Positions 1 through 64,000 of a stretch of 64,000 nt of DNA are shown in pieces. A model generated the notes under the pieces. The model saw only the letters and a list, made by a program, of their open reading frames with translations. It made no database searches and had not been told where the DNA came from. How positions within the stretch are numbered: the stretch's first letter is position 1; every line of letters begins with the position of its first letter. The DNA lies in NCBI RefSeq assembly GCF_000021985.1, contig NC_011901.1:1302001-1366000 (forward strand). The letters run 5' to 3'. The stretch comes from Thioalkalivibrio sulfidiphilus HL-EbGr7 (GTDB lineage: Bacteria; Pseudomonadota; Gammaproteobacteria; Ectothiorhodospirales; Ectothiorhodospiraceae). The position numbers were made by a program, and so were the translations under genes.

Positions 1-2
1 AG

Positions 3-89
3 GCCCACGGCGGACATATCGACGCGATCTGCGAGGGCGGCTACACCACCTTCACCTTGCATCTGCCGGGAATGAAAGTTATGCCGTAG
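3..89 (+). CDS. C-terminal end of a sensor histidine kinase (partial)
   Basis: The window opens inside a plus-strand gene that ends at the TAG at 87-89. The 28 visible residues contain AHGG, then GGYTTFTLHLP, which match the end of a histidine-kinase HATPase_c domain (the G2 box, usually HGG...G.GTTF.L.LP). The usual glycine before the threonines is replaced by tyrosine, so the box is slightly degenerate. Nothing upstream is visible. Its position beside flagellar genes would suit a flagellar regulator such as a FleS/FlrB-type kinase, but that is inference from context only. Confidence 0.55.
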   Translation, partial: AHGGHIDAICEGGYTTFTLHLPGMKVMP

Positions 90-276
90 GTGCTTCGGCT
101 GGCGGCTATGCCCTGTTGCCAGGGAGTCGGTCGTACAGCGCCCGAGCACCGGGCGGGCCACGCGGTGGACAGGCCCAGGTCGGTGCCGATGGAGGCGCGG
201 CCCTCATCCAGGGCGGTGGCGGCATACCTGAGCCAGCGTCTGTCCCGGATGCGCTGGATCAGGCCCATGATGGTTT

Positions 277-1017
277 TCAGTCCCGGGACTGCTTGCGCAG
301 CTGTTCCCGTTCCAGTTCCACGATCGCCTGCAGCAGTTGCCGTTCGGCCTGGGGTGCGAGCTGGGTGAAGCGCGCGCCGATGTGCACCCGGCCCTGGGTG
401 GGGTGGCTGTGACGGATCTCGGCACTGCAGGCGATGGCGTGGTGATCCGGCAGCTCCAGGGCTTCCACCTCGACGATCTCGAGATCCTCGAAGACGCTGT
501 CGGCGGGCATCAGGGCCCCGAAGCCGCCCAGGGAGATGTCCTGCAGACGTCCGCTGATCTGGGCTCCGTCGCCCTTGCGCAGACGCACCTTCAGTTCCTT
601 GCCCAGCCCCACGTAGGCGCGGAAATGGGCGCGTTTCTGCTGATAGTGGATGAGCTTGGGCAGTGGACCCGCATAGAAGGCGATGCCTTCGTGCTCGCCC
701 ACGTGGATCACCTCGATGGCGAAGTGGGCGGGGAGGTTGTTGTAGAAGCCGTACAGGTGCAGGGTCTGACCCACGGCGATCTTTTCATGGCCGTCGGCCG
801 GCGCCAGTTCGTCCAGGAAGACGTAGCCCTTCTCGGCGTCGATCTTGAGCAGGGTGGTGTTGAAGTAACCGCGCTGGTTCTCGATGCGCGCGCTCAGCAG
901 GGCACGGCCGTCCTTCATGGCATCGAGCACCGCGAGGATGCGCCGCCGGTGGCTGATCTGCTCGTTGAGGCTGCCCTCAACCTCGGGGGAGGGCGGCACT
1001 GCCGGGGTTTCGTTCAT
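277..1017 (-). CDS. ycgR: YcgR/FlgZ-like PilZ-domain flagellar brake protein
   Basis: 246 residues, about the usual YcgR length (~245). The N-terminal half (about residues 20-115) fits the YcgR_N fold. The C-terminal PilZ domain shows the c-di-GMP signature: an arginine motif (KRAHFR, near residue 130) followed by DISLGG (near residue 160). In the family, c-di-GMP-loaded YcgR binds the flagellar motor or switch and slows swimming. It lies downstream of flgM-flgN on the same strand, as in many polarly flagellated gammaproteobacteria. A 130-bp gap from flgN contains a weak inverted repeat (GGTCC...GGACC), so it may have its own promoter. The family call is secure; the exact motor target is inference. 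Confidence 0.85.
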   Translation of the reverse strand: MNETPAVPPSPEVEGSLNEQISHRRRILAVLDAMKDGRALLSARIENQRGYFNTTLLKIDAEKGYVFLDELAPADGHEKIAVGQTLHLYGFYNNLPAHFAIEVIHVGEHEGIAFYAGPLPKLIHYQQKRAHFRAYVGLGKELKVRLRKGDGAQISGRLQDISLGGFGALMPADSVFEDLEIVEVEALELPDHHAIACSAEIRHSHPTQGRVHIGARFTQLAPQAERQLLQAIVELEREQLRKQSRD

Positions 1018-1147
1018 GCTGGATCGGGAGCCCTGCGCTGGGGCCGCCTCTGTTGTTTGTCTTGGTTATTACGGCAGCTGCGAGGTGTCGCGCTGCCAGC
1101 CCGGGGCCAATGTAACACGGAAGGCCGGTCCGTTGATGGACCGCTTG

Positions 1148-1624
1148 TCAGGCCTTGGAGATGTGCCGGGAGGCGTCGCCGGTGACGGTATGGCCGGAGG
1201 GGCCGTAGAGTTCCGTGCGGGGATCTTCGCCGCGCAGGATGTGGATCGCCTGGTCCACCTGCTGGCGCTGGGTTTCCACCACGCCGCCGTTGATCTGGTT
1301 GAGCCGCTTGCAGCGGCCCATGACCGTCTGCAGACGGTCCCAGAGGGGCGACATGAGACCTTGTTCGTCCCAGGCGCGCAGGCAGGCGGCCATGCCGGCG
1401 GCGTCGGCGTCGAAGCCGGCGGTACGCATCAGCTGGGTCTGCTCGCGGGTGAGGCGTTCCAGGGACACGACCAGTTGCTGCTTCTCGGCCACCGCCTGGT
1501 TCAGGGCCTGAAGATCGCGCTCTGCCAGGGCATTGCTCTCACGTTCCAGGGCGGATTCCAGCAGGCAGGCCTCGCGGACGGCCTGGTTGAGCAGTGTGTC
1601 GAGTCTCTGGGCGCTGGCGTGCAT
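1148..1624 (-). CDS. flgN: FlgN flagellar export chaperone
   Basis: 158 residues, mostly charged helix, with no signal peptide or membrane segment. In the family FlgN binds the C-terminal helices of the hook-associated proteins FlgK and FlgL in the cytoplasm and delivers them to the flagellar export gate. The assignment rests on size and helical composition (leucine/glutamine/glutamate-rich, such as LLNQAVREACLLESALERE near the start) and above all on position. It begins 4 bp after flgM, in the usual flgM-flgN pair, and should be transcribed with it from the sigma-28 promoter at 1983-2009. Its clients flgK and flgL are on the opposite strand in this window. Confidence 0.88.
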   Translation of the reverse strand: MHASAQRLDTLLNQAVREACLLESALERESNALAERDLQALNQAVAEKQQLVVSLERLTREQTQLMRTAGFDADAAGMAACLRAWDEQGLMSPLWDRLQTVMGRCKRLNQINGGVVETQRQQVDQAIHILRGEDPRTELYGPSGHTVTGDASRHISKA

Positions 1625-1628
1625 GGCG

Positions 1629-1940
1629 TCAGAGAAGGTCCTCGGTCTGCATGAGCTTGTCGGCCACCCGCTCGGCGTTCACCTGGTAGCTGCCGTCGGC
1701 GATGGCCTGGCGGATCTCGGCCACCCGCTGGCTGTCCACGGCGGGCTGGGCGCTGGCGGTCTGGGTCAGGTCGCTGAGCCGACGAGCGGTGTCGGTCAGG
1801 GTCACCTGGTCGTCGCTGCTGCGCGAGGAGGTGCTGCCCCCGGCCTCACCACCGCGGGAGCCGCGGCTGTCGGACACGGCGCGGCCATCGCCGGTGGCGC
1901 GGGCCTGTGTCTGACTCAAGTTTTTGATATCAATGGACAT
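1629..1940 (-). CDS. flgM: FlgM, anti-sigma-28 factor
   Basis: 103 residues, typical for FlgM. The first half is polar and low-complexity (Gly/Ser/Arg-rich), as expected of this natively disordered protein. The C-terminal half carries the conserved sigma-binding helices, with [13 protein letters not shown] then GSY followed by VADKLM. FlgM holds FliA (sigma-28) inactive until the hook is complete, and is then exported through the flagellum. The gene has a near-consensus sigma-28 promoter just upstream, giving the feedback loop in which FliA drives its own inhibitor. flgN follows after 4 bp. Confidence 0.93.
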
Positions 1941-1982
1941 TGTTGAATCCTCTGGCCCTGGGGCTGTTCCCTGTTGAACACA

Positions 1983-2009
1983 TTATCGGCAGCAACAGGG
2001 GATTCTTGA
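1983..2009 (-). promoter_or_regulatory. Sigma-28 (FliA) promoter of flgMN
   Basis: Read on the minus strand, TCAAG (2009-2005) is followed after exactly 14 bp by GCCGATAA (1990-1983). This is the FliA architecture: -35 TAAAG/TCAAG and -10 GCCGATAA. The -10 element ends 42 bp upstream of the flgM start codon. The same 14-bp spacing occurs before cheV and flgK. Confidence 0.88.
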
Positions 2010-2030
2010 GGCCTGGATTACGGTATTGGG

Positions 2031-2819
2031 TCACATTCTAACACCCACGACACCGTGGGAGAGCACGACCCCTTCGACCACCCGACGGGAGGAGAGGTTG
2101 CGCACCTGGACCCGTTCGCCCCGGCTGCCGTCGGCCAGGGCCTCGCCTTCCACCCGCACGTTCACGGCGCTGCCTTCGGCCAGCAGGGTGACCCGCTGAC
2201 CCCGGCGCACCAGCCGGGGGGGCTCTACCATCTGGGGCGTGAGCACGGTACCGGCGGGCAGGGCACGGCGCAAGACCATGTCCCGGGCCAGTTCCAGGTC
2301 GTTGAGGTAGCCGCCGGGCAGGGCGCCGACGTCATGGCGTTCCAGGCGCAGATGCTGGGCCTCCAGCTGCATGCCCCGGGGCAGGGGATGGCCCAGGACC
2401 ACCACCTCGCCATGGACCGCCACATGCACGGGGACGTACAGGGACCAGGTCACCGGGCCCAGGCAGCGGATGCCCACGGTGCTGTTGCCCGCCAGGCGGG
2501 CACCCGGGGAGGTGAAGGGTTCCAGGCCCTGCTCGCAGGCGCGCAGGCGCAGGCGGGGATCGAGGCGGCCCGGCGAGACCGTGACCTCGAAGGCCTCACC
2601 GTGGGCCGCGCGGGCCTGCTCAGCCATGTAGCGGGTGGCCGTGTCTAGGATGCGTTCGTGGGGTTCGTGGGCCAGCGCGGGTGTACTGATCAGCCACGCC
2701 GTGAGGCACAGCAACACGCCCGCGGCCGAGACCCTGCGTGTCTTTGAGCGAGGTCCGCCCGTGGGTCCTGGCCCGGGCCGGTCACTGAGTGTCGAGTTGT
2801 TGACGGTATAGCACATCAT
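2031..2819 (-). CDS. flgA: FlgA, flagellar basal body P-ring assembly chaperone
   Basis: 262 residues from the first ATG. An N-terminal signal sequence is visible: an arginine-containing n-region, a hydrophobic stretch near residues 35-47, and STPALA-HE as a signal-peptidase site near residue 51. The mature part has the SAF/FlgA-type C-terminal domain (from about residue 140 on), with the typical ALPAGTVLTPQMVEPP and VRRGQRVTL segments. In the family, FlgA acts in the periplasm as a chaperone for FlgI polymerising into the P ring. The start is awkward: the sigma-54 promoter at 2831-2846 predicts a transcript starting near 2820, one base before this ATG. The mRNA is therefore leaderless, or translation starts further in, for example at GTG codon 35, which leaves a short signal peptide. 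Confidence 0.88.
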   Translation of the reverse strand: MMCYTVNNSTLSDRPGPGPTGGPRSKTRRVSAAGVLLCLTAWLISTPALAHEPHERILDTATRYMAEQARAAHGEAFEVTVSPGRLDPRLRLRACEQGLEPFTSPGARLAGNSTVGIRCLGPVTWSLYVPVHVAVHGEVVVLGHPLPRGMQLEAQHLRLERHDVGALPGGYLNDLELARDMVLRRALPAGTVLTPQMVEPPRLVRRGQRVTLLAEGSAVNVRVEGEALADGSRGERVQVRNLSSRRVVEGVVLSHGVVGVRM

Positions 2820-2830
2820 GGCAGTGAGCT

Positions 2831-2846
2831 TGCAAGAGGCATGCCA
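2831..2846 (-). promoter_or_regulatory. Sigma-54 (RpoN) promoter of flgA
   Basis: On the minus strand the sequence TGGCATG-CCTC-TTGCA matches the RpoN consensus TGGCAC/TG-N4-TTGCA/T, with GG at 2845-2844 and GC at 2833-2832 at the required spacing. The predicted transcript start is near 2820. It faces away from the overlapping cheV control region (sigma-28 promoter at 2856-2882), so early and late flagellar classes diverge from one small region. Confidence 0.85.
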
Positions 2847-2855
2847 TGGTCCCGC

Positions 2856-2882
2856 TCAAGGAAATCTGCGCAAGGCCGATAG
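2856..2882 (+). promoter_or_regulatory. Sigma-28 (FliA) promoter of cheV
   Basis: TCAAG at 2856-2860, then 14 bp, then GCCGATAG at 2875-2882. This is the same layout as the flgM promoter, with one -10 mismatch. The predicted start near 2889 lies downstream of the ATG at 2846 and upstream of the ATG at 2942, which supports 2942 as the true cheV start. Confidence 0.82.
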
Positions 2883-2941
2883 AGTTGTCCATAATGGACA
2901 AGAAAAGCGCCGCACCCTTGCGCCAACCTCGGGAGAGTTCC

Positions 2942-3874
2942 ATGACCGGTGTGCTTGATGAAGTCAACCGTCGTACCCAGCTGGTGGGGCAGAACCGCCT
3001 CGAACTGCTCATGTTTCACCTGGGTGACAAGCAGCTGTTCGGCATCAATGTCTTCAAGGTCCGCGAGGTCATTCCCTGTCCGCCCCTCAAGCGCATGCCG
3101 GACTCCCACCCGGTGGTGGCGGGCATCGCCCACATCCGGGGCAGCACGGTACCGCTGATCGACATGGCCAAGGCCATCGGTAAGGCCCCGCTGCCCAAGA
3201 CCGAGGGCACCTTCGTCATCATGACCGAGTTCAACCGCACGGTGCAGGGCTTCCTGGTGTCCGCGGTGGACCGCATCGTCAATCTCAACTGGGATGCCAT
3301 CCGGCCGCCCCCCAAGGGCACGGAAAAGGGCAGCTACCTGACCGCGGTCACCAACGTGGACAACAAGCTGGTGGAGATCGTCGACGTGGAGAAGGTGCTC
3401 GAACTGGTCACCGGACCCGCCAAGGGCGTCTCCGCCGAGATCGCCCAGGCCGGCCAGGAGGCCTCCGGGCGTGTGCGCCGGGTACTGGTGGCCGATGACT
3501 CCTCGGTGGCCCGCAAACAGATCAAGCGTTCTCTCGACGAGATCGGGGTAGAGAGCATCATCGTCAAGGACGGCCGGGAGGCCCTGGACACCCTCAAGGA
3601 ACTGACCGCGGTGACCGGTTCCATCGACGACCAGATCGCCCTGCTGCTCTCCGACATTGAGATGCCGGAGATGGACGGCTACACCCTGACCTCGGAACTG
3701 CGCAAGGTACCGGAGCTGGCCGGGTTGCACGTGATCCTGCATTCCTCACTGAGCGGGTCCTTCAATGCCGCCATGGTGCAGCGCGCTGGCGCCAACCGGT
3801 TTTTGCCCAAGTTCAATCCCGATGAACTGGCCGCTGCCGTGCTTGAACACATCAAGGGCAGCGCCGATTCCTGA
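2942..3874 (+). CDS. cheV: CheV, CheW-receiver hybrid chemotaxis coupling protein
   Basis: 310 residues from the chosen ATG at 2942 (MTGVLDEVNRR), which has GGGAGAG just upstream and lies downstream of the sigma-28 promoter. The open frame extends to 2846, but that ATG would not be transcribed. Residues ~15-165 are a CheW domain (MFHLGDKQLFGINVFKVREV). Residues ~182-308 are a response-regulator receiver with the acidic pair (VADDSS), the phospho-acceptor Asp in LLSDIEMPEMDG, and a conserved lysine near the end (FLPKFNPDE). In the family CheV couples chemoreceptors to CheA, and its receiver tunes adaptation. cheR follows, separated by a 34-bp perfect palindrome. Confidence 0.95.
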   Translation: MTGVLDEVNRRTQLVGQNRLELLMFHLGDKQLFGINVFKVREVIPCPPLKRMPDSHPVVAGIAHIRGSTVPLIDMAKAIGKAPLPKTEGTFVIMTEFNRTVQGFLVSAVDRIVNLNWDAIRPPPKGTEKGSYLTAVTNVDNKLVEIVDVEKVLELVTGPAKGVSAEIAQAGQEASGRVRRVLVADDSSVARKQIKRSLDEIGVESIIVKDGREALDTLKELTAVTGSIDDQIALLLSDIEMPEMDGYTLTSELRKVPELAGLHVILHSSLSGSFNAAMVQRAGANRFLPKFNPDELAAAVLEHIKGSADS

Positions 3875-3907
3875 GGCACCGTGGCGGCCGAGATGTACCC
3901 CCGTCGA

Positions 3908-3941
3908 TTGCCGGGGCGGCAAGATCTTGCCGCCCCGGCAA
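3908..3941. terminator. 34-bp perfect palindrome between cheV and cheR
   Basis: Every base from 3908 to 3941 pairs about a centre at AAGATCTT; the arms are TTGCCGGGGCGGC and its complement, with no unpaired loop. It lies 33 bp after the cheV stop. There is no run of T after it, so it is either an intrinsic-like terminator without a U-tract, an mRNA-end stabiliser, or a dimeric protein site. I favour transcript-end function from position. Confidence 0.5.
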
Positions 3942-4014
3942 GTGTGCCCATGACCGGCCCGTGACCGTTATACTGCCAGTGCCCGCAACCGGCACAAACC
4001 AGGAGAGCGACCCC

Positions 4015-4842
4015 TTGTCATCCACTGCCATCCAGCCCCAGGACTACGAGGACTTCCGTCTGTTCCTGGAAAAGAGCTGCGGCCTGGTGCTCGGCGACAA
4101 CAAGCATTACCTGGTGACCAGCCGACTGTCCCGGCTGATGGGTGAGTTTTCCGTGGGTTCGGTGAGCGAACTGCTGCGCCTGCTCAAGACCGGATCCCGG
4201 CCCGGGTTGCGCGAGCGGGTCATCGAGGCCATGACCACCAACGAGACCTACTGGTTTCGCGACGTCTTCCCCTTCGACATCCTCAAGGACACCATCTTTC
4301 CGGAGCTGGGCAAGAAAGGCGTCAACCCGGTGAAGATCTGGTCGGCGGCCTGCTCCAGCGGTCAGGAGGCCTACTCCATCAGCATGATCGTGAGCGAATT
4401 CCAGCAGGCCCGTCCGGGGGTGCTGAAGAACGTGCAGATCGTGGGTACCGACATCTCCACGGCCATCGTGCGTGATGCCCGCGAGGCCACCTACGACAGC
4501 CTGTCCGTGGGCCGCGGCCTGTCCCAGGAGCGGCGCGACCGCTTCTTCGTGCAGCAGGACAACCGCTGGCAGCTGCGCCCGGAGATCCGTGCCCGGGCGA
4601 GCTTTCGCGAGTTCAATCTGCTCGACAGCTATACCCTGCTGGGCAAGTTCGACGTGGTGTTCTGCCGCAACGTGCTGATCTATTTCTCGGCGGAATCCAA
4701 GCGCGACATCCTCAAGCGCATCGCCCAGATCCTCAACCCCGGCGGCTATCTGTTCCTGGGGGCTTCCGAGTCCATGGCCAACTATTCCGACGCCTTCGAG
4801 ATGGTGCGCTGCAACCCCGGCGTGGTGTACCGCAAACGCTGA
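4015..4842 (+). CDS. cheR: CheR, chemoreceptor glutamate methyltransferase
   Basis: 275 residues from a TTG at 4015, preceded by AGGAGAG at a good distance. A GTG at 3961 is in frame and would add 18 residues but has no ribosome site. The N-terminal helical CheR_N domain (about 1-75) is followed by the SAM-binding domain with WSAACSSGQEAYS (near residue 110; the usual motif is W.A.cStGeE.YS), the FDVVFCRNVLIYF motif (near 220), and GGYLFLGASES near the end. CheR adds methyl groups to chemoreceptor glutamates using S-adenosylmethionine, setting adaptation together with CheB. In polar flagellates cheV-cheR commonly precede flgB, as here. Confidence 0.94.
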   Translation: MSSTAIQPQDYEDFRLFLEKSCGLVLGDNKHYLVTSRLSRLMGEFSVGSVSELLRLLKTGSRPGLRERVIEAMTTNETYWFRDVFPFDILKDTIFPELGKKGVNPVKIWSAACSSGQEAYSISMIVSEFQQARPGVLKNVQIVGTDISTAIVRDAREATYDSLSVGRGLSQERRDRFFVQQDNRWQLRPEIRARASFREFNLLDSYTLLGKFDVVFCRNVLIYFSAESKRDILKRIAQILNPGGYLFLGASESMANYSDAFEMVRCNPGVVYRKR

Positions 4843-4859
4843 TCCGGGATGCCCGGATC
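4841..4859 (+). terminator. Hairpin at the end of cheR
   Basis: GATCCGGG-ATG-CCCGGATC forms an 8-bp perfect stem with a 3-base loop starting inside the cheR stop codon. It is followed by CCGGGCGTCAAAA rather than a T-run. It is probably a weak terminator that separates cheR from the sigma-54-driven flgB operon. Confidence 0.45.
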
Positions 4860-4983
4860 CGGGCGTCAAAATCCCGTCCTTCCAGGCCTGAGCCCCGCTG
4901 CCGTGGCGGATTGTTGCCGCCATCAAGTCGTCACATCCCGCTGTCTATCCAATAACTCATTGAAATAAATACAGATTAAATCA

Positions 4984-4999
4984 TGGCATGCCTGTTGCA
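4984..4999 (+). promoter_or_regulatory. Sigma-54 (RpoN) promoter of the flgBCDEFGHIJ operon
   Basis: TGGCATG-CCTG-TTGCA matches the RpoN consensus, with GG (4985-4986) and GC (4997-4998) at exact spacing. It differs from the flgA promoter only in the 4-bp spacer. The predicted start near 5010 is 29 bp upstream of the flgB ATG at 5039. It requires an enhancer-binding activator such as FleQ/FlrA/FlrC, which is not in the window. Confidence 0.88.
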
Positions 5000-5038
5000 T
5001 TGCTTTCGTGCAGACAAGACTCACGAGGTGAAGCAGGC

Positions 5039-5431
5039 ATGTCACTGTCCTTCGACAAGGCCCTGGGTATCCACGCCGATGCGCTGCAGTTGCGCTCCCG
5101 GCGCCTGGAACTCCTGGCCTCCAACCTGGCCAACGCCGATACCCCCAACTACAAGGCGCGGGACATCGACTTCCGTGCCGCCCTGAGTCAGGCCCAGGGC
5201 GGGGGCGTGGGTCTGATGCGCACCCACGCGAGCCATCTGTCCGTGCAGGGCGGTGGCGTGGGCGGCGAGCCGCTCTACCGCATACCCAACCAGCCCTCCC
5301 TGGATGGCAACACCGTGGACGCGCAGCTGGAGCAGGCGGCGTTCTCGGAGAATGCCGTGCAGTACCAGGCGAGCCTGGATTTCCTCAACAGCCGATTCCG
5401 CGGTCTGCGCACCGCGCTCAAGGGGGAGTGA
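5039..5431 (+). CDS. flgB: FlgB, flagellar proximal rod protein
   Basis: 130 residues from the ATG at 5039 (MSLSFDKALG), preceded by GAGGTGAAG. An in-frame ATG at 4988 is rejected because it lies inside the sigma-54 promoter. The rod-protein N-terminal signature LLASNLANADTPNYKARDIDF is present near residue 25. FlgB forms the most proximal part of the periplasmic rod, attached to the MS ring/FliE. It is the first gene of the flgBCDEFGHIJ operon; flgC begins 6 bp after it. Confidence 0.95.
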   Translation: MSLSFDKALGIHADALQLRSRRLELLASNLANADTPNYKARDIDFRAALSQAQGGGVGLMRTHASHLSVQGGGVGGEPLYRIPNQPSLDGNTVDAQLEQAAFSENAVQYQASLDFLNSRFRGLRTALKGE

Positions 5432-5437
5432 TAGCCC

Positions 5438-5857
5438 ATGAGCAACCTGTTCAAGATCTTTGATGTCTCCGGCTCGGCGCTCAGCGCCCAGTCCGTGCGC
5501 CTCAACGCCATCGCCAGCAACATGGCCAACGCCCAGGTGGCCAGCCAGACCCCGGAGGGGGCCTACCGGGCCAAGCATCCGGTGTTTGCCTCGGTGCTGC
5601 AGGCGGCGGGCCAGAGCGGCTCCGCAACGCCGGTGCGGGTGGTCAATGTGCTGGAGAGCCAGGCGGAGCCGGTGGCCGAATATGCGCCCAACCACCCGCT
5701 TGCCAACGAGCAGGGCTACATCTTCAAGCCCAACGTCAGCGTGGTGGAGGAGATGGCCAACATGATCTCCGCGTCACGTTCCTACCAGAACAACGTGGAA
5801 GTGATGAATACCACCAAACAGCTCCTGCTGCGCACCCTGCAGCTGGGTCAGTCGTAA
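5438..5857 (+). CDS. flgC: FlgC, flagellar proximal rod protein
   Basis: 139 residues, usual for FlgC (~135-140). It has the axial-protein N-terminal motif (LNAIASNMANAQV, near residue 25) and the C-terminal coiled-coil segment VVEEMANMISASRSYQNNVEV that packs with the other rod subunits. FlgC builds the proximal rod on FlgB and is exported by the flagellar type III system. Tightly spaced between flgB and flgD. Confidence 0.95.
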   Translation: MSNLFKIFDVSGSALSAQSVRLNAIASNMANAQVASQTPEGAYRAKHPVFASVLQAAGQSGSATPVRVVNVLESQAEPVAEYAPNHPLANEQGYIFKPNVSVVEEMANMISASRSYQNNVEVMNTTKQLLLRTLQLGQS

Positions 5858-5870
5858 CAGGAGGCCTGAG

Positions 5871-6551
5871 ATGAACAGCGCCAGCGCCATCAGTGCAGAC
5901 ATCATGAACAAGCTGGGACTCACCTCCCACGAGACCGCCAACACGAAGGGTGATGATCGCCTGGGCCAGAGTGATTTTCTCAGGCTCATGATCACCCAGC
6001 TGGAGAACCAGGATCCCTTCAAGCCCATGGAGAGCGGCGAGTTCCTGGGCCAGCTGGCGCAGTTCGGTACGGTCTCCGGCATCGAGGACCTGCAGAAATC
6101 CTTCAACCGCTTCAGCCAGAGCATCGCCTCGGGCCAGGCCCTGCAGGCCGCGGCCCTGGTGGACCGTCATGTCACCGTCCCGGGCGACATGATCATCATG
6201 GATCCGGCCGAGGGCATGCGGGGGGCGGTGCAGGTGCCGGCCTCGGCCGAGGTGGTCATCGGTGTCTACAACCAGGCCGGCCAGCTGGTGCGGCGAATCC
6301 CCATGGGTATCCAGGAGGCCGGGCTGCGCGAGTTCCACTGGGATGGCCGGGACGAGACCGGCACGCTGCTGGCCCCGGGTATCTACGAATTTGCAGGTCT
6401 GGCCAGTGATGGGCGCGGCACTGAGGCCCTGGACATGCATCTCTCTGCTCGGGTCGAGAGCGTGAGCCTGGGCAACAACAACGGTGCCCTGCTTCTCCAG
6501 GTGGAGGGGATGGGTGAAGTGAATTTCAACAAGGTGAGACAGATCGGCTGA
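5871..6551 (+). CDS. flgD: FlgD, hook capping (scaffold) protein
   Basis: 226 residues. It has the conserved N-terminal FlgD block (FLRLMITQLENQDPFKPM, near residue 40, then FLGQLAQFGTVSGI) and C-terminal FlgD Ig-like/tudor domains, including the REFHWDGRDETG turn near residue 150. The FlgD cap sits on the growing hook and promotes FlgE assembly; it is absent from the finished flagellum. Ribosome site AGGAGGCCTGAG just upstream; flgE follows. Confidence 0.95.
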   Translation: MNSASAISADIMNKLGLTSHETANTKGDDRLGQSDFLRLMITQLENQDPFKPMESGEFLGQLAQFGTVSGIEDLQKSFNRFSQSIASGQALQAAALVDRHVTVPGDMIIMDPAEGMRGAVQVPASAEVVIGVYNQAGQLVRRIPMGIQEAGLREFHWDGRDETGTLLAPGIYEFAGLASDGRGTEALDMHLSARVESVSLGNNNGALLLQVEGMGEVNFNKVRQIG

Positions 6552-6582
6552 GGCCGGGCGTCGAGTTCACAGGAGACAGACC

Positions 6583-7809
6583 ATGCCATTTCGTACTGCA
6601 TTGAGTGGTTTGAACGCGGCCTCCGCGGATCTGCGTGTCACGGGTAACAACATCGCCAACTCCGGCACCACGGGCTTCAAGCAGTCCCGCGCCGAGTTCG
6701 CCGATGTGTTTGCCCTGTCCTATGGCGGTATCAGCCAGACGGCCATTGGCACAGGCGTGCGCCTCTCTGCCGTGACCCAGCAATTCAGCCAGGGCAACAT
6801 CGAGTTCACGGGCAACAACCTGGACCTGGCCATGAACGGCCAGGGCTTTTTCGTGCTCAATGACAGCGGCACCCAGGTCTACAGCCGCGCCGGGGCATTC
6901 CAGGTCAATCGCGAGGGCTACGTGGTCAATACCCAGGGCCAGCGCCTGCAGGTCTACACGCCGCAGAATGCCGAAGGCACCCAGTTCAACACGGGTTCCC
7001 TGGCTGATTTGCAACTGTCCCTGTCCGAGGCGCCACCCAGTGCGACCACCGATGTGAACGTGCGCCTGAATCTGAGTTCCGTCGTAGAGCCCATCGATCC
7101 GGCGATCGCTTTTGATGTGGCGGATCCCAGCAGTTTCCACTATTCGACCTCGCTGACCGTCTACGACACCCTGGGCCAGGCGCACACCGCATCGCTGTAT
7201 TTCCGCAATACCGACACGCTGCAATGGGACAGTTATCTGGCCATTGATGGGAATCTGGCTGGTGGACCGCTGCCGCTGGAATTCAACAGCGATGGCACGC
7301 TCAATACGGCCACAACCACGACGCCTCTGAATTTCGGCACCTATGCCCTGACCAATGGCGCGGACGATCTCAATATCGACTTTGATCTGGCCAATGCCAC
7401 CCAGTATGGCGGTGCCTTCAATGTCACCAGCCTGAGTCAGAACGGATTCACCACCGGCCGTCTGAACAGCATCGACATCGATCCCACCGGTGTGGTGTTC
7501 GCACGCTTCACCAACGGGCAGTCACAGGCCCTGGGCCGCGTGGCCCTGGCCAACTTCGCCAACCCACAGGGTCTGCAGCAGCTGGGCGACAACGCCTGGG
7601 GTGAGTCCTTTGCCGCCGGCGATGTGATCCTGGGTGAGGCGGATACCGGCAACTTCGGCCTGATCCAGGCCGGTGGCCTGGAAAGCTCCAATGTGGACAT
7701 CGCCGAGCAGCTGGTGAAGCTGATCACCGCACAGCGCAACTTCCAGGCCAATGCCCAGGTGATCACCACCGCTGACGCGGTGACCCAGACCATCATCAAC
7801 ATCCGCTAA
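6583..7809 (+). CDS. flgE: FlgE, flagellar hook protein
   Basis: 408 residues, ordinary for FlgE. It has the N-terminal D0 motif with NNIANSGTTGFKQSRAEF (near residue 22), the hallmark of hook and rod proteins. The central Asn/Thr-rich D1/D2 domains include YDTLGQAHTASLYF near residue 195, and the C-terminal helix has GLESSNVDIAEQLVKLI and ITAQRNFQANAQVI. FlgE polymerises into the flexible hook outside the outer membrane. Its codon use is slightly less GC-rich in the variable centre, as is common for surface-exposed hook domains. Confidence 0.96.
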   Translation: MPFRTALSGLNAASADLRVTGNNIANSGTTGFKQSRAEFADVFALSYGGISQTAIGTGVRLSAVTQQFSQGNIEFTGNNLDLAMNGQGFFVLNDSGTQVYSRAGAFQVNREGYVVNTQGQRLQVYTPQNAEGTQFNTGSLADLQLSLSEAPPSATTDVNVRLNLSSVVEPIDPAIAFDVADPSSFHYSTSLTVYDTLGQAHTASLYFRNTDTLQWDSYLAIDGNLAGGPLPLEFNSDGTLNTATTTTPLNFGTYALTNGADDLNIDFDLANATQYGGAFNVTSLSQNGFTTGRLNSIDIDPTGVVFARFTNGQSQALGRVALANFANPQGLQQLGDNAWGESFAAGDVILGEADTGNFGLIQAGGLESSNVDIAEQLVKLITAQRNFQANAQVITTADAVTQTIINIR

Positions 7810-7836
7810 CGCCAGGGCCGACAGAGGTAACCGCTG

Positions 7837-8577
7837 ATGGACCGCATGCTCTACGTCGCCATGTCAGGCGCCAAGGAAACGGCGCTCACCCAGGCACGCA
7901 ACACCCAGAACCTGGCCAATGCCAACACCACCGGGTTCAAGGCGTCCCTGGACGTGTTCACCAGCAAGCAGGTGGTGGGACCCGGTCACGGCACGCGCAC
8001 CTATGCCCTGACCCAGGACATGAAGGTGGATCTGAGCCCCGGTCCGTTGCAGGCCACGGGGCGTGACCTGGACGTGGCGGTGCAGGGCAACGGCTGGATC
8101 GCGGTGCAGGCCCCGGATGGCACCGAGGCCTATACCCGCGCCGGTGACCTGCGCGTGGACTCGGTGGGCCTGCTCACCACGGGCACCGGTCTGCCGGTGC
8201 TGGGTGAAGGCGGTCCCATCGCTGTGCCGCCCTTCGAGACCTTCGAGATCGGCAGCGACGGCACCATCAGCATCCGGCCCCTGGGGCAGGGTGCCAACGT
8301 GCTGGCGGAGGTGGACCGCATCAAGCTGGTCAACCCCAATCCCGATGAACTGGTGCGTGGCGAGGACGGCCTGATCCGCCACCAGCTGGGCGTGGAGCAG
8401 CCGCCCGATGCGGGCGTGACCCTGGTGCGGGGCATGCTGGAATCCAGCAACGTGAACACCGTGGAGGCCATGGTCAACATGATCGACCTGGCACGCCACT
8501 TCGAGATGCAGGTGAAGATGATGAAGACCGCCGAGGACAACGACGCGGCCTCCGCATCCCTGTTGCGTCTGACTTGA
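7837..8577 (+). CDS. flgF: FlgF, flagellar distal/proximal rod protein
   Basis: 246 residues. It begins MDRMLYVAMSGAKE, characteristic of FlgF, and has NLANANTTGFKASLDVF near residue 28 and the C-terminal [30 protein letters not shown] segment in two adjoining blocks. FlgF is a minor rod subunit linking the proximal rod to the FlgG distal rod in the periplasm. It is 27 bp after flgE and 22 bp before flgG, in one operon. Confidence 0.95.
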   Translation: MDRMLYVAMSGAKETALTQARNTQNLANANTTGFKASLDVFTSKQVVGPGHGTRTYALTQDMKVDLSPGPLQATGRDLDVAVQGNGWIAVQAPDGTEAYTRAGDLRVDSVGLLTTGTGLPVLGEGGPIAVPPFETFEIGSDGTISIRPLGQGANVLAEVDRIKLVNPNPDELVRGEDGLIRHQLGVEQPPDAGVTLVRGMLESSNVNTVEAMVNMIDLARHFEMQVKMMKTAEDNDAASASLLRLT

Positions 8578-8599
8578 AGAACATCATTGAGGTAACGCC

Positions 8600-9391
8600 A
8601 TGAACAAGGCCCTGTGGATCGCCAAGACCGGACTGGACGCGCAGCAGACGCGCATGTCCGTGATCTCCAACAACCTGGCCAACGTCAACACCACCGGCTT
8701 CAAGAAGGGTCGCGCGGTGTTTCAGGACCTGATCTACCAGACGGTACGCCAGGCGGGTGCCCAGGCCGCCCAGGACACGGAACTGCCTTCCGGCCTGATG
8801 CTCGGCACCGGTGTGCGCACCGTGGCCACGGAGAAGATGTTCACCCAGGGCAACGTCACGCAGACCGAGAACGCCCTGGACATGGCCATCGAGGGGCGCG
8901 GCTTTTTCCAGATCCTGATGCCCGACGGCAACATCGCCTACACCCGTGATGGCAGCTTCCAGCTGAACAGCGATGGCCAGCTGGTCACCTCCGGCGGCTA
9001 CGAGGTGGATCCGGGCATCGTCATCCCCGAGGGTGCCCTGAGCGTGACCGTGGCCGAGGACGGCACCGTCAGCGCCACGGTGGCCGGCAACGTGGCGCCC
9101 ATCGTGGTGGGCAACCTGCAGCTGGCGGACTTCATCAACCCGGCGGGCCTGCAGCCCATCGGTCAGAACCTGTTCATCGAGACCGCGGCGAGTGGCGCGC
9201 CCCAGGCGGGCAACCCGGGCCTGGATGGTCGTGGCCGCCTGCTGCAGGGATTCCTGGAAAGTTCCAACGTGAACACCGTGGAGGAGCTGGTGAACATGAT
9301 CGAGACCCAGCGGGCCTACGAGATGAATTCCAAGGCCATCTCCACCGCTGACCAGATGCTCCAGTACGTCAACAACAACCTGGGTCGATAA
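8600..9391 (+). CDS. flgG: FlgG, flagellar distal rod protein
   Basis: 263 residues, close to the near-invariant FlgG length (~260). It starts [16 protein letters not shown] and contains [21 protein letters not shown] (18 residues into the protein) and the C-terminal [26 protein letters not shown] region. FlgG forms the distal rod that passes through the P and L rings. It is followed after 6 bp by flgH. Confidence 0.97.
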
Positions 9392-9397
9392 CACGCC

Positions 9398-10087
9398 ATG
9401 AACAGCCAGAGCCTCAAGTCGATGCGTTCCGTCTCCCTGGTGCTGCTGGCCGGCCTGGTGCTGGGCGGCTGCGCCAGCGTCAACGGCGTGAAGCCCGGCG
9501 ACAGTCCGGAATTTTCCGCGGTGAATCCGCCCATGCCCGTGCCGGCGGAATACAACAACGGCGCCATCTTCCAGGCCAGCTACGGCACCGGCCTGTTCGA
9601 GGACTACAAGGCCCGCCGCGTGGGCGACATCCTCACGGTCCGGCTGGCCGAACGCACCCAGGCGCGCAAGTCCGCGAACACCAGCACCAGCAAGGAATCC
9701 AGCGTCAACATGCCGACCCCCACCGTGCTCAATCGCACGATCCCCGAACTGAGCACCAGCATCGAGGGCTCCCGTTCCTTCGACGGCGCGGGGGACAGCG
9801 CCCAGAGCAATCAGCTGGATGGCTCCATCACCGTGATGGTGGCCGAGGTCCTGCCCAACGGAAACCTCGTGGTGCAGGGGGAGAAGTGGATCCGCATCAA
9901 CCAGGGCCAGGAGTTCATCCGCCTGCGCGGCATCGTGCGTCCCGTGGACGTGCGTGCCGACAACACCATCCTCTCCACCCAGATCGCCAATGCCCAGGTG
10001 GCCTATGGCGGCAGCGGCACCCTGGCCGACAGCAATTCCCCCGGCTGGCTGACCCGCTTCTTCAACAGTCCCGTGTGGCCCTTCTGA
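9398..10087 (+). CDS. flgH: FlgH, flagellar L-ring lipoprotein
   Basis: 229 residues. The N-terminus is a lipoprotein signal: positively charged start, hydrophobic core, and lipobox LGGC with the lipidated cysteine near residue 26. The body has the conserved SLFEDxxA-like segment ([18 protein letters not shown]) and [19 protein letters not shown] near the C-terminus. FlgH forms the outer-membrane L ring, the bushing for the rod. flgI starts 13 bp downstream. Confidence 0.96.
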
Positions 10088-10100
10088 GGAGCCTGCAAGC

Positions 10101-11243
10101 ATGATCAAGTCACTTGAAAAGGCACTGTGTTCCGGCTGGCTGATGGCCCTGTGCCTGGCCCTGGTGATCGCGCCCCAGTTCACCGCGCCGGCCAAGGCCT
10201 ACGAGCGGGTCAAGGACCTGGCCTCGGTGGCCGGTGTGCGCAGCAACCAGCTGGTGGGCTATGGCCTGGTGGTGGGCCTGGACGGCAGCGGTGACCAGAC
10301 CACCCAGGCGCCGTTCACCGTGCAGTCCCTGAAGAACATGCTGGGTCAGCTGGGCGTCACCGTGCCGCCCAACGTGAACCCGCAGCTGCGCAACGTCGCG
10401 GCGGTGATGATCCATGCCGACCTGCCGCCCTTCGCCAAGCCGGGCCAGATGATCGACGTGACCGTGTCCTCCATCGGCAATGCCTCCAGCCTGCGCGGCG
10501 GCAGCCTGCTCATGACCCCGCTCAAGGGGGCCGACGGACAGACCTATGCCATCGCCCAGGGCAACCTGGTGGTGGGCGGCTTCGGCGCCGAGGGGCGCGA
10601 CGGTTCGCGCATCAGCGTGAACGTGCCCAGCGTGGGCCGCATCCCCAACGGCGCGTCCGTGGAGCGCGAGGTGCCCACCGCCTTCGCCCAGGGCGACAGC
10701 GTGATGCTGAACCTGCACCAGCCCGATTTCACCACCGCCAACCGCCTCTCCGACGTGATCAACGACACCATGGGCCCGGGCACCGCACGGGCCGTCGACG
10801 GTTCCTCGGTGCGGGTGAGCGCGCCCATCGACCCGGGCCAGCGGGTGGCCTTCGTCTCCATGCTCGAGAACCTCACCGTGCGTCCCGGCGCGCCGGCCGC
10901 CAAGGTGATCGTCAACTCCCGCACCGGCACCGTGGTGATCGGCAGCAACGTGCAGGTGATGCCCGCCGCCGTGACCCACGGCAGCCTCACCGTGACCATC
11001 ACCGAGTCCTTCGATGTTTCCCAGCCGGCCCCGCTCGCGGCCGGCGAGACGGTGGTCACGCCGCGCACTGACATCGAGGTCACCGAGCAGGTCAATCCCA
11101 TGTTCCTGTTCGGCCCCGGCGTGACCCTGGACGAGATCGTGCGCGCCGTGAACCAGGTGGGCGCCGCCCCCGGTGACCTGGTGGCGATCCTCGAGGCCCT
11201 GCGCCAGGCCGGCGCCCTGCGTGCCCAGCTGATCGTCATCTAG
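10101..11243 (+). CDS. flgI: FlgI, flagellar P-ring protein
   Basis: 380 residues. It has a cleavable signal peptide (hydrophobic stretch at about residues 12-28, APAKA site near residue 33) and then the hallmark [31 protein letters not shown] in consecutive blocks. FlgI forms the ring in the peptidoglycan layer, chaperoned by FlgA. It is followed by five copies of a heptamer (11252-11286) before flgJ, the only sizeable gap in the operon. Confidence 0.97.
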
Positions 11244-11251
11244 GTTTTACT

Positions 11252-11286
11252 TTGAATCTTGAATCTTGAATCTTGAATCTTGAATC
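11252..11286. repeat. Tandem heptamer array, TTGAATC x5
   Basis: Five perfect consecutive copies of TTGAATC lie between the flgI stop (11243) and the flgJ start (11297), inside a flagellar operon. Related heptamers (ATTCAAG, CTTGAAT) occur as inverted arms between trpA and accD. The array replaces the space where the flgJ ribosome site should be, and only a weak TAACGG precedes the ATG. Confidence 0.9.
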
Positions 11287-11296
11287 GCCGTAACGG

Positions 11297-12268
11297 ATGA
11301 ACACCGACCTCTCCAAGGCCTACACCTACACCGACTTCCAGGGGTTCTCCGACCTGCGCCGCCTGGCGCGGGAGGAGAGCCCGGAGGCGGCGGAGGCGGC
11401 CGCGCGGCAGTTCGAGGCGCTGTTCATCCAGATGATGCTGAAAAGCATGCGTGATGCCATGCCCGTGGACAGCGGCATGGACGGTGACCAGGTGAAGTTC
11501 TACCAGGGGATGTTCGACCAGCAGATCGCCCTGGAGATGTCCCGGGGCGAGGGCATCGGCCTGCGCGAATCCCTGCTGCGCCAGTTGAACCCGGAAGCAC
11601 CGTTGGCGAGCAGCGGTGATGGGGAACTGCCCATGCCGGTCCACCGCCTGCCGGTCTACCAGCGTCCGGAGAATCCCTGGCCGCAGTCCAGGGTCGAGGC
11701 GCCGGCATCGGCTGCGGCGCCCGCTGCCGCCGATGATGCCTCGGGCCTGCCCCGCGACTGGCGTCCCGAGTCCCCCGAGGCCTTCATCCGGGATCTCTGG
11801 CCCCATGCCGAGCGGGCCGGACAGGCCCTGGGCGTGGCCCCCGAGGTGCTGCTGGCCCAGTCGGCCCTGGAGACGGGGTGGGGCCGCCACATGATCCCCA
11901 ATGCCGATGGCAGCAACAGCTTCAACCTGTTCGGCATCAAGGCGGACAATCGCTGGGACGGCCCCCGGGCCCACGTACAGACCCTGGAGTACGTGGGCGG
12001 GGTGCCTGAGCGTCAGCGCGCCGCCTTCCGCGCCTATGAGCATCCCGGACAGAGCTTCGATGACTACGTGGCGTTCATCACCGGCAATCCCCGCTACCGG
12101 GAGGCCCTGGCGCGGGTGCCCGAGGCGGAAGGCTACCTGCGGGGCCTGCAGGCGGCCGGCTACGCCACCGATCCCGCCTACGCGGACAAGATCCTGGACA
12201 TCCTGGGACGCGGCAGCCTGCAGGCCGTAGTCGCCCTAAAGAATTCGGATCAGGCGCCGATAAGCTGA
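11297..12268 (+). CDS. flgJ: FlgJ, rod cap and peptidoglycan hydrolase
   Basis: 323 residues with the two-domain gammaproteobacterial layout. The N-terminal rod-binding domain (about 25-100) has FEALFIQMMLKSMRDAMP. The C-terminal glucosaminidase domain (about 165-310) has AQSALETGWGRHMI, with a likely catalytic Glu, and NLFGIKA. A proline/alanine-rich linker (about 125-160) joins them. The protein caps the growing rod and opens the peptidoglycan for it. The sigma-28 promoter of flgK overlaps its last codons. Confidence 0.95.
   Translation: MNTDLSKAYTYTDFQGFSDLRRLAREESPEAAEAAARQFEALFIQMMLKSMRDAMPVDSGMDGDQVKFYQGMFDQQIALEMSRGEGIGLRESLLRQLNPEAPLASSGDGELPMPVHRLPVYQRPENPWPQSRVEAPASAAAPAAADDASGLPRDWRPESPEAFIRDLWPHAERAGQALGVAPEVLLAQSALETGWGRHMIPNADGSNSFNLFGIKADNRWDGPRAHVQTLEYVGGVPERQRAAFRAYEHPGQSFDDYVAFITGNPRYREALARVPEAEGYLRGLQAAGYATDPAYADKILDILGRGSLQAVVALKNSDQAPIS
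12237..12263 (+). promoter_or_regulatory. Sigma-28 (FliA) promoter of flgKL
   Basis: TAAAG (12237-12241), 14 bp, then GCCGATAA (12256-12263): a perfect match to the enterobacterial FliA consensus. It is embedded in the last codons of flgJ and starts transcription about 60 bp before flgK. It marks the switch from hook-basal-body (sigma-54) to late (sigma-28) genes. Confidence 0.9.
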
Positions 12269-12330
12269 CATGAGGACCAAGCGCATGCGTCACATCACCA
12301 GCAATTTTGCCTATGTTCCGGGGTGCCGTC

Positions 12331-14226
12331 ATGAGTAGCGGCGTCCTGGGTATCGGCGTGTCCGGCCTGCTGGCCTTCCAGCGGGCGCTCGGTGTCACCG
12401 GCAACAACATCGCCAACTCCGCCACCGAGGGTTACAGCCGCCAGCGCATCGATCTCAGCACCCAGATCCCGCAGTTCGCCGGCAATGGCTACTTTGGCAG
12501 CGGCGTACAGGTGTCGGGAGTGAATCGAATCTTCGACCAGTTCGTGGAGACCCAGCTGCGCAACAGCACCTCCGCGAGCGAGCAGTATGCCCTCTATTAC
12601 GATTTTGCCCGCCGGGTGGACAATCTGTTGGCAGATCCCGACTCGGGTCTGGCACCGGGTCTTCAGCAGTTCTTTGCCGCCGTGCAGGACGTGGCCAACG
12701 ACCCGACCTCCAATGCTGCCCGGCAGGTGCTGATCTCCGAGGCGGAATCCCTGGTGGATCGCTTCAGCTTCCTCAATCAGCGCCTGGAGGAGCAGCGCAA
12801 TCTGGTCAATGGCCAGATCCAGACCACGGTGGCGGAGATCAACAGCCTGGCTGAAGCCATTGCCGATCTGAACGAGGACATCGTCTCCGCCCTGGGCCGG
12901 GGTGGCGGGGCGCCGCCCAACGACCTCCTGGACCAGCGTGACCGGCTGGTGCTGCAACTCTCCGAGCTGGTGTCCGTGAACACCATCGAGCAGGACGACG
13001 GCGCCCTCAATGTCTTCATCGGCAATGGCCAGAACCTGGTGCTGGGCAACCGGCCCACGGTGCTGGTCGCCGATGGCCTGGGTCCGGACCCGGCCCAGAT
13101 GCAGGTCGGCTATGTGAGCCCCGGCGCCACGGTGGACATCACCTCCTACATGACCGGTGGCCGGCTCGGTGCACTGCTGGACCTGCGCACCTCGGTCCTG
13201 GACGTGGCGCAGAACTCCCTGGGACGCACCGCCATCGGCCTGGCCCAGGCTTTCAATGATCAACATGTCCTGGGGCAGGATCTCAACGGTCAGCTCGGCG
13301 AGGCCTTCTTCCGTGTCCCCGCGCCAGAGGCCATCGCCGGCGCGAGCAATGCCGCCACCGGTGATCTCCAGGTGGAGATCCAGGACTACTCGGCGCTCAC
13401 ACTGAGCGACTATCGCCTGCGTTTCGACGGCGCGGACTGGCAGCTGCGCCGGGAGCCGGGTGGTCAGCTGCTGGGTGCGGTCGCACCCGGTGGCACGCTG
13501 CTGATCGAGGGGCTCAGTATCGACACCTCGGGCATCGCGGGTGCTGCCACCGGTGACACCTTCCTCATTCGGCCCACCCGAGGTGGTGCCAACCAGATCG
13601 ATACCGTGATCAGCGACCCGCGCATGGTCGCCGCGGCCTCGCCCGTGCGTGCCAGCCCGGACGGGGACAACACGGGGCCTGCGATCGTGCGCTCGGTGAT
13701 TGCCGTGGATCGTGACGCCCTGGATCTCACGCCGGTCACGGTGACCTACAATGCCGGTGCCTCCCAGTTCGAGATCGGCGGGGACACCTATCCCCTGGAC
13801 CCGTCCGGTGTGACCGTCATCAACCACAACGGCTGGGAGCTCACCATCGAAGGGGTGCCCGATGACGGTGACGCATTCCAGGTGGGTCCGAACATCGGCG
13901 GGGTAGGCGACAACCGCAACGCCCTGGCACTGGCCGGGCTTCAGGACCAACGCATGATGGTCGGCGGTACCGCCACCCTCGAAGGCACCTACAACACCCT
14001 GGTGGCGGAGGTGGGCACCCGCACCCGACAGGCCGAGATTGCCGCCCGCGCCCAGGTCAAGCTGCTGGACGAGGCCAGGGCCCAGCGGGAGTCCATCTCC
14101 GGGGTGAACCTGGACGAGGAGGCGGCCAACCTGCTGCGCTATCAGCAGGCCTACCAGGCGGCCGCACAGGTCATCTCGGTGACCAACTCCCTGTTCGACA
14201 CCCTGATCAATGCCGTGAGGCGTTAG
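12331..14226 (+). CDS. flgK: FlgK, hook-filament junction protein 1
   Basis: 631 residues from the ATG at 12331 (MSSGVLGIGVSGLLAFQRAL). A TTG 24 bp upstream is in frame but adds nothing typical of FlgK. The N-terminal axial motif NNIANSATEGYSRQRIDL is at about residue 30, and the C-terminus has VNLDEEAANLLRYQQAYQAAAQVI. FlgK joins hook and filament, is exported with FlgN as chaperone, and is a late gene behind the sigma-28 promoter at 12237-12263. The central region is long and Gly/Asp-rich. Confidence 0.95.
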   Translation: MSSGVLGIGVSGLLAFQRALGVTGNNIANSATEGYSRQRIDLSTQIPQFAGNGYFGSGVQVSGVNRIFDQFVETQLRNSTSASEQYALYYDFARRVDNLLADPDSGLAPGLQQFFAAVQDVANDPTSNAARQVLISEAESLVDRFSFLNQRLEEQRNLVNGQIQTTVAEINSLAEAIADLNEDIVSALGRGGGAPPNDLLDQRDRLVLQLSELVSVNTIEQDDGALNVFIGNGQNLVLGNRPTVLVADGLGPDPAQMQVGYVSPGATVDITSYMTGGRLGALLDLRTSVLDVAQNSLGRTAIGLAQAFNDQHVLGQDLNGQLGEAFFRVPAPEAIAGASNAATGDLQVEIQDYSALTLSDYRLRFDGADWQLRREPGGQLLGAVAPGGTLLIEGLSIDTSGIAGAATGDTFLIRPTRGGANQIDTVISDPRMVAAASPVRASPDGDNTGPAIVRSVIAVDRDALDLTPVTVTYNAGASQFEIGGDTYPLDPSGVTVINHNGWELTIEGVPDDGDAFQVGPNIGGVGDNRNALALAGLQDQRMMVGGTATLEGTYNTLVAEVGTRTRQAEIAARAQVKLLDEARAQRESISGVNLDEEAANLLRYQQAYQAAAQVISVTNSLFDTLINAVRR

Positions 14227-14228
14227 CC

Positions 14229-15431
14229 ATGCGCGTATCGACGACCCAGATCTTCCGTAATGGCATCGGAGCCATCCAGGACAACCAGCAGGGCCTGGCC
14301 CGGACCCAGCTGCAGCTGGGTACCGGGAAGCGAATCCTCTCGCCCTCTGATGATCCCAGTGGCGCGGTGCAGGCCTTGCAGTTCCGCAGTTCCGTGGAGA
14401 AGACCGAGCAGTACCAGCGCAATGGCAATATCGTCGAGCAGCGCTTGAGGCTCAGTGAGACCATCCTGACCTCCGTGGGCGAGGGCCTGCAGCGGGTGCG
14501 GGAACTGGCCGTGCAGGGCAACAACGGTTCCCAGACCAACGAGACCCGCCGCTACATCGCCGGGGAGATTCGCCAGATCCTGGACGAGCTTGTGCAGCTG
14601 TCCAACACCCGGGATGCCAACGGCGAGTACATCTACGCGGGATTGACCTCTCTGACTCAGCCATTTTCTCCGGGCGCGGGCGGCGAGGTGTTCTACAACG
14701 GTGACGACGGGCAGCGCCGATTGCAGATCAGCCCCGTGCGCCAACTGGCCATTGGTGATTCTGGCCAGGCCGTGTTCATGGATATCCCGACGGGCAACGG
14801 CACCTTCGTGGTGAGGGACGATCCGGGCAATACCGGTGGTGGTGTGATCGATGCGGGCAGTGTCATTGATTTCAATGCATGGCAAGCGGACACATACACC
14901 ATCAGTTTTTCGGAAGTCGGGGGAGAGCTGTTCTACGAGGTTTCTGGCGGCGGGCTGCCCCCGGTGAGCACGCCCTTTGTGGAGGGCGAGGCCATTCGCT
15001 TTGCCGGCATCGAGACCCGTATCCAGGGGACTCCGGCCGATGGCGATTCGTTCACGCTCTCGCCCTCGGAAAACCAGGATCTGTTTGCCACCTACCGCCA
15101 GTTGGCCGAGGCCCTGGAGGCTCCGGTCACCGACACCCCCAGCCGGGCCCGGCTGAACAACGCCGTTAACCGTGCATTGGTGAACCTGGACCAGGCGCTG
15201 GGAAATATCCTCGATACCCGGGCCAGTGTCGGTTCGCGGCTCAAGACCGTGGAGAATCAGCGCAATATCAACGAGGACGTGTTGCTGCAGCTGCGCACCA
15301 CCCTGTCGGAGATCGAGGACCTGGACTACGCCGAGGCCATCAGCCGCTTCAACCTGCAGCAGACCGCCTTGCAGGCGGCCCAGCAGAGCTATGTGCAGGT
15401 GCAGCGCCTGTCGCTGTTCAATTTCATATAG
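14229..15431 (+). CDS. flgL: FlgL, hook-filament junction protein 3
   Basis: 400 residues. It has a flagellin-like N-terminus (MRVSTTQIFRNGIGAIQDNQ, then LSPSDDPSGAVQALQF) and a C-terminal helix with ILDTRASVGSRLKTVENQRN and AISRFNLQQTALQAAQQSY. It sits between FlgK and the filament. It starts 2 bp after flgK and shares its sigma-28 transcript. The flagellin genes are not in this window. Confidence 0.95.
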   Translation: MRVSTTQIFRNGIGAIQDNQQGLARTQLQLGTGKRILSPSDDPSGAVQALQFRSSVEKTEQYQRNGNIVEQRLRLSETILTSVGEGLQRVRELAVQGNNGSQTNETRRYIAGEIRQILDELVQLSNTRDANGEYIYAGLTSLTQPFSPGAGGEVFYNGDDGQRRLQISPVRQLAIGDSGQAVFMDIPTGNGTFVVRDDPGNTGGGVIDAGSVIDFNAWQADTYTISFSEVGGELFYEVSGGGLPPVSTPFVEGEAIRFAGIETRIQGTPADGDSFTLSPSENQDLFATYRQLAEALEAPVTDTPSRARLNNAVNRALVNLDQALGNILDTRASVGSRLKTVENQRNINEDVLLQLRTTLSEIEDLDYAEAISRFNLQQTALQAAQQSYVQVQRLSLFNFI

Positions 15432-15440
15432 GGCGCAGAG

Positions 15441-15539
15441 ACAAGATACAAGAGGCAAGAGCTGACGTGCGCAGGTCGGGCTTCAGCCCGACATCAGGTG
15501 CATGAACTGGCACCTGCTTCTGGCTGAAGCCCGATCTAC
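15441..15539. repeat. Degenerate heptamers plus REP-type inverted repeat at the flgL/aldolase junction
   Basis: Three 7-bp units (ACAAGAT, ACAAGAG, GCAAGAG; 15441-15461) are followed by two REP-like arms. GCAGGTCGGGCTTCAGCCCG begins at 15471, and its inverted partner GCTGAAGCCCGATCTAC lies at 15523-15539. The TAG stop of the downstream minus-strand aldolase (15536-15538) is inside the second arm. The junction is convergent, so the element could end transcripts from both sides. Confidence 0.8.
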
Positions 15540-16210
15540 GTTAGGTCTTTTTCATCGTACTGTGGGCCGTAGTCGGAGAATTGCGCCATCACCTCGTCCA
15601 TCTCCGCATCGCTCAGCAGCACCGGTTCCCCCAGCTGGCAGGCGCGCCAGTACTGTTCGCAGAGCTTCTCTACGGTGAGTGCGAGGCTCACCGCCTCCTC
15701 CAGGGTTTTCCCCACCGTGACCATGCCGTGGCTGGCCAGCAGGCACGCCTTGCGGTCCTGCAGTGCATCTACGGCGGCCTCGGCCAGGTCTTGGCTGCCG
15801 AAGGTGGCGTAGCGGCTGCAGCGGATGTCCGGGCCGCCGGCCTGGGCGATCATGTAGTGGAAGGGCGGCAGGTCCCGGCGCAGGCAGGCGAGGGTGGTGG
15901 CAAACATGGAATGGGTGTGCACCACGGCATGGACCTCGGGGCGCGCATCGAGGATCGCCCGGTGCAGGGGCCATTCGCTGGAAGGGCGCCCGCCCCGGGC
16001 GTGGTTGTCGCGATCCAGTAGGACCAGGCGCTGCGGCGTGAGCCGTTCCCAGGGAAGGCCGGACGGGGTGATGAGCAGACCCTCGCCCAGGCGCAGGCTG
16101 AGATTGCCTTCCGCTTCCTGGTTGAGTCCCGCCCGGTACAGGGCGAGTCCGGCCCGGGTGAGTGCGTCCCGGGCCCGGGTCTCGTCGCTGGCTGCCAGGG
16201 ATTCGGACAC
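15536..16210 (-). CDS. Class II aldolase/adducin family, fuculose-phosphate-aldolase-like
   Basis: 224 residues, one class II aldolase domain. The likely metal and catalytic residues are visible: SSEWPLH (Glu near residue 79), the HTH pair in VVHTHSMFAT near residue 98, and SHGM near residue 158. NLSLRLGEGLLITPSG near residue 38 fits the phosphate/dihydroxyacetone pocket. The family cleaves sugar phosphates (L-fuculose-1-P, ribulose-1-P, methylthioribulose-1-P) to dihydroxyacetone phosphate and an aldehyde. No sugar-catabolic neighbour is present, so the substrate is unknown. It ends in a REP-type repeat and its start is 7 bp downstream of the fimX-like gene, suggesting co-transcription. Confidence 0.78.
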   Translation of the reverse strand: MSESLAASDETRARDALTRAGLALYRAGLNQEAEGNLSLRLGEGLLITPSGLPWERLTPQRLVLLDRDNHARGGRPSSEWPLHRAILDARPEVHAVVHTHSMFATTLACLRRDLPPFHYMIAQAGGPDIRCSRYATFGSQDLAEAAVDALQDRKACLLASHGMVTVGKTLEEAVSLALTVEKLCEQYWRACQLGEPVLLSDAEMDEVMAQFSDYGPQYDEKDLT

Positions 16211-16217
16211 CGGGGCG

Positions 16218-18302
16218 TCAGCTCATGGAGGTGAAGTCGTACTCGAGCTTCTCCGAGGGTGCCTGCAGGAAGTTGCCCTGGATGTAGTTCACGCCGATGC
16301 CCCACAGGATGGACAGCCCCGTGGCATCCTCTACGTGCTGGGCGATCACCAGCTTGTTCTGGCCGTGCGCCCCGTCGGTGAGCTGGCGGATGCTTTCCTG
16401 GTTCTCCTCGCTGCTGCTCAGCCTGTCCATGAAGCTGCTGTCGATCTTGAGGTAGTCGGCAGGCACGTGCTGCAGCAGCTGGAAGGGGTTCAGTCCGGTG
16501 CCGAAATCGTCCAGCGCGAAGCGGCAGTGCAGGCCCTTGAGGCCCCTGACGAATTCCTTGGCGGGCTTGAGATGATTGACCACCGTGGTCTCCTTCATCT
16601 CGAACACCACGCACTCGGCGGGGATGCGCCGTTCCTTCAGCTGCTCCACGATCCACGGCAGCATGCCGGGTTCCTGCAGGGAACCGGCGGTGAGCTTGAT
16701 GAAGAAGGTGGTCTCCTTGCCCTTCTTGCGTTGTTCCACCAGCTGGTCCAGGGCGTGGCTGATGACCCAGCGATCCAGCACCTTGGCCATGTCGGTGCGT
16801 TCGGCACTGGGCATGAACTCGGATGCCGGGATCTCCTGGCCGTCTTCGCCCAGCAGGCGCATCAGCACCTCGTAGCGTTCGCCGGATTCCCCGTGCAGGC
16901 TGACCACCGGCTGGTAGAGCAGGCGCACCCGATGCTTGCCGATGGCCTCGGTGATGCGGGCGATCCAGGACTCGTCCAGCTGTCGCTGGGTCATCTCGCC
17001 TTCCTTGGGCTTGTAGCTCACCGCCTGGTTGCCGCCGGCCTTGCGGGCCTCCTCGCAGGCCTTGGCGGCGCGGGACAGCAATTCATTGGCGCTTGGGGCG
17101 TTCTCATCGATCTGGGTCACGCCCGCCGAGGCGGTACAGGTGATGGAGCGGCTGTCCACCTCGCAGATCAGGGCGGCGATGTCCTTGAGCATGGCCTTGA
17201 GGAAGGCCTCGGCATCGGCCGTTTCCCAGTGGCTGGTGAGGATGGCGAAGGCCTCGCCGTCGAAGCGCGCCACCACGTCGTTCTGGCCGCAGTGTTTCTC
17301 CAGGATCTTGCCCACGTCCCCGAGCACCAGGTCACTGCCGGCGACCCCCACCTGGTCGCGGATCTCCTGGAACTTGTCGATCTGCAGTTCTACCAGGGCG
17401 GCATTGCCCTTGCCCTGGGTGGCCTGGCCCAGGGCGGATTCCAGGCGTTCCATGAAGTACTGGCGGTTGTACAGCCCGGTGACCAGGTCGCGCTGGGCCA
17501 GGTAGTTGATCTGCTGCTCCAGCTCCTTGGTGTTGGCCTGACTGCGGATCAGGATCTGGGTGCAGGGTTCACCGTCGATGCTGGCAGGGGTGAATTCCAT
17601 CTGGGCGGTGAAGGACTCGCCGGCGGAGTTCTTGAGCTTGATCTGTACCGACTGGCCGGACTCGTTGCCCTCCGGGGCATGGTCGTAGTTGCGCAGGAAT
17701 TCCTTGAGGGTGCCCTGGTCCTCCTTGGCCACCATGTCCATGATGGGCATGCCTTCCAGGTCGTCGGGATCGGTATAGGCGAACAGCTCCAAGTAGGACT
17801 GGTTGGCGTAGATGTGCATGCCGTCATGCACGTAGGCGATGGCGTCGCGGGAGCTGTCCAGCAGGTTCTTGCAGCGTCGCTCGGCCTCGCGCAGGGAGGA
17901 TTCCTGGGTCTTGAGCTGACGCCAGTGGCGCTGAGCCTCGGCGGCGCGGGTCACCACCAGCTTGAGATGGTCCGGGCGATCCTTGCGTACCATGTCGTGG
18001 GCGCCCAGGGCGAGGCAGTCCACCACGTCCTGATTGGCATCGTTGGCAATCGCAATCACCGGCACATGCCTGCCCATGTCGCGGATGCCGGACATGACCT
18101 GTTCGAGACCCAGTTCCGGTTCGGAGTCCAGGGTGCAGAGCACCACGTCGGGGGCGTGTTTCTGGAGTTTTTCCAGGAGATCGTCCTGGTCTTCAGCCCG
18201 TTCGGGCCTGACGGCGAAACCGGCCGACTTGATGGTGCTGATCATCATCTCGGCGTCGTTCAGGTCACGCTCGATGATCAGCAGGCGGAGAAGGTTTTCC
18301 AT
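16218..18302 (-). CDS. fimX: FimX-like c-di-GMP receptor (degenerate REC-PAS-GGDEF-EAL)
   Basis: 694 residues from the ATG at 18302 (MENLLRLLIIERD); the frame runs back to 18380. The domain order is as in FimX. First is a receiver-like domain (about 1-125) whose phospho-acceptor Asp is replaced (VVLCTLDSEP). A PAS domain follows (about 150-260), then a GGDEF domain reading FDGEA instead of GGDEF (about 275-410), then an EAL domain reading EVL instead of EAL (about 430-685). Degeneration of both catalytic motifs argues for a c-di-GMP-binding receptor with no cyclase activity and probably no phosphodiesterase activity, as in Pseudomonas FimX, which controls type IV pilus assembly and twitching. 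The neighbouring PilZ-domain gene supports this. Confidence 0.82.
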   Translation of the reverse strand: MENLLRLLIIERDLNDAEMMISTIKSAGFAVRPERAEDQDDLLEKLQKHAPDVVLCTLDSEPELGLEQVMSGIRDMGRHVPVIAIANDANQDVVDCLALGAHDMVRKDRPDHLKLVVTRAAEAQRHWRQLKTQESSLREAERRCKNLLDSSRDAIAYVHDGMHIYANQSYLELFAYTDPDDLEGMPIMDMVAKEDQGTLKEFLRNYDHAPEGNESGQSVQIKLKNSAGESFTAQMEFTPASIDGEPCTQILIRSQANTKELEQQINYLAQRDLVTGLYNRQYFMERLESALGQATQGKGNAALVELQIDKFQEIRDQVGVAGSDLVLGDVGKILEKHCGQNDVVARFDGEAFAILTSHWETADAEAFLKAMLKDIAALICEVDSRSITCTASAGVTQIDENAPSANELLSRAAKACEEARKAGGNQAVSYKPKEGEMTQRQLDESWIARITEAIGKHRVRLLYQPVVSLHGESGERYEVLMRLLGEDGQEIPASEFMPSAERTDMAKVLDRWVISHALDQLVEQRKKGKETTFFIKLTAGSLQEPGMLPWIVEQLKERRIPAECVVFEMKETTVVNHLKPAKEFVRGLKGLHCRFALDDFGTGLNPFQLLQHVPADYLKIDSSFMDRLSSSEENQESIRQLTDGAHGQNKLVIAQHVEDATGLSILWGIGVNYIQGNFLQAPSEKLEYDFTSMS

Positions 18303-18435
18303 GTGCGACGTGGGCTCCCGTGTATCCATTTGGCGCGCAGAGAGCCATTGTGCCGTAGACCGGCCATGCTGTGCCAGCATCCAGGGCAGGTGGCAACATG
18401 CAGGACCTGCGCCCGCAGGGGACCAGCAGTGCGGA

Positions 18436-20223
18436 CTAGATCAGGGTCCAGACCTTGTCGAAGGTGTCGCCGCCCGGGGAGGCTTCGGGGGAGGCTTGCT
18501 CGACGTTGCCGAGGCTCGTGTAGCGGAACTGGGTGAACAGGCTGGTGTGCTCGCCCTGGCTTGAGAGCTTCACGCGCAGGGCACGACCCGCCAGGTTGAC
18601 GATGACCTGGTCGCCGAGGCGGAAGCGGCGCGTGGGGGCCAGCAGGCTGGGCGGCTGCTGGATGGTCTTGATGGCCGGCAGCAGCAGGGCCTCCACCGGG
18701 TCGCCGCTGGGCTGACCCATGTGGGCGTGCTCCAGGGTGACAAGCAGTGTCTTGGGCGCGAGCACCTGTACGCCGATCTCCAGGCCCTGTTCCCCCTTGT
18801 TGAGCATCCAGCGGATCACGCCGACGCGCCACTGGTTGTGGCTGCCTTCCTTTTCCCGCAGGCCGATGAGTTCGCCCACCTGGGCGCGGGTGGGTTGCTG
18901 CCCCGGCCAGCGCAGACAGAAGCCGCCGGCACTGGCGTTGAGCACCTGCCAGGTCTCGGCCTCGGCATGGCCCAGGCCGATGGCCCGGATGGGTGCGGGT
19001 GTGTGTTTCTCGGTGAGGTAAGACTCGGTGACCACATTGCCGCGGCCCACCATGTCCCAGGCATCGGCGCCGCCCAGGGCGTCGTGTTTGGCCAGGAACT
19101 GGCCTTCGCGGTCCGCCCGGTGCACGTCGGAGATGGGCTGCAGGCTCAGATCGCCGAACTGCGCGGGCTTGTCCTTGGGCCCGTAGACCTGCTCCTGTTC
19201 CTCGCTGATGGCGATGTGGATGTTGGTCAGGCCCATGGTGACGTTCATGTCGTCGTCCCGCTGGGCACGGCTGAAGCGACGCTTGCTGCTGCGGGTCCAG
19301 ATATCCAGGAGGCGGCGCATGAGATCGGTGCTCATGTCCGTGGCCCGGGGCTTGCCGCCGTGCTGCAGGTGCTCGCGGATCTCGTGGATCAGCGGGGTCA
19401 GGTTGAACAGGCGCACCTGGGGGCCTTCCGGCAGCTCGGCGATGTTCACGTGCACCGGCCCCCGGTCTCCGTTGAGATCCGTGAGGGTGACGCCGTTGGC
19501 GCTATCGGGCATCGGGGTCGAGACGATGATCGCCGAATGCACGGCGGCCTGCAGGTAGTCGTTGAGCTTGTCCACCTCGCCCTGGCGCAGGGCGGGCGGG
19601 CGGCTCAGACCCAGCACGCACAGGCGGATGTAGGCGTCGCTCACTGTGCCGCGGTCTCGCTGGTGCAACTCGTCATCGGGCACTGGCGTATCATGCGCAC
19701 CGTGCTTTTCGGCGATGGCGTAGAGCTCGTGGATGTCATGCCAGATTCCCTGGCCGAGGGGGGTGTACAGACGCCAGGCATGGATCACGCCGTCGCCGGT
19801 GTAGCGCAGCGCCCGGTAGCAGGCCAGGCCGAGCCATTTCTGGATCTGGCGCTTGTGTCCGCCCTGGACCAGGTCGACGATCGCCAGCCGGTAGCCCCGC
19901 CCCAGTTCCACCAGCAGGACCCGGTTGAGGTCGGCGATGCGCCGGCTTTTCTCCGGCAGGGGCAGGGTGCGGTTGTGAAAGTGGCGACTGAGGTGGGCCA
20001 GGATCACCTTGGCCGTGGGACGCAGGGTCTCCATCAGTTCCAGGCGGTCCACGGGAGACATTTCGGCCTTGTTCAGGCTGCGCAGGCCTTCATAGAACTG
20101 CCGCGTGGCCTCGCCCATGTTCACCATGGGCAGGGCCTCAAGCCAGCGTCGCAGTTTGCTCGGCTGGGTCGGGATTCCATCCGGTGTGGTGGTGGCCTTG
20201 AGGCCGGGCAGTCTGAACAGCAT
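18436..20223 (-). CDS. PilZ-domain protein next to fimX (FimW-like)
   Basis: 595 residues, with no signal peptide or membrane helix. The first ~400 residues are helical and unrecognised. The C-terminal part (about 425-530) contains a PilZ-like core with NASAGGFCLRW, matching the (D/N)xSxxG half of the c-di-GMP motif; I cannot see the paired RxxxR arginines. In Pseudomonas a PilZ-domain gene also flanks fimX, and such a protein has been described as a surface-contact c-di-GMP effector. I base the comparison on position and architecture, so orthology is inference. It lies 133 bp upstream of the fimX-like gene on the same strand, probably in one transcription unit. Confidence 0.7.
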   Translation of the reverse strand: MLFRLPGLKATTTPDGIPTQPSKLRRWLEALPMVNMGEATRQFYEGLRSLNKAEMSPVDRLELMETLRPTAKVILAHLSRHFHNRTLPLPEKSRRIADLNRVLLVELGRGYRLAIVDLVQGGHKRQIQKWLGLACYRALRYTGDGVIHAWRLYTPLGQGIWHDIHELYAIAEKHGAHDTPVPDDELHQRDRGTVSDAYIRLCVLGLSRPPALRQGEVDKLNDYLQAAVHSAIIVSTPMPDSANGVTLTDLNGDRGPVHVNIAELPEGPQVRLFNLTPLIHEIREHLQHGGKPRATDMSTDLMRRLLDIWTRSSKRRFSRAQRDDDMNVTMGLTNIHIAISEEQEQVYGPKDKPAQFGDLSLQPISDVHRADREGQFLAKHDALGGADAWDMVGRGNVVTESYLTEKHTPAPIRAIGLGHAEAETWQVLNASAGGFCLRWPGQQPTRAQVGELIGLREKEGSHNQWRVGVIRWMLNKGEQGLEIGVQVLAPKTLLVTLEHAHMGQPSGDPVEALLLPAIKTIQQPPSLLAPTRRFRLGDQVIVNLAGRALRVKLSSQGEHTSLFTQFRYTSLGNVEQASPEASPGGDTFDKVWTLI

Positions 20224-20334
20224 TCGGTGATTCCGTTGCTTGACCTACACCGTAGATCAGGAATTCTGTGAACTGGTTCAATATTCTATAGCAGCTGCCC
20301 GAATTTTTTCATGAATTTTCAGATGAACGAGGAA

Positions 20335-21381
20335 TCATCCCGACAGGGGCGACTTCGCGTCCTGTCCCGGTATCTCCCGCACCAGCCGGGGCACCAGGTA
20401 GCCGGGCAGACGCGCCCTGAGCCCGTGGTGCAGGCGCAGCGCCCGATCGTCATCCACCTGGAAATGGGATGCGCCGCGCACCGGGTCCAGCTGGTGCAGG
20501 TAGTAGGGCATCACGCCGGTGGCAGACAGGGTTTCGCTCAAGTCTGCCAGGGTGTCCACGTCGTCGTTCACACCGCGCAGCAGCACGGACTGATTCAGCA
20601 GGCTCACCCCGGCCCGAGCGAGCCGGGCCAGGGCCTCGCGCACGGGCCAGTGGATCTCCCTGGCGTGATTGGCATGGATCACCAGGACGGTCTGGAAACG
20701 CCCGGGACGCAGCCAGGCCAGCAGGTCTTCGTCCACCCGCTCGGGCAGGATCACCGGCTGGCGGCTGTGCACCCGCAGGCGCCGTACATGGGGGATCTCC
20801 CCCAGGGCGCCGGCAAGGCCCGAGAGGCGCTCGTCGGACAGGGACAGGGGGTCACCGCCGCTCAGGATCACCTCGTGGATGGAATCGTCGCCCGCGATGT
20901 AGTCCAGTGCCGCCTGCCACTCACCCCGGGCGGGATTGGCTTCGCCGTAGGGGAAGTGGCGGCGGAAACAGTAGCGGCAGTGCACCGCGCAGGCGCCGGT
21001 GGTCACCAGCAGCACCCGGCCCCGGTATTTGTGCAGCAGGCCCGGCGCCACCATGGCGGCGCCGTCGCCCACCGGATCCTCCACGAATCCGGGGACGTCG
21101 CGGTATTCCGCGTCCAGGGGCAGGACCTGGCGCAGCAGCGGGTCGTTCGGGTCGCCGGGGCGCATGCGTGCCAGGTAGCCATCGGGAACCCGCAGGCGGA
21201 ACAGTTCTGCGGCGCGGCGTGCCGCGGGCAGCAGGGCGGGGTCCAGGCCCAGACGCCGGATCAGCACCTCGGGGTCCGTGATGGCAGCGGCCTGAAGGCG
21301 CTGCCAGGGGCGCGCCCGGCCCGGGTTTGACGGCTCCGGCTGCGGGGGCACCTGTCTTGCTGGCAGTGTTCGGGTTATCAT
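20335..21381 (-). CDS. epmB: EpmB, EF-P lysine 2,3-aminomutase
   Basis: 348 residues from the ATG at 21381 (MITRTLPARQ); longer starts would run into the efp control region. It is a radical-SAM enzyme with the cluster motif CAVHCRYCFRR (CxxxCxxC, near residue 130), then ILSGGDPLSL, and a lysine-aminomutase barrel lacking the long C-terminal PLP extension of catabolic enzymes. EpmB isomerises lysine to (R)-beta-lysine, which EpmA then attaches to elongation factor P. It is divergent from efp with a 65-bp shared promoter region; epmA follows efp, so the whole modification module is together. Confidence 0.95.
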   Translation of the reverse strand: MITRTLPARQVPPQPEPSNPGRARPWQRLQAAAITDPEVLIRRLGLDPALLPAARRAAELFRLRVPDGYLARMRPGDPNDPLLRQVLPLDAEYRDVPGFVEDPVGDGAAMVAPGLLHKYRGRVLLVTTGACAVHCRYCFRRHFPYGEANPARGEWQAALDYIAGDDSIHEVILSGGDPLSLSDERLSGLAGALGEIPHVRRLRVHSRQPVILPERVDEDLLAWLRPGRFQTVLVIHANHAREIHWPVREALARLARAGVSLLNQSVLLRGVNDDVDTLADLSETLSATGVMPYYLHQLDPVRGASHFQVDDDRALRLHHGLRARLPGYLVPRLVREIPGQDAKSPLSG

Positions 21382-21446
21382 GTGCGGCTTGATTTTCCTG
21401 ACTTTATCCGGAGCCTCGCTCCGCCTCCCGAAGAGACACACCACTT

Positions 21447-22010
21447 ATGGCGAACTACAGCACCAGCGAATTCAAGAGCGGCCTGAAGATCCTGATGGAT
21501 GGCGATCCCTACGCCATCATCGAGAACGAGTTCGTCAAGCCCGGCAAGGGCCAGGCCTTCAACCGCGTCAAGGTGCGCAACCTCAAGACCGGCCGGGTGC
21601 TGGAAAAGACCTTCAAGTCGGGGGATTCCGTGGAGGCCGCCGACGTGATGGATACCAACATGCAGTACCTCTACACCGACGGCGAATTCTGGCACTTCAT
21701 GGTACCAGATACCTTCGAGCAGCACGCCGCTGGCGAGGCCGCCGTGGCCGATGCCATCAAGTGGCTCAAGGAGCAGGACATGTGCGTTGTGACCCTGTGG
21801 AACGGTGTGCCCCTGGCCGTGAGCCCGCCCAACTTCGTGGAACTGACCATCACCCAGTGTGACCCCGGCGTGCGCGGCGACACCGCCCAGGGCGGCACCA
21901 AGCCGGCGACCCTGGAGACCGGTGCCGTGGTCAAGGTGCCGCTGTTCGTGGAAGAGGGCGAGAAGGTGCGCGTGGACACCCGCACCGGCGAATACGTCTC
22001 CCGCGTCTGA
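21447..22010 (+). CDS. efp: Elongation factor P
   Basis: 187 residues, one KOW-like N-terminal domain plus two OB folds, ending [10 protein letters not shown] as is typical. The modification loop reads KPGKGQAF (near residue 32), so the lysine that receives beta-lysine is present and is followed by GQAF as in EpmA-type EF-P. It relieves ribosome stalling at polyproline stretches. The flanking epmB and epmA genes agree with the lysine-type loop. Confidence 0.97.
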
Positions 22011-22023
22011 GCCCCATCCCCCG

Positions 22024-22980
22024 GTGAATGAGGACTGGTACCCCGGGGCATCGCCGGACGTGCTGCGCGCACGGGCTGCGATGCACGCCGGGATACGTGC
22101 CTTCTTCGCCGGGCGCGGCGTGCTGGAGGTGGAGACCCCCATGCTCTCCCGGGCCGCCGCCACCGATCCCGCCCTGGAAAGCCTGGTGGCCGGTACCGAT
22201 GCCGGGTACCGTTACCTGCACACCTCGCCCGAATTTCCCATGAAGCGCCTGCTGGCGGCGGGCAGCGGCGACATCTACCAGATCGCCCGGGTATTTCGCG
22301 CCGGCGAGGCGGGGCGTTATCACAACCCCGAGTTCAGCCTGCTGGAGTGGTACCGGCTGGATTTCGATGAGCACCGGCTCATGGACGAGGTGGAGGCCCT
22401 GGTACGAACGCTGGCCGCTGCAAACGATCCCGGCCCTGCCGAGCGTCTGGACTACGCCGAGGCCTTCCGCCGCCATGCCGGGCTCGATCCCTTCGCGGCC
22501 ACGGTCGCTGAACTGTCCGCCAATGCGGCAGACCATGGCATCGCCTTCTCCGGCGAACTGGACCGGGACGGCTGGCTGGACCTGCTCATGAGCCAGGTGG
22601 TGGCGCCGGCCTTTCCCGCCGGGCGCCTGATCTTCATCCACGGCTACCCCGCCAGCCAGGCGGCGCTCGCCCGCCTGCGCCCTGGTGATCCGCCCACCGC
22701 TGCCCGCTTTGAGCTGCACTGGGGCTCCCTGGAACTGGCCAACGGGTTCCACGAACTGAGCGATGCCGACGAACAGGCGGCCCGTTTTGCACGGGATCTG
22801 GCGATCCGTCAGGCGCGGGGTCTGCCCGAGGTGCCCGTGGACCGGCACCTGCTGGCGGCCCTGCAAGCGGGCCTGCCCGACTGCGCCGGCGTGGCCCTGG
22901 GCCTGGACCGGCTGCTCATGTGCCTGACCGGCGCCTCGCACATCGACCAGGTGCTGGCCTTTGCCTGGGATCGTGCGTGA
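22024..22980 (+). CDS. epmA: EpmA, EF-P--(R)-beta-lysine ligase
   Basis: 318 residues from a GTG at 22024, 13 bp after efp; the open frame extends into efp but the family is ~325 residues. It is a class II lysyl-tRNA-synthetase-like catalytic core without the anticodon-binding domain: FFAGRGVLEVETPMLS (motif 1), FRAGEAGRYHNPEFSLLEWYR (motif 2, in two blocks), and GVALGLDRLLM (motif 3). It activates (R)-beta-lysine and transfers it to EF-P. A REP-type hairpin begins 6 bp after the stop. Confidence 0.95.
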   Translation: MNEDWYPGASPDVLRARAAMHAGIRAFFAGRGVLEVETPMLSRAAATDPALESLVAGTDAGYRYLHTSPEFPMKRLLAAGSGDIYQIARVFRAGEAGRYHNPEFSLLEWYRLDFDEHRLMDEVEALVRTLAAANDPGPAERLDYAEAFRRHAGLDPFAATVAELSANAADHGIAFSGELDRDGWLDLLMSQVVAPAFPAGRLIFIHGYPASQAALARLRPGDPPTAARFELHWGSLELANGFHELSDADEQAARFARDLAIRQARGLPEVPVDRHLLAALQAGLPDCAGVALGLDRLLMCLTGASHIDQVLAFAWDRA

Positions 22981-22986
22981 TCCAAG

Positions 22987-23124
22987 GTAGGTCGGGCTTC
23001 AGCCCGACAGAGTGGCCTGCCGATGCCGCGGCTGTCGGGCTGAAGCCCGACCTACACCCTTCCCAATTCACCCTTCCCAATTCACCCTTCCCAATTCACC
23101 CTTCCCAATTCACCCTTCCCACTT
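22987..23124. repeat. REP-type inverted pair followed by 14-bp tandem repeats
   Basis: Two perfect 23-bp arms (GTAGG...CGACA, 22987-23009, and its complement, 23033-23055) enclose a 23-bp loop. Each arm is itself a hairpin (GTCGGGCT-TC-AGCCCGAC). From 23056, the 14-bp unit ACCCTTCCCAATTC repeats four times and then decays. The unit can be read as two heptamers, ACCCTTC and CCAATTC. The stop codon of psd (23110-23112) lies in the repeat. This is a convergent epmA/psd junction. Confidence 0.88.
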
Positions 23125-23979
23125 CCCCAGTGCCTGCCCCATCTTCACCCGCACCCCCGGCGCCAGCTCGGCGTTCCAGGTGAAGGGGCCCTCCGGCAGC
23201 AGCAGGATCACCGTGGAACCCAGGTTGAAGCGCCCCATCTCGGCGCCCCGGGCCAGCTGCACCGGGCGGTGGTCGTAGCGGGTGACGGTCAGGTCATGCT
23301 GCGGCGGGGTGATCTCGCCGGCCCACACCAGCTCGATGCTGCCCACGTTGATGGCGCCCACCATGATGGAGGCGAGCGGGCCTCGGTCGGTGTCGAACAG
23401 GCAGGCGACCCGCTCGTTGCGGGCGAACAGGTTGGGGATGGTGCGCACCGTGTGGGGCGCCACGGAGAACAGCCGGCCGGGCACGTACACCGTCTCCAGC
23501 AGGCGCCCGGCGGCGGGCATGTGCACCCGGTGGTAGTCCCGGGGGGAGAGGTAGAGGGTGATGAAATGTCCGTTGCGGAAGGGATCCGCCCGCCGGGGGT
23601 CACCGCCCACCAGGATGTCCAGGCTGTATCCATGGCCCTTGGCCTGGATGATGCGCCCGTCGCGGATGCGTCCCAGGGCGCTGACGGTGCTGTCGGCAGG
23701 GCTCAGCAGGGCCAGCGGGTCCGGGTCCAGGGGGCGGACCTCGGGTCGCAGGGCCCGGGTGAAGAAGGCGTTGAAGCTCGCGTAGGCCTCGGGGCGGGAT
23801 TCCTGGGCCTCGCCCATGGCCACCCCGTAATGGCGGATGAACCAGCGCAGCACCGGGTTCTTGGCCCGGGTCTCCCAGCGGGCGAGGCGATGCACCAGTC
23901 GGGAGATGGCGTGGTGGGGCAGCAGGTACAGGGGCAGGGACTTGAGCCAGTCAAGCCAGCGGGGCGGCACCTGGCTCAT
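23110..23979 (-). CDS. psd: Phosphatidylserine decarboxylase proenzyme
   Basis: 289 residues, the usual bacterial size. The self-cleavage motif LGST (RFNLGSTVILL, near residue 255) marks the site where serine becomes the pyruvoyl group, splitting the protein into beta and short alpha chains. The charge-relay residues YLSPRDYHRVHMP (near residue 147) are also present. It makes phosphatidylethanolamine at the inner membrane. The gene ends within the tandem repeats at 23056-23124, which supply the last codons and the stop. sco1 lies immediately upstream on the same strand. Confidence 0.95.
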   Translation of the reverse strand: MSQVPPRWLDWLKSLPLYLLPHHAISRLVHRLARWETRAKNPVLRWFIRHYGVAMGEAQESRPEAYASFNAFFTRALRPEVRPLDPDPLALLSPADSTVSALGRIRDGRIIQAKGHGYSLDILVGGDPRRADPFRNGHFITLYLSPRDYHRVHMPAAGRLLETVYVPGRLFSVAPHTVRTIPNLFARNERVACLFDTDRGPLASIMVGAINVGSIELVWAGEITPPQHDLTVTRYDHRPVQLARGAEMGRFNLGSTVILLLPEGPFTWNAELAPGVRVKMGQALGKWEG

Positions 23980-23980
23980 G

Positions 23981-24643
23981 TCAGCCGGGCCGGTAGCGCT
24001 TGTGGATCTGCAGGAAGTCCGAGGCCAGGGTCTCGACCTGGTGGGGGGCGCTCAGGACCGCCTGGAACTCGCCCCGGGGGTTGATCAGGATGATGGAGGC
24101 GGAGTGATCCACCAGGTAATTGTCCGGATCCCGGGGGTCCTCCGCCTTGCGGTGCAGGATGCCCATGGAGCGGGTCAGCGGGGTCAGTTGTTCCATGGGC
24201 CCGGTCACGCCGAGGAACTCCTGGTGGAAATAGGGCACGTAGGTCTTCAGGGCCTCGGGGGTGTCCCGCTCCGGATCCACGGACACGAACACCGCCCGGG
24301 GGTCGACGCTGGGGTCGGCGCGCCGGATCTCCTCGAAGGTGCTGGCCAGCAGGGCCATGGTCATGGGGCAGATGTCGGGGCAGTAGGTGTAACCGAAGAA
24401 CAGGAAGGTCCACTGGTTCTCGAGGGACGCGCGGGTGAAGGGCTCACCGTTCATGTCCACCAGCTCGAACTCGGGCAGCGGCCGGGGCTCTGTCAGCCAG
24501 GTACCGCTTTGCAGGGTGAGCGTACCGCCGGGGGCGGCGTCCCGCTGCATCATGCCGATACCCAGCCCGATGGCCAGCGCCACCACGCCCGCCACCACCA
24601 GCAGGACGATCTGCAGACTGCGATTGTTCTGTGTGGATGTCAT
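23981..24643 (-). CDS. SCO1/SenC-family copper chaperone / thiol-disulfide protein
   Basis: 220 residues from the ATG at 24643 (MTSTQNNRS); a start 30 bp earlier is in frame but lies in the shared promoter. One N-terminal membrane helix (about 9-30) anchors a periplasmic thioredoxin-like domain. Copper ligands are present: CPDIC (CxxxC, near residue 85) and the distal His in LVDHSAS (near 175). The family delivers copper to the CuA site of cytochrome oxidase. No oxidase genes are visible nearby. It starts 41 bp from the divergent prmB and ends 1 bp before psd. An AATAAT hexamer ends 6 bp before the ATG, so a very short leader is possible. Confidence 0.9.
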
Positions 24644-24684
24644 GCGGGTATTATTCCACATCTTTTCCCGCACCGGCAGAGACC

Positions 24685-25596
24685 ATGACCGACCCCAATT
24701 GCACCCAGGGCCTGGAATCCATCCGCGACTTCATTCGCTGGGGTGCCAGCCGTTTCAACGAGGCGGGCCTGACCTACGGTCATGGCACCGACAATGCCCT
24801 GGACGAGGCCGCCTGGCTGGTCCTGCACGCCCTGCATCTCGGCCACGACCTGCCGCCCGCGTATCTGGACGCGCGCCTGTCCCGGGAGGAACGCGCCCGG
24901 GTGGCGGACCTGCTGCTGCAGCGGGTTAGCACCCGCAAGCCCGCCGCCTACCTGATCCGCGAGGCCTGGTTCGCGGGCCTGTCCTTCTACGTGGATGAGC
25001 GGGTGCTGGTGCCCCGTTCGCCCATCGCGGAACTCATCGAGCAGGGCTTCGCCCCCTGGATCGATCCGGAGCGGGTCGAGCGGGTGCTGGATCTGTGCAC
25101 CGGCAGCGGCTGCATCGGCATCGCCTGCGCCCATGCCTTCCCCGACGCCCGGGTGGACCTGAGCGACATCTCCCCCGATGCCCTGGCCGTGGCCCGGGAG
25201 AACATCCGCCGCCATGGGGTGGCTGACCGGGTGCGCGCGATCCGCTCGGACCTGTTCGAGGGGCTTGCCGGCGAGCGCTACGACCTGATCGTCAGCAACC
25301 CGCCCTATGTGGACGCCGCCGACATGGCCGCGCTCACCCCCGAGTTCCGTCACGAGCCGGTGCTGGGCCTGGCCTCCGGCGAGGACGGTCTGGACGCCAC
25401 CCTGCGCATCCTGCGTGATGCGCCCGAGCACCTGAACCCCGGCGGCATCCTGGTGGTGGAGGTGGGCAACAGCCAGGAAGCGCTCATGGCGCGGCTGCCG
25501 GACGCGCCCTTGACCTGGCTTGAGTTCGAGCACGGGGGACAGGGGGTGTTCGTGGTGAGTGCCGAAGATCTGGGGCGGCTGGGCGGTCAGGGGTGA
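24685..25596 (+). CDS. prmB: PrmB, ribosomal protein uL3 glutamine methyltransferase
   Basis: 303 residues from the ATG at 24685 (MTDPNCTQG); an upstream in-frame ATG would lie in sco1. The N-terminal helical domain is followed by a SAM-binding fold with [16 protein letters not shown] (near residue 135) and the glutamine-methyltransferase signature NPPY (IVSNPPYVD, near residue 207). PrmB methylates a glutamine of ribosomal protein L3. It is distinguished from PrmC by the [28 protein letters not shown] segment (here [20 protein letters not shown]). Its stop codon TGA is the end of the first unit of the heptamer array that follows. Confidence 0.9.
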
Positions 25597-25785
25597 GGGG
25601 TGAGGAGTCAGGGGGCAGGCAGGGCAGGCAGGGCAGGAGGCAAGCGATCGGGGGAGATGTAACGCGTGCGTAGGTCGGCCTTCAGGCCGACAGCAGAGGC
25701 TTCGATAAGCAGCGGCGTCGGCCTGAAGGCCGACCTACGGTTCACCCGAGGCCCCTCACTCCTTACTCCTCATTCCTCACTCCCT
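25590..25785. repeat. Nested inverted repeat: heptamer arms around a REP-type hairpin
   Basis: Outer left arm: GGGGTGA, GGGGTGA, GGAGTCA, GGGGGCA, then GGCAGG-type units from 25590. Outer right arm: TCACTCC, TTACTCC, TCATTCC, TCACTCC (25756-25783), the inverse of the left. Inside, CGTAGGTCGGCCTTCAGGCC (begins 25669) pairs with GGCCTGAAGGCCGACCTAC (ends 25738). The inner hairpin is the same type as at 22987 but with paired G/C swaps (GGGCTTCAGCCC against GGCCTTCAGGCC). The gap 25597-25868 holds no gene. Confidence 0.88.
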
Positions 25786-25795
25786 GACCGAATTG

Positions 25796-25809
25796 TTGAC
25801 CTCGGTCAT
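25796..25809 (+). promoter_or_regulatory. Possible FNR/ANR box upstream of hemN
   Basis: TTGAC-CTCG-GTCAT has the size and symmetry of an FNR site (TTGAT-N4-ATCAA), with 4 of 5 matches in the left half and 3 of 5 in the right. It lies 60 bp before the hemN start. HemN works without oxygen and is a classic FNR/ANR target, which makes this site plausible though imperfect. Confidence 0.45.
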
Positions 25810-25868
25810 CTCCCGATCCGCCCGGGGGCGCTAGATTCCTACCAGGCCAATCAGACATACCCCATGCC

Positions 25869-27266
25869 ATGACCCAAGCCCCCATCCCCCAGAACGTGGA
25901 TTTCGATGCGGACCTGATCCGCCGCTACGATACCGCCGGGCCCCGCTACACCTCCTACCCGACCGCGGTGCAGTTCCACGAAGGCTTCACGGCCGAGCAT
26001 TACCGGGCCCAGGCCGAGGCCAGCAACGCCTCCGGCCGGCCTCTGTCCCTGTACGTGCACATACCCTTCTGCGACACGGTCTGCTACTACTGCGCCTGCA
26101 ACAAGGTGGTGACCAAGGACCGTGGCCGCGCACGGCCCTATCTGGACCGGCTGTACCGGGAGATCGGCCTGCAGGCGGCCCTGTTCGACAACAGCCGGCC
26201 GGTGGAGCAGCTGCACCTGGGTGGCGGCACGCCCACCTTCATCTCCCACGAGGAGATGACGGAACTGATGACCATCCTGTCCAGCCATTTCCAGCTGCTG
26301 GATGACGACACCGGCGAATACGGCATCGAGATCGATCCCCGGGAGGTGGGCGGGGACACCCTGGCCCTGTTGCGTCGCCTGGGCTTCAATCGCCTGAGTC
26401 TCGGGGTGCAGGATTTCGATCCCCGGGTACAGCGGGCGGTCAACCGCATCCAGCCGGCCTCCCAGACCCTGCATGTCCTGGAAGAGGCCCGGCAGGTGGG
26501 TTTCCGCTCCATCAGCGTGGACCTGATCTACGGCCTGCCGCTGCAGACCCCGGCGAGCTTCGCGGTCACCGTGGAGCGCATGATCGAGGCGGGGCCGGAT
26601 CGCATCTCGGTGTTCAACTACGCCCACCTGCCGGAGCGCTTCAAGCCCCAGCGGCGCATCAACGAACAGGACCTGCCGTCCCCGGCGGACCGGCTGCTGA
26701 TCCTTCAGCAGACCATCGCCCAGCTCACCGAGGCGGGCTATGTCTACATCGGCATGGACCACTTCGCACGCCCCGACGACGAACTGGCAGTAGCCCAGAG
26801 GGAAGGGACCCTGTATCGCAATTTCCAGGGCTACTCGACCCACGCCCATTGCGACGTGATCGGCCTGGGCGTGACCAGCATCGGCATGGTGCAGGACTGC
26901 TACGCCCAGAATCAACACGACCTGGAGCGCTACTACGCGCGCATCGATGCCGGCGAACTGGCGGTGTTCCGGGGCGTGGAGCTGGACGCGGATGACCGCC
27001 TGCGCCGGGACGTGATCACGGCGCTGATCTGCCACTTCCGTCTGGATTTTCGCGACCTAGAGTCACGCCACGGCATCGTGTTCTGGGATTACTTCGAGTG
27101 CGAACTGGAGGCGCTCGCGCCGATGCAGGCGGATGGTCTGATCGAGCTGAACGACTCTGGCATCCAGGTCAGTCCCAAGGGACGCCTCTTGATCCGCAAC
27201 ATCTGCATGGTGTTCGACCGCTACCTGCGCGAGTCTCGGGCGCAGCGGTATTCGAAGGTGATCTAG
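25869..27266 (+). CDS. hemN: HemN, oxygen-independent coproporphyrinogen III oxidase
   Basis: 465 residues, the length of true HemN (~457) and longer than HemW (~380). It has the radical-SAM motif with four cysteines, HIPFCDTVCYYCACNK (near residue 62), GGGTPTF near 118, and the HemN C-terminal domain (about 370-455). The early segment DLIRRYDTAGPRYTSYPTA is typical of HemN. It decarboxylates coproporphyrinogen III to protoporphyrinogen IX in haem synthesis when oxygen is low. The stop codon is followed at once by the left arm of the DUF2721 cassette. Confidence 0.95.
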   Translation: MTQAPIPQNVDFDADLIRRYDTAGPRYTSYPTAVQFHEGFTAEHYRAQAEASNASGRPLSLYVHIPFCDTVCYYCACNKVVTKDRGRARPYLDRLYREIGLQAALFDNSRPVEQLHLGGGTPTFISHEEMTELMTILSSHFQLLDDDTGEYGIEIDPREVGGDTLALLRRLGFNRLSLGVQDFDPRVQRAVNRIQPASQTLHVLEEARQVGFRSISVDLIYGLPLQTPASFAVTVERMIEAGPDRISVFNYAHLPERFKPQRRINEQDLPSPADRLLILQQTIAQLTEAGYVYIGMDHFARPDDELAVAQREGTLYRNFQGYSTHAHCDVIGLGVTSIGMVQDCYAQNQHDLERYYARIDAGELAVFRGVELDADDRLRRDVITALICHFRLDFRDLESRHGIVFWDYFECELEALAPMQADGLIELNDSGIQVSPKGRLLIRNICMVFDRYLRESRAQRYSKVI

Positions 27267-27322
27267 TCAAAGACCCTCAACGCAAAGACGCGAAGACGCA
27301 GAGGGCGCAAAGAAAGTCTTTT
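27267..27322 (+). repeat. Left 56-bp inverted arm of the DUF2721 cassette
   Basis: It begins at the base after the hemN stop. It is built of octamer-like units (ACGCAAAG, ACGCGAAG, ACGCAGAG). I aligned it by eye with the reverse complement of 27933-27988: 49 of 56 positions match. Together the arms bound a 722-bp segment holding one gene. Confidence 0.88.
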
Positions 27323-27405
27323 GGGGAAAACAATCATTAAGGCTTTACTGATCCGCGGACTGGCATGCATTCGCGATCACTTTCCCGCTAACATCCTGGG
27401 ATTAC

Positions 27406-27888
27406 ATGGCCACCCGGGACAGCACCATGCCAATCTTCATGGAATCTCAGCCCGCCGAGATCTCCCAGGTGATCCAGCTGGCGGTTGCGCCGGTGTTCCT
27501 GCTGGCGGGCATCGGCGCCTTCATCAACGCCTTCGCCAACCGGCTGGCCCGGGTGGTGGATCGCAGCCGCAACCTGGAATCGGGCATGAGCGCCCTGGGG
27601 GACCACGCGGCCAGGGCCGCCGCCTATCGTGAACTGAACACCCTGAGAAAACGCGCCCGCCTGGCCTACCTGGGCATCGCCCTGGCAACCCTTTCGGGGC
27701 TGTTCGTTTGTCTGCTGATCGTGTTCGCCTTCCTGGACCACTTCTTCACCCTGGACCTGCCGGAGATCGTCGGCGGGCTGTTTGTCGCCGCGATGCTGTC
27801 CCTGATCGGCGCACTCATCACCTTCCTCCGGGAGGTCTTCCTGGCCGTACGCAACCTGGCGCTGCTGTACAAAGGGCCGGGAGAATAG
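27406..27888 (+). CDS. DUF2721-family membrane protein
   Basis: 160 residues with three hydrophobic segments (about 23-45, 88-112 and 120-143). The first is followed by INAFANRLARVVDRSRNLE, typical of DUF2721 proteins. The function of the family is unknown to me. It is either a 160-residue protein from 27406 or starts at the ATG at 27427 (MPIFMESQPAEIS), which better matches the domain. The gene sits alone between two 56-bp inverted arms (27267-27322 and 27933-27988) and has no functional link to hemN or the downstream thioredoxin fusion. The placement suggests insertion as a unit. Confidence 0.8.
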   Translation: MATRDSTMPIFMESQPAEISQVIQLAVAPVFLLAGIGAFINAFANRLARVVDRSRNLESGMSALGDHAARAAAYRELNTLRKRARLAYLGIALATLSGLFVCLLIVFAFLDHFFTLDLPEIVGGLFVAAMLSLIGALITFLREVFLAVRNLALLYKGPGE

Positions 27889-27932
27889 AAAAGGGGAAGT
27901 TGAACCGCGAAGGACGCAAGGGTTTTACTTCA

Positions 27933-27988
27933 CAAAGACTTGCTTTGCGTCCTCTGCGTCTTCGCGCCTTTGCGTTGAAGGCTTTTGA
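27933..27988 (-). repeat. Right 56-bp inverted arm of the DUF2721 cassette
   Basis: Reverse complement of the arm at 27267-27322 (49 of 56 matches by eye, including GCGAAGACGCAGAGG without mismatch). It ends 14 bp from the stop of the convergent hydrolase/thioredoxin gene. A second, partial unit (CCGCGAAGGACGCAAGG, 27905-27921) precedes it. Confidence 0.88.
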
Positions 27989-28001
27989 CCTTCATGGGAA
28001 C

Positions 28002-29270
28002 TCACTGCCCCCTGCTTGCCCGCGCCATCAGATCCTCGAACACCGCGATCACCTCCGGGTCCATCCATTCGATGGCGCCGAACAGGGCATGGCTGATGCG
28101 GCCCTGCCGGTCGATCACGTAGCTGGTGGGATAGGCGAGTACGTTCCAGTTGCGCAGGGCCTGACCGGCCGGATCCATGAGGATGGTGAAGTCCACGTTG
28201 ATGCGTTCCAGGAAGGGCAGCACGGTGGCCTCGTCCTCGCCCAGGTTCACCGCCAGGATGGTGAAGGGCCGCCCCTCGAAGCTCTCTTCAAGGCGCTGCA
28301 TGGAGGGCATCTCGTGCACGCAGGGCGGACACCAGCTGGCCCAGAAATTGATGAGCACGACCGTGCCCTCGTAATCGGCCAGGTCATGGGTCTTGCCGTC
28401 CAGGTCGGGCAGGACCAGGGGTGGTGGCTCCGGGTTGCCGCGCCAGGGTTCCAGGCGCCGGTCCTGGCGGGTTGGGGTGGCGGTGCGTGCCTCGCCGGGC
28501 AGATCCACGGCGGCGCGCCGAGATTCCAGGCCGTTCAGCAGGCGCAGGGCGGTGTCCAGCTCCGCCGCGAACTGGGGCTTGAATGCGTCCTCCGCCTCCA
28601 GGGTGTTGGGACGGAAGAAGAACCGGTCCCGCACGCGCGGCAGGGTGCGCACGTAGACCTGACTGCCGCCTTCCGCCAGCCGCTCGGCCATGGCCTTGAG
28701 CAGGGGATACTGGGGCGAGAGCACCGGCTGAATCAGGTACACGGGCAGGTTGGTGCCCCGGGTGATGGGCTGGAATTGCGCCGGGCGGTCATCCTCGGGA
28801 ATGCCCGTGTGCAGGTAGGGGCTCATGAGTACCACGCCGCCCAGGCCGTCACGATCGGGTTCCTGAAGCTGCCATTCCCGCAGGCCGCTCAGCACCCAGG
28901 GAGCGGCCCGGTCGTTGCCGAACACGAACACCTGCTTGCCGGTTTCCTCCCGGGCCGCGTCGATCAGCCAGGCGATCAGGGCGTCGGGGATCTGGTCCAG
29001 GCTGCTGGGGGTGTTGGGCAGGAAGTAGGCGCTGAAGGGATCCGGCAGCCAGACCTCGACACCTCGGGCCTGCAGGAATTCCGCCTGCTGGTGATGGCCG
29101 GCGAGCACGCCGTGCTCCGAGGGCAGCCAGATGAGCAGGCGCTCGCCCTCGGCCTCGTAGCGGGCCACGGGCAGTTCGGTGCCATCCTTCAGGTCGAGGG
29201 TCATGGCGCCCGCAGCCAGGGGGGCGATCAGGCACAGGCAGAGCAGCAGGAGAGATCCCGTCTTTTTCAT
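28002..29270 (-). CDS. Periplasmic fusion: DUF3530/alpha-beta-hydrolase-like domain plus TlpA-type thioredoxin
   Basis: 422 residues. A signal peptide (residues 1-22, ending AAGA-MT) is followed by a region of about 230 residues resembling DUF3530-type alpha/beta hydrolases. Where the nucleophile elbow GxSxG would be, it reads FGNDRAA, so hydrolase activity is doubtful. A proline-rich linker (about 258-285) leads to a TlpA/ResA-like redox domain with WCPPC at 313-317 and the cis-proline segment LAYPTSYVID near 380. The C-terminal half probably reduces periplasmic disulfides, for example in cytochrome c maturation or stress defence. I do not know a role for the pairing. The thioredoxin call is firm; the N-terminal call is tentative. 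Confidence 0.75.
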   Translation of the reverse strand: MKKTGSLLLLCLCLIAPLAAGAMTLDLKDGTELPVARYEAEGERLLIWLPSEHGVLAGHHQQAEFLQARGVEVWLPDPFSAYFLPNTPSSLDQIPDALIAWLIDAAREETGKQVFVFGNDRAAPWVLSGLREWQLQEPDRDGLGGVVLMSPYLHTGIPEDDRPAQFQPITRGTNLPVYLIQPVLSPQYPLLKAMAERLAEGGSQVYVRTLPRVRDRFFFRPNTLEAEDAFKPQFAAELDTALRLLNGLESRRAAVDLPGEARTATPTRQDRRLEPWRGNPEPPPLVLPDLDGKTHDLADYEGTVVLINFWASWCPPCVHEMPSMQRLEESFEGRPFTILAVNLGEDEATVLPFLERINVDFTILMDPAGQALRNWNVLAYPTSYVIDRQGRISHALFGAIEWMDPEVIAVFEDLMARASRGQ

Positions 29271-29351
29271 GTCTTCATCGGTGTGTTCAGAAATAGGCTG
29301 GGTTTATGACGCCGGAAAGGCCACAGAATTCCCCTGAATGATTGCGCGAGT

Positions 29352-30209
29352 CTACCGCACAGGCGTCTCCAGCAGGCGTTCGGCGTTGCGCCAGGCCAGG
29401 GCCTCGGCCAGTTCCGGGGGCAGCTGGGTCAGCCAGTGGCGGGTCTCGGCCACCAGTGCATCGAACTGGCGCCAGCGGTTGGGGCTGAAGGTGTCCATGC
29501 CCACCATGAAGCGGTCCGGGAAGCGCTCGAACAGCGCGGCCCATTCCGGATCAAGGACCCCGTCCGGGGCGATGCGCTCGTTGCGCATGGACAGGTCCAC
29601 GTACAGGTTCTCGAAGCGTTCCAGGTACAGGCTGATGAAAAACGGCACCGGCACGGTGCCCGCGTGGGCCCAGAGGAGGGTCACCCCGGGGGCGTGCTCG
29701 AACAGGCGCTCCACGACGCCATGGTCGCCGTGCAGTTGCAAAATCAGGCCGCGCGCCTCGGCCAGCCGGGCCATGTCGCGGATCACCTCCGTGCCGGCGT
29801 GCTCCGAGAACAGGTGGAATTCGCCGATGCCCCGCCAGTGGCCCCACTCCAGCCACTGCTCCAGCCAGGGGATCAGGTCCGGGTCCGAGTGGTAGACGTG
29901 GCGGTCCTCCCGGCTGCGGTAGGGCATGAGGAAGGGCACGATGCGCTCCGGCGCCGCCTCGTACAGGCGCTGGGTGGCCTCGTTGGGCCGGCTGGAGAAC
30001 AGCGCCCGGGACACGTGGTTGCGGTCGAGCTTGGCCAGGATCTCCTCGGGCGTCCAGAGCCCCGCCGCGCCGCCCACGTCCGGGCCGCTGTAGTGCAGGT
30101 GGGTATCGAAGATGGGCAGGTCCGCATCGGCGGCCAGGGCACCGGCGGTGCCTCCCAGGACGACCCAGAGGAGCATGCTGATGAGAGCGGTGCGCGTGGT
30201 GTATCTCAT
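29352..30209 (-). CDS. Periplasmic amidohydrolase-2-like protein
   Basis: 285 residues. The signal peptide (about 1-27, GALAA-DAD) shows export. The mature protein starts with [10 protein letters not shown], the metal-binding HxH of amidohydrolase (TIM-barrel) enzymes. [12 protein letters not shown] (near residue 140), LQLHGDHG (near 170), LLWAHAGT (near 187) and VGMDTFS (near 248) supply further possible ligands. Export is unusual for this superfamily, most members of which are cytoplasmic. The substrate is unknown; no pathway partners are nearby. It is divergent from aroC. Confidence 0.72.
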
Positions 30210-30266
30210 GAGTCCAGTTTACCGTCCCGTGGCACGCCGAATCACCCGCCCACACCCCGCGCCCTC

Positions 30267-30275
30267 TGCTACAAT
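30267..30275 (+). promoter_or_regulatory. Extended -10 promoter element of aroC
   Basis: TG-C-TACAAT is a good extended -10; I see no clear -35. Transcription would begin at about 30282-30284, on top of the aroC ATG at 30283. No ribosome-binding sequence lies between, so a leaderless transcript is implied if this promoter is used. Confidence 0.45.
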
Positions 30276-30282
30276 GCGCGCC

Positions 30283-31383
30283 ATGTCAGGAAACAGCTTC
30301 GGAAAACTCTTCACCGTCACCAGCTTCGGCGAGAGCCATGGCCCTGCCATCGGCTGCATCGTGGACGGCTGTCCCCCGGGCATGGCGCTCACGGAGGCGG
30401 ATCTGCAGAACGATCTGGAACGCCGTCGTCCCGGCAAGTCCCGGCACACCACCCAGCGCCGGGAGACCGACGAGGTGCGCATCCTCTCTGGCGTGTTCGA
30501 GGGGGTCACCACCGGCACGCCCATCGCGCTCATCATCGAGAACGTGGACCAGCGCTCCAAGGACTACGGCAACATCGCCGACCGCTTCCGCCCCGGGCAC
30601 GCCGACTACACCTATTTCAAGAAATACGGCCTGCGGGACTATCGTGGCGGCGGGCGCAGCTCTGCGCGCGAGACTGCCATGCGGGTGGCCGCCGGCGCCA
30701 TCGCCAAGAAATACCTGCGCGAGCGCTATGGCGTGGAGATCCGCGGCTATCTCGCCCAGCTGGGCCCCATCGCCCTCGAGCACAAGGACTGGGACGTGGT
30801 CGAGACCAATCCCTTCTTCTGCCCGGACCCGGACAAGGTGGCGGAGCTGGAGGCCTACATGGACGCCCTGCGCAAGGAAGGGGATTCCGTGGGCGCCCGG
30901 GTCAACGTGGTGGCCACCGGCGTGCCGCCCGGCTGGGGCGAGCCCATCTTCGACCGCCTGGACGCCGACATCGCCCACGCCATGATGGCCATCAACGCGG
31001 TCAAGGGCGTGGAGATCGGCGACGGATTTGCGTGTGTCGCCCAGAAGGGCACCGAGCACCGGGACGAGATGTCCCCCGAGGGCTTTCTCTCCAACCATGC
31101 CGGCGGGACCCTGGGCGGCATCTCCAGCGGCCAGGACATCCGCGTGTCCATCGCGCTCAAGCCCACCTCCAGCATCCGCATCCCGGGCCGCTCCGTGAAC
31201 GTGCACGGCGAGCCCGTGGAGGTGATCACCACCGGCCGCCACGACCCCTGCGTGGGCATCCGCGCCACCCCCATCGCCGAGGCGGCGCTGGCCATGGTGC
31301 TCATGGACCACGCCCTGCGCCACCGGGCCCAGTGCGGCGACGTGCAGACCGACATGCCGGATATTCCGGGATCAACACCTTGA
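30283..31383 (+). CDS. aroC: AroC, chorismate synthase
   Basis: 366 residues from the ATG at 30283 ([20 protein letters not shown]), the standard start. It has the chorismate-synthase signatures [14 protein letters not shown], then [26 protein letters not shown] (in adjoining blocks near residue 110), and the C-terminal [16 protein letters not shown]. It makes chorismate from EPSP using reduced FMN, feeding the Trp, Phe, Tyr, folate and quinone pathways. An extended -10 (TGCTACAAT, 30267-30275) ends only 7 bp before the ATG, so the mRNA may be leaderless. The GxxExxY cassette follows 7 bp after the stop. Confidence 0.97.
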
Positions 31384-31390
31384 ACAGCTG

Positions 31391-31430
31391 ACCGCGAAGG
31401 GCGCGAAGGGATGCGCGAAGGACGTGAAGG
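31391..31430 (+). repeat. Left 40-bp inverted arm of the GxxExxY cassette
   Basis: It starts 7 bp after the aroC stop and is made of 9-bp-like units (ACCGCGAAG, GGCGCGAAG, GACGTGAAG). It pairs with the reverse complement of 31826-31865, with about 6 mismatches in 40. The arm contains the start codon of the enclosed gene (31411) and encodes its first residues, MREGREG. Confidence 0.88.
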
Positions 31431-31818
31431 AAAACTGGAACTGGTCGGGCATCAGGTCATCGACGCCTCGATGCGCGTTCACACCCGGCTCGGCCCTGGG
31501 TTGCTCGAAGGGGCATACGAGACATGCCTCGCTCTGGAGTTGCAGAAAAGAGGCCTCAGTGTTGAACGACAGCGGGTAATTCCCTTCGTCTATGATGGTC
31601 ATCAAATCGAGAATGCCTACCGTATGGACCTGCTCATCGAGGAAATGGTCGTTGTGGAGGTCAAGTCTGTGGATCGCTTGAACGATCTCCACCTCGCCCA
31701 ATTGTTGAGTTATCTGCGCCTCGGACAGTTTGCACTCGGCTACCTTCTCAATTTCAATGTGCAGCACATGAAGCAGGGCATTCGACGCGTGGTGAACTCG
31801 CGCGCGACGGTGATCTGA
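31411..31818 (+). CDS. GxxExxY-family protein (PD-(D/E)XK nuclease-like)
   Basis: 135 residues. The family-naming motif is present as GLLEGAY (near residue 31), preceded by HTRLGPG. A PD-(D/E)XK-like core follows: MDLLIEEMVVVEVKSV, with D, E and K in the nuclease spacing (near residues 72-86). The function of the family is not established to my knowledge; the fold suggests nucleic-acid cleavage. Its first seven residues are encoded by the left inverted repeat, so repeat and gene are physically fused. The codon choice is less GC-rich than in neighbouring genes (for example CGT, TTG, GAA, CAA), consistent with foreign origin. Confidence 0.85.
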   Translation: MREGREGKLELVGHQVIDASMRVHTRLGPGLLEGAYETCLALELQKRGLSVERQRVIPFVYDGHQIENAYRMDLLIEEMVVVEVKSVDRLNDLHLAQLLSYLRLGQFALGYLLNFNVQHMKQGIRRVVNSRATVI

Positions 31819-31825
31819 AAATATC

Positions 31826-31865
31826 CCCTCGCGCCCTTCGCGCTTCCCTTGGCGCCCTTCGCGGT
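31826..31865 (-). repeat. Right 40-bp inverted arm of the GxxExxY cassette
   Basis: Reverse complement matches 31391-31430 (longest shared run ACCGCGAAGGGCGC). It starts 7 bp after the stop of the GxxExxY gene and ends 22 bp before the MFS transporter start, so the 475-bp unit exactly fills the aroC-MFS gap. Confidence 0.88.
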
Positions 31866-31887
31866 TCGCTTTTGAAAGACATCAGGA

Positions 31888-33045
31888 ATGCCCACGACCC
31901 CCTACTGGAAACTCTCCGGTTTCTATTTCTTCTACTTCGCCAGCATCGGCGCCTTCGTGCCGTACTGGGGTCTGTACCTGCGCGACCAGGGCTTCAACCC
32001 GGCGCAGATCGGCGAACTCATGGCCATCATCATGGCCACCAAGATCATCGCCCCCAATGTCTGGGGCTGGCTGGCGGACACCACCGGGCGGCGCACCTGG
32101 GTGATCCGCGTGGCGGCGCTGCTGGCGCTGGTGTGTTTCTCCGGGGTGACGCTCTACAGCGGCTACTGGTGGATGGCGGTCATGATGGCCCTGTTCAGTT
32201 TCTTCTGGAACGCCGCGCTGCCCCAGTTCGAGGCGCTTACCATGAACCGCCTGGGCAGCCGCACCAACCGCTACGCCCGCATCCGCCTGTGGGGCTCCAT
32301 CGGCTTCATCGCCTCCGTGGCCCTGCTGGGGCCCCTGTTCGAACGGGTGGAGGTCTCGGTGCTGCCCTGGATCGTGCTGGTGTTGTTGGCCGCCATGTGG
32401 CTGACCACGCTGGTCGTCTCTGACGGTCCGCCCGGGGTTCAGGCGCGCAGCACCAGCTCCCTGCTTGCCACCCTCCGGCGCCCCGAGGTGCTGGCGCTGA
32501 TCCTCGCCTGTTTCCTGATGCAGGCGAGCCATGGCCCCTACTACGCGTTCTTCACCATCTACCTCGAAGACAACGGCTACTCCCGCACCATGGCCGGCCA
32601 GCTCTGGGCCCTGGGGGTGCTGGCGGAGGTGGGGGTGTTCCTGATGATGCACCGCTGGCTGCCGCGCTTCGGCGCCTGGCCCCTGCTCATGGTGGCCATC
32701 GGGGTGACCGCCGTGCGCTGGTGGCTGCTGGCGAGCCTGCCGCAACTGCTGCCGGTGATGCTGCTTACCCAGGTGATGCACGCCGCGAGCTATGGTCTCT
32801 ACCACGCCGCCGCCATCTCGCTCATCCACGAGTTCTTCCCCGGCCGACTGCAGGGCAGGGGCCAGGCCCTGTACTCATCGCTGAGCTTCGGCCTCGGCGG
32901 GGCCTTGGGCAGTCTTGCGAGCGGCTACGTCTGGGACGGGATCGGGCCCCACTGGGTCTACATCATGGCCTCCGGCCTGGCGGCACTCGGCTTCATGGTG
33001 GCCTGGCTGGGTGCCAGGCAGAGTCGACTGTCCGCCTCGGCTTGA
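31888..33045 (+). CDS. MFS transporter, HcaT/MFS_1-like family
   Basis: 385 residues with about 12 hydrophobic segments, in two halves of six. The N-terminus (YWKLSGFYFFYFASIGAFVP) and WLADTTGRR in the loop after TM2 are typical of the MFS_1-like (HcaT/phenylpropionate permease-like) group. The physiological substrate cannot be read from sequence, and neighbouring genes (aroC, leuC) give no clear hint. It may be co-transcribed with aroC through the GxxExxY cassette. It ends 9 bp before the convergent LysR gene. Confidence 0.82.
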   Translation: MPTTPYWKLSGFYFFYFASIGAFVPYWGLYLRDQGFNPAQIGELMAIIMATKIIAPNVWGWLADTTGRRTWVIRVAALLALVCFSGVTLYSGYWWMAVMMALFSFFWNAALPQFEALTMNRLGSRTNRYARIRLWGSIGFIASVALLGPLFERVEVSVLPWIVLVLLAAMWLTTLVVSDGPPGVQARSTSSLLATLRRPEVLALILACFLMQASHGPYYAFFTIYLEDNGYSRTMAGQLWALGVLAEVGVFLMMHRWLPRFGAWPLLMVAIGVTAVRWWLLASLPQLLPVMLLTQVMHAASYGLYHAAAISLIHEFFPGRLQGRGQALYSSLSFGLGGALGSLASGYVWDGIGPHWVYIMASGLAALGFMVAWLGARQSRLSASA

Positions 33046-33054
33046 GCGGTCCGG

Positions 33055-33915
33055 TCAGCCCGGCCCGGGCAGCATGGCCAGCATCGCGCCGGCGGCGTTG
33101 GACAGGGTTCGTTCGTGGTGCACGACGCTGCCCAGCCGTCGCACGGGTCTGAGGCCGGGCAGGGGCAGGGCCTGGATGGATGCGTCCAGCAGGGTCTCCG
33201 GCAGCAGGCTCCAGCCCAGGCCGATGGAGACCAGCATGCGGATGGTCTCGAGATATGGTGTCTCCAGGATGTGGCGGGGGCGGATGCCATGCTCCGCCAG
33301 GGCCGTGTCGATGAGCCCGCGGGTGAAGGTGCCGGCGGGGGGCAGGATGGCGTCGTGGGCATTGAGGTCCGGCCGTGCCTGCACGACCAGGGGATGGTCC
33401 GAGGCCACCACCGGCACCAGGGGGTCCGCCCAGACGGTGCGGATCTCCAGGTGCGCCTCGGGTTCGACAGGCAGGGTGACCACCGCCAGGTCCACGTCGC
33501 CATGGGCCACGGCCCGGCAGGCCTCCTCGGATTCCATGAAGCGGATGTGCAGATCCACGTCCGGCCAGTGGCGGGTGAAGGTCTTGAGGATCGGGGGCAG
33601 CCGGTGCAGGCCCACGTGGTGGGAGGTGGCCAGCCACAGGGGACCCGCCACCTGGTGGCTCAGGTTCTCCAGGGTGCGCCGGGCGTCGTCCAGGTCTGCC
33701 AGGATGCGCCGGGCCTGGGGCAGCAGTACCCGGCCTGCCTCGGTGAGACTCACCTGCCGTCCGATGCGGTCGAACAGGCGCTGCCCCAGGTCGCCTTCCA
33801 GGGCCGCGACCCGCTTGCTCACCGCGGGCTGGGTCAGGTGCAGTCGTTCGGCGGCCAGGGAGAAGGAGCGCGTCTCGGCCACGGCCAGGAAGGTGTTCAG
33901 GTTGTCCAGGTCCAC
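33055..33915 (-). CDS. LysR-family regulator, divergent from leuC
   Basis: 286 residues. The winged helix-turn-helix occupies about residues 3-62, with FSLAAERLHLTQPAVSKRVAALE as recognition region, followed by an effector-binding periplasmic-protein-like domain (about 90-285). It is transcribed away from leuC, with 115 bp between the start codons. LysR proteins usually control the divergent gene and themselves. In pseudomonads a LysR gene also lies beside leuC. Control of leuCDB by a leucine-pathway intermediate is therefore the natural guess, but the effector is not known. Confidence 0.88.
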   Translation of the reverse strand: MDLDNLNTFLAVAETRSFSLAAERLHLTQPAVSKRVAALEGDLGQRLFDRIGRQVSLTEAGRVLLPQARRILADLDDARRTLENLSHQVAGPLWLATSHHVGLHRLPPILKTFTRHWPDVDLHIRFMESEEACRAVAHGDVDLAVVTLPVEPEAHLEIRTVWADPLVPVVASDHPLVVQARPDLNAHDAILPPAGTFTRGLIDTALAEHGIRPRHILETPYLETIRMLVSIGLGWSLLPETLLDASIQALPLPGLRPVRRLGSVVHHERTLSNAAGAMLAMLPGPG

Positions 33916-33923
33916 GGCAATCC

Positions 33924-33943
33924 TCCATTTATTCCTAAATGGA
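33924..33943. promoter_or_regulatory. Palindromic operator in the LysR/leuC intergenic region
   Basis: TCCATTTA-TTCC-TAAATGGA is a perfect 8-4-8 inverted repeat, 9 bp upstream of the LysR start codon. A second, looser symmetry lies at about 33953-33980 (ATGAAA...TTTCAT). The region is AT-rich against a GC-rich background. These are the best candidates for the LysR recognition and activation sites. Confidence 0.6.
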
Positions 33944-34030
33944 ATTTAGCACATGAAAAACATGAATTTGTGTTATTTCATGCCCCCGCCTATGCTTTTC
34001 CCCATCGCGAAATAGCGGAGGCATCCGTCC

Positions 34031-35443
34031 ATGACCGGCAAGACCCTGTACGACAAGTTGTGGGACGCCCACGTGGTGCGCACCGAGCCCGACGGCACGG
34101 CGCTGCTGTATATCGACCGGCACCTGGTCCACGAGGTGACCTCGCCCCAGGCCTTCGAGGGCCTGCGCCTGGCCGGGCGCAAGCCCTGGCGCACGGACAC
34201 GGTGCTGGCGGTGCCCGATCACAACGTGCCCACCACCCACCGGGACCAGGGCATCAGCGACCCGGTCTCGCGCATCCAGGTGGAGACCCTGGACGCCAAC
34301 GTGCACGAGTTCGGCATCACCTTCTTCCCCATGAACGACGTGCGCCAGGGCATCGTGCACGTGATCGGTCCCGAGCAGGGCGCGACCCTGCCGGGCATGA
34401 CCGTGGTGTGCGGTGATTCCCACACCTCCACCCACGGCGCCTTCGGGGCGCTGGCCTTCGGCATCGGCACCTCCGAGGTGGAGCACGTGCTGGCCACCCA
34501 GTGCCTGCTGCAGAAGAAGATGAAGAACATGCTGGTGTCCGTGGACGGCCGGGTGGGCCCAGGCGTCACCGCCAAGGACATCGTGCTGGCCATCATCGGC
34601 GAGATCGGCACCGCCGGCGGCACCGGCTACGCCATCGAGTTCGGCGGCGAGGCCATCCGTGATCTGTCCATGGAAGGCCGCATGACCGTGTGCAACATGG
34701 CCATCGAGGCCGGTGCCCGCGCGGGCATGGTGGCGGTGGACGAGACCACCATCGAGTACGTGAAGGGCCGGACCTATGCGCCCACGGGTGAACAGTGGGA
34801 AAGCGCCGTGGCCGCCTGGCGCGAACTGAACAGTGACGCCGATGCCCGGTTCGATCGGGTGGTGCGCCTCGACGCCACGGCCATTGCCCCCCAGGTGAGC
34901 TGGGGCACCTCGCCGGAGATGGTGGTGCCGGTGACCGGCCGCGTGCCGGATCCCGCAGAGGCCACGGACCCGGTGAAGGCTTCGGGCATGAAGCGGGCGC
35001 TCGAGTACATGGGGCTTGCAGCCAACACGCCCATCGAGCAGATCGCCATCGACAAGGTGTTCATCGGTTCCTGCACCAACTCCCGCATCGAGGACCTGCG
35101 CGCCGCCGCCGCCGTGGTGCGCGGCCGCAAGGTGGCGGGCAACGTGAAGCTTGCCATGGTGGTGCCGGGTTCCGGGCTGGTGAAGCAGCAGGCCGAGCAA
35201 GAGGGTCTGGACCAGGTGTTCCTGGAGGCGGGCTTTGAGTGGCGCGAGCCGGGCTGTTCCATGTGCCTGGCCATGAACGCCGACCGCCTGGAGCCGGGGG
35301 AGCGCTGCGCCTCCACCTCCAACCGCAACTTCGAGGGCCGGCAGGGGCAGGGCGGACGCACCCACTTGGTGAGCCCGGCCATGGCTGCCGCTGCCGCGGT
35401 GACCGGCCATTTCACGGACGTGCGCCAGCTGGCGCAGTCCTGA
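34031..35443 (+). CDS. leuC: LeuC, 3-isopropylmalate dehydratase large subunit
   Basis: 470 residues, an aconitase-superfamily catalytic subunit. Cluster ligands are visible as the cysteine in [12 protein letters not shown] (near residue 347) and the pair in [11 protein letters not shown] (near 407-410). [15 protein letters not shown] near 127 binds substrate. With LeuD it isomerises 2-isopropylmalate to 3-isopropylmalate in leucine synthesis. A good ribosome site (GGAGG) lies at about 34017. It is first in leuCDB and divergent from a LysR gene. Confidence 0.97.
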
Positions 35444-35455
35444 GGAGGATCTGAC

Positions 35456-36094
35456 ATGAAGCCTTTGACCACCGTCGACGGGCTGGTCCTGCCCCTGGAC
35501 CGCTCCAACGTGGACACCGACGCCATCATCCCCAAGCAGTACCTGAAGTCGGTCAAGCGCACCGGTTTCGGCCCGAACCTGTTCGATGACTGGCGCTACC
35601 TGGAGCCGGGCGAGCCGGGCATGGATCACAGCGCACGCAAGCCCAACCCGGACTTCGTGCTCAACGCCCCCCGCTACCAGGGCGCCGAGATCCTGCTGGC
35701 GCGCAAGAACTTCGGTTGCGGCTCTTCCCGCGAGCACGCCGTCTGGGCGCTCACCGACTACGGCATCCGGGTGGTGATCGCGCCGAGCTTCGCCGACATC
35801 TTCTTCGGCAACAGCTTCAAGAACGGCCTGCTGCCCATCGTCCTGGACGAGGCCGTCGTGGACCGCCTGTTCCAGGAGGTGGAAGCCACCGAGGGCTATC
35901 GCCTCAAGGTGGATCTGGCCGAGCAGACCGTGACCACCCCCTCGGGCGAGGCGTTCCCCTTCGAGGTGGGCGAGTTCCACAAGTACTGCCTGCTGAACGG
36001 CCTGGACGACATCGGCCTGACGCTTCAGCATGCCGACGAGATCCGCGCCTACGAACAACGCCGCCGCGCCGAGGCGCCCTGGCTGTTTCGTTGA
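35456..36094 (+). CDS. leuD: LeuD, 3-isopropylmalate dehydratase small subunit
   Basis: 212 residues, the proteobacterial LeuD length. It has the swivel-domain signatures [20 protein letters not shown] (near residue 13) and [19 protein letters not shown] (near 82). It forms the LeuCD heterodimer. It begins 12 bp after leuC with AGGAGG upstream. It is followed by a ~200-bp palindromic repeat region before leuB. Confidence 0.97.
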
Positions 36095-36109
36095 TTCAAC
36101 AGAATGGAC

Positions 36110-36300
36110 AGGATTGACAGGATGACTATCTGAACAAAAGGATTTGACAGGATAACAACTCAAAGAGAAGAAGATCCGACAGGATTAACATGATTGACAC
36201 GATTTCTAGTGCTTTAAATCCTGTAAATCATGTTAATCCTGTCCAATCCTTTCGGATCCTTTGAATCCTGAAATAATCCTGTTCATCCTGTCCATTCGCC
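36110..36300. repeat. Long imperfect palindrome of ACAGGAT repeats between leuD and leuB
   Basis: The outer arm GAATGGACAGGAT (about 36113) pairs with ATCCTGTCCATTC (ends 36298). Inside, 9-bp-like GACAGGATT units recur in direct and inverted orientation. The best inner stem is GACAGGATTAACATGATT (from 36178) against AATCATGTTAATCCTGTC (ends 36243). The AT-rich element interrupts the leuCDB operon and contains no gene. It resembles the arms of the gene cassettes but is empty. Confidence 0.85.
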
Positions 36301-36330
36301 TTTTCAAGTAGATAACCAAGGAACCTGAAC

Positions 36331-37410
36331 ATGACCAAGAAGATCCTGGTGCTGCCCGGTGACGGCATTGGCCCCGAGATCGTGGCCGAGGCCAGCAAGC
36401 TTCTGAATGCCCTGCGCCAGGACCACGGTTTGAACGTGGAACTGGAAGAGGCCCCGGTGGGCGGTGCCGGTTACGATGCCGCCGGCAAGCCGCTTCCCGA
36501 TGAAACCCTGCATCTCGCCAAGGAGGCCGACGCCATCCTGCTGGGCGCCGTGGGCGGGCCCCGGTATGACACCCTGGACTGGGAACTGCGTCCGGAACGG
36601 GGTCTGCTGGGTCTGCGGTCCGAGCTGGCCCTGTTCGCCAACCTGCGCCCGGCGATTCTGTATCCCCAGCTGGCCTCCGCCTCGGCGCTCAAGCCCGAGA
36701 TCGTGGGCGGGCTGGATATCATGATCCTGCGCGAGCTGACTGGCGGCGCCTATTTCGGCAAGCCCCGCGGCATCCACACCCGGGACGACGGCACCCGCGA
36801 GGGCTTCAACACCATTCGCTACGACGAGTACGAGATCGAGCGCATCGCCCGCAGCGGTTTCGAGATCGCCATGAAGCGCGGCAAGCGCCTGTGCTCCGTG
36901 GACAAGGCCAACGTGCTGGAGGTCTCCCAGCTGTGGCGCGAGGTGGTGGAGCAGGTGGCCAGGGACTTCCCCAGGGTGGAGCTGTCCCATATGTACGTGG
37001 ACAACGCCGCCATGCAGCTGGTGCGCGCGCCCAAGCAGTTCGACGTGATCGTCACCGAGAACATGTTCGGCGACATCCTCTCCGATGCCGCCGCGATGCT
37101 CACCGGCTCCATCGGCATGCTGCCCTCGGCCTCCCTGGATGCCGCCGGTAAGGGCATGTACGAGCCCATCCACGGCTCCGCCCCGGACATCGCCGGGCAG
37201 GGCGTGGCCAATCCCCTGGCCACGATCCTGTCCGTGAGCATGATGCTGCGCTACACCCTCAACGAGCCGACGCTCGCCGACCTCGTGGACGCCGCCGTGA
37301 GCAAGGTCCTTGACCAGGGTCTGCGTACCCCGGACATCTGGACCGAGGGCTGCCAGAAGGTGGGCACCGCCCAGATGGGTGATGCGGTGGTCAAGGCCTT
37401 GAAGGCATAG
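36331..37410 (+). CDS. leuB: LeuB, 3-isopropylmalate dehydrogenase
   Basis: 359 residues. It has [11 protein letters not shown] at the N-terminus, the active-site region with [19 protein letters not shown] (near residue 85), and the signature [26 protein letters not shown] (in adjoining blocks near 245) with [18 protein letters not shown] after it. It oxidatively decarboxylates 3-isopropylmalate with NAD+. It is separated from leuD by the palindromic repeat but is surely part of the same pathway group; asd follows after 236 bp. Confidence 0.97.
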
Positions 37411-37646
37411 GGCTGCCCATGGCCGCCGCGCCGCTGAGCGATTGGGGAATGGCGGGCACGGCCCGCCCTGTGTCATGTGACCATGGGCGGAAAATTTAAG
37501 GCGGCCTGTGGCCGCCACGCCCATGTCCGCGGCAGTCATGAACCTGGGTAGGCAGGGGCACCTGGGACTGCGACCATGGACAGGATGCCCGGGATTGTTC
37601 AGGATTGACGGAATTTGACGGTCAGACGTATTCAGAGAGAACGCAT
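37411..37646. other. Noncoding gap leuB-asd
   Basis: 236 bp with no credible gene. It contains short GC hairpins such as GGCGGCCTGTGGCCGCC (37501-37517) and a stretch with scattered GGACAGGAT/GGATTG words (37575-37605) that echo the leuD-leuB repeat. I see no lysine riboswitch, which sometimes precedes asd. Confidence 0.5.
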
Positions 37647-38669
<1,023 letters not shown>

Positions 38670-38805
38670 CCTATAGTTACGCCGTATAGTTAGACTTGAC
38701 TTCACGAGCGCCGATCGCCAAGGCGGCAGCGCCAGGTAATCAGGGGGAGGCTTTCCGCGGAGCGGGCAGCCTGGCAGAACACCAAAATGCGAAGGGGAAC
38801 AATCT

Positions 38806-41565
38806 GTGCGTAGACTGGCGATGGGCATGGCCCTCTGGGCGCTGTTACTGGTACCGGGACTGTCACAGGCGCTGGGTCTTGGGGAGATCGAAGTCAATTC
38901 GGCCCTCAATCAGCCGCTCAACGCGGAGATCGAACTGGTCTCGGTGCGCCCCGGCGAGATGCAGGATCTGCAGGTCCGCGTTGCCCCGGAGGCGCTCTAC
39001 CGCCGCCTGGGCATCGAACGTTCCGCCATCATCACCGAACTGCGTTTCGCCCCGACGACCCTGCCGGACGGCCGTCACGTGATTCGCGTCACCACCAGCA
39101 ACCCGGTGCGCGAACCCTTCGTGAACTTCCTGGTGGAGGCCACCTGGCCCGCCGGCCGCCTGGTGCGGGAATACACCCTGCTGCTGGACCCGCCGGTGCT
39201 GTTCGAGCAGCGCGCCGAGCCCGCCCCCCGGGCACCGGTCACCGAGGCCCCGCGCGAAGCCCGGCCGACCCCTGCGCCTGCCGCTCCCCGTCCTGCTGCC
39301 CCGGCGCCCCGTGCCACCCTCGATACCTACCGCGTGCAGCGCGGCGACATGCTCTGGAACGTGGCCCGGGATCTGCGTCCCGATGCCAGCGTCAGCGTCG
39401 AGCAGATGATGCTGGCCCTGCTGCGCGCCAATCCCGAGGCCTTCACCGACAACAACATCAACAACCTGCAGAGCGGCCGTGTGCTGCGCGTGCCGGACAT
39501 GGCGGAGATCAACCGCCTGAATCAGGCCGAAGCCCGCACTGAAGTGGCCCGACAGAACGCCCTGTGGCAGGAATACCGCACCCGGGTCGCCGCGGCACCC
39601 CAGCCCCAGCTTCCCGCCCAGCCGGGCACCGAGACCGCCGTTGCGCCCCGTGCCGAGGCCGCGCCGGCACCGGCCGAGCAGGATGCACGGCTTGAGATAC
39701 TGGCCGCCCGCGACACCGACGAGGCCCGTGCCGAGGTCGCGCGTGAACTGGCGCTGGCCCGGGAAACCGCCGAGACCCGTGGCCGCGAGGCCGAGGAACT
39801 GCGTTCCAGGGTGGCTGAACTGGAATCCCTGCTGTCGCGTAGCGAGCGGCTGCTGGAACTGAATAACGCCCAGATGGCCGAGCTGCAGGCCCGCCTGGAT
39901 GAGCTCGAAGGTCGCGAACCCGCAGAGCCCGCTGAAGTGGCCGAGGCGCCCGCAGTGGTTGCGCCCGAGGAGCCGCCGGTCGTGGCCGAGACTGAACCGG
40001 CCCCCGCGCCTGTGGAGCCTGCGGTAGAAGCCGAACCCGTTGTGCCTGGCGAAGCCGTGACCCTCAGCGAGGTCGAGCGCATGGCCGAGACCGCCGAGGC
40101 GCCGGCCGTCGAGGCTGCCCCGGAACCGGAGGTGGCCGCGGCCCCCGCGCCGGCCCCGGCCCCCGCAGCGCCCGTCCAGCCCCGTCCTGCGAGCCTGGTC
40201 GACGAGATCATGGCCAGCCCCAACCTGATGATGATCGCGGGTCTGGTGCTGCTGCTGGTGCTGCTGCTCATCTGGCTGATGATCAAGCGTCTCGGCAAGG
40301 GCAAACGTGCGGCCGCCGCCTCCGGCATGGCCTCACCGGCCGGCGGCCGGACCGAACCCGCCCTGTCCGGTGGCGAGGGCGCCCTCGCGGCGGCTGCCGC
40401 CGGCGGTGCCCTGGCCGGTGCTGCCGCCATCGCGGCCGATCGCGGTGAGGCGGAAGGTCAGGAAGCCGAACTGAGCGAAGCCGAAGAAATGGCAGCCGCC
40501 GGGACCGAAGAGACCGAGGCCCCTGCCGCTGGTGTCGAGAGCGAGGAGATCATCAACGACGACACCATCGCCGAGGTGGATGTCTACCTGGCCTACGGCC
40601 TGTATTCCCAGGCCGAGGATCTGCTCAATAAGGCCGTGCAGGAACACCCCGATCGCGTGGATTACCGCTTCAAGCTGGCGGAGACTCATTACGCCAACCG
40701 TAACGTGGAGGCCTTCGAGGCCAACGCCCAGGCCATGCACGATACCCTGGCAGGCCGTCCGAGCCAGCTGTGGGAACGCGTGCAGTCCATGGGGCAGGAT
40801 CTGAACCCGGCCAATGCACTGTTCTCCGGTGCAGCCGCCATGGATTTCGGCGGTGATGCCGGCGCCCCCGAGGTGGATCTGGACCTGGGCGTGCAGGACC
40901 TGGAGGGTTCCCTGGAAGACCTGGACCTGGGCGAGGAACCGGCTGCCGAGCCGGCTGAGACGCCGGAGATGGAAGCCGCCGGCGAGGTGGAGCTGGATCT
41001 GGACGTGGACGAGAAGCCCAAGGCCTCAGCCGATGAGGCCCTGGAATTCGATCTGGGCGACCTGGACCTGGGAGGAGAGGGCCTGGATACGGAACTGCTC
41101 GACACCACGGCGGAAACCCAGGTGGAAGAGCCCGTGGCGTCCAAGCCGCTGGACGTGTCCGCGGAGCTTGAGGAGAGCCTGGAGATCGGTTCCCTGGACG
41201 AGGATCTCAGTGCCGGCCTCGATGAGGAACTCGCGGCCTCCTTCGACCTGGAAGGCGAGACCGCGGCGGCGGAACGCCCCGTGGGCATCGATACCGCCGA
41301 AGACGACACCCAGATCATGGAGGAGGATTTCTCCGAGATCGATTTCCTCGGCGAGGGTGCGGAAGGCGATGATCTCCTGGTCACCGACGAGGAGGAGCAG
41401 GCGCTGCCCTCCGGAGACGAGGTCAGCACCAAGCTGGATCTGGCCCGTGCCTACATCGACATGGGTGATTCCGAAGGGGCGCGCAGCACTCTCGAGGAAG
41501 TCCTGACCGAAGGCAACGCCAGCCAGAAACAGGAGGCCCAGGGGCTGCTCGACCAGCTGTCCTGA
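38806..41565 (+). CDS. fimV: FimV-family LysM protein (polar hub/pilus assembly)
   Basis: 919 residues from a GTG with GAAGGGGAA upstream. A signal peptide (about 1-22, SQALG) is followed by the FimV N-terminal domain (LGEIEVNSALNQPLNAEIELV). A LysM domain lies near 175-240 (YRVQRGDMLWNVARDL) and a coiled coil near 285-365. A Pro/Ala/Glu-rich stretch leads to one membrane helix (about 480-500). A very acidic cytoplasmic region with TPR-like repeats follows, ending in the conserved FimV C-terminal helix (KLDLARAYIDMGDSEGAR). FimV organises cell poles and is needed for type IV pili, in keeping with the fimX-like gene in this window. Its gene order between asd and truA is conserved. Confidence 0.95.
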   Translation: MRRLAMGMALWALLLVPGLSQALGLGEIEVNSALNQPLNAEIELVSVRPGEMQDLQVRVAPEALYRRLGIERSAIITELRFAPTTLPDGRHVIRVTTSNPVREPFVNFLVEATWPAGRLVREYTLLLDPPVLFEQRAEPAPRAPVTEAPREARPTPAPAAPRPAAPAPRATLDTYRVQRGDMLWNVARDLRPDASVSVEQMMLALLRANPEAFTDNNINNLQSGRVLRVPDMAEINRLNQAEARTEVARQNALWQEYRTRVAAAPQPQLPAQPGTETAVAPRAEAAPAPAEQDARLEILAARDTDEARAEVARELALARETAETRGREAEELRSRVAELESLLSRSERLLELNNAQMAELQARLDELEGREPAEPAEVAEAPAVVAPEEPPVVAETEPAPAPVEPAVEAEPVVPGEAVTLSEVERMAETAEAPAVEAAPEPEVAAAPAPAPAPAAPVQPRPASLVDEIMASPNLMMIAGLVLLLVLLLIWLMIKRLGKGKRAAAASGMASPAGGRTEPALSGGEGALAAAAAGGALAGAAAIAADRGEAEGQEAELSEAEEMAAAGTEETEAPAAGVESEEIINDDTIAEVDVYLAYGLYSQAEDLLNKAVQEHPDRVDYRFKLAETHYANRNVEAFEANAQAMHDTLAGRPSQLWERVQSMGQDLNPANALFSGAAAMDFGGDAGAPEVDLDLGVQDLEGSLEDLDLGEEPAAEPAETPEMEAAGEVELDLDVDEKPKASADEALEFDLGDLDLGGEGLDTELLDTTAETQVEEPVASKPLDVSAELEESLEIGSLDEDLSAGLDEELAASFDLEGETAAAERPVGIDTAEDDTQIMEEDFSEIDFLGEGAEGDDLLVTDEEEQALPSGDEVSTKLDLARAYIDMGDSEGARSTLEEVLTEGNASQKQEAQGLLDQLS

Positions 41566-41582
41566 GTCGGGTAAACCTTATA

Positions 41583-41624
41583 ACGGGTGCGGTCCGGGAA
41601 CGGGCCGCACCCGTTTTGCTTTTT
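41583..41624 (+). terminator. Rho-independent terminator after fimV
   Basis: ACGGGTGCGG and CCGCACCCGT form a perfect 10-bp stem (41583-41592 with 41605-41614), with further GC pairing inside, followed by TTTTGCTTTTT. It lies 18 bp after the fimV stop and is the clearest intrinsic terminator in the window. Confidence 0.92.
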
Positions 41625-41673
41625 GACGTCGATGCCATTGCGGGGCTGATCTCGCAGGACTGATTCCAGACCC

Positions 41674-42360
41674 ATGCACCCAAGTCTTCGCATACTGGCC
41701 GTCATGCTGTTCATCCCTCTGGTCGCCCATGGCGGATGGCTGGTCGCCCTGGTCGGCGCTTTCGGCATTGCATTGCTGCTGGCGGGTACCGGCCGGGCGG
41801 GCTTGGCTCGTTTCCTGGGTATGAACCGCCGCCTGCGCTGGTTCTACCTGTCCATCGTGCTGATGTTCGGCTGGTTCACACCGGGGCGGGAACTGCTGCC
41901 CTTGCTGGGCGCGCTTTCCCCCACGGCCGAGGGCATGATGACCGGGGCCGGGCGGGTACTGGTCCTTGCCTTGGTGGTTGGCGCCGTGGTCTGGCTCCTG
42001 GAGCGCAGTTCCAGGCAGGAACTGATCGCCGGGCTGCTGTGGCTGACCCGCCCGCTGGCGTGGCTGGGTTTTCCCCGGGAACGCTTCGCGGTGCGCCTGA
42101 CCCTGGTGCTGGAGACCGTGCCCCAGGTTCAGCCCATGGTGGCCGAGGCGCGCCAGGCGGGAGAATCGCAGGGGTCGAAGGATTGGCCCTCCCGTGCCCG
42201 CAGCCTATTCGAGCGGGTGATCGAGCGGGCCGAATCGGCGCCCTGCGAACCCATTGAGATCGAGCCGGGAAGGCCTCCGGGCATCCGTGATTGGGGCGTG
42301 CTGGTGCTCATGTTCACGCCGCTGCTGGTGTTGCTGCTGTGGGAAATCCTTAGGGTCTGA
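41674..42360 (+). CDS. CbiQ/EcfT-like polytopic membrane protein
   Basis: 228 residues with five or six hydrophobic segments (about 7-38, 54-66, 80-108, 115-130 and a C-terminal helix 205-225). The cytoplasmic segment EARQAGESQG resembles the Ala-Arg-Gly coupling motif of energy-coupling-factor T components. No ATPase or substrate-binding partner is nearby. It could be a stand-alone CbiQ-like protein or simply unknown. It lies between fimV and truA, 1 bp before the truA start, so translation is probably coupled. Confidence 0.55.
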   Translation: MHPSLRILAVMLFIPLVAHGGWLVALVGAFGIALLLAGTGRAGLARFLGMNRRLRWFYLSIVLMFGWFTPGRELLPLLGALSPTAEGMMTGAGRVLVLALVVGAVVWLLERSSRQELIAGLLWLTRPLAWLGFPRERFAVRLTLVLETVPQVQPMVAEARQAGESQGSKDWPSRARSLFERVIERAESAPCEPIEIEPGRPPGIRDWGVLVLMFTPLLVLLLWEILRV

Positions 42361-42361
42361 G

Positions 42362-43141
42362 ATGATGCGCATTGCCCTCGGTGTGGAATACGACGGTTCC
42401 GGGTTCTGCGGCTGGCAGACCCAGTTGCAGGGGCGTGCCGTGCAGGCCTGCGTCGAACAGGCCCTGTCCCGGGTGGCAAATCATCCGGTGAGTGTGGTGT
42501 GCGCCGGGCGTACCGATGCGGGCGTCCATGCCACGGCACAGGTGATCCACTTCGACACCGAGTCCGTGCGCACGGCCCGCTCCTGGGTGCTGGGCGGCAA
42601 CACCCATCTGCCGCCGGAGATCAGCCTGCTCTGGGCAAAAGAGGTCGATGCGGACTTCAGCGCGCGCTTCTCGGCGCGCAGCCGCCGATACCGTTACGTG
42701 ATCCTCAATCGCTGGGTGCGCCCCGGTGTGCTGCATCGCAAGGTGAGCTGGCATCATCCCCCCCTGGATGCCGAGCGCATGCACGCGGCCGGGCAGCGCC
42801 TGCTGGGGGAATGGGATTTCACCAGCTTCCGCGCGGTAGGCTGCCAGGCCAAGAGCCCGGTGCGCACCCTCTTGTCCCTGTCGGTCACCCGCCGTGGCGA
42901 TTTCATCTACCTGGACGTGCACGCCAACGCCTTTCTGCATCACATGGTGCGCAACATCGCCGGTGTGCTGATGGCCGTGGGGGAGGGGGAGCGGCCGGTG
43001 GAATGGGTCTCGGAGGTGCTGCACGCCCGGGACCGCACCCTGGGCGGTGTGACGGCGCCACCCCATGGGCTGTACCTGGTGCATGTGGAGTATGAACCGC
43101 AGAGTGGGATTGTGTTGGAACCGTTGTTGCCGGAGTTCTGA
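42362..43141 (+). CDS. truA: TruA, tRNA pseudouridine(38-40) synthase
   Basis: 259 residues from the first of two adjacent ATGs at 42362; 42365 is the alternative. The catalytic Asp is in CAGRTDAGVHA (near residue 52). YDGSGFCGWQ at the N-terminus and FLHHMVRNIAGVLM near 200 are family signatures. It converts uridines 38-40 of tRNA anticodon arms to pseudouridine. The stop is followed by a 1-kb noncoding region rich in palindromes. Confidence 0.96.
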   Translation: MMRIALGVEYDGSGFCGWQTQLQGRAVQACVEQALSRVANHPVSVVCAGRTDAGVHATAQVIHFDTESVRTARSWVLGGNTHLPPEISLLWAKEVDADFSARFSARSRRYRYVILNRWVRPGVLHRKVSWHHPPLDAERMHAAGQRLLGEWDFTSFRAVGCQAKSPVRTLLSLSVTRRGDFIYLDVHANAFLHHMVRNIAGVLMAVGEGERPVEWVSEVLHARDRTLGGVTAPPHGLYLVHVEYEPQSGIVLEPLLPEF

Positions 43142-43195
43142 GGGTGGGTACGTGGGGGCTGGCTGTTTGAATGTTGGGTTTGGTTGGGTTTGTTT

Positions 43196-44015
43196 AAAGT
43201 CAAAGGCTTCCGATCCGGCTTGCAGCCGGCTCGGGTTACTTTCTTTGCTTGTCCAAAGAAAGTAACCAAAGAAAGGACACCCGACTTTCTCGCCCCTGCG
43301 GGGTTCCCTGCGCGCGGGGGTGTTCCGGGGAGGTCGGCTGACAGGCCGTCCGTGGCCTGGCAGCCGACGCGCCGCATCCTTGCGGCGGCCCTGGCGGGCT
43401 TTTACCCCGGAACACCCCCGTGCTCGGCGAGAAAAACGGGGGGGAACGTCAAAGGCAGCAACCCTTTTACCTTCGGTGGGGTTGTGTCTTTTTGTAGGAG
43501 CCCCGACCCCGGGGCGAATTTCCCACCATTCGCCCCGGGGTCGGGGCTCCTACCAGGAAAACCCAAAGCAGATCGAAGCGGTTTTGACCTGCCTGCCCCC
43601 CTTATGCCGCACCGAGTAGCGCAGGCTTCGAGGGAAAAAGCCCGAAGGGGCGCCGCAGGGACGCGGCGCGTCGCCTGCCAGGCCAGGGGCGAGGCGGATC
43701 AGGCGGAAGAACTGCCGCCCCGCCGAGCGGGCGCACATGGATGTGCGCCCTGGACTTTCTGTCGAAGCAGGATTGCGTAGACAGAAAGGCCTGTCAGGCG
43801 ACCCCCTCGAAGCCGAGCAACGCAGGGCACCCGCGAATAGCGGGTGCGGCATCGGGGTGTCCTTCTTTTGGTTACTTTTCTTGGACAAGCAAGACAAGAT
43901 CGCCGGGAGCGATCTTGCGCGCAAGCCCCGAAGGGGTGAGGCGCATGGACGCGCCGAACAAAAGTAACCCGATCCCCGTGCAACGGGGATCGGAAGCCTT
44001 TGACTTTCGTTAGTC
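43196..44015. repeat. ~820-bp composite palindromic element between truA and trpF
   Basis: The ends are inverted copies: AAAGTCAAAGGCTTCCGATC (from 43197) reappears in reverse at the right end (about 44008 backwards), and both run on to GGGTTACTTT. Inner copies of CTTGTCCAAAGAAAGTAACC and the inverse GGTTACTTTTCTTGGACAAG (about 43250 and 43870) continue the symmetry. The left half holds a nested cruciform (CGGGGGTGTTCCGGGG against CCCCGGAACACCCCCG). The right half has another (CTTCGAGGG...GCCTG against CAGGC...CCCTCGAAG). A REP-type hairpin sits between them. Open frames across it have shadow-like composition and I do not call genes. The element makes up most of the 1,033-bp gap from truA to trpF. 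Confidence 0.85.
43494..43553. repeat. REP-type perfect hairpin inside the composite element
   Basis: GTAGGAGCCCCGACCCCGGG (from 43494) and its complement (ending 43553) form 25-bp perfect arms around a 10-bp loop. The GTAGG...CCTAC ends are shared with the hairpins at 22987 and 25669. Confidence 0.88.
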
Positions 44016-44174
44016 ACATAACCCCAGAACCCACTCACGTTCCAGCTTGTCTTGAAACCACGCAAAGCCAATGGACAATGCTCCAAAATCACCACACTGC
44101 TACCCCGGTGCTTAGTACAACCCCCTGATTTCTGATAGTGTACCCGTTCCCTGGAAGCCCCCTGACAAGCACCC

Positions 44175-44813
44175 ATGGCAACACCCCGTACCCGGGTCAA
44201 AATCTGCGGCATCACCCGCATGGAGGATGCTCTGGCGGCCTGCGAGGCGGGCGCCGATGCCCTGGGTTTCGTGTTCTATGCCAGGAGCCCACGGGCGGTG
44301 ACGCCCGAGGCGGCCCGGCAGATGGCCCTGGCGCTGCCGCCGTTCGTGAGCCGGGTGGGGCTGTTCGTGGACGCGGCGCCGGAGACGGTGGCGGCCGTCC
44401 TGGACGTGGTGCCCCTGGACCTGCTGCAGTTCCACGGCGACGAATGCCCCGCCGACTGCGCCAGTTTCGGCAGGCCGTATCTCAAGGCCGTGCCCATGGC
44501 GGCGGGGCTCAACCCCGTGGCCTACATGGACACCTACCCGCATGCGGCGGGCTTCCTGCTGGACAGCCACGGCAATGGCAAGACGGGCGGCACGGGACAG
44601 ACCTTCGACTGGGATCGGATCCCCCGTGACCTGCGCCATTGCCTGGTGCTGGCCGGCGGGCTCAACCCGGATAACGTGGCCGAGGCGGTGCGCCGTGTGC
44701 GCCCCTGGGCCGTGGATGTGAGTAGCGGCGTGGAGGCGCGGCCGGGGATCAAGGATCCCGCGCGCATGCAGGCCTTTGTGAATGAGGTGAAACGCGTTGA
44801 CTGCAACGGCTGA
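44175..44813 (+). CDS. trpF: TrpF, phosphoribosylanthranilate isomerase
   Basis: 212 residues, a single TIM barrel. It starts [14 protein letters not shown], with the catalytic Cys in KICGIT, and has LQFHGDE near residue 84, [10 protein letters not shown] near 160, and [15 protein letters not shown] near 180. It makes CdRP in tryptophan synthesis. It is first in trpFBA; trpB overlaps its 3' end by 17 bp. Confidence 0.97.
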
Positions 44814-46026
44814 AAAGAACACCGCGCTCGACTGGAGTGCCTACCCGGACGCCCACGGCCACTTCGGCCCCTACGGCGGGCAGTTCGTCTCCGAGACCCT
44901 GATGGAGCCCCTGGAGGAACTGCGCGAGGCCTATGACCGTTACGTGAAGGATCCCGAGTTCCTGGCGGAACTGGACGCGGACCTGGCCGACTACGTGGGG
45001 CGCCCGAGCCCTCTGTACCACGCCGAGCGCATGAGCCGGGAGCTGGGTGGCGCGCAGATCTACCTCAAGCGCGAGGATCTGAACCACACCGGCGCCCACA
45101 AGGTGAACAACACCATCGGCCAGGCCCTGCTGGCCAAGCGCATGGGCAAGACCCGCATCATCGCCGAGACCGGTGCCGGCCAGCACGGCGTGGCCAGCGC
45201 CACGGTGGCGGCGCGCCTGGGCCTGGAGTGCGTGGTGTACATGGGCGCCGAGGACATCCAGCGCCAGGCCCCCAACGTCTACCGCATGCGCCTGCTGGGC
45301 GCCACGGTGGTGCCGGTGACCTCCGGCTCGCGCACGCTCAAGGACGCCTTGAACGAGGCGATGCGCGACTGGGTCACCAACGTGGACAACACCTTCTACA
45401 TCATCGGTACCGTGGCCGGCCCCCATCCCTATCCGGCCATGGTGCGGGACTTCCAGTCGGTGATCGGCCGCGAGGCCCGGGAACAGTGCCTCAAGCGCAC
45501 CGGGCGCCTGCCCGATGCCCTGGTGGCCTGCGTGGGCGGCGGTTCCAATGCCATCGGTCTGTTCCACCCCTTCCTGGGTGACGAGAGCGTGGCGCTCTAC
45601 GGCGTGGAGGCGGCGGGTGACGGCATCGAGACGGGCCGGCACTCCGCGCCCCTGTGCGCCGGCAAGCCCGGCGTGCTGCACGGCAACCGCACCTACCTGA
45701 TGGAAGACGCCGACGGCCAGATCATCGAGACCCATTCCATCTCCGCGGGTCTCGACTATCCCGGCGTCGGCCCCGAGCATGCCTGGCTCAAGGACACCGG
45801 GCGTGCCCGCTACGTCTCGGTCACCGACGACGAGGCCATGGCCGCGTTCCATCACCTGACACGCACCGAGGGTATCATCCCGGCGCTGGAGTCCAGCCAC
45901 GCCATTGCCTACGTGATGAAGCTCGCACCGACCCTCGACAAGGACAAGATCATCATCGTCAATCTCTCCGGTCGCGGTGACAAGGACATCAACACCGTGG
46001 CGCGCCTGGAGGGAATCGAACTGTGA
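44797..46026 (+). CDS. trpB: TrpB, tryptophan synthase beta chain
   Basis: 409 residues from a TTG at 44797 within the end of trpF. The PLP lysine is in the HKVNN motif (near residue 98), and the glycine-rich phosphate loop is [12 protein letters not shown] (near 243). Condenses indole with serine. The TTG start overlapping trpF implies translational coupling. It overlaps trpA by 4 bp (GTGA). Confidence 0.97.
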
Positions 46027-46823
46027 GCCGCATCGCCCGACGTTTCGAGGCCCTGCGGGCCGCCGGCCGCAAGGCCCTGATCCCCTACGTCACCGCCGGT
46101 GATCCCAACCCGGACAACACCGTACCGCTGATGCACGCCATGGTGGCGGCCGGTGCTGACATCATCGAGCTGGGCGTGCCGTTCTCCGATCCCATGGCCG
46201 ACGGCCCGGTGATCCAGCAGGCCTGCGAGCGGGCCCTGCGCCATCACGTGAGCCTGCGCCAGGTGATCGGCATGGTGAAGACCTTCCGGGAGCAGGACGC
46301 CGAGACACCGGTGGTGCTCATGGGTTACCTCAATCCGGTGGAGATCATGGGCTATGAGGCCTTCGCCATCGCCGCCGCCAGCGCCGGCGTGGACGGACTA
46401 CTCACCGTGGACCTGCCCCCCGAGGAGAGCCACGACCTGGTGCAGGTGCTGCGCAGCCATGGCGTTGACCCCATCTTCCTGCTGGCCCCCACCAGCCACG
46501 AGGCGCGCATCAAGCGCATCTGCGACGCCGCCTCGGGCTTTGTGTACTATGTGTCCCTGAAAGGCGTGACCGGGGCCGCCACCCTGGACGTGGACGCGGT
46601 GGCCGAGAAGCTTGCCGCCATCCGGGCGCATACGGACCTGCCGCTGGGCGTGGGTTTCGGTATCCGCGATGCGGACTCCGCCGCCCGGGTCTCCCGGGTC
46701 GCCGACGCCGTGGTGGTGGGCAGCGCCCTGGTCAATCGCATTGCCGAGCACGAGCAGGACCCCGAGGCCGGGCGCCGCGTGGTGAGTGAGCTGCTCGCCG
46801 AGATGCGCAAGGCCATGGATTGA
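46023..46823 (+). CDS. trpA: TrpA, tryptophan synthase alpha chain
   Basis: 266 residues from a GTG overlapping the trpB stop. The catalytic Glu is in [19 protein letters not shown] (near residue 50) and the second acidic residue in [13 protein letters not shown] (near 125). The phosphate-binding GVGFGI is near 215. Splits indole-glycerol phosphate. The remaining trp genes (E, G, D, C) are not in the window. Confidence 0.97.
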
Positions 46824-46828
46824 AAAGG

Positions 46829-46946
46829 CGAATTCAAGATTCAAAGTTCAAGATTCAAAGGGGAAACCCCCTTCGCGATCCCGGACCTTGAATCTGAAAA
46901 AGTCTGTCCTTTGAATTTTGAATCTTAAATCTTGAATTTCGAATCG
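46829..46946. repeat. Inverted heptamer arrays between trpA and accD
   Basis: Left: ATTCAAG, ATTCAAA, GTTCAAG, ATTCAAA (about 46832-46859). Right: TTTGAAT, TTTGAAT, CTTAAAT, CTTGAAT, TTCGAAT (about 46910-46945). The two are inverse to each other, with a ~50-bp spacer. The units are near-relatives of the TTGAATC array upstream of flgJ. There is no gene within it; accD starts 6 bp after it. Confidence 0.85.
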
Positions 46947-46951
46947 ACCCT

Positions 46952-47818
46952 ATGAGCTGGTTTGAAAAACTCGTCCCATCACGGATCCGCACTGACGCCA
47001 CCACCAAGCGCGCCGTGCCCGAGGGTCTCTGGATGCGTTGCGACGGCTGCGGTGCCACCCTCTACCGTCCCGAGGTGGAGCGCCACGAGGATGTCTGCCC
47101 CAAGTGCAGTCATCACATGCGCATGGGCGCCCGGCGCCGCCTGGACAGTTTCCTGGACGAGGATGGCCGCGAGGAGATCGCCGCCGGCGTGGAGCCGGTG
47201 GACGTGCTCAAGTTCCGCGACAGCAAGAAATACCGTGACCGGCTCACAGCCGCCCAGAAGGCCACCGGCGAGAAGGATGCCCTGGTGGTGATGCAGGGGC
47301 GCGTGTATGGCGTGCCGGTGGTCGCTGCCGCCTTCGATTTCTCCTTCATGGGCGGCTCCATGGGCTCCGTGGTGGGCGAGCGCTTCGTGCGCGCCGTGGA
47401 CACCGCCGCCCGGGAAGGCATCCCGCTGGTGTGCTTCTCCGCCAGTGGTGGCGCGCGCATGCAGGAGGCCCTGTTCTCCCTCATGCAGATGGCCAAGACC
47501 AGCGCGGCCCTGGGACGCCTGCGCGCCAAGGGCGTGCCGTTCATCTCGGTGATGACCGATCCCACCATGGGCGGCGTGTCCGCCAGCCTCGCCATGCTCG
47601 GGGACATCAACGTGGCCGAGCCCGGCGCGCTGATCGGCTTCGCCGGTCCCCGGGTGATTCAGCAGACCGTACGCGAGACCCTGCCCGAGGGTTTCCAGCG
47701 CGCCGAGTTCCTGGTGGAGAAGGGTGCCGTCGACCTGATCATCGATCGGCGACAGATGCGCCAGCGGCTCGCCTCGCTGATGGCCATGATGACCCGCCGC
47801 CCCGCCCCCAGCCTCTGA
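46952..47818 (+). CDS. accD: AccD, acetyl-CoA carboxylase carboxyltransferase beta subunit
   Basis: 288 residues. The N-terminal zinc finger has CDGCG...CPKC (residues about 30-53). The carboxyltransferase core includes [14 protein letters not shown] and [22 protein letters not shown] (near residues 130-180) and the oxyanion-hole glycines in [15 protein letters not shown]. It makes malonyl-CoA with AccA. It heads the accD-folC group, as in Pseudomonas. Confidence 0.97.
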
Positions 47819-47859
47819 TCCCGGGGCGGGCCTGGGGCCCGCATCCCGTACACTGACCC

Positions 47860-49144
47860 ATGCGTTTCGACACCCTCGACCAGTGGCTGGCCTGGCAGGA
47901 GACCCTGCATCCCAGGGCCATCGATCTGGGCCTTGAGCGGGTCGCCCGGGTGGCTGCCCGGCTTGACCTGCTGACCCCCGCCTGCCCCGTGATCACCGTA
48001 GCCGGCACCAACGGCAAGGGCTCCACCGTGGCCATGCTGGAGGCCATCTACCGGGCCGCCGGTTACCGGGTGTGCGCCTACACCTCGCCCCATCTGCTGC
48101 GCTACAACGAACGCATCCGCATCCATGGCAGCCTCGCCGATGACGCTAGCCTGTGCCGGGCGTTCGCAGCCGTGGATGCCGCCCGGGGCGAGGACACCCT
48201 GAGCTATTTCGAGTTTGGCACCCTGGCCGCCCTGTGGCTGTTCCGGGAGGCGGGCGCGGATATCCTGGTCCTGGAGGTGGGCCTGGGCGGGCGCCTGGAC
48301 GCGGTGAACATCGTCGATCCGGACGTCTCGGTCGTGACCTCGGTGGGCATCGATCACGAACAGTGGCTGGGCCCGGACCGGGAGAGCATCGGCGCCGAGA
48401 AGGCGGGCATCTTCCGCGCGCAACGCCCGGCGGTGTGCGGTGACCCGACGCCACCTGCAAGCATCGCCGGCACCGCCGCCAGGCTGGGTGCGAAGCTCTA
48501 CGCCGCAGGTCAGGCATTCTCCTGGTCGGTGGACGCGTCCGGGGATCACTGGCAGTGGCGAGGCCCCGGCGACGTGGTGCTTGACGACCTGCCGCCGCCG
48601 GCCCTGCCCGGGGCCATCCAGTTCAACAACGCCGCCACCGCGCTCACCGCCGTCACCCTGCTGGCGCCGCGCTGTCCCGTGCCGAGGGAGGCCATCTGCC
48701 GGGGACTCGCGTCGGTGAGCCTGCCGGGACGGTTTCAGCGGCTCAGGTCCGATCCCGCCGTGATCCTGGACGTGGCCCACAATCCCCAGGGCGCCGAGGT
48801 GCTGGCCCAGAACCCTGGCGGGCCATCCCGTGCCGGGGCGCACGCTGGCGGTGATCGCCATGATGGCGGACAAGGACGTGCGGACGGTGATCCGCCACCT
48901 GGCTCCCCAGGTGGACCTCTGGTTTTCGGCAGGCCTGCCGGAGCTTCCCCGGGCCATGGATGCGGCGTCCCTGTGCGCCCATCTGCGGGCAGTCGCCGGG
49001 GAGGCGGTGAGCTGTCATGACACGGTGGCCGAGGCTTACCGACAGGCCTGCGCGGCGGCCGGCCCCGGGGATCGGGTGCTGGTGCTCGGCTCCTTTTACA
49101 CCGTCTCGGCGGTGCTCGACCTGGAAGGCGCGCGCGTGGCCTGA
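47860..49144 (+). CDS. folC: FolC, folylpolyglutamate/dihydrofolate synthase, interrupted by a one-base frameshift
   Basis: The N-terminal part reads normally: VAGTNGKGS P-loop near residue 48, YTSPHL near 73, EVGLGGRLDAVN near 143, and DVAHNPQGAEVLAQN near 308. At 48813-48815 the three Cs in AACCCTGG put the ribosome out of frame. Removing one C restores LAGHPVPGRTLAVIAMMADKD and a normal end at 49142-49144, 427 residues in all. As read, the frame continues with nonsense to 49020. FolC is usually essential and no second copy is visible, so a base-calling error is the simplest explanation. The alternatives are a real mutation or a recoding site. The enzyme adds glutamates to folates and makes dihydrofolate. 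Confidence 0.9.
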
Positions 49145-49521
<377 letters not shown>

Positions 49522-50133
49522 TTGGATCCAAGACTCAAACAACGCCTGGTGGGCGCTGCCGTGCTGCTGGCACTGGCGGTGATCTTCCTGCCCATGCTGC
49601 TGGACGGCACCGGTCAACAGGCCGGGTTGAACCTGCGCGACGGCATTCCCCCCGAGCCGGAATTCGCCCGCCCCGAGCCGCCCGCGCCCCTGGAACGACA
49701 GGCCTCGCCCGCCCCGCCCCTGGAGACCCGCCCCGCCCCGCGCAGCGAGGCCCGTACTGTTCCCCAGGTCGCACCGCAACCGGCGCCCGAACGCGCCGCC
49801 GAGCCGGCACCTCAGTCCATTACCCCGATGGCCCCTGCCCCGGTCACGCCGCCACCCGCGTCGACCCGGGCACCGGCGGCCGCCAGCGACCCGGGCCCCG
49901 GTGGCTGGGCGGTGCAGGTGGGCAGCTTCAGTGAGCGGGCCAATGCCGAGGCCGAGCGTGACCGGTTGCGTCGCGCCGGTTTCCAGGTGCTGGTGGAGCC
50001 GGCCCGTGCCGGTGACCGGCAGATCTTCCGGGTCAAGGTGGGGCCGGTCTCCACCCGCGAGGAGGCGGAAAGGCTGCGCAGCCGGCTGGGCACGGAGCAG
50101 TCCCTGCAGGGCATCGTGGTGACCCACCCCTGA
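49522..50133 (+). CDS. dedD: DedD-like SPOR-domain cell-division protein
   Basis: 203 residues from the TTG at 49522 (encoding MDPRLKQRLVGAAVLLALA). A GTG at 49477 is in frame but lies in the promoter. One N-terminal membrane helix (about 9-28), a long Pro/Ala/Glu-rich periplasmic linker, and a C-terminal SPOR domain (about 127-203; WAVQVGSFSERANAEAERDRL) that binds septal peptidoglycan. Its position between folC and cvpA is the same as in Pseudomonas and E. coli. Confidence 0.88.
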   Translation: MDPRLKQRLVGAAVLLALAVIFLPMLLDGTGQQAGLNLRDGIPPEPEFARPEPPAPLERQASPAPPLETRPAPRSEARTVPQVAPQPAPERAAEPAPQSITPMAPAPVTPPPASTRAPAAASDPGPGGWAVQVGSFSERANAEAERDRLRRAGFQVLVEPARAGDRQIFRVKVGPVSTREEAERLRSRLGTEQSLQGIVVTHP

Positions 50134-50188
50134 ACGATGAACGGTCGCCCCGGTTCCCCTGTCTGCCCTTATCTGTGCCATGGCGGAC

Positions 50189-50197
50189 TGGTAGAAT
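50189..50197 (+). promoter_or_regulatory. Extended -10 promoter element before cvpA
   Basis: TG-G-TAGAAT is an extended -10; the -35 position reads TTATCT, which is weak. Transcription would start near 50204, just before a short open frame (50208-50267) that ends overlapping the cvpA start codon. Confidence 0.4.
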
Positions 50198-50207
50198 GCC
50201 GCCTCAC

Positions 50208-50267
50208 ATGACCGACCTGCGTCCGGAGCCTTTCTTGTCTCATCGAGCCGTCCCCGAGACCCCATGA
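50208..50267 (+). CDS. Possible 19-residue leader peptide overlapping cvpA
   Basis: ATG at 50208 opens a 19-codon frame (MTDLRPEPFLSHRAVPETP) whose TGA (50265-50267) overlaps the cvpA ATG as ATGA. It begins about 10 bp after an extended -10, so it would be nearly leaderless. The peptide resembles nothing I know and shows no run of a regulatory amino acid. It may be chance, or it may couple translation into cvpA. Confidence 0.25.
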   Translation: MTDLRPEPFLSHRAVPETP

Positions 50268-50752
50268 TCTGGATCGATTTCGTCATCATCGGGATCATCG
50301 CCCTGTCGGCCCTGATCAGCCTGTTCCGGGGCTTCGTCAAGGAGGCGATCTCCCTGGCTACCTGGGTGGTGGCCTTCTGGGTCTCCCTGAGCTACGCCAG
50401 TCCCCTGTCAGGTCTTCTGCCCGCGAGCCTCGAGGATCCCACCCTGCGGGTCGGCATCGCCTTCGCGGTGCTGTTCATCCTGACCCTGATCCTGGGCGGC
50501 GTGATCAACGTGCTGGCCGGGCAGATGGTCAAGCGCACCGGTCTTTCGGGCACCGACCGCAGCCTGGGCGCGGTCTTCGGCATGGCCCGGGGCCTGCTGG
50601 TGGTGGCGGTGCTGGTGCTGCTGGCGGCACTGACTGTTCTGCCCCAGGAACCCTGGTGGAGTGACAGCCTGCTGCTGCCCCATTTCGAGCGCCTGGCCAT
50701 CTGGCTGCGGGGATTCCTCTCCGAGGATCTTGCCGCCCATTTCGTCTTCTAG
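50264..50752 (+). CDS. cvpA: CvpA family membrane protein
   Basis: 162 residues, four predicted membrane helices (about 4-20, 26-43, 63-85, 100-122). IGIIALSALISLFRGFVKEAI at the N-terminus is the CvpA signature. In E. coli it is needed for colicin V production and for tolerance of bile or envelope stress; its molecular role is unclear. It is co-transcribed with purF, which begins 56 bp later, as in most gammaproteobacteria. Confidence 0.93.
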   Translation: MIWIDFVIIGIIALSALISLFRGFVKEAISLATWVVAFWVSLSYASPLSGLLPASLEDPTLRVGIAFAVLFILTLILGGVINVLAGQMVKRTGLSGTDRSLGAVFGMARGLLVVAVLVLLAALTVLPQEPWWSDSLLLPHFERLAIWLRGFLSEDLAAHFVF

Positions 50753-50808
50753 TGTTCTGAACTGTTCTAACATCATTCATTCGATTTGCGTTTTTCGAGG
50801 GAGTCCTC

Positions 50809-52320
50809 ATGTGCGGCATTGTTGGTATCGTCGGTCGTAGCCCGGTCAACCAGGCCCTCTACGACAGCCTGCTGGTCCTGCAGCACCGTGGGCAGGACGC
50901 CGCCGGCATCGTCACCTGCGACGCGGACGGGCACCTGCACCTGCGCAAGGACAACGGCCTGGTGCGCGACGTGTTCAACGTCCAGCACATGCAGAACCTG
51001 CTGGGCAACATGGGCATCGGCCATGTGCGCTATCCCACCGCGGGCAGTTCCTCCTCCGCCGAGGCCCAGCCCTTCTACGTGAACTCCCCCTACGGCATTG
51101 CGCTCGGGCACAACGGCAATCTCACCAACGCCGAGGCGCTCAAGCGCGAGCTGTTCCTCCAGGACCGGCGCCACATCAACACCGAGTCCGATTCCGAGAT
51201 CCTGCTCAACGTGCTGGCCCAGGAACTGCTCAAGAGCGAGAGCCTGAGCCTGCAGCCCGAGGACCTGTTCCGGGCGGTGAGCGGCGTGCACCGGCGCTGC
51301 AGCGGTGCCTACGCGGTGGTGGCCATGATCGCCGGGCGTGGCATCCTGGCCTTCCGCGATCCCCACGGCATCCGCCCCGTGGTCTTCGGCCATCGCAGCA
51401 CCCCGGAAGGGGAGGAGTACATGGTGGCCTCCGAGAGCGTCGCCCTGGATACCCTGGGTTTCGAACTGGTGCGTGATCTGGAGCCCGGCGAGGCGGTGTT
51501 CATCGACAACGACGCCAGGCTGCATACCCGCCAGTGTGCCGAGGAGACGGCGGTGTTCTCGCCGTGCATCTTCGAGTACGTCTACTTCGCCCGTCCGGAC
51601 TCGGTGATCGACAACATCTTCGTGCACCGTGCACGCATGCGCATGGGCACCAAGCTGGGCCAGAAGATCCTGCGCGAGTGGCCGGACCACGACATCGATG
51701 TGATCATCCCCATCCCCGATACCGGCCGCACCGTGGCCATCGAGATGGCCCACGAGATGAACGTGAAGTATCGCGAGGGCTTCATCAAGAACCGCTACAT
51801 TGGCCGCACCTTCATCATGCCGGGTCAGACCCAGCGGCGTAAGTCGGTGCGCCAGAAGCTCAATGCCATCGCGCTCGAGTTCAAGGGCAAGAACGTGATG
51901 CTGGTGGATGATTCCATCGTGCGCGGCACCACCTCCCGTGAGATCGTCATGATGGCCAAGGAGGCGGGTGCCAAGAAGGTCTACTTCGCTTCCGCCGCGC
52001 CGCCGATCCGCTATCCCAATGTCTACGGCATCGACATGCCTTCCGCCGAGGAGCTGATCGCCCACGGGCGCAGCGACGAGGAGGTCTGCCAGGCCATCGC
52101 CGCCGACCGGCTCATCTACCAGGACCTGGACGACCTGGTGGCCGCGGTGCGTAAGGGCAATCCGAAACTGGAACGCTTCGACTGCTCCGTATTCAACGGC
52201 GAGTACATCACCGGCATCGGCAATGAATACCTCGACCACCTGCGCCAGAAGCGCAGCGATTCAGCCAAGCAGAAGAAGTCCCGGGAGTATGCCCACCTGG
52301 ATCTGCACAACAACACCTGA
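50809..52320 (+). CDS. purF: PurF, amidophosphoribosyltransferase
   Basis: 503 residues. The start MCGIVGIVG exposes the catalytic N-terminal cysteine after Met removal, with no propeptide. The Ntn glutaminase domain spans about 1-230. The PRTase domain carries the PRPP loop [14 protein letters not shown] (near residue 366). It makes phosphoribosylamine, the first step of purine synthesis. It is preceded by CGAGGGAG. It is the end of the accD-to-purF conserved block. Confidence 0.97.
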
Positions 52321-52337
52321 GACACGCGCCCCGAGTC

Positions 52338-53000
52338 ATGTCCCATGTCTGGCGCGCGAGGGTCACTGCCTGGTGTCTGTGTTGCCTGTTGTGGCTGGCG
52401 GCGCCGGCCGCCGCCTGGTGGGACGAATCCATGGATGAGTGCCCGCCGGTGCCGCCCGTGACCACCTGGTATGGCGAGATCCGCGATCGCCTGGCGCGGG
52501 ATTACCCGGATCGCGCTCTCGATCCCCTGATCGTCGTGCGCATCGGTGAGCAGCGTCTCTACCTGATCCGTCACGGCGTGCCGTTTCTGGACTACCCCGT
52601 GTCCACCTCCAGGTATGGCATCGGCAACCGGGACGGCAGCCTCAAGACGCCGCTCGGCGTGCACCAGGTGCGGCGCAGGATCGGCGAGGATGCGCCGCTC
52701 GGCACCATCTTCCGCGGGCGCGCCAACACCGGGCGCATCGCCAACATCCTCACCACCCCCGAGACCAGCCCCGAGGACAACATCACCTCCCGTATCCTGT
52801 GGCTGGACGGCCTGGAGGAGGGCGTGAACCGGGGCGGCGAGGTGGATTCCTTCCAGCGCTTCATCTATATCCACGGCACCGACGAGGAAGGCCTGATAGG
52901 CCAACCGGCATCCGATGGCTGCGTGCGCATGACCAACGCCGCGGTGATCGAGCTGTTCGATCAGGTGCCGCTCGGCACCCTTGTGGTCATCGTCGAGTAG
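52338..53000 (+). CDS. L,D-transpeptidase (YkuD domain), exported
   Basis: 220 residues. A signal peptide (about 1-26, APAAA-WW) precedes a YkuD catalytic domain (about 63-220), with the active-site pattern HGTDEEGLIGQPASDGCVRM: His near 185 and the nucleophilic Cys near 202. It belongs to the ErfK/YbiS-type superfamily that cross-links peptidoglycan through diaminopimelate or attaches lipoproteins. No LysM domain is present. Convergent with potI; the two stops are only 7 bp apart. Confidence 0.88.
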   Translation: MSHVWRARVTAWCLCCLLWLAAPAAAWWDESMDECPPVPPVTTWYGEIRDRLARDYPDRALDPLIVVRIGEQRLYLIRHGVPFLDYPVSTSRYGIGNRDGSLKTPLGVHQVRRRIGEDAPLGTIFRGRANTGRIANILTTPETSPEDNITSRILWLDGLEEGVNRGGEVDSFQRFIYIHGTDEEGLIGQPASDGCVRMTNAAVIELFDQVPLGTLVVIVE

Positions 53001-53007
53001 TACTCTC

Positions 53008-53829
53008 TCAGCGGGGTTTCCCCGTGTGCCGGCGCTGCTGCCGGTGCAGCAGCCAGCCGGCGATGATCACGCCGGTGCTGACCACCACCACGATCAGGGT
53101 CGCGAGCGCGTTCACCTGGGGACTTACCCCCAGGCGCACGCTGGAGTAGACCACCATGGGCAGGGTGGTGGAACCGGGGCCGGAGACGAAGCTCGCGATC
53201 ACCAGGTCATCCATGGACAGGGTGAAGCCCAGTAGCCAGCCGGCGATCAGCGCCGGCGAGATGATGGGCAGGATGATCACCAGGAATACCTTCCAGGGCC
53301 GTGCGCCCAGGTCCATGGCCGCCTCTTCCAGGCTGCCGTCCAGTTGCGACAGACGTGACTGCACCACCACCGCCACGTAGGCGGTGGTGAAGGTGATGTG
53401 GGCGATGGTGATGGTGGTCATGCCCCGCCCCTCGGGCCAGCCGATGAGCTGCTCCAGGGACACGAACATCAGCAGGGCCGAGAGACCCAGGATCACCTCG
53501 GGCATCACCAGGGGCGCGGTCACCATGCCGGCGAACAGCATGCGGGTGCGAAACTGCGTGAAACGCACCAGGGTGAGCGCGGCGAGCGTCCCGAGCACCA
53601 CGGCGAAGGTGGCGTTCATGGCCGCGATGCGCACCGACAGCCACAGGGCCGAGAGGATCTGCTCGTTGCGAAACAGCTCCACGTACCAGCGGGTGGAGAA
53701 GCCGCCCCACACCGTCACCAGGCGCGAGTCGTTGAAGGAGTAGATCATCAGGGTGATGATCGGCAGGTACAGGAAGGCGTAGCCGAAGGCCACGGCGGTG
53801 AACAGCAGGAACGGCCGGCGTCCGCTCAT
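53008..53829 (-). CDS. potI: PotI-like polyamine ABC transporter permease
   Basis: 273 residues with six membrane helices. The permease coupling motif is seen as EEAAMDLGARPWKVFLVIILPII (EAA loop, near residue 168). The N-terminus ends in a hydrophobic helix with YSFNDSRLV just after it, typical of PotC/PotI. It forms the inner-membrane channel with PotH. It overlaps potH by 4 bp and is the last gene of potFGHI. Confidence 0.93.
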   Translation of the reverse strand: MSGRRPFLLFTAVAFGYAFLYLPIITLMIYSFNDSRLVTVWGGFSTRWYVELFRNEQILSALWLSVRIAAMNATFAVVLGTLAALTLVRFTQFRTRMLFAGMVTAPLVMPEVILGLSALLMFVSLEQLIGWPEGRGMTTITIAHITFTTAYVAVVVQSRLSQLDGSLEEAAMDLGARPWKVFLVIILPIISPALIAGWLLGFTLSMDDLVIASFVSGPGSTTLPMVVYSSVRLGVSPQVNALATLIVVVVSTGVIIAGWLLHRQQRRHTGKPR

Positions 53830-54794
53830 CGACCCTCTCCGGCGGTCTGACGTTCACCGATGCGCTGCAGGAGCAGCAGCGGCACGACGATCACCACCAG
53901 CATGGCCACCGCCACCGCCGAGGCCACCGGCCAGTCCCGGTTGGAGAAGAACTCGTTCCACAGGATCTTGCCGATCATGAGGGAGTCGGGGCCACCCAGC
54001 AGGTCGGGGATCACGAACTCGCCCACCGCCGGGATGAACACCAGCAGGGAGCCCGCGATCACGCCCGGCATGGACAGGGGCAGGGTGATGGTGAGGAAGG
54101 ACTTCCAGGGCGGGCAGCCCAGGTCCGCCGCCGCTTCCAGCAGGGTGAGGTCCTGGCGCACCAGGGTCGCGTACAGGGGCAGCACCATGAAGGGCAGGTA
54201 GGAGTAGACGATGCCCAGGTACACGGCGAAGTTCGAATGCAGCAGCGGCAGGGGCTGGTCGATGAGGCCGAGCCCCATGAGCAGGTTGTTGAACAGTCCG
54301 TTGTTCTGCAGCAGTCCGATCCAGGCATAGACCCGGATCAGGAAGCTGGTCCAGAAGGGCAGGATGATCATCATCAGCAGCACGATGCGCCAGCTGGGCG
54401 AGGCGCGGGCGATGCCGTAGGCCATGGGATAGCCGATCAGCAGGCAGATGAGGGTGGAGACCGCGGCCACCTTGAGGGAATTGAGGTAGGCGGCCAGGTA
54501 CAGCGGGTCCTGCCACAGGAAGGCGTAGTTGCCCAGGTGCACGCGCAGCGCCAGGGTGCGCCCCTCCAGCCACTGCAGCATCGGGGTGTAGGGCGGGCTG
54601 GCCAGTGCCATCTCCGCCAGGCTGATCTTGATGACGATGAACACCGGCACCAGCAGGAACAGCAGCAGCCAGGCGTAGGGCAGGGCGATCACCAGGGCGC
54701 GGCCAAGCCGGCCCTGGGTCAGGCTCTTCACGCCCCGGTCGATGCCCCGGCGCAGCCGGGTGGAGCCGGTGGCCGTGACCTCGGGCACGCTCAC
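53826..54794 (-). CDS. potH: PotH-like polyamine ABC transporter permease
   Basis: 322 residues from the GTG at 54794, which overlaps the potG stop as GTGA; the frame continues upstream but into potG. Six core helices, with the EAA motif LEAAADLGCPPWKSFLTITLP (near residue 217) and an N-terminal cytoplasmic extension of about 30 residues. It is the partner permease of PotI. Confidence 0.93.
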   Translation of the reverse strand: MSVPEVTATGSTRLRRGIDRGVKSLTQGRLGRALVIALPYAWLLLFLLVPVFIVIKISLAEMALASPPYTPMLQWLEGRTLALRVHLGNYAFLWQDPLYLAAYLNSLKVAAVSTLICLLIGYPMAYGIARASPSWRIVLLMMIILPFWTSFLIRVYAWIGLLQNNGLFNNLLMGLGLIDQPLPLLHSNFAVYLGIVYSYLPFMVLPLYATLVRQDLTLLEAAADLGCPPWKSFLTITLPLSMPGVIAGSLLVFIPAVGEFVIPDLLGGPDSLMIGKILWNEFFSNRDWPVASAVAVAMLVVIVVPLLLLQRIGERQTAGEGR

Positions 54795-55936
54795 GCGGTG
54801 AGCACCACGCCGGCCTCGGTGTCCCAGGCCAGGCACACGGTGTCATCCCAGGTCAGGGGCCCGGCGGTGCGCCGCGCCCGGTTGGTGACCTGGACCTGCA
54901 CGGTCTGTCCCTGCTCCGTGGCCACGTGGTAGATGGAGACATCACCCAGGTAGCCGATCTCGCGTACCTTGCCGCGGACCCAGTTGCGTCCGTCGGCGGG
55001 CGGCGCTTCCACCACACGGAGCTTCTCCGGGCGCAGCGCCACCGATACCGGCGTGCCGACGGTGAGCGGCTGGGCGTGATACATGGCGATCTCGCCCCCC
55101 GTCGCGTCGCTCTGGATCACCAGCAGCTCGTCCTGGGCCTCCACCACGCGGCCCTCGAAGACATTGGCGGCGCCGATGAATTCGGCCACGAAGCGGCTGC
55201 CCGGATATTCGTAGATCTCCCCCGGCGTGCCCACCTGGAGGATGCGCCCGGCGTCCATGATGGCCAGACGCGTGGACATGGTCATGGCCTCTTCCTGATC
55301 GTGGGTGACCATGATGAAGGTGGTGCCCACCCGTTCCTGGATGTTGACCAGCTCGAACTGGGTGCGCTCGCGCAGCTTGCGGTCCAGGGCGCCCAGCGGT
55401 TCGTCAAGCAGCAGCAGCTTGGGGTGCTTGGCGAGCGAACGCGCCAGTGCCACCCGCTGCCGCTGGCCGCCGGAGAGCTGGTCGGGCTTGCGCTTGGCGT
55501 ACTCCGTCATGCGCACCAGCTCCAGCATCTCGGCCACCCGCTCGCGGATCTCGCCGCGCCCGAGATCTTCCTGCTTCAGGCCGAAGGCCACGTTCTGTTC
55601 CACGCTCATGTGCGGGAACAGGGCGTAGGACTGGAACATCATGTTCACCGGCCGCTCGTAGGGCGGCAGCTCGGTGATGTCCTCTCCCTCGATCAGCACG
55701 CGCCCGTGGCTGGGGCGTTCCAGGCCCGCGAGCACCCGCAGCAGGGTACTCTTGCCGCAGCCCGAGGCACCCAGCAGGGAGAAGAATTCGCCCTTGAAGA
55801 TGCTCAGCGAGACGTCGTCGACGGCATAGGTACCGCCGTCGAACACCTTGGTAACGTTGCGGATCTCCAGGAACGGCCGGGCGGACGGGTCCTGCCAGGC
55901 GTCGAGGGCGGAGGGGTCGCGTTTGGGCTGAGGCAT
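54791..55936 (-). CDS. potG: PotG-like polyamine ABC transporter ATP-binding protein
   Basis: 381 residues, the PotG/PotA length. Walker [10 protein letters not shown] (near residue 57), signature [16 protein letters not shown] (near 154), Walker [13 protein letters not shown] (near 175), and the C-terminal TOBE regulatory domain (about 295-380). Energises uptake. It is separated from potF by 71 bp containing a hairpin. Confidence 0.95.
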
Positions 55937-55977
55937 GTTGGACGCCTCAGCCGCGTCGGGCGCGCCCGCGCCCCCGG

Positions 55978-55993
55978 AGCCCGGTTCCGGGCT
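55978..55993 (-). terminator. Hairpin between potF and potG (attenuator-like)
   Basis: AGCCCGG-TT-CCGGGCT is a perfect 7-2-7 palindrome in the potF-potG gap, without a T-run. In ABC operons such hairpins often raise the amount of binding protein relative to the downstream membrane parts by stabilising the mRNA or partly stopping transcription; that role is inferred here. Confidence 0.45.
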
Positions 55994-56007
55994 GAGTCAT
56001 GACCGGC

Positions 56008-57108
56008 TTACCGCCCGGTCTTGATCTGGGTCCAGATTCGGACCCGGTGCCGTTGGACCTCGTCGGGCAGGGACTGCTGGGTCACCAGTCGCTCGCGGAT
56101 CTCGTCCGTGGGGTACACGCCGGGGTCGTTGCGGATCTCCTCGTCCACCAGGTCCGTGGCCGCGCGGTTGGCGTTGGCATAGGCCACCTCGTTGGTGATC
56201 TCGGCGATGTTCTCCGGCTGCATCAGGAAGTTGATGAAGGCGTGGGCGTTGCCCGGGTTGGGCGCATCGGCGGGGATGGCCATGAGATCGAACCAGAGCA
56301 CCGCGCCCTCCCTGGGGATGATGTAGTCGATCTCCACGCCGCGTCCCACTTCCTCGGCCCGGTCACGGGCCTGGATCACGTCGCCGGAATAGCCGTGGGC
56401 CACGCAGATGTCGCCGTTGGCGAGATCATTGATGTACCTGGAGGCGTGAAAGTAGCGGATGAAAGGGCGCACCTGCATGAACAGGTTGGCGGCCTCCTCG
56501 ATGTCCGCCGGGTCCGTGGTGTTGGGATCCTTGCCCAGGTAGAGCAGGGCGGCGGCCAGGGCCTCGCCCTCGTCGTCCAGCACCGCGATGCCGCAGGCGG
56601 AGAGTTTCCCGGCGATCTCCGGATCGAAGATCAGGGACCAGGAATCCACTTCCGCCTCCTCGCCCAGGATGGCGGCGACCTGGGCCACGTTGTAGCCGAT
56701 GCCCGTGGTGCCCCACATGTAGGGCACGGTGAAGCGGTTGCCCGGGTCCACGGCCTCCAGCTTGCGCATCAGGCTGGGCTCCAGGTTGACGCGGTTGGGC
56801 AGCAGCTCGGGGTCGAGGGGCAGGTACAGACCCGCCTGGATGTGGCGCTCCGCGAAGGGGTGGGCGCTGGGAAAGATCACGTCATAGCCGCTGCGTCCGG
56901 CCAGCAGCTTGGCTTCCAGGATCTCGTTGGCGTCGTAGACGTCGTAGACCACCCGGATGCCGGTCTGCTGTTCGAAGCGCTTGACCACCTCGTCGGAGAT
57001 GTAGTCCGACCAGTTGTAGACGTGAACGGTCTCCCTGTCGGTCTTGCCGCACCCGGTCAACACCAAGGCAATCGTGGCCGCGGCCAGTACGCCAGTCCTG
57101 ATCCCCAT
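56008..57108 (-). CDS. potF: PotF-like polyamine-binding lipoprotein
   Basis: 366 residues. The signal sequence ends in the lipobox LTGC (lipidated Cys near residue 20), so the protein is membrane-anchored in this organism, whereas E. coli PotF is soluble. The mature start VHVYNWSDYISDEV is the classic PotD/PotF opening. YMWGTTGIGYN near residue 128 and the C-terminal YANANRAA are conserved. The gene order F-G-H-I matches E. coli potFGHI (putrescine), and not potABCD. Spermidine specificity cannot be excluded. Confidence 0.92.
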   Translation of the reverse strand: MGIRTGVLAAATIALVLTGCGKTDRETVHVYNWSDYISDEVVKRFEQQTGIRVVYDVYDANEILEAKLLAGRSGYDVIFPSAHPFAERHIQAGLYLPLDPELLPNRVNLEPSLMRKLEAVDPGNRFTVPYMWGTTGIGYNVAQVAAILGEEAEVDSWSLIFDPEIAGKLSACGIAVLDDEGEALAAALLYLGKDPNTTDPADIEEAANLFMQVRPFIRYFHASRYINDLANGDICVAHGYSGDVIQARDRAEEVGRGVEIDYIIPREGAVLWFDLMAIPADAPNPGNAHAFINFLMQPENIAEITNEVAYANANRAATDLVDEEIRNDPGVYPTDEIRERLVTQQSLPDEVQRHRVRIWTQIKTGR

Positions 57109-57198
57109 TTCAGCTACCCCCGAAGATGTGCCCGTGATGAAAACCCTGGCGTGATGTTGTTGCGCTTTGCAGGGGCTGTCAACCGTCGGGGGGATACT

Positions 57199-57768
57199 TC
57201 AGCCCAGCACCATCCAGGCCCCGGCCAGGGCCAGCACGCCCCCGGAGAGGCGCAGGGCAATCCCCTGGCTGAGGGTGCGACCGAGCCATTGGCCAGCACC
57301 GACCAGGGCGAGGCTGGCCAGGGTGAAGCCCAGGAAATAGGTGGCCAGCGAAACCCCGGTCGGCGCCTCGATGCCATGGGCGTTGCCGTGGAACAGGGTG
57401 AACAGGGCGATCAGCAGCAGGCCCGTCATCTGCTGGCGCAAGGCAAAGCTGAGCATCAGGCCGAGGATCAGCACGGACAGGGCGATGCCGGTCTCCATGT
57501 GGGGCAAGGCAAAGCCAGCCAGGCCCGCCAGGGCGGCGGCAGCCAGCAACAGGCCGATGCCCGACACGGCCAGCAGTCGTGTGCGCGCGGCCAGGGCTGC
57601 ACTCCACAGGCCCATGGCCAGCAGGGGGAGCAGGTGGTCGATGCCGAGGATCGGGTGGGCCAGTCCGGCGAGCAGGCCGCCCGTCTCGCCGTGCCCCACG
57701 TGGGCAAAGGCCGGGGCGGTGAACACAAGGCTCAGGCCGGCGAGGAGCATGGACATCGCAAATCGCAT
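57199..57768 (-). CDS. hupE: HupE/UreJ-family nickel transporter-like protein
   Basis: 189 residues. A signal peptide (about 1-22, APAFA-HV) precedes a mature N-terminus rich in His (HVGHGE), then the signature HPILGIDHLLPLLAMGLWSA (near residue 38), with about six membrane helices and FTLFHGNAHGIEAP near 115. The family imports or facilitates uptake of nickel for hydrogenase or urease. It is the last gene after hynL, 55 bp apart, which fits supply of nickel to the [NiFe] centre. Confidence 0.92.
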   Translation of the reverse strand: MRFAMSMLLAGLSLVFTAPAFAHVGHGETGGLLAGLAHPILGIDHLLPLLAMGLWSAALAARTRLLAVSGIGLLLAAAALAGLAGFALPHMETGIALSVLILGLMLSFALRQQMTGLLLIALFTLFHGNAHGIEAPTGVSLATYFLGFTLASLALVGAGQWLGRTLSQGIALRLSGGVLALAGAWMVLG

Positions 57769-57823
57769 TTCGGGTCTCCCTTGTTGAGGACTGTCATCAC
57801 TCGGTCAGAATGCTGTCAGGACA

Positions 57824-59575
57824 CTAGCGTACCTTCACACGTACCAGTTCCTTGCCGTCCTTGTCCACCATGTGGACCGCGCAGGCGAGACAGGGATCGA
57901 AGCTGTGAATGGTGCGCAGGATCTCGAGCGGCTGATGGGTGTCGTGCAGCTGGTGGTTGTCCATGAGCGCGGCCTCGTAGGGGCCGAACTGGCCCTGGGC
58001 GTCCCGGGGGCCGGCGTTCCAGGTGCTGGGCACCACCGCCTGGTAGTTACTGAGCTTGCCATTCTCGATCACCGACCAGTGGGCCAGGGCGCCGCGGGGC
58101 GCCTCCATGTAGCCCACGCCCTTGCGCACCTTGTGTTCCCGGTGCCAGGTGGAGGGGTCCCAGAGATCATGGTTGTGGGTCCGGAGATCCCCGGCGCGGA
58201 TGTTGGCCATGAGGTTGTCGTACCAGGTCATCATCTGGTCGGCGACGATCTTGCTCTCAAGCGTCCGGGCGGCGGTGCGGCCCATGGTGGAGAACAGGGC
58301 CTCCAGCGGCAGGTCCAGGGTCTTCAGGGCATAGCCCGCCAGTTCGCGGGTGGGCTCGTGGCCGTTGGCGTACATCATCAGGACCCGCGCGAGCGGCCCC
58401 ACCTCCATGGGCTTGCCGCGCCAGCGGGGGGACTTGAGCCAGGAATAGCTGGCCTCCACGTCCAGGTGCTGGTAAGGGGGCTTGGGCCCCGTGTAGTTGA
58501 GCTTTGTCTCGCCCTGGTAGGGGTGCAGGCCCGAGTCCTTGCCGGTGCTGTAGTCGTACCAGGAGTGGGAGACGAACTCCTGGATCTGCTCCGGATCGTT
58601 CAGGTCCATGGGATGGATGCGGGACAGGTCCCGGTCCAGGATCACGCCCGCGGGCACCAGGTAGGTGGCGGGATCGTCCAGGCCCTGCTCCGGGAAATCC
58701 CCGTAGGTGAGGAAATTGCCGGTGCCTTCGCCGCGCCTGAACCAGTCCTTGTAGAAACCCGCAATGGCGAGCGTGTCCGGCAGGTAGACCTGGTCCACGA
58801 AGCTGCGCATCTGTCCGATGATGTCGCGCACCTGAGCCAGGCCCACGTCGTTGATGGCGGTGCCGCCGCGACTGCCGTCGCCGCCGGTGCTGATGGCGGA
58901 CGGTGCGCCGCCCACCAGGAAGTTGGGGTGCGGGTTCTTGCCGCCGAAGATGGCGTGCAGCTTGGCCACGTCCCGCTGCCAGGCCAGTGCGTCCAGGTAG
59001 TGGGCCAGCGCCATGAGGTTGGCCTCCGGCGGCAGCTTGTAGGCGGGATGTCCCCAGTAGCCGTTGGCGAAGATCCCCAGCTGTCCGGATTCCACGAACT
59101 CCTTGACCCGCTTCTGCACGTCGGCGAAGTGGCCCGGGGATGAACGGGGGTAGCTGCTCAGCGACTGGGCCAGTTCCGAGGTGGCCCTGGGGTCGGCCTT
59201 GAGCGCGGAGACCACGTCCACCCAGTCCAGGGCGTGCAGGTGATAGAAGTGCATCACGTGGTCGTGCACGTACTGGGCGCCGATCATGAGATTGCGGATC
59301 AGCTGGGCATTGGGCGGGATCGGATAGTCCAGGGCATCCTCCACCGAGCGCACCGAGGCGATGCCATGCACCAGGGTGCACACACCGCAGATGCGTTGGG
59401 CGAAGGCCCAGGCATCCCGGGGGTCGCGGCCGGTGAGGATGGTCTCAATGCCGCGCACCATGGTGCCGGAGCTGGAGGCATGGGTGATGTTGCCGTGCTC
59501 GTCCGCCTCGGCCTCAATGCGCAGGTGGCCCTCGATGCGGGTGACAGGATCGACGACGATACGTTCTGTGCTCAT
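57824..59575 (-). CDS. hynL: HynL, [NiFe] hydrogenase large subunit
   Basis: 583 residues. The nickel ligands are RICGVC (near residue 61-66) and DPCLACAVH (near 560-568). After His-568 comes a 15-residue tail (MVDKDGKELVRVKVR) that the maturation protease should remove after nickel insertion. VDPVTRIEGHLRIE is at the N-terminus. It is separated from hynS by isp1-isp2, the arrangement known for Thiocapsa-type hynS-isp1-isp2-hynL. Together with HynS it oxidises or makes H2 at the membrane. Confidence 0.95.
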   Translation of the reverse strand: MSTERIVVDPVTRIEGHLRIEAEADEHGNITHASSSGTMVRGIETILTGRDPRDAWAFAQRICGVCTLVHGIASVRSVEDALDYPIPPNAQLIRNLMIGAQYVHDHVMHFYHLHALDWVDVVSALKADPRATSELAQSLSSYPRSSPGHFADVQKRVKEFVESGQLGIFANGYWGHPAYKLPPEANLMALAHYLDALAWQRDVAKLHAIFGGKNPHPNFLVGGAPSAISTGGDGSRGGTAINDVGLAQVRDIIGQMRSFVDQVYLPDTLAIAGFYKDWFRRGEGTGNFLTYGDFPEQGLDDPATYLVPAGVILDRDLSRIHPMDLNDPEQIQEFVSHSWYDYSTGKDSGLHPYQGETKLNYTGPKPPYQHLDVEASYSWLKSPRWRGKPMEVGPLARVLMMYANGHEPTRELAGYALKTLDLPLEALFSTMGRTAARTLESKIVADQMMTWYDNLMANIRAGDLRTHNHDLWDPSTWHREHKVRKGVGYMEAPRGALAHWSVIENGKLSNYQAVVPSTWNAGPRDAQGQFGPYEAALMDNHQLHDTHQPLEILRTIHSFDPCLACAVHMVDKDGKELVRVKVR

Positions 59576-59631
59576 TTAAGCTGTAACCCTGGTTGATGAA
59601 TTAGAAGTGCGCATGTCTTGTTGGCTTCTGA

Positions 59632-60993
59632 TCAGTGCTCGACCAGGTTGTCCGCCACCAGCTCCAGCAGGCTGTGCATGGTCTTGTCCCAGTGAAAGTG
59701 TGCCTGGCTGTCGTCGAAGTTCTGGCGACAGTTGGAACAGCTGGTGAGCAGCACCTCGGCGCCGGTCCTGTCGATCTGCGCCATCTTGATCTCGAAGGTC
59801 TTGTAACGCAGCGGGTCGGCCCGGTGGATGGTGATGACGCCGCCCCCGCCGCCACAGCACCAGTTGTAGTCACCGGCGTTGTCCATCTCGCGCAGTTCCA
59901 CGCCCAGCGCCTTGAGCACATCCCGGGGCGCCTGGGTCGCGCCGCCGCGCCGTGAGACCTGGCAGGGGTCGTGGAAGGTCGCCGACTTGTCCACCTTCCT
60001 GAGCTTGAGGCGGCCGCTGTTGACCTGTTCGGCGAGGAACTCTGAAACGTGCAGCACCTTGAAGGGCAGCTTCTCGCCCAGCAGGTTGGCTGCCTGCCAG
60101 CGCAGCGCGCCGTAGGCATGGCCGCACTCGGGCAGGATCACCGTGTGTGCGCCGCATTGCTTCGCGGCATCCACGATCTTGCGGCTCATGTCCCGTTGCC
60201 AGGCGGTGTTGCCGGACAGCAGACCGAAGTTGGTGGCCTCGTAGCCGTCGGTGCGGAAGGTCCAGTCAAGCCCCAGGTGATTCATCACCTTGGCGATGGC
60301 CGCCATGGACTCGGGATATTTCTGGATCTCGATGGAGGACATGGTGAGCACCACGTCGGCCCTGTCCTTGTCGATGAACATCTCCACCTCGTGTTCATCG
60401 CCCATCCATTCCACCCGCTCCTCGAACACGCTCGGGGTGGCGCCGAGCGGGCTGCCTTCCCTCTGGGCGCGTTCCGCCACCGACCACAACTCGTGGGGCA
60501 CGATGCCCGCCTGGAACATGCCATGCCGGGCCTGGCCCACCAGGGTGGCGATGTCGATGCCCATGGGGCAGATCATGGTGCACCTGCCGCACATGGTGCA
60601 GGAGTCGTAGATGAGTTCCTGCCATTCCTTGAGTTCCGCCGTCGTGACCTTCTTCTTCAGGCTCAGCAGGCGGTAGACCAGGGAGAAGGGGCCGGCCTCA
60701 CGCTTGTAGGCCTGCTTGAAGGGTTCCAGCTTCCAGATGGGGGTGTAGCGGGGGTCTTCGGTCTGCACGTAGAAATGGCAGGCCTCAGCGCACTGGCCGC
60801 AGTGGATGCAGGACTCCATGTAGGTGGCGGCGGTGGCGCCGAAGTCCTTGACGAAGTTCACCATGGCCGCATGCACCCGGGCCTCGTCCGGCGTGTCGCC
60901 CTGCACGTCGTAGCGCTGTTCGGGCTTGCGCACGCCGATGCGGGCGGACTCGAGATCCAGGGGATGCTTCTGATCCAGGTCTGCGGTGCTCAT
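59632..60993 (-). CDS. isp2: Isp2, HdrD/HdrCB-like iron-sulfur protein of the hydrogenase
   Basis: 453 residues from the ATG at 60993 (MSTADLDQKHPL). The N-terminal half has two [4Fe-4S] motifs, CIHCGQCAEAC (near residue 61) and CTMCGRCTMICP (near 131). The C-terminal half has CCG-domain elements as in heterodisulfide reductase: ILPECGHAYGALRW (near 290), HDPCQVSRRGG (near 345), NWCCGGGGG (near 383) and LTSCSNCRQN (near 420). It should pass electrons between HynSL and Isp1. The start overlaps the isp1 stop (ATGA), so the genes are coupled. Confidence 0.92.
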   Translation of the reverse strand: MSTADLDQKHPLDLESARIGVRKPEQRYDVQGDTPDEARVHAAMVNFVKDFGATAATYMESCIHCGQCAEACHFYVQTEDPRYTPIWKLEPFKQAYKREAGPFSLVYRLLSLKKKVTTAELKEWQELIYDSCTMCGRCTMICPMGIDIATLVGQARHGMFQAGIVPHELWSVAERAQREGSPLGATPSVFEERVEWMGDEHEVEMFIDKDRADVVLTMSSIEIQKYPESMAAIAKVMNHLGLDWTFRTDGYEATNFGLLSGNTAWQRDMSRKIVDAAKQCGAHTVILPECGHAYGALRWQAANLLGEKLPFKVLHVSEFLAEQVNSGRLKLRKVDKSATFHDPCQVSRRGGATQAPRDVLKALGVELREMDNAGDYNWCCGGGGGVITIHRADPLRYKTFEIKMAQIDRTGAEVLLTSCSNCRQNFDDSQAHFHWDKTMHSLLELVADNLVEH

Positions 60994-61649
60994 GTGCGTG
61001 CTCCCCGGCGCGCGAACAGCGCGCCCGTGGTACCCCGGCTGAGAAACACCAGGAAGGCGTGGCCCAGTTTGCCGAAGGGCAGCCAGGCGAACAGCAGCCA
61101 CACGCTCAGCAGGTGAACCGCCAGCAGGGTCTCGTAGCGCAGGCCGAAGCCCACGTCGGCCACGGCCATGAGCCCCGTCACCAGCGGCGCCACGGTGATC
61201 ATCCAGCTAAAGTAGTCGTCGAAGTTGGAGATCAGGCGCAGCACGGGGCTGGTCAGGCGCCTGACCAGCAGGGCCACCAGGGAGAACAGGGTGACCACCG
61301 CCGCCACCGAGATCACCGCATTGGGCAGTGCCGGCCACTGGAAGCCCAGGATGCTCTCGAACCACAGGATGTGGGGCTGATAGGCGAACACCACGATGGC
61401 GAGCCCGATGTGGAAGGTGTAACCCAGCAGGTTGGAGTACAGCACCCGGGAGCGGAACGCTTTGGCCGGCACCGAGCGGCTGAAGATGGTACGCAAGGCG
61501 CCTGCCATCTGGCCGTGGCTTCGGGGCTCGGAGAGGTCCGGTTTGCGCTTGAGGAACACGATGCCTGCGATGCGCCAGCAGGTGCCCAGCACCAGGAGAA
61601 TCAGCGCCCATTGCATGGCGGGGCCGCGCGCGAATTCCAGCAGGTCCAT
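60990..61649 (-). CDS. isp1: Isp1, cytochrome-b-like membrane subunit of the hydrogenase
   Basis: 219 residues from the ATG at 61649 (MDLLEFARG), 4 bp after hynS. There are about five membrane helices, with histidines at suitable places (YTFHIGLAIVVFAYQPH near residue 74, AVHLLSVWLLFAWLPFGKLGHAF near 180) to hold haem, like NarI and HdrE subunits. A RxLTSPVLRLISNFDDYFSW loop in the middle is typical of this group. It probably links Isp2 to the quinone pool. Confidence 0.92.
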   Translation of the reverse strand: MDLLEFARGPAMQWALILLVLGTCWRIAGIVFLKRKPDLSEPRSHGQMAGALRTIFSRSVPAKAFRSRVLYSNLLGYTFHIGLAIVVFAYQPHILWFESILGFQWPALPNAVISVAAVVTLFSLVALLVRRLTSPVLRLISNFDDYFSWMITVAPLVTGLMAVADVGFGLRYETLLAVHLLSVWLLFAWLPFGKLGHAFLVFLSRGTTGALFARRGART

Positions 61650-61653
61650 GGCA

Positions 61654-62721
61654 TCACCCCTTCTTGATGATGTCGGACTGGCGCGCCCGGGAGAGCATGG
61701 CGCTGCCGATGCCCACCGTGGTGCCGACCACCGCCGCCGCGGCGATGCCTTCGGCGCTGCCCCAGCGGCCGGTGGAGAGCGGCGCGTAGAAGCTGCCCTT
61801 GTCCCAGAAGTCGGGTTCCGAGCAGCCGATGCAGCCGTGGCCGGACTGGATGGGGAAGGTGAGGTTCTGGTTCCACTTGGTGGTGGCACAGGCGTTGTGC
61901 ACCACCGGACCCTTGCAGCCCAGTTCGTACAGGCACCAGCCGTTGCGGGCGCCCTCGTCGTCGAAGCGCTTGGCGAACTGGCCGCGCCGGTAGAAGGGGC
62001 GCCGGTAGCAGCGGTCGTGGATGGTGTCGCCGAAGAAGGCGATCGGCCGGTTCAGGTGATCCATGTCCGGCAGACGGCCGAAGGTGAGGAAGTTGGCGAT
62101 CACGCCGGTCATCACTTCCGGGATGGGCGGGCAGCCCGGCACGTTGATCACCGGCTTGTCCTTGATGATGTCCGTGACCGCAGCAGCGCCGGTGGGATTG
62201 GGGTGGGCCTTGGGGAGCCCGCCGTAGGCCGCGCAGGTGCCCACGCTGATGAGGGCCGCGGCACCCTCGGCCACGTGCCTCAGGGTGTCCAGGTTGGTCT
62301 CGCCCGCGACGGTGGAATAGACGCCGCCGTCCTTGAGCGGGATGGAGCCGTCCACGATCACCAGGTACTTGCCCCAGTGTTCCTTCATGGCCGCTTCGCG
62401 GGCCGCCTCGGCCTGGTGGCCGGCGGCCGCCTGCAGGGCGTGCTGGTAGTCCAGGGAGATGAAATCGAAGATCAGGGATTCGAGCGAGGGTGCGTAGGAG
62501 CGGGTCAGGGACTCCACGCAACCGGTGCACTCCTGGAAGGACAGCCAGATCACCGACTGGCGCCGGGCCTTGGCCAGGGCCTCCGCCATCACCGGCGCCA
62601 TGGTCGCGGGCAGGGCCATGCTGGATGCCACGGCGGCGCAGAACTTGAGGAAGGTGCGTCGGCTCATGCCGCGTCGGCGCAGTTCCTCGCTCAGTGTTTC
62701 CGGTGTCTTGCCCTGATGCAT
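61654..62721 (-). CDS. hynS: HynS, [NiFe] hydrogenase small subunit (Tat-exported)
   Basis: 355 residues. A Tat signal SRRTFLK (near residue 20) directs export of the folded HynSL dimer. Cluster ligands include ECTGCVES (proximal, near 65), GTCAAYGG (near 160) and PGCPPIPE (near 195). The medial/distal ligands are in the C-terminal half (DRCYRR, WCLYELGCKG, CIGCSEPDFW). A hydrophobic C-terminal helix (about 325-345) anchors it to the membrane, placing the active site in the periplasm. It precedes isp1 by 4 bp. Confidence 0.96.
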   Translation of the reverse strand: MHQGKTPETLSEELRRRGMSRRTFLKFCAAVASSMALPATMAPVMAEALAKARRQSVIWLSFQECTGCVESLTRSYAPSLESLIFDFISLDYQHALQAAAGHQAEAAREAAMKEHWGKYLVIVDGSIPLKDGGVYSTVAGETNLDTLRHVAEGAAALISVGTCAAYGGLPKAHPNPTGAAAVTDIIKDKPVINVPGCPPIPEVMTGVIANFLTFGRLPDMDHLNRPIAFFGDTIHDRCYRRPFYRRGQFAKRFDDEGARNGWCLYELGCKGPVVHNACATTKWNQNLTFPIQSGHGCIGCSEPDFWDKGSFYAPLSTGRWGSAEGIAAAAVVGTTVGIGSAMLSRARQSDIIKKG

Positions 62722-62743
62722 AACCGCCTCCTGTGAGCCGGCC

Positions 62744-63196
62744 TCAGTCGGGTGGTGGGTTGTCTGTCTGTGGTTTCCTGTCGTTCAGTGCCTCGCCGAG
62801 ACGCTCAAGCGCGTCGGCGATGTCCTCGGGGTGGGTGGGCGCGATGGCCGGCACCCGGGCGATCTCGATGTGCGTGAGCGCCGTACTGCCGAGCAGGTTC
62901 TGGTAGTCGATCCACCAGACGCCCCCGTAGGCGGTCTCGTAGGCCTCGGTGGGCCCGGCGGCCTCCACGGTCATGCTGACCTCGCCCCTGCCCAGGGCCT
63001 CCCTGAGCTGGCGCCGGTCGGCCTCGGTCAGGGGCAGGCCCTTGAGGTCGATGGTGTGACTCTCGCTCCGCTCGTGGAGATTGACCAGGTGGGCGTGGAT
63101 CTCCCGCAACAGCGCATCGGCCATGCCCGTGATCACGTCCTCGCCGTCGAACTCGGGCGCTTCGATCCTGACCGGGATGCCGTCGAGGCCGCTCAT
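62744..63196 (-). CDS. HupH/HyaF-like hydrogenase expression protein
   Basis: 150 residues, with no signal peptide. It matches the C-terminal domain shared by HupH and HyaF, with ALGRGEVSM near residue 88, YETAYGGVWWIDY near 105, and LTHIEIARVP near 125. Full HyaF/HupH proteins are ~280 residues, so this is a single-domain version. The family assists assembly of uptake hydrogenases, probably small-subunit clusters. It overlaps the upstream protease gene by 4 bp and precedes hynS by 22 bp. Confidence 0.82.
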   Translation of the reverse strand: MSGLDGIPVRIEAPEFDGEDVITGMADALLREIHAHLVNLHERSESHTIDLKGLPLTEADRRQLREALGRGEVSMTVEAAGPTEAYETAYGGVWWIDYQNLLGSTALTHIEIARVPAIAPTHPEDIADALERLGEALNDRKPQTDNPPPD

Positions 63197-63696
63197 GGCT
63201 TCCAGCGCTCCAGCAGGCCTTGCACCGCTTGGCAGGCCCGGGGGATGGCGGCTGCGACGGCGGGGGAGGGTGTGTTGCCCCAGTCCATCACCCCGGGCTG
63301 GATGCCCACCAGGGCGCGGCGGGCGGGCAGTCGGCCTTCCAGGCTTGAAATGGCCAGCAGGTCACGCAGGCTGACTTCATGCACGCTGGTCTTGCGGCCG
63401 TTGCCGACGAAGTCGTCCATGTCCGCTCCCTCGAACACCCGCACGGTGCCGGGCGCAGCGTCCAGCTGGGCGGTGTCGACCACGATGAGGGCAGCCGCCT
63501 CGCCAATGGGGCCTGCCAGGGTGAAGCTCAGGGTGCCGCCGTCCATGTAGTCCACCCGGGGCGTATCGGGGGCCAGTCGCACCAGCGTTTCAATGACATG
63601 AACACCCACCCCCTCGTCCTGCAGCAGGGTGTTGCCAAGACCCAGGACCAGGGTCCTGGCGGTGTCTTCTATCACGGGGTAGGCCTGGGCCTGCAA
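63193..63696 (-). CDS. hyaD: [NiFe] hydrogenase maturation endopeptidase (HyaD/HupD family)
   Basis: 167 residues from a TTG at 63696 with CAGGAAG upstream. VLGLGNTLLQDEGVGVHVIE carries the conserved Glu (near residue 28). MDGGTLSF holds the Asp (near 52-54) and VHEVSL the His (near 105); these three bind nickel in the precursor. It clips the C-terminal tail of HynL after metal insertion. As first gene of the operon it may be made in limited amount, and its TTG start also fits low expression. Hyp genes for cofactor synthesis are not in the window. Confidence 0.92.
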   Translation of the reverse strand: MQAQAYPVIEDTARTLVLGLGNTLLQDEGVGVHVIETLVRLAPDTPRVDYMDGGTLSFTLAGPIGEAAALIVVDTAQLDAAPGTVRVFEGADMDDFVGNGRKTSVHEVSLRDLLAISSLEGRLPARRALVGIQPGVMDWGNTPSPAVAAAIPRACQAVQGLLERWKP

Positions 63697-64000
63697 GGGA
63701 CGGCTTCCTGCGCGGATGATCGATGGATTAGATACTAGCAGCGGTTTTTAACTTCGCTAGTGATCTGGAGCAATTCCTTGGTGGAGAGTTTCGCGAATCG
63801 CCAGGGTCGTGAATTGGCCTTCAAAAAACAGGGTTTCTCGCCAGGACGCGAAGACGCCAAGAAAGGCATTCTTAAATTGAATTGCTTTTCTTGGCGTCTT
63901 CGCGTCTTGGCGAGAGATCAGGCCTTGTGCTCTTGATCGACAAAACTCCATGGTCTCTAATGGACGCTGACCATTCCGTCAGGGTAGCCCCGCCATGTGT
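63697..64000. other. Region upstream of the hydrogenase operon
   Basis: 304 bp with no credible gene. It contains an inverted pair ACTAGC...GCTAGT (63733-63760), a possible operator or weak hairpin just upstream of hyaD, and the strong palindrome at 63836-63915. I see no sigma-54 site in front of hyaD. Any plus-strand gene beyond 63920 is not evident before the window ends. Confidence 0.5.
63836..63915. repeat. Empty 30-bp inverted-arm hairpin of octamer units
   Basis: TCTCGCCAGGACGCGAAGAC (from 63836) and the inverse GTCTTCGCGTCTTGGCGAGA (ending 63915) form arms that match at 28 or 29 of 30 positions, with a 21-bp AT-rich loop. The unit words (ACGCGAAG, ACGCCAAG) are those seen in the arms of the DUF2721 cassette, but no gene is enclosed. 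Confidence 0.88.

Follow-up and report, generated by a model that had tools for sequence, protein, structure and literature searches.

Two described systems come closest to the arrangement reported here. In REPIN/RAYT systems, repeat and protein are described as co-evolving in the available portions of two reports (PMC8266576, PMC3116915). Intervening sequences (IVSs) of rRNA are represented by a 428 nt example whose terminal repeats form a stem with a small ORF in the loop; mobility has been proposed and, in the available part of the source, is left unexplained (PMC4990558). Our literature search, with most subscription journals outside its range, returned no earlier description of arms or hairpins around GxxExxY genes and nothing closer than REP/RAYT and IVSs. 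The excerpts on GxxExxY that it did return only name the family, and arms or hairpins are not mentioned in them. A GxxExxY protein is listed in an algal virus genome in one such excerpt, so that the family name reaches viruses of eukaryotes (PMC12085832).

We analysed a 64,000-nucleotide stretch of the Thioalkalivibrio sulfidiphilus HL-EbGr7 genome, here called the window. At positions 31380-31876 it contains an intergenic unit in which inverted arms surround a GxxExxY ORF, placed between two protein ORFs. The relevant features of the window are the following:

31380-31430, plus strand: left inverted arm, with units beginning at 31393 at 9-12-9 spacing and an imperfect last unit
31411-31818, plus strand: GxxExxY / PD-(D/E)XK ORF, 135 amino acids, with conserved E33, Y36, D73, E83, K85, Q97, Y101 and N114
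31826-31876, minus strand: right inverted arm, from the arm alignment
30112-31383, plus strand: upstream flanking ORF, from the ORF list
31888-33045, plus strand: downstream flanking ORF, from the ORF list
27281-27974, no strand: arm pair of the same style, spacing 8-8-9, around a different ORF of 160 amino acids (27406-27888), from array and ORF reading
36108-36304, no strand: gene-free hairpin region of the CAGGAT/CATGAT arm type, from array detection
63847-63912, no strand: gene-free hairpin with CGCNNAG units, from array detection

Both arms of the GxxExxY unit are 51 nt long and 82% complementary. A preliminary description of the locus had counted about 6 mismatches over 40 bp; the 40-nt core is present and contains 5. 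The same description placed the ATG at 31411 and the first residues, MREGREG, inside the left arm and the stop codon 7 bp before the right arm, and both placements are correct. Its further statement that the unit exactly fills the intergenic gap holds nearly but not exactly, as the neighbouring ORFs, which we take from that description to be aroC (upstream) and an MFS gene (downstream), end at 31383 and start at 31888; the longer left-arm alignment overlaps the upstream stop codon. The strand carrying the unit folds better than 100 of 100 shuffles (z -6.6). No Rfam family matched within the 64-kb window.

Further hairpins of the window deserve mention. The 160-residue ORF is enclosed by arms, and a close relative has a hairpin without this ORF at the site corresponding to 27281-27974; passengers are thus possible, and the difference may reflect either a passenger gene or an arm-mediated deletion. 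At 25611-25796, a TCGGCCTTCAGGCCGAC hairpin apparently lies inside a hairpin of GGGTGAGGAG-type repeats, and the close relative carries a different 7-mer hairpin at this site.

The window protein matched PF13366 (E 1.5e-42, 145 bits against a cut-off of 22) and TIGR04256 (E 8.4e-41, 139 bits against a cut-off of 35). These were the sole Pfam and NCBIfam matches of the ORF, with no known transposase family among them, and by these profile scores the protein is a full-length GxxExxY / PDDEXK_3 member. The D ... (D/E)xK residues of the PD-(D/E)XK superfamily are present as D73, E83 and K85. Across 125 proteins, E83, K85, Q97 and N114 are conserved in 100% and D73 in 98%. Signs of purifying selection were seen in five pairs, with dN/dS of 0.06-0.24, three of the pairs having few changes and two a dS above 1. 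Low dN/dS together with nearly invariant catalytic residues suggests that the gene is probably active and under selection. An AlphaFold model of the protein (pLDDT 92.5) gave Cas4 SSO0001 (Z 9.2), a restriction-like protein (8.2), the Hjc Holliday junction resolvase (6.8) and the XisH excision factor (5.5) as top-ranked folds, all from PD-(D/E)XK nucleases, where a Z below 8 may mean only a common arrangement. Foldseek with this model yielded no match at E 0.001 or better, and a PDB sequence search with the protein no relative at E 10. Judged from the model, a resolvase-like enzyme would suit the four-way junction formed by extruded arms.

The pairing of gene and arms is real and more general than the window. 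Five GxxExxY (TIGR04256/PF13366) genes are found in the window's genome, and 12 of 40 genomes, including this one, carry at least one. Inverted arms scored at least 13 in 23 of 26 oriented loci, the exceptions being L022 and the partial genes L024 and L033. A species-genome scan, run with one peptide query, kept the best 80 of 567 loci and is biased to one clade; the record titles of these 80 span many phyla, with cyanobacteria and an archaeal MAG among them. Among the 78 of the best 80 that were testable for arms, the other two lying at contig edges, scores of at least 16 were reached in 50 and of at least 20 in 34, with 28 below 16. Control windows of the same geometry at the same loci reached 16 in 10 and 20 in 5 of 6412 cases. 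The arms first described around the window gene are borne out by this comparison, with a score of 28.5. The preliminary description had further asked for an enrichment over other small genes, and this was found: in a class sample, 25 of 26 further GxxExxY loci scored at least 14, a value reached in 0 of 30 loci of the ParE genes (PF05016) used as control. Taken together, the data point to a family of hairpin elements that occurs in bacteria of many phyla and has received little recognition.

Each arm consists of 3-4 tandem 7-nt units, mostly CRCNRAG, that repeat every 8-10 nt. CGCAAAG, CGCGAAG, CACAGAG, CACGGAG, CACGGAT and CAGGAT occur as variants among loci. Of the 89 arms whose period was tested, 81 repeat best at 8, 9 or 10 nt. 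The median element core measures 468 bp. In 79 elements, left and right arms agree at the two positions beside the first unit in 99% and 96% of cases, and agreement from position -7 outward is near chance (0.19-0.38 against 0.24-0.27 shuffled). The ends of the element are sharp and symmetric, with roughly TTYAC before the first unit. A general target palindrome was rejected because of this near-chance symmetry outside the units, although nested hairpins exist. Direct repeats of at least 5 nt were present at the ends of 18 of 101 elements (7.3 expected, shuffle maximum 14), with no clear target-site duplication.

The start codon inside the left arm is a local detail of the window element. The preliminary description had suggested surveying many GxxExxY genes for arms that cover the start codon, and had described such proteins as often beginning with short repeats that would be translated arms. 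Inverted arms are common in the survey above, and the idea of translated arms is partly borne out: in 58 of 101 elements no stop codon interrupts the frame anywhere in the left arm, and upstream reading gives strings such as TKDTK and HRDTE. Coverage of the start codon is, however, not general: a start was found in 86 of the 101 elements, with the nearest one in or just before the end of the left arm in 22 of the 86, and an in-frame start strictly within the left arm occurs in 13 of the 101.

We compared arm type with protein type on a tree of 125 proteins, from which L016, L024, L025, L029 and L033 (near-duplicate or partial) as well as L048 and L061 (no clean frame) had been dropped. A unit label was available for 97 of these proteins and lacking for 28. 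Unit type changes 4 times on the tree, compared with 12.6 times in shuffles (minimum 10 in 1000 shuffles), and the edge dinucleotide, labelled for 77 proteins, changes 13 times compared with 25.1 (minimum 21). A Mantel comparison of protein distances with arm 5-mer distances gave an r of 0.37 over 107 elements (permutation maximum 0.14), falling to 0.10 at protein distances above 0.5, where 10 of 999 permutations were as high. The unit types CACGGAT, CAGGAT and CACGGAA fall mainly in another protein clade than CRCNRAG. Arm type hence follows protein phylogeny across phyla. Because gene and arms are linked, simple co-inheritance can also give rise to such concordance. Gene-free hairpins no more than 10 kb away also resemble the gene arms of their own locus more closely than the arms of other loci (0.436 against a permuted maximum of 0.376; 15 loci, 27 hairpins), with their CAC/CGC type agreeing with the arms of the nearby gene in only 17 of 27. 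Since the genes are usually enclosed by arms and arm type goes with protein type, the GxxExxY protein probably acts on the arms.

Hairpins of this kind are dispersed far beyond the genes. A 501-bp stretch of the window matched its own genome 32 times, once to itself and 31 times to its arms, several of these arm matches being close inverted pairs. The three-unit pattern was found 515 times in the window's genome, overlapping matches counted, compared with 16 times for the reversed control pattern. Within 1.17 Mb around GxxExxY genes, 313 arrays of at least two CRCNRAG units were detected, compared with 12 in block-shuffled sequence. Neighbouring arrays no more than 1.5 kb apart stand in hairpin order in 108 cases, in opposite order in 34 and in the same direction in 58, and the 108 hairpin-order gaps include 53 of 0-150 bp and 43 of 350-500 bp. 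Seven hairpin-order gaps above 150 bp did not contain the GxxExxY gene already known at the locus, and six of them, all but the 1380 bp gap of L072, were read. Those of 383, 480 and 499 bp turned out to be further GxxExxY genes and that of 211 bp an internally deleted one; the 159 bp gap has no clear gene, and the 1077 bp gap encloses an unrelated gene, probably by chance. Among 274 class genomes, 42 carry the gene, and at least 10 pattern matches occur in 24 of these 42 compared with 14 of the 232 without it (p 7e-14). The remaining 18 gene-bearing genomes have fewer than 10 matches, and five of them (G065, G072, G078, G210 and G271) have none; in G078, G210 and G271 the arms are of other unit types. 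One query each found GxxExxY in 0 of 50,697 phage records and 8 of 72,556 plasmid records.

We propose that gene and hairpins form a pair resembling REP/RAYT, in which a PD-(D/E)XK nuclease would recognise and spread its own hairpins, and we assign this reading a probability of about 60%. The full element would be an inverted arm pair with 3-4 tandem units per arm and a GxxExxY gene filling the loop, and gene-free hairpins with like arms would be its non-autonomous copies. The protein is predicted to bind the arm units, and its PD-(D/E)XK site would cut the hairpin or a cruciform. In this way it may mobilise or copy hairpins into intergenic spaces and into loops of hairpins already present, similar to the action presumed for RAYT/TnpA-REP on REPINs, with a different nuclease fold.

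Alternatively, RAYT/Y1 transposases could move the hairpins, with GxxExxY as a passenger. Y1_Tnp (PF01797) is present in 36 of the 38 genomes with at least 10 matches and in all five genomes of the genus, and arrays go with Y1 transposases overall (36 of 186 genomes compared with 2 of 88). Among Y1-positive genomes, however, the GxxExxY gene still predicts arrays (23 of 39 compared with 13 of 147), and G112 and G130 have 69 and 111 pattern matches with no Y1_Tnp match. Among 30 Y1_Tnp loci in the genus, an array lies no more than 700 bp away in 2, and flanking unit arms are found at this distance in none, for which reason Y1 transposases were rejected as owners of the arms; we consider it extremely improbable that they move them. 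The Y1 loci (L272-L301) have inverted repeats of their own, scoring at least 14 within 700 bp in 23 of 30 and often of GGGGTCA type.

Five congeneric genomes (G000-G004) allowed arms and dispersed hairpins to be followed together. All five carry a GxxExxY gene beside a common flank, which we take to be trpE-trpG (one flank matched in 5 of 5). Arms at this shared site are spaced 9-8-9 in G000, G003 and G001 and 8-8-10 in G004 and G002, the gene being truncated or partial in G003 and G001. Four-unit genome matches of spacing 9-8-9 and 8-8-x, respectively, number 99 and 35 in G000, 49 and 34 in G003, 10 and 2 in G001, 10 and 79 in G004, and 5 and 24 in G002, and the arm spacing of the shared-site gene predicts the commoner hairpin spacing of the genome in 5 of 5 congeners. 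G000 and G004 are the closest pair by flank matches, yet they differ in spacing. The shared-site protein L030 is 79% identical to L019 of the more distant G002 and 56% identical to L009.

Site-by-site alignment of G000 and G004, with flanks about 95% identical, resolved seven 9-8-9 sites of G000. In G004, the spacing is 8-8-9 or 8-8-10 at five of these sites, another has a CAGGAT hairpin, and the seventh is unchanged. Ten CAGGAT rows comprise six of the same type in both genomes (four paired hairpins and two unpaired arrays, the latter maybe chance), three in which the G000 hairpin is nested within another hairpin, and one coding-sequence match. No change was seen at either locus of spacing 9-12, one of which is the window element. 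G000 and G004 have in common the CAGGAT gene (L013/L034) and the 9-12 gene (L011/L025). Read by overall similarity, 26 partly overlapping detections gave 6 same hairpins, 10 other hairpins, 2 other sequences, 2 absent and 6 without assignment.

These observations bear on a homing-like conversion, in which the nuclease cuts existing hairpins and repair proceeds from hairpins of its own type, so that a master gene converts the set in place and no new sites arise. The five switched sites fit this explanation, as do the four CAGGAT hairpins and two 9-12 loci that keep their type and the shared-site gene, which differs in the same way as the hairpins do. On the other side, the pattern comes from seven sites in one genome pair, and the reading by overall similarity counts one switched site (G000A 46960) among the same hairpins, so that spacing may also drift in place. 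Replaced hairpins moreover have little arm sequence in common, and the three nested CAGGAT hairpins of G000 look like plain insertions. We regard this homing-like conversion as unlikely. A related version, according to which a new GxxExxY type at the master site would drive the concerted rewriting of the corresponding intergenic hairpins to its arm code and leave the hairpins of other resident genes unchanged, is somewhat less doubtful, and we put it forward only tentatively.

The REP/RAYT-like pair that we favour would involve moving or copying hairpins into sites, and site histories across relatives include empty, deleted and replaced states. Empty sites in relatives had been suggested as a check in the preliminary description, and three genomes from a different genus of the family indeed have an empty site at the position of the window unit. 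The site is full in G000 and G004; G003 has an internally deleted copy that retains both arms and the gene ends, and remnants are left in G001 and G002. At a second site, G015, G048 and G022 are empty and G002 has a remnant; other copies with CAGGAT arms are found there in G001 (intact) and G003 (broken). A third site has the gene in G000 and G004 and a gene-free CACAGAG hairpin in the same gap of G002 and G003. Another palindromic family, CTAGCCCGCATATCTCACC...GGTGAGATATGCGGGCTAG, is polymorphic between close genomes (G000 C1 ~1299167-1299431, G004 C7 near 28501).

Neighbour orientation, based on rough ORF calls, was available on both sides for 49 elements: 31 lie in sense and 4 in antisense between co-directional genes, and the neighbours are divergent for 10 and convergent for 4. 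The 31 sense elements start a median of 16 bp past the upstream stop codon and end 25 bp before the next start. Such a tight fit would be expected if the arms were RNA-stability or terminator hairpins of the host in which a separate selfish or useful gene had settled. Host-function hairpins do not explain gene-arm matching and are thus disfavoured: arm type tracks the protein clade across phyla, and spacing tracks the resident gene within the genus. The sharp, symmetric ends described above also speak against this explanation, which we hold to be very unlikely.

PF05635 genes, the family of the IVS protein, were rejected as a negative control, with ParE used instead, because they have arms of their own. 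Inverted tandem-7-mer arms scored at least 14 in 27 of 30 PF05635 loci of the class genomes (L212-L241). In the arms that were long enough, the best period was 7 in 24 of 24 and CRCNRA units occurred in 0 of 24. By analogy, these genes may belong to a parallel element family.

Analogous arms at PF05635 genes are also compatible with GxxExxY units being RNA-level elements like the 23S rRNA IVSs. The transcript hairpin would then be excised by RNase III and re-enter hairpin loops, with GxxExxY as an RNA-binding or RNA-cleaving factor. IVSs replaced rRNA tetraloops according to the available part of one report (PMC4990558), and nested hairpins occur here. The excess of sense over antisense elements points in the same direction; it is modest relative to the local excess of same-strand genes (p 0.004), however, and may only reflect selection for read-through expression. 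Furthermore, DNA is the usual substrate of PD-(D/E)XK enzymes, and the solved structures that rank highest against the model are DNA nucleases. An RNA-level mode consequently appears improbable, if less so than host hairpins.

If the REP/RAYT-like reading is true, a widespread small protein gains a role and many unexplained intergenic hairpins gain an owner. The idea of hairpin repeats kept by a dedicated nuclease would then exist with an unrelated nuclease fold. The IVS parallel would give a handle on the origin of rRNA intervening sequences, and in vitro tests of specificity could build directly on the gene-arm code, made up of unit type and spacing. Should in-place replacement hold and the PF05635 elements belong with it, a prospect we can only offer as tentative, the two together would make up a new, arm-coded class of hairpin element whose movement relies on loop invasion or homing and not on classical transposition.

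Compared with known systems, the elements share terminal inverted repeats and internally deleted derivatives (L094 and the G003 site) with insertion sequences and MITEs, and differ from them in that the window ORF lacks a known transposase family and a target-site duplication is not clear. 23S rRNA IVSs, as far as described in the available part of the source, are similar in unit size (428 nt compared with the median core of 468 bp), in their terminal inverted repeats and in the one small ORF in the loop, whereas the window unit does not lie in 23S rRNA and its protein belongs to PF13366 and not to PF05635 (S23 / four-helix-bundle). With REPIN/RAYT (TnpA-REP), the elements have in common dispersed intergenic inverted-repeat hairpins and a cognate single-gene nuclease. 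The protein is of PD-(D/E)XK type here and of HUH/Y1 type there, the arms are tandem 7-nt units at 8-10 nt spacing here and REPs with a GTAG-type tag there, and Y1 loci of the same genus are without unit arms (0 of 30). By this analogy, the GxxExxY hairpin system would work like REP/RAYT, with a presumed nuclease step of its own, while not being a member of it.
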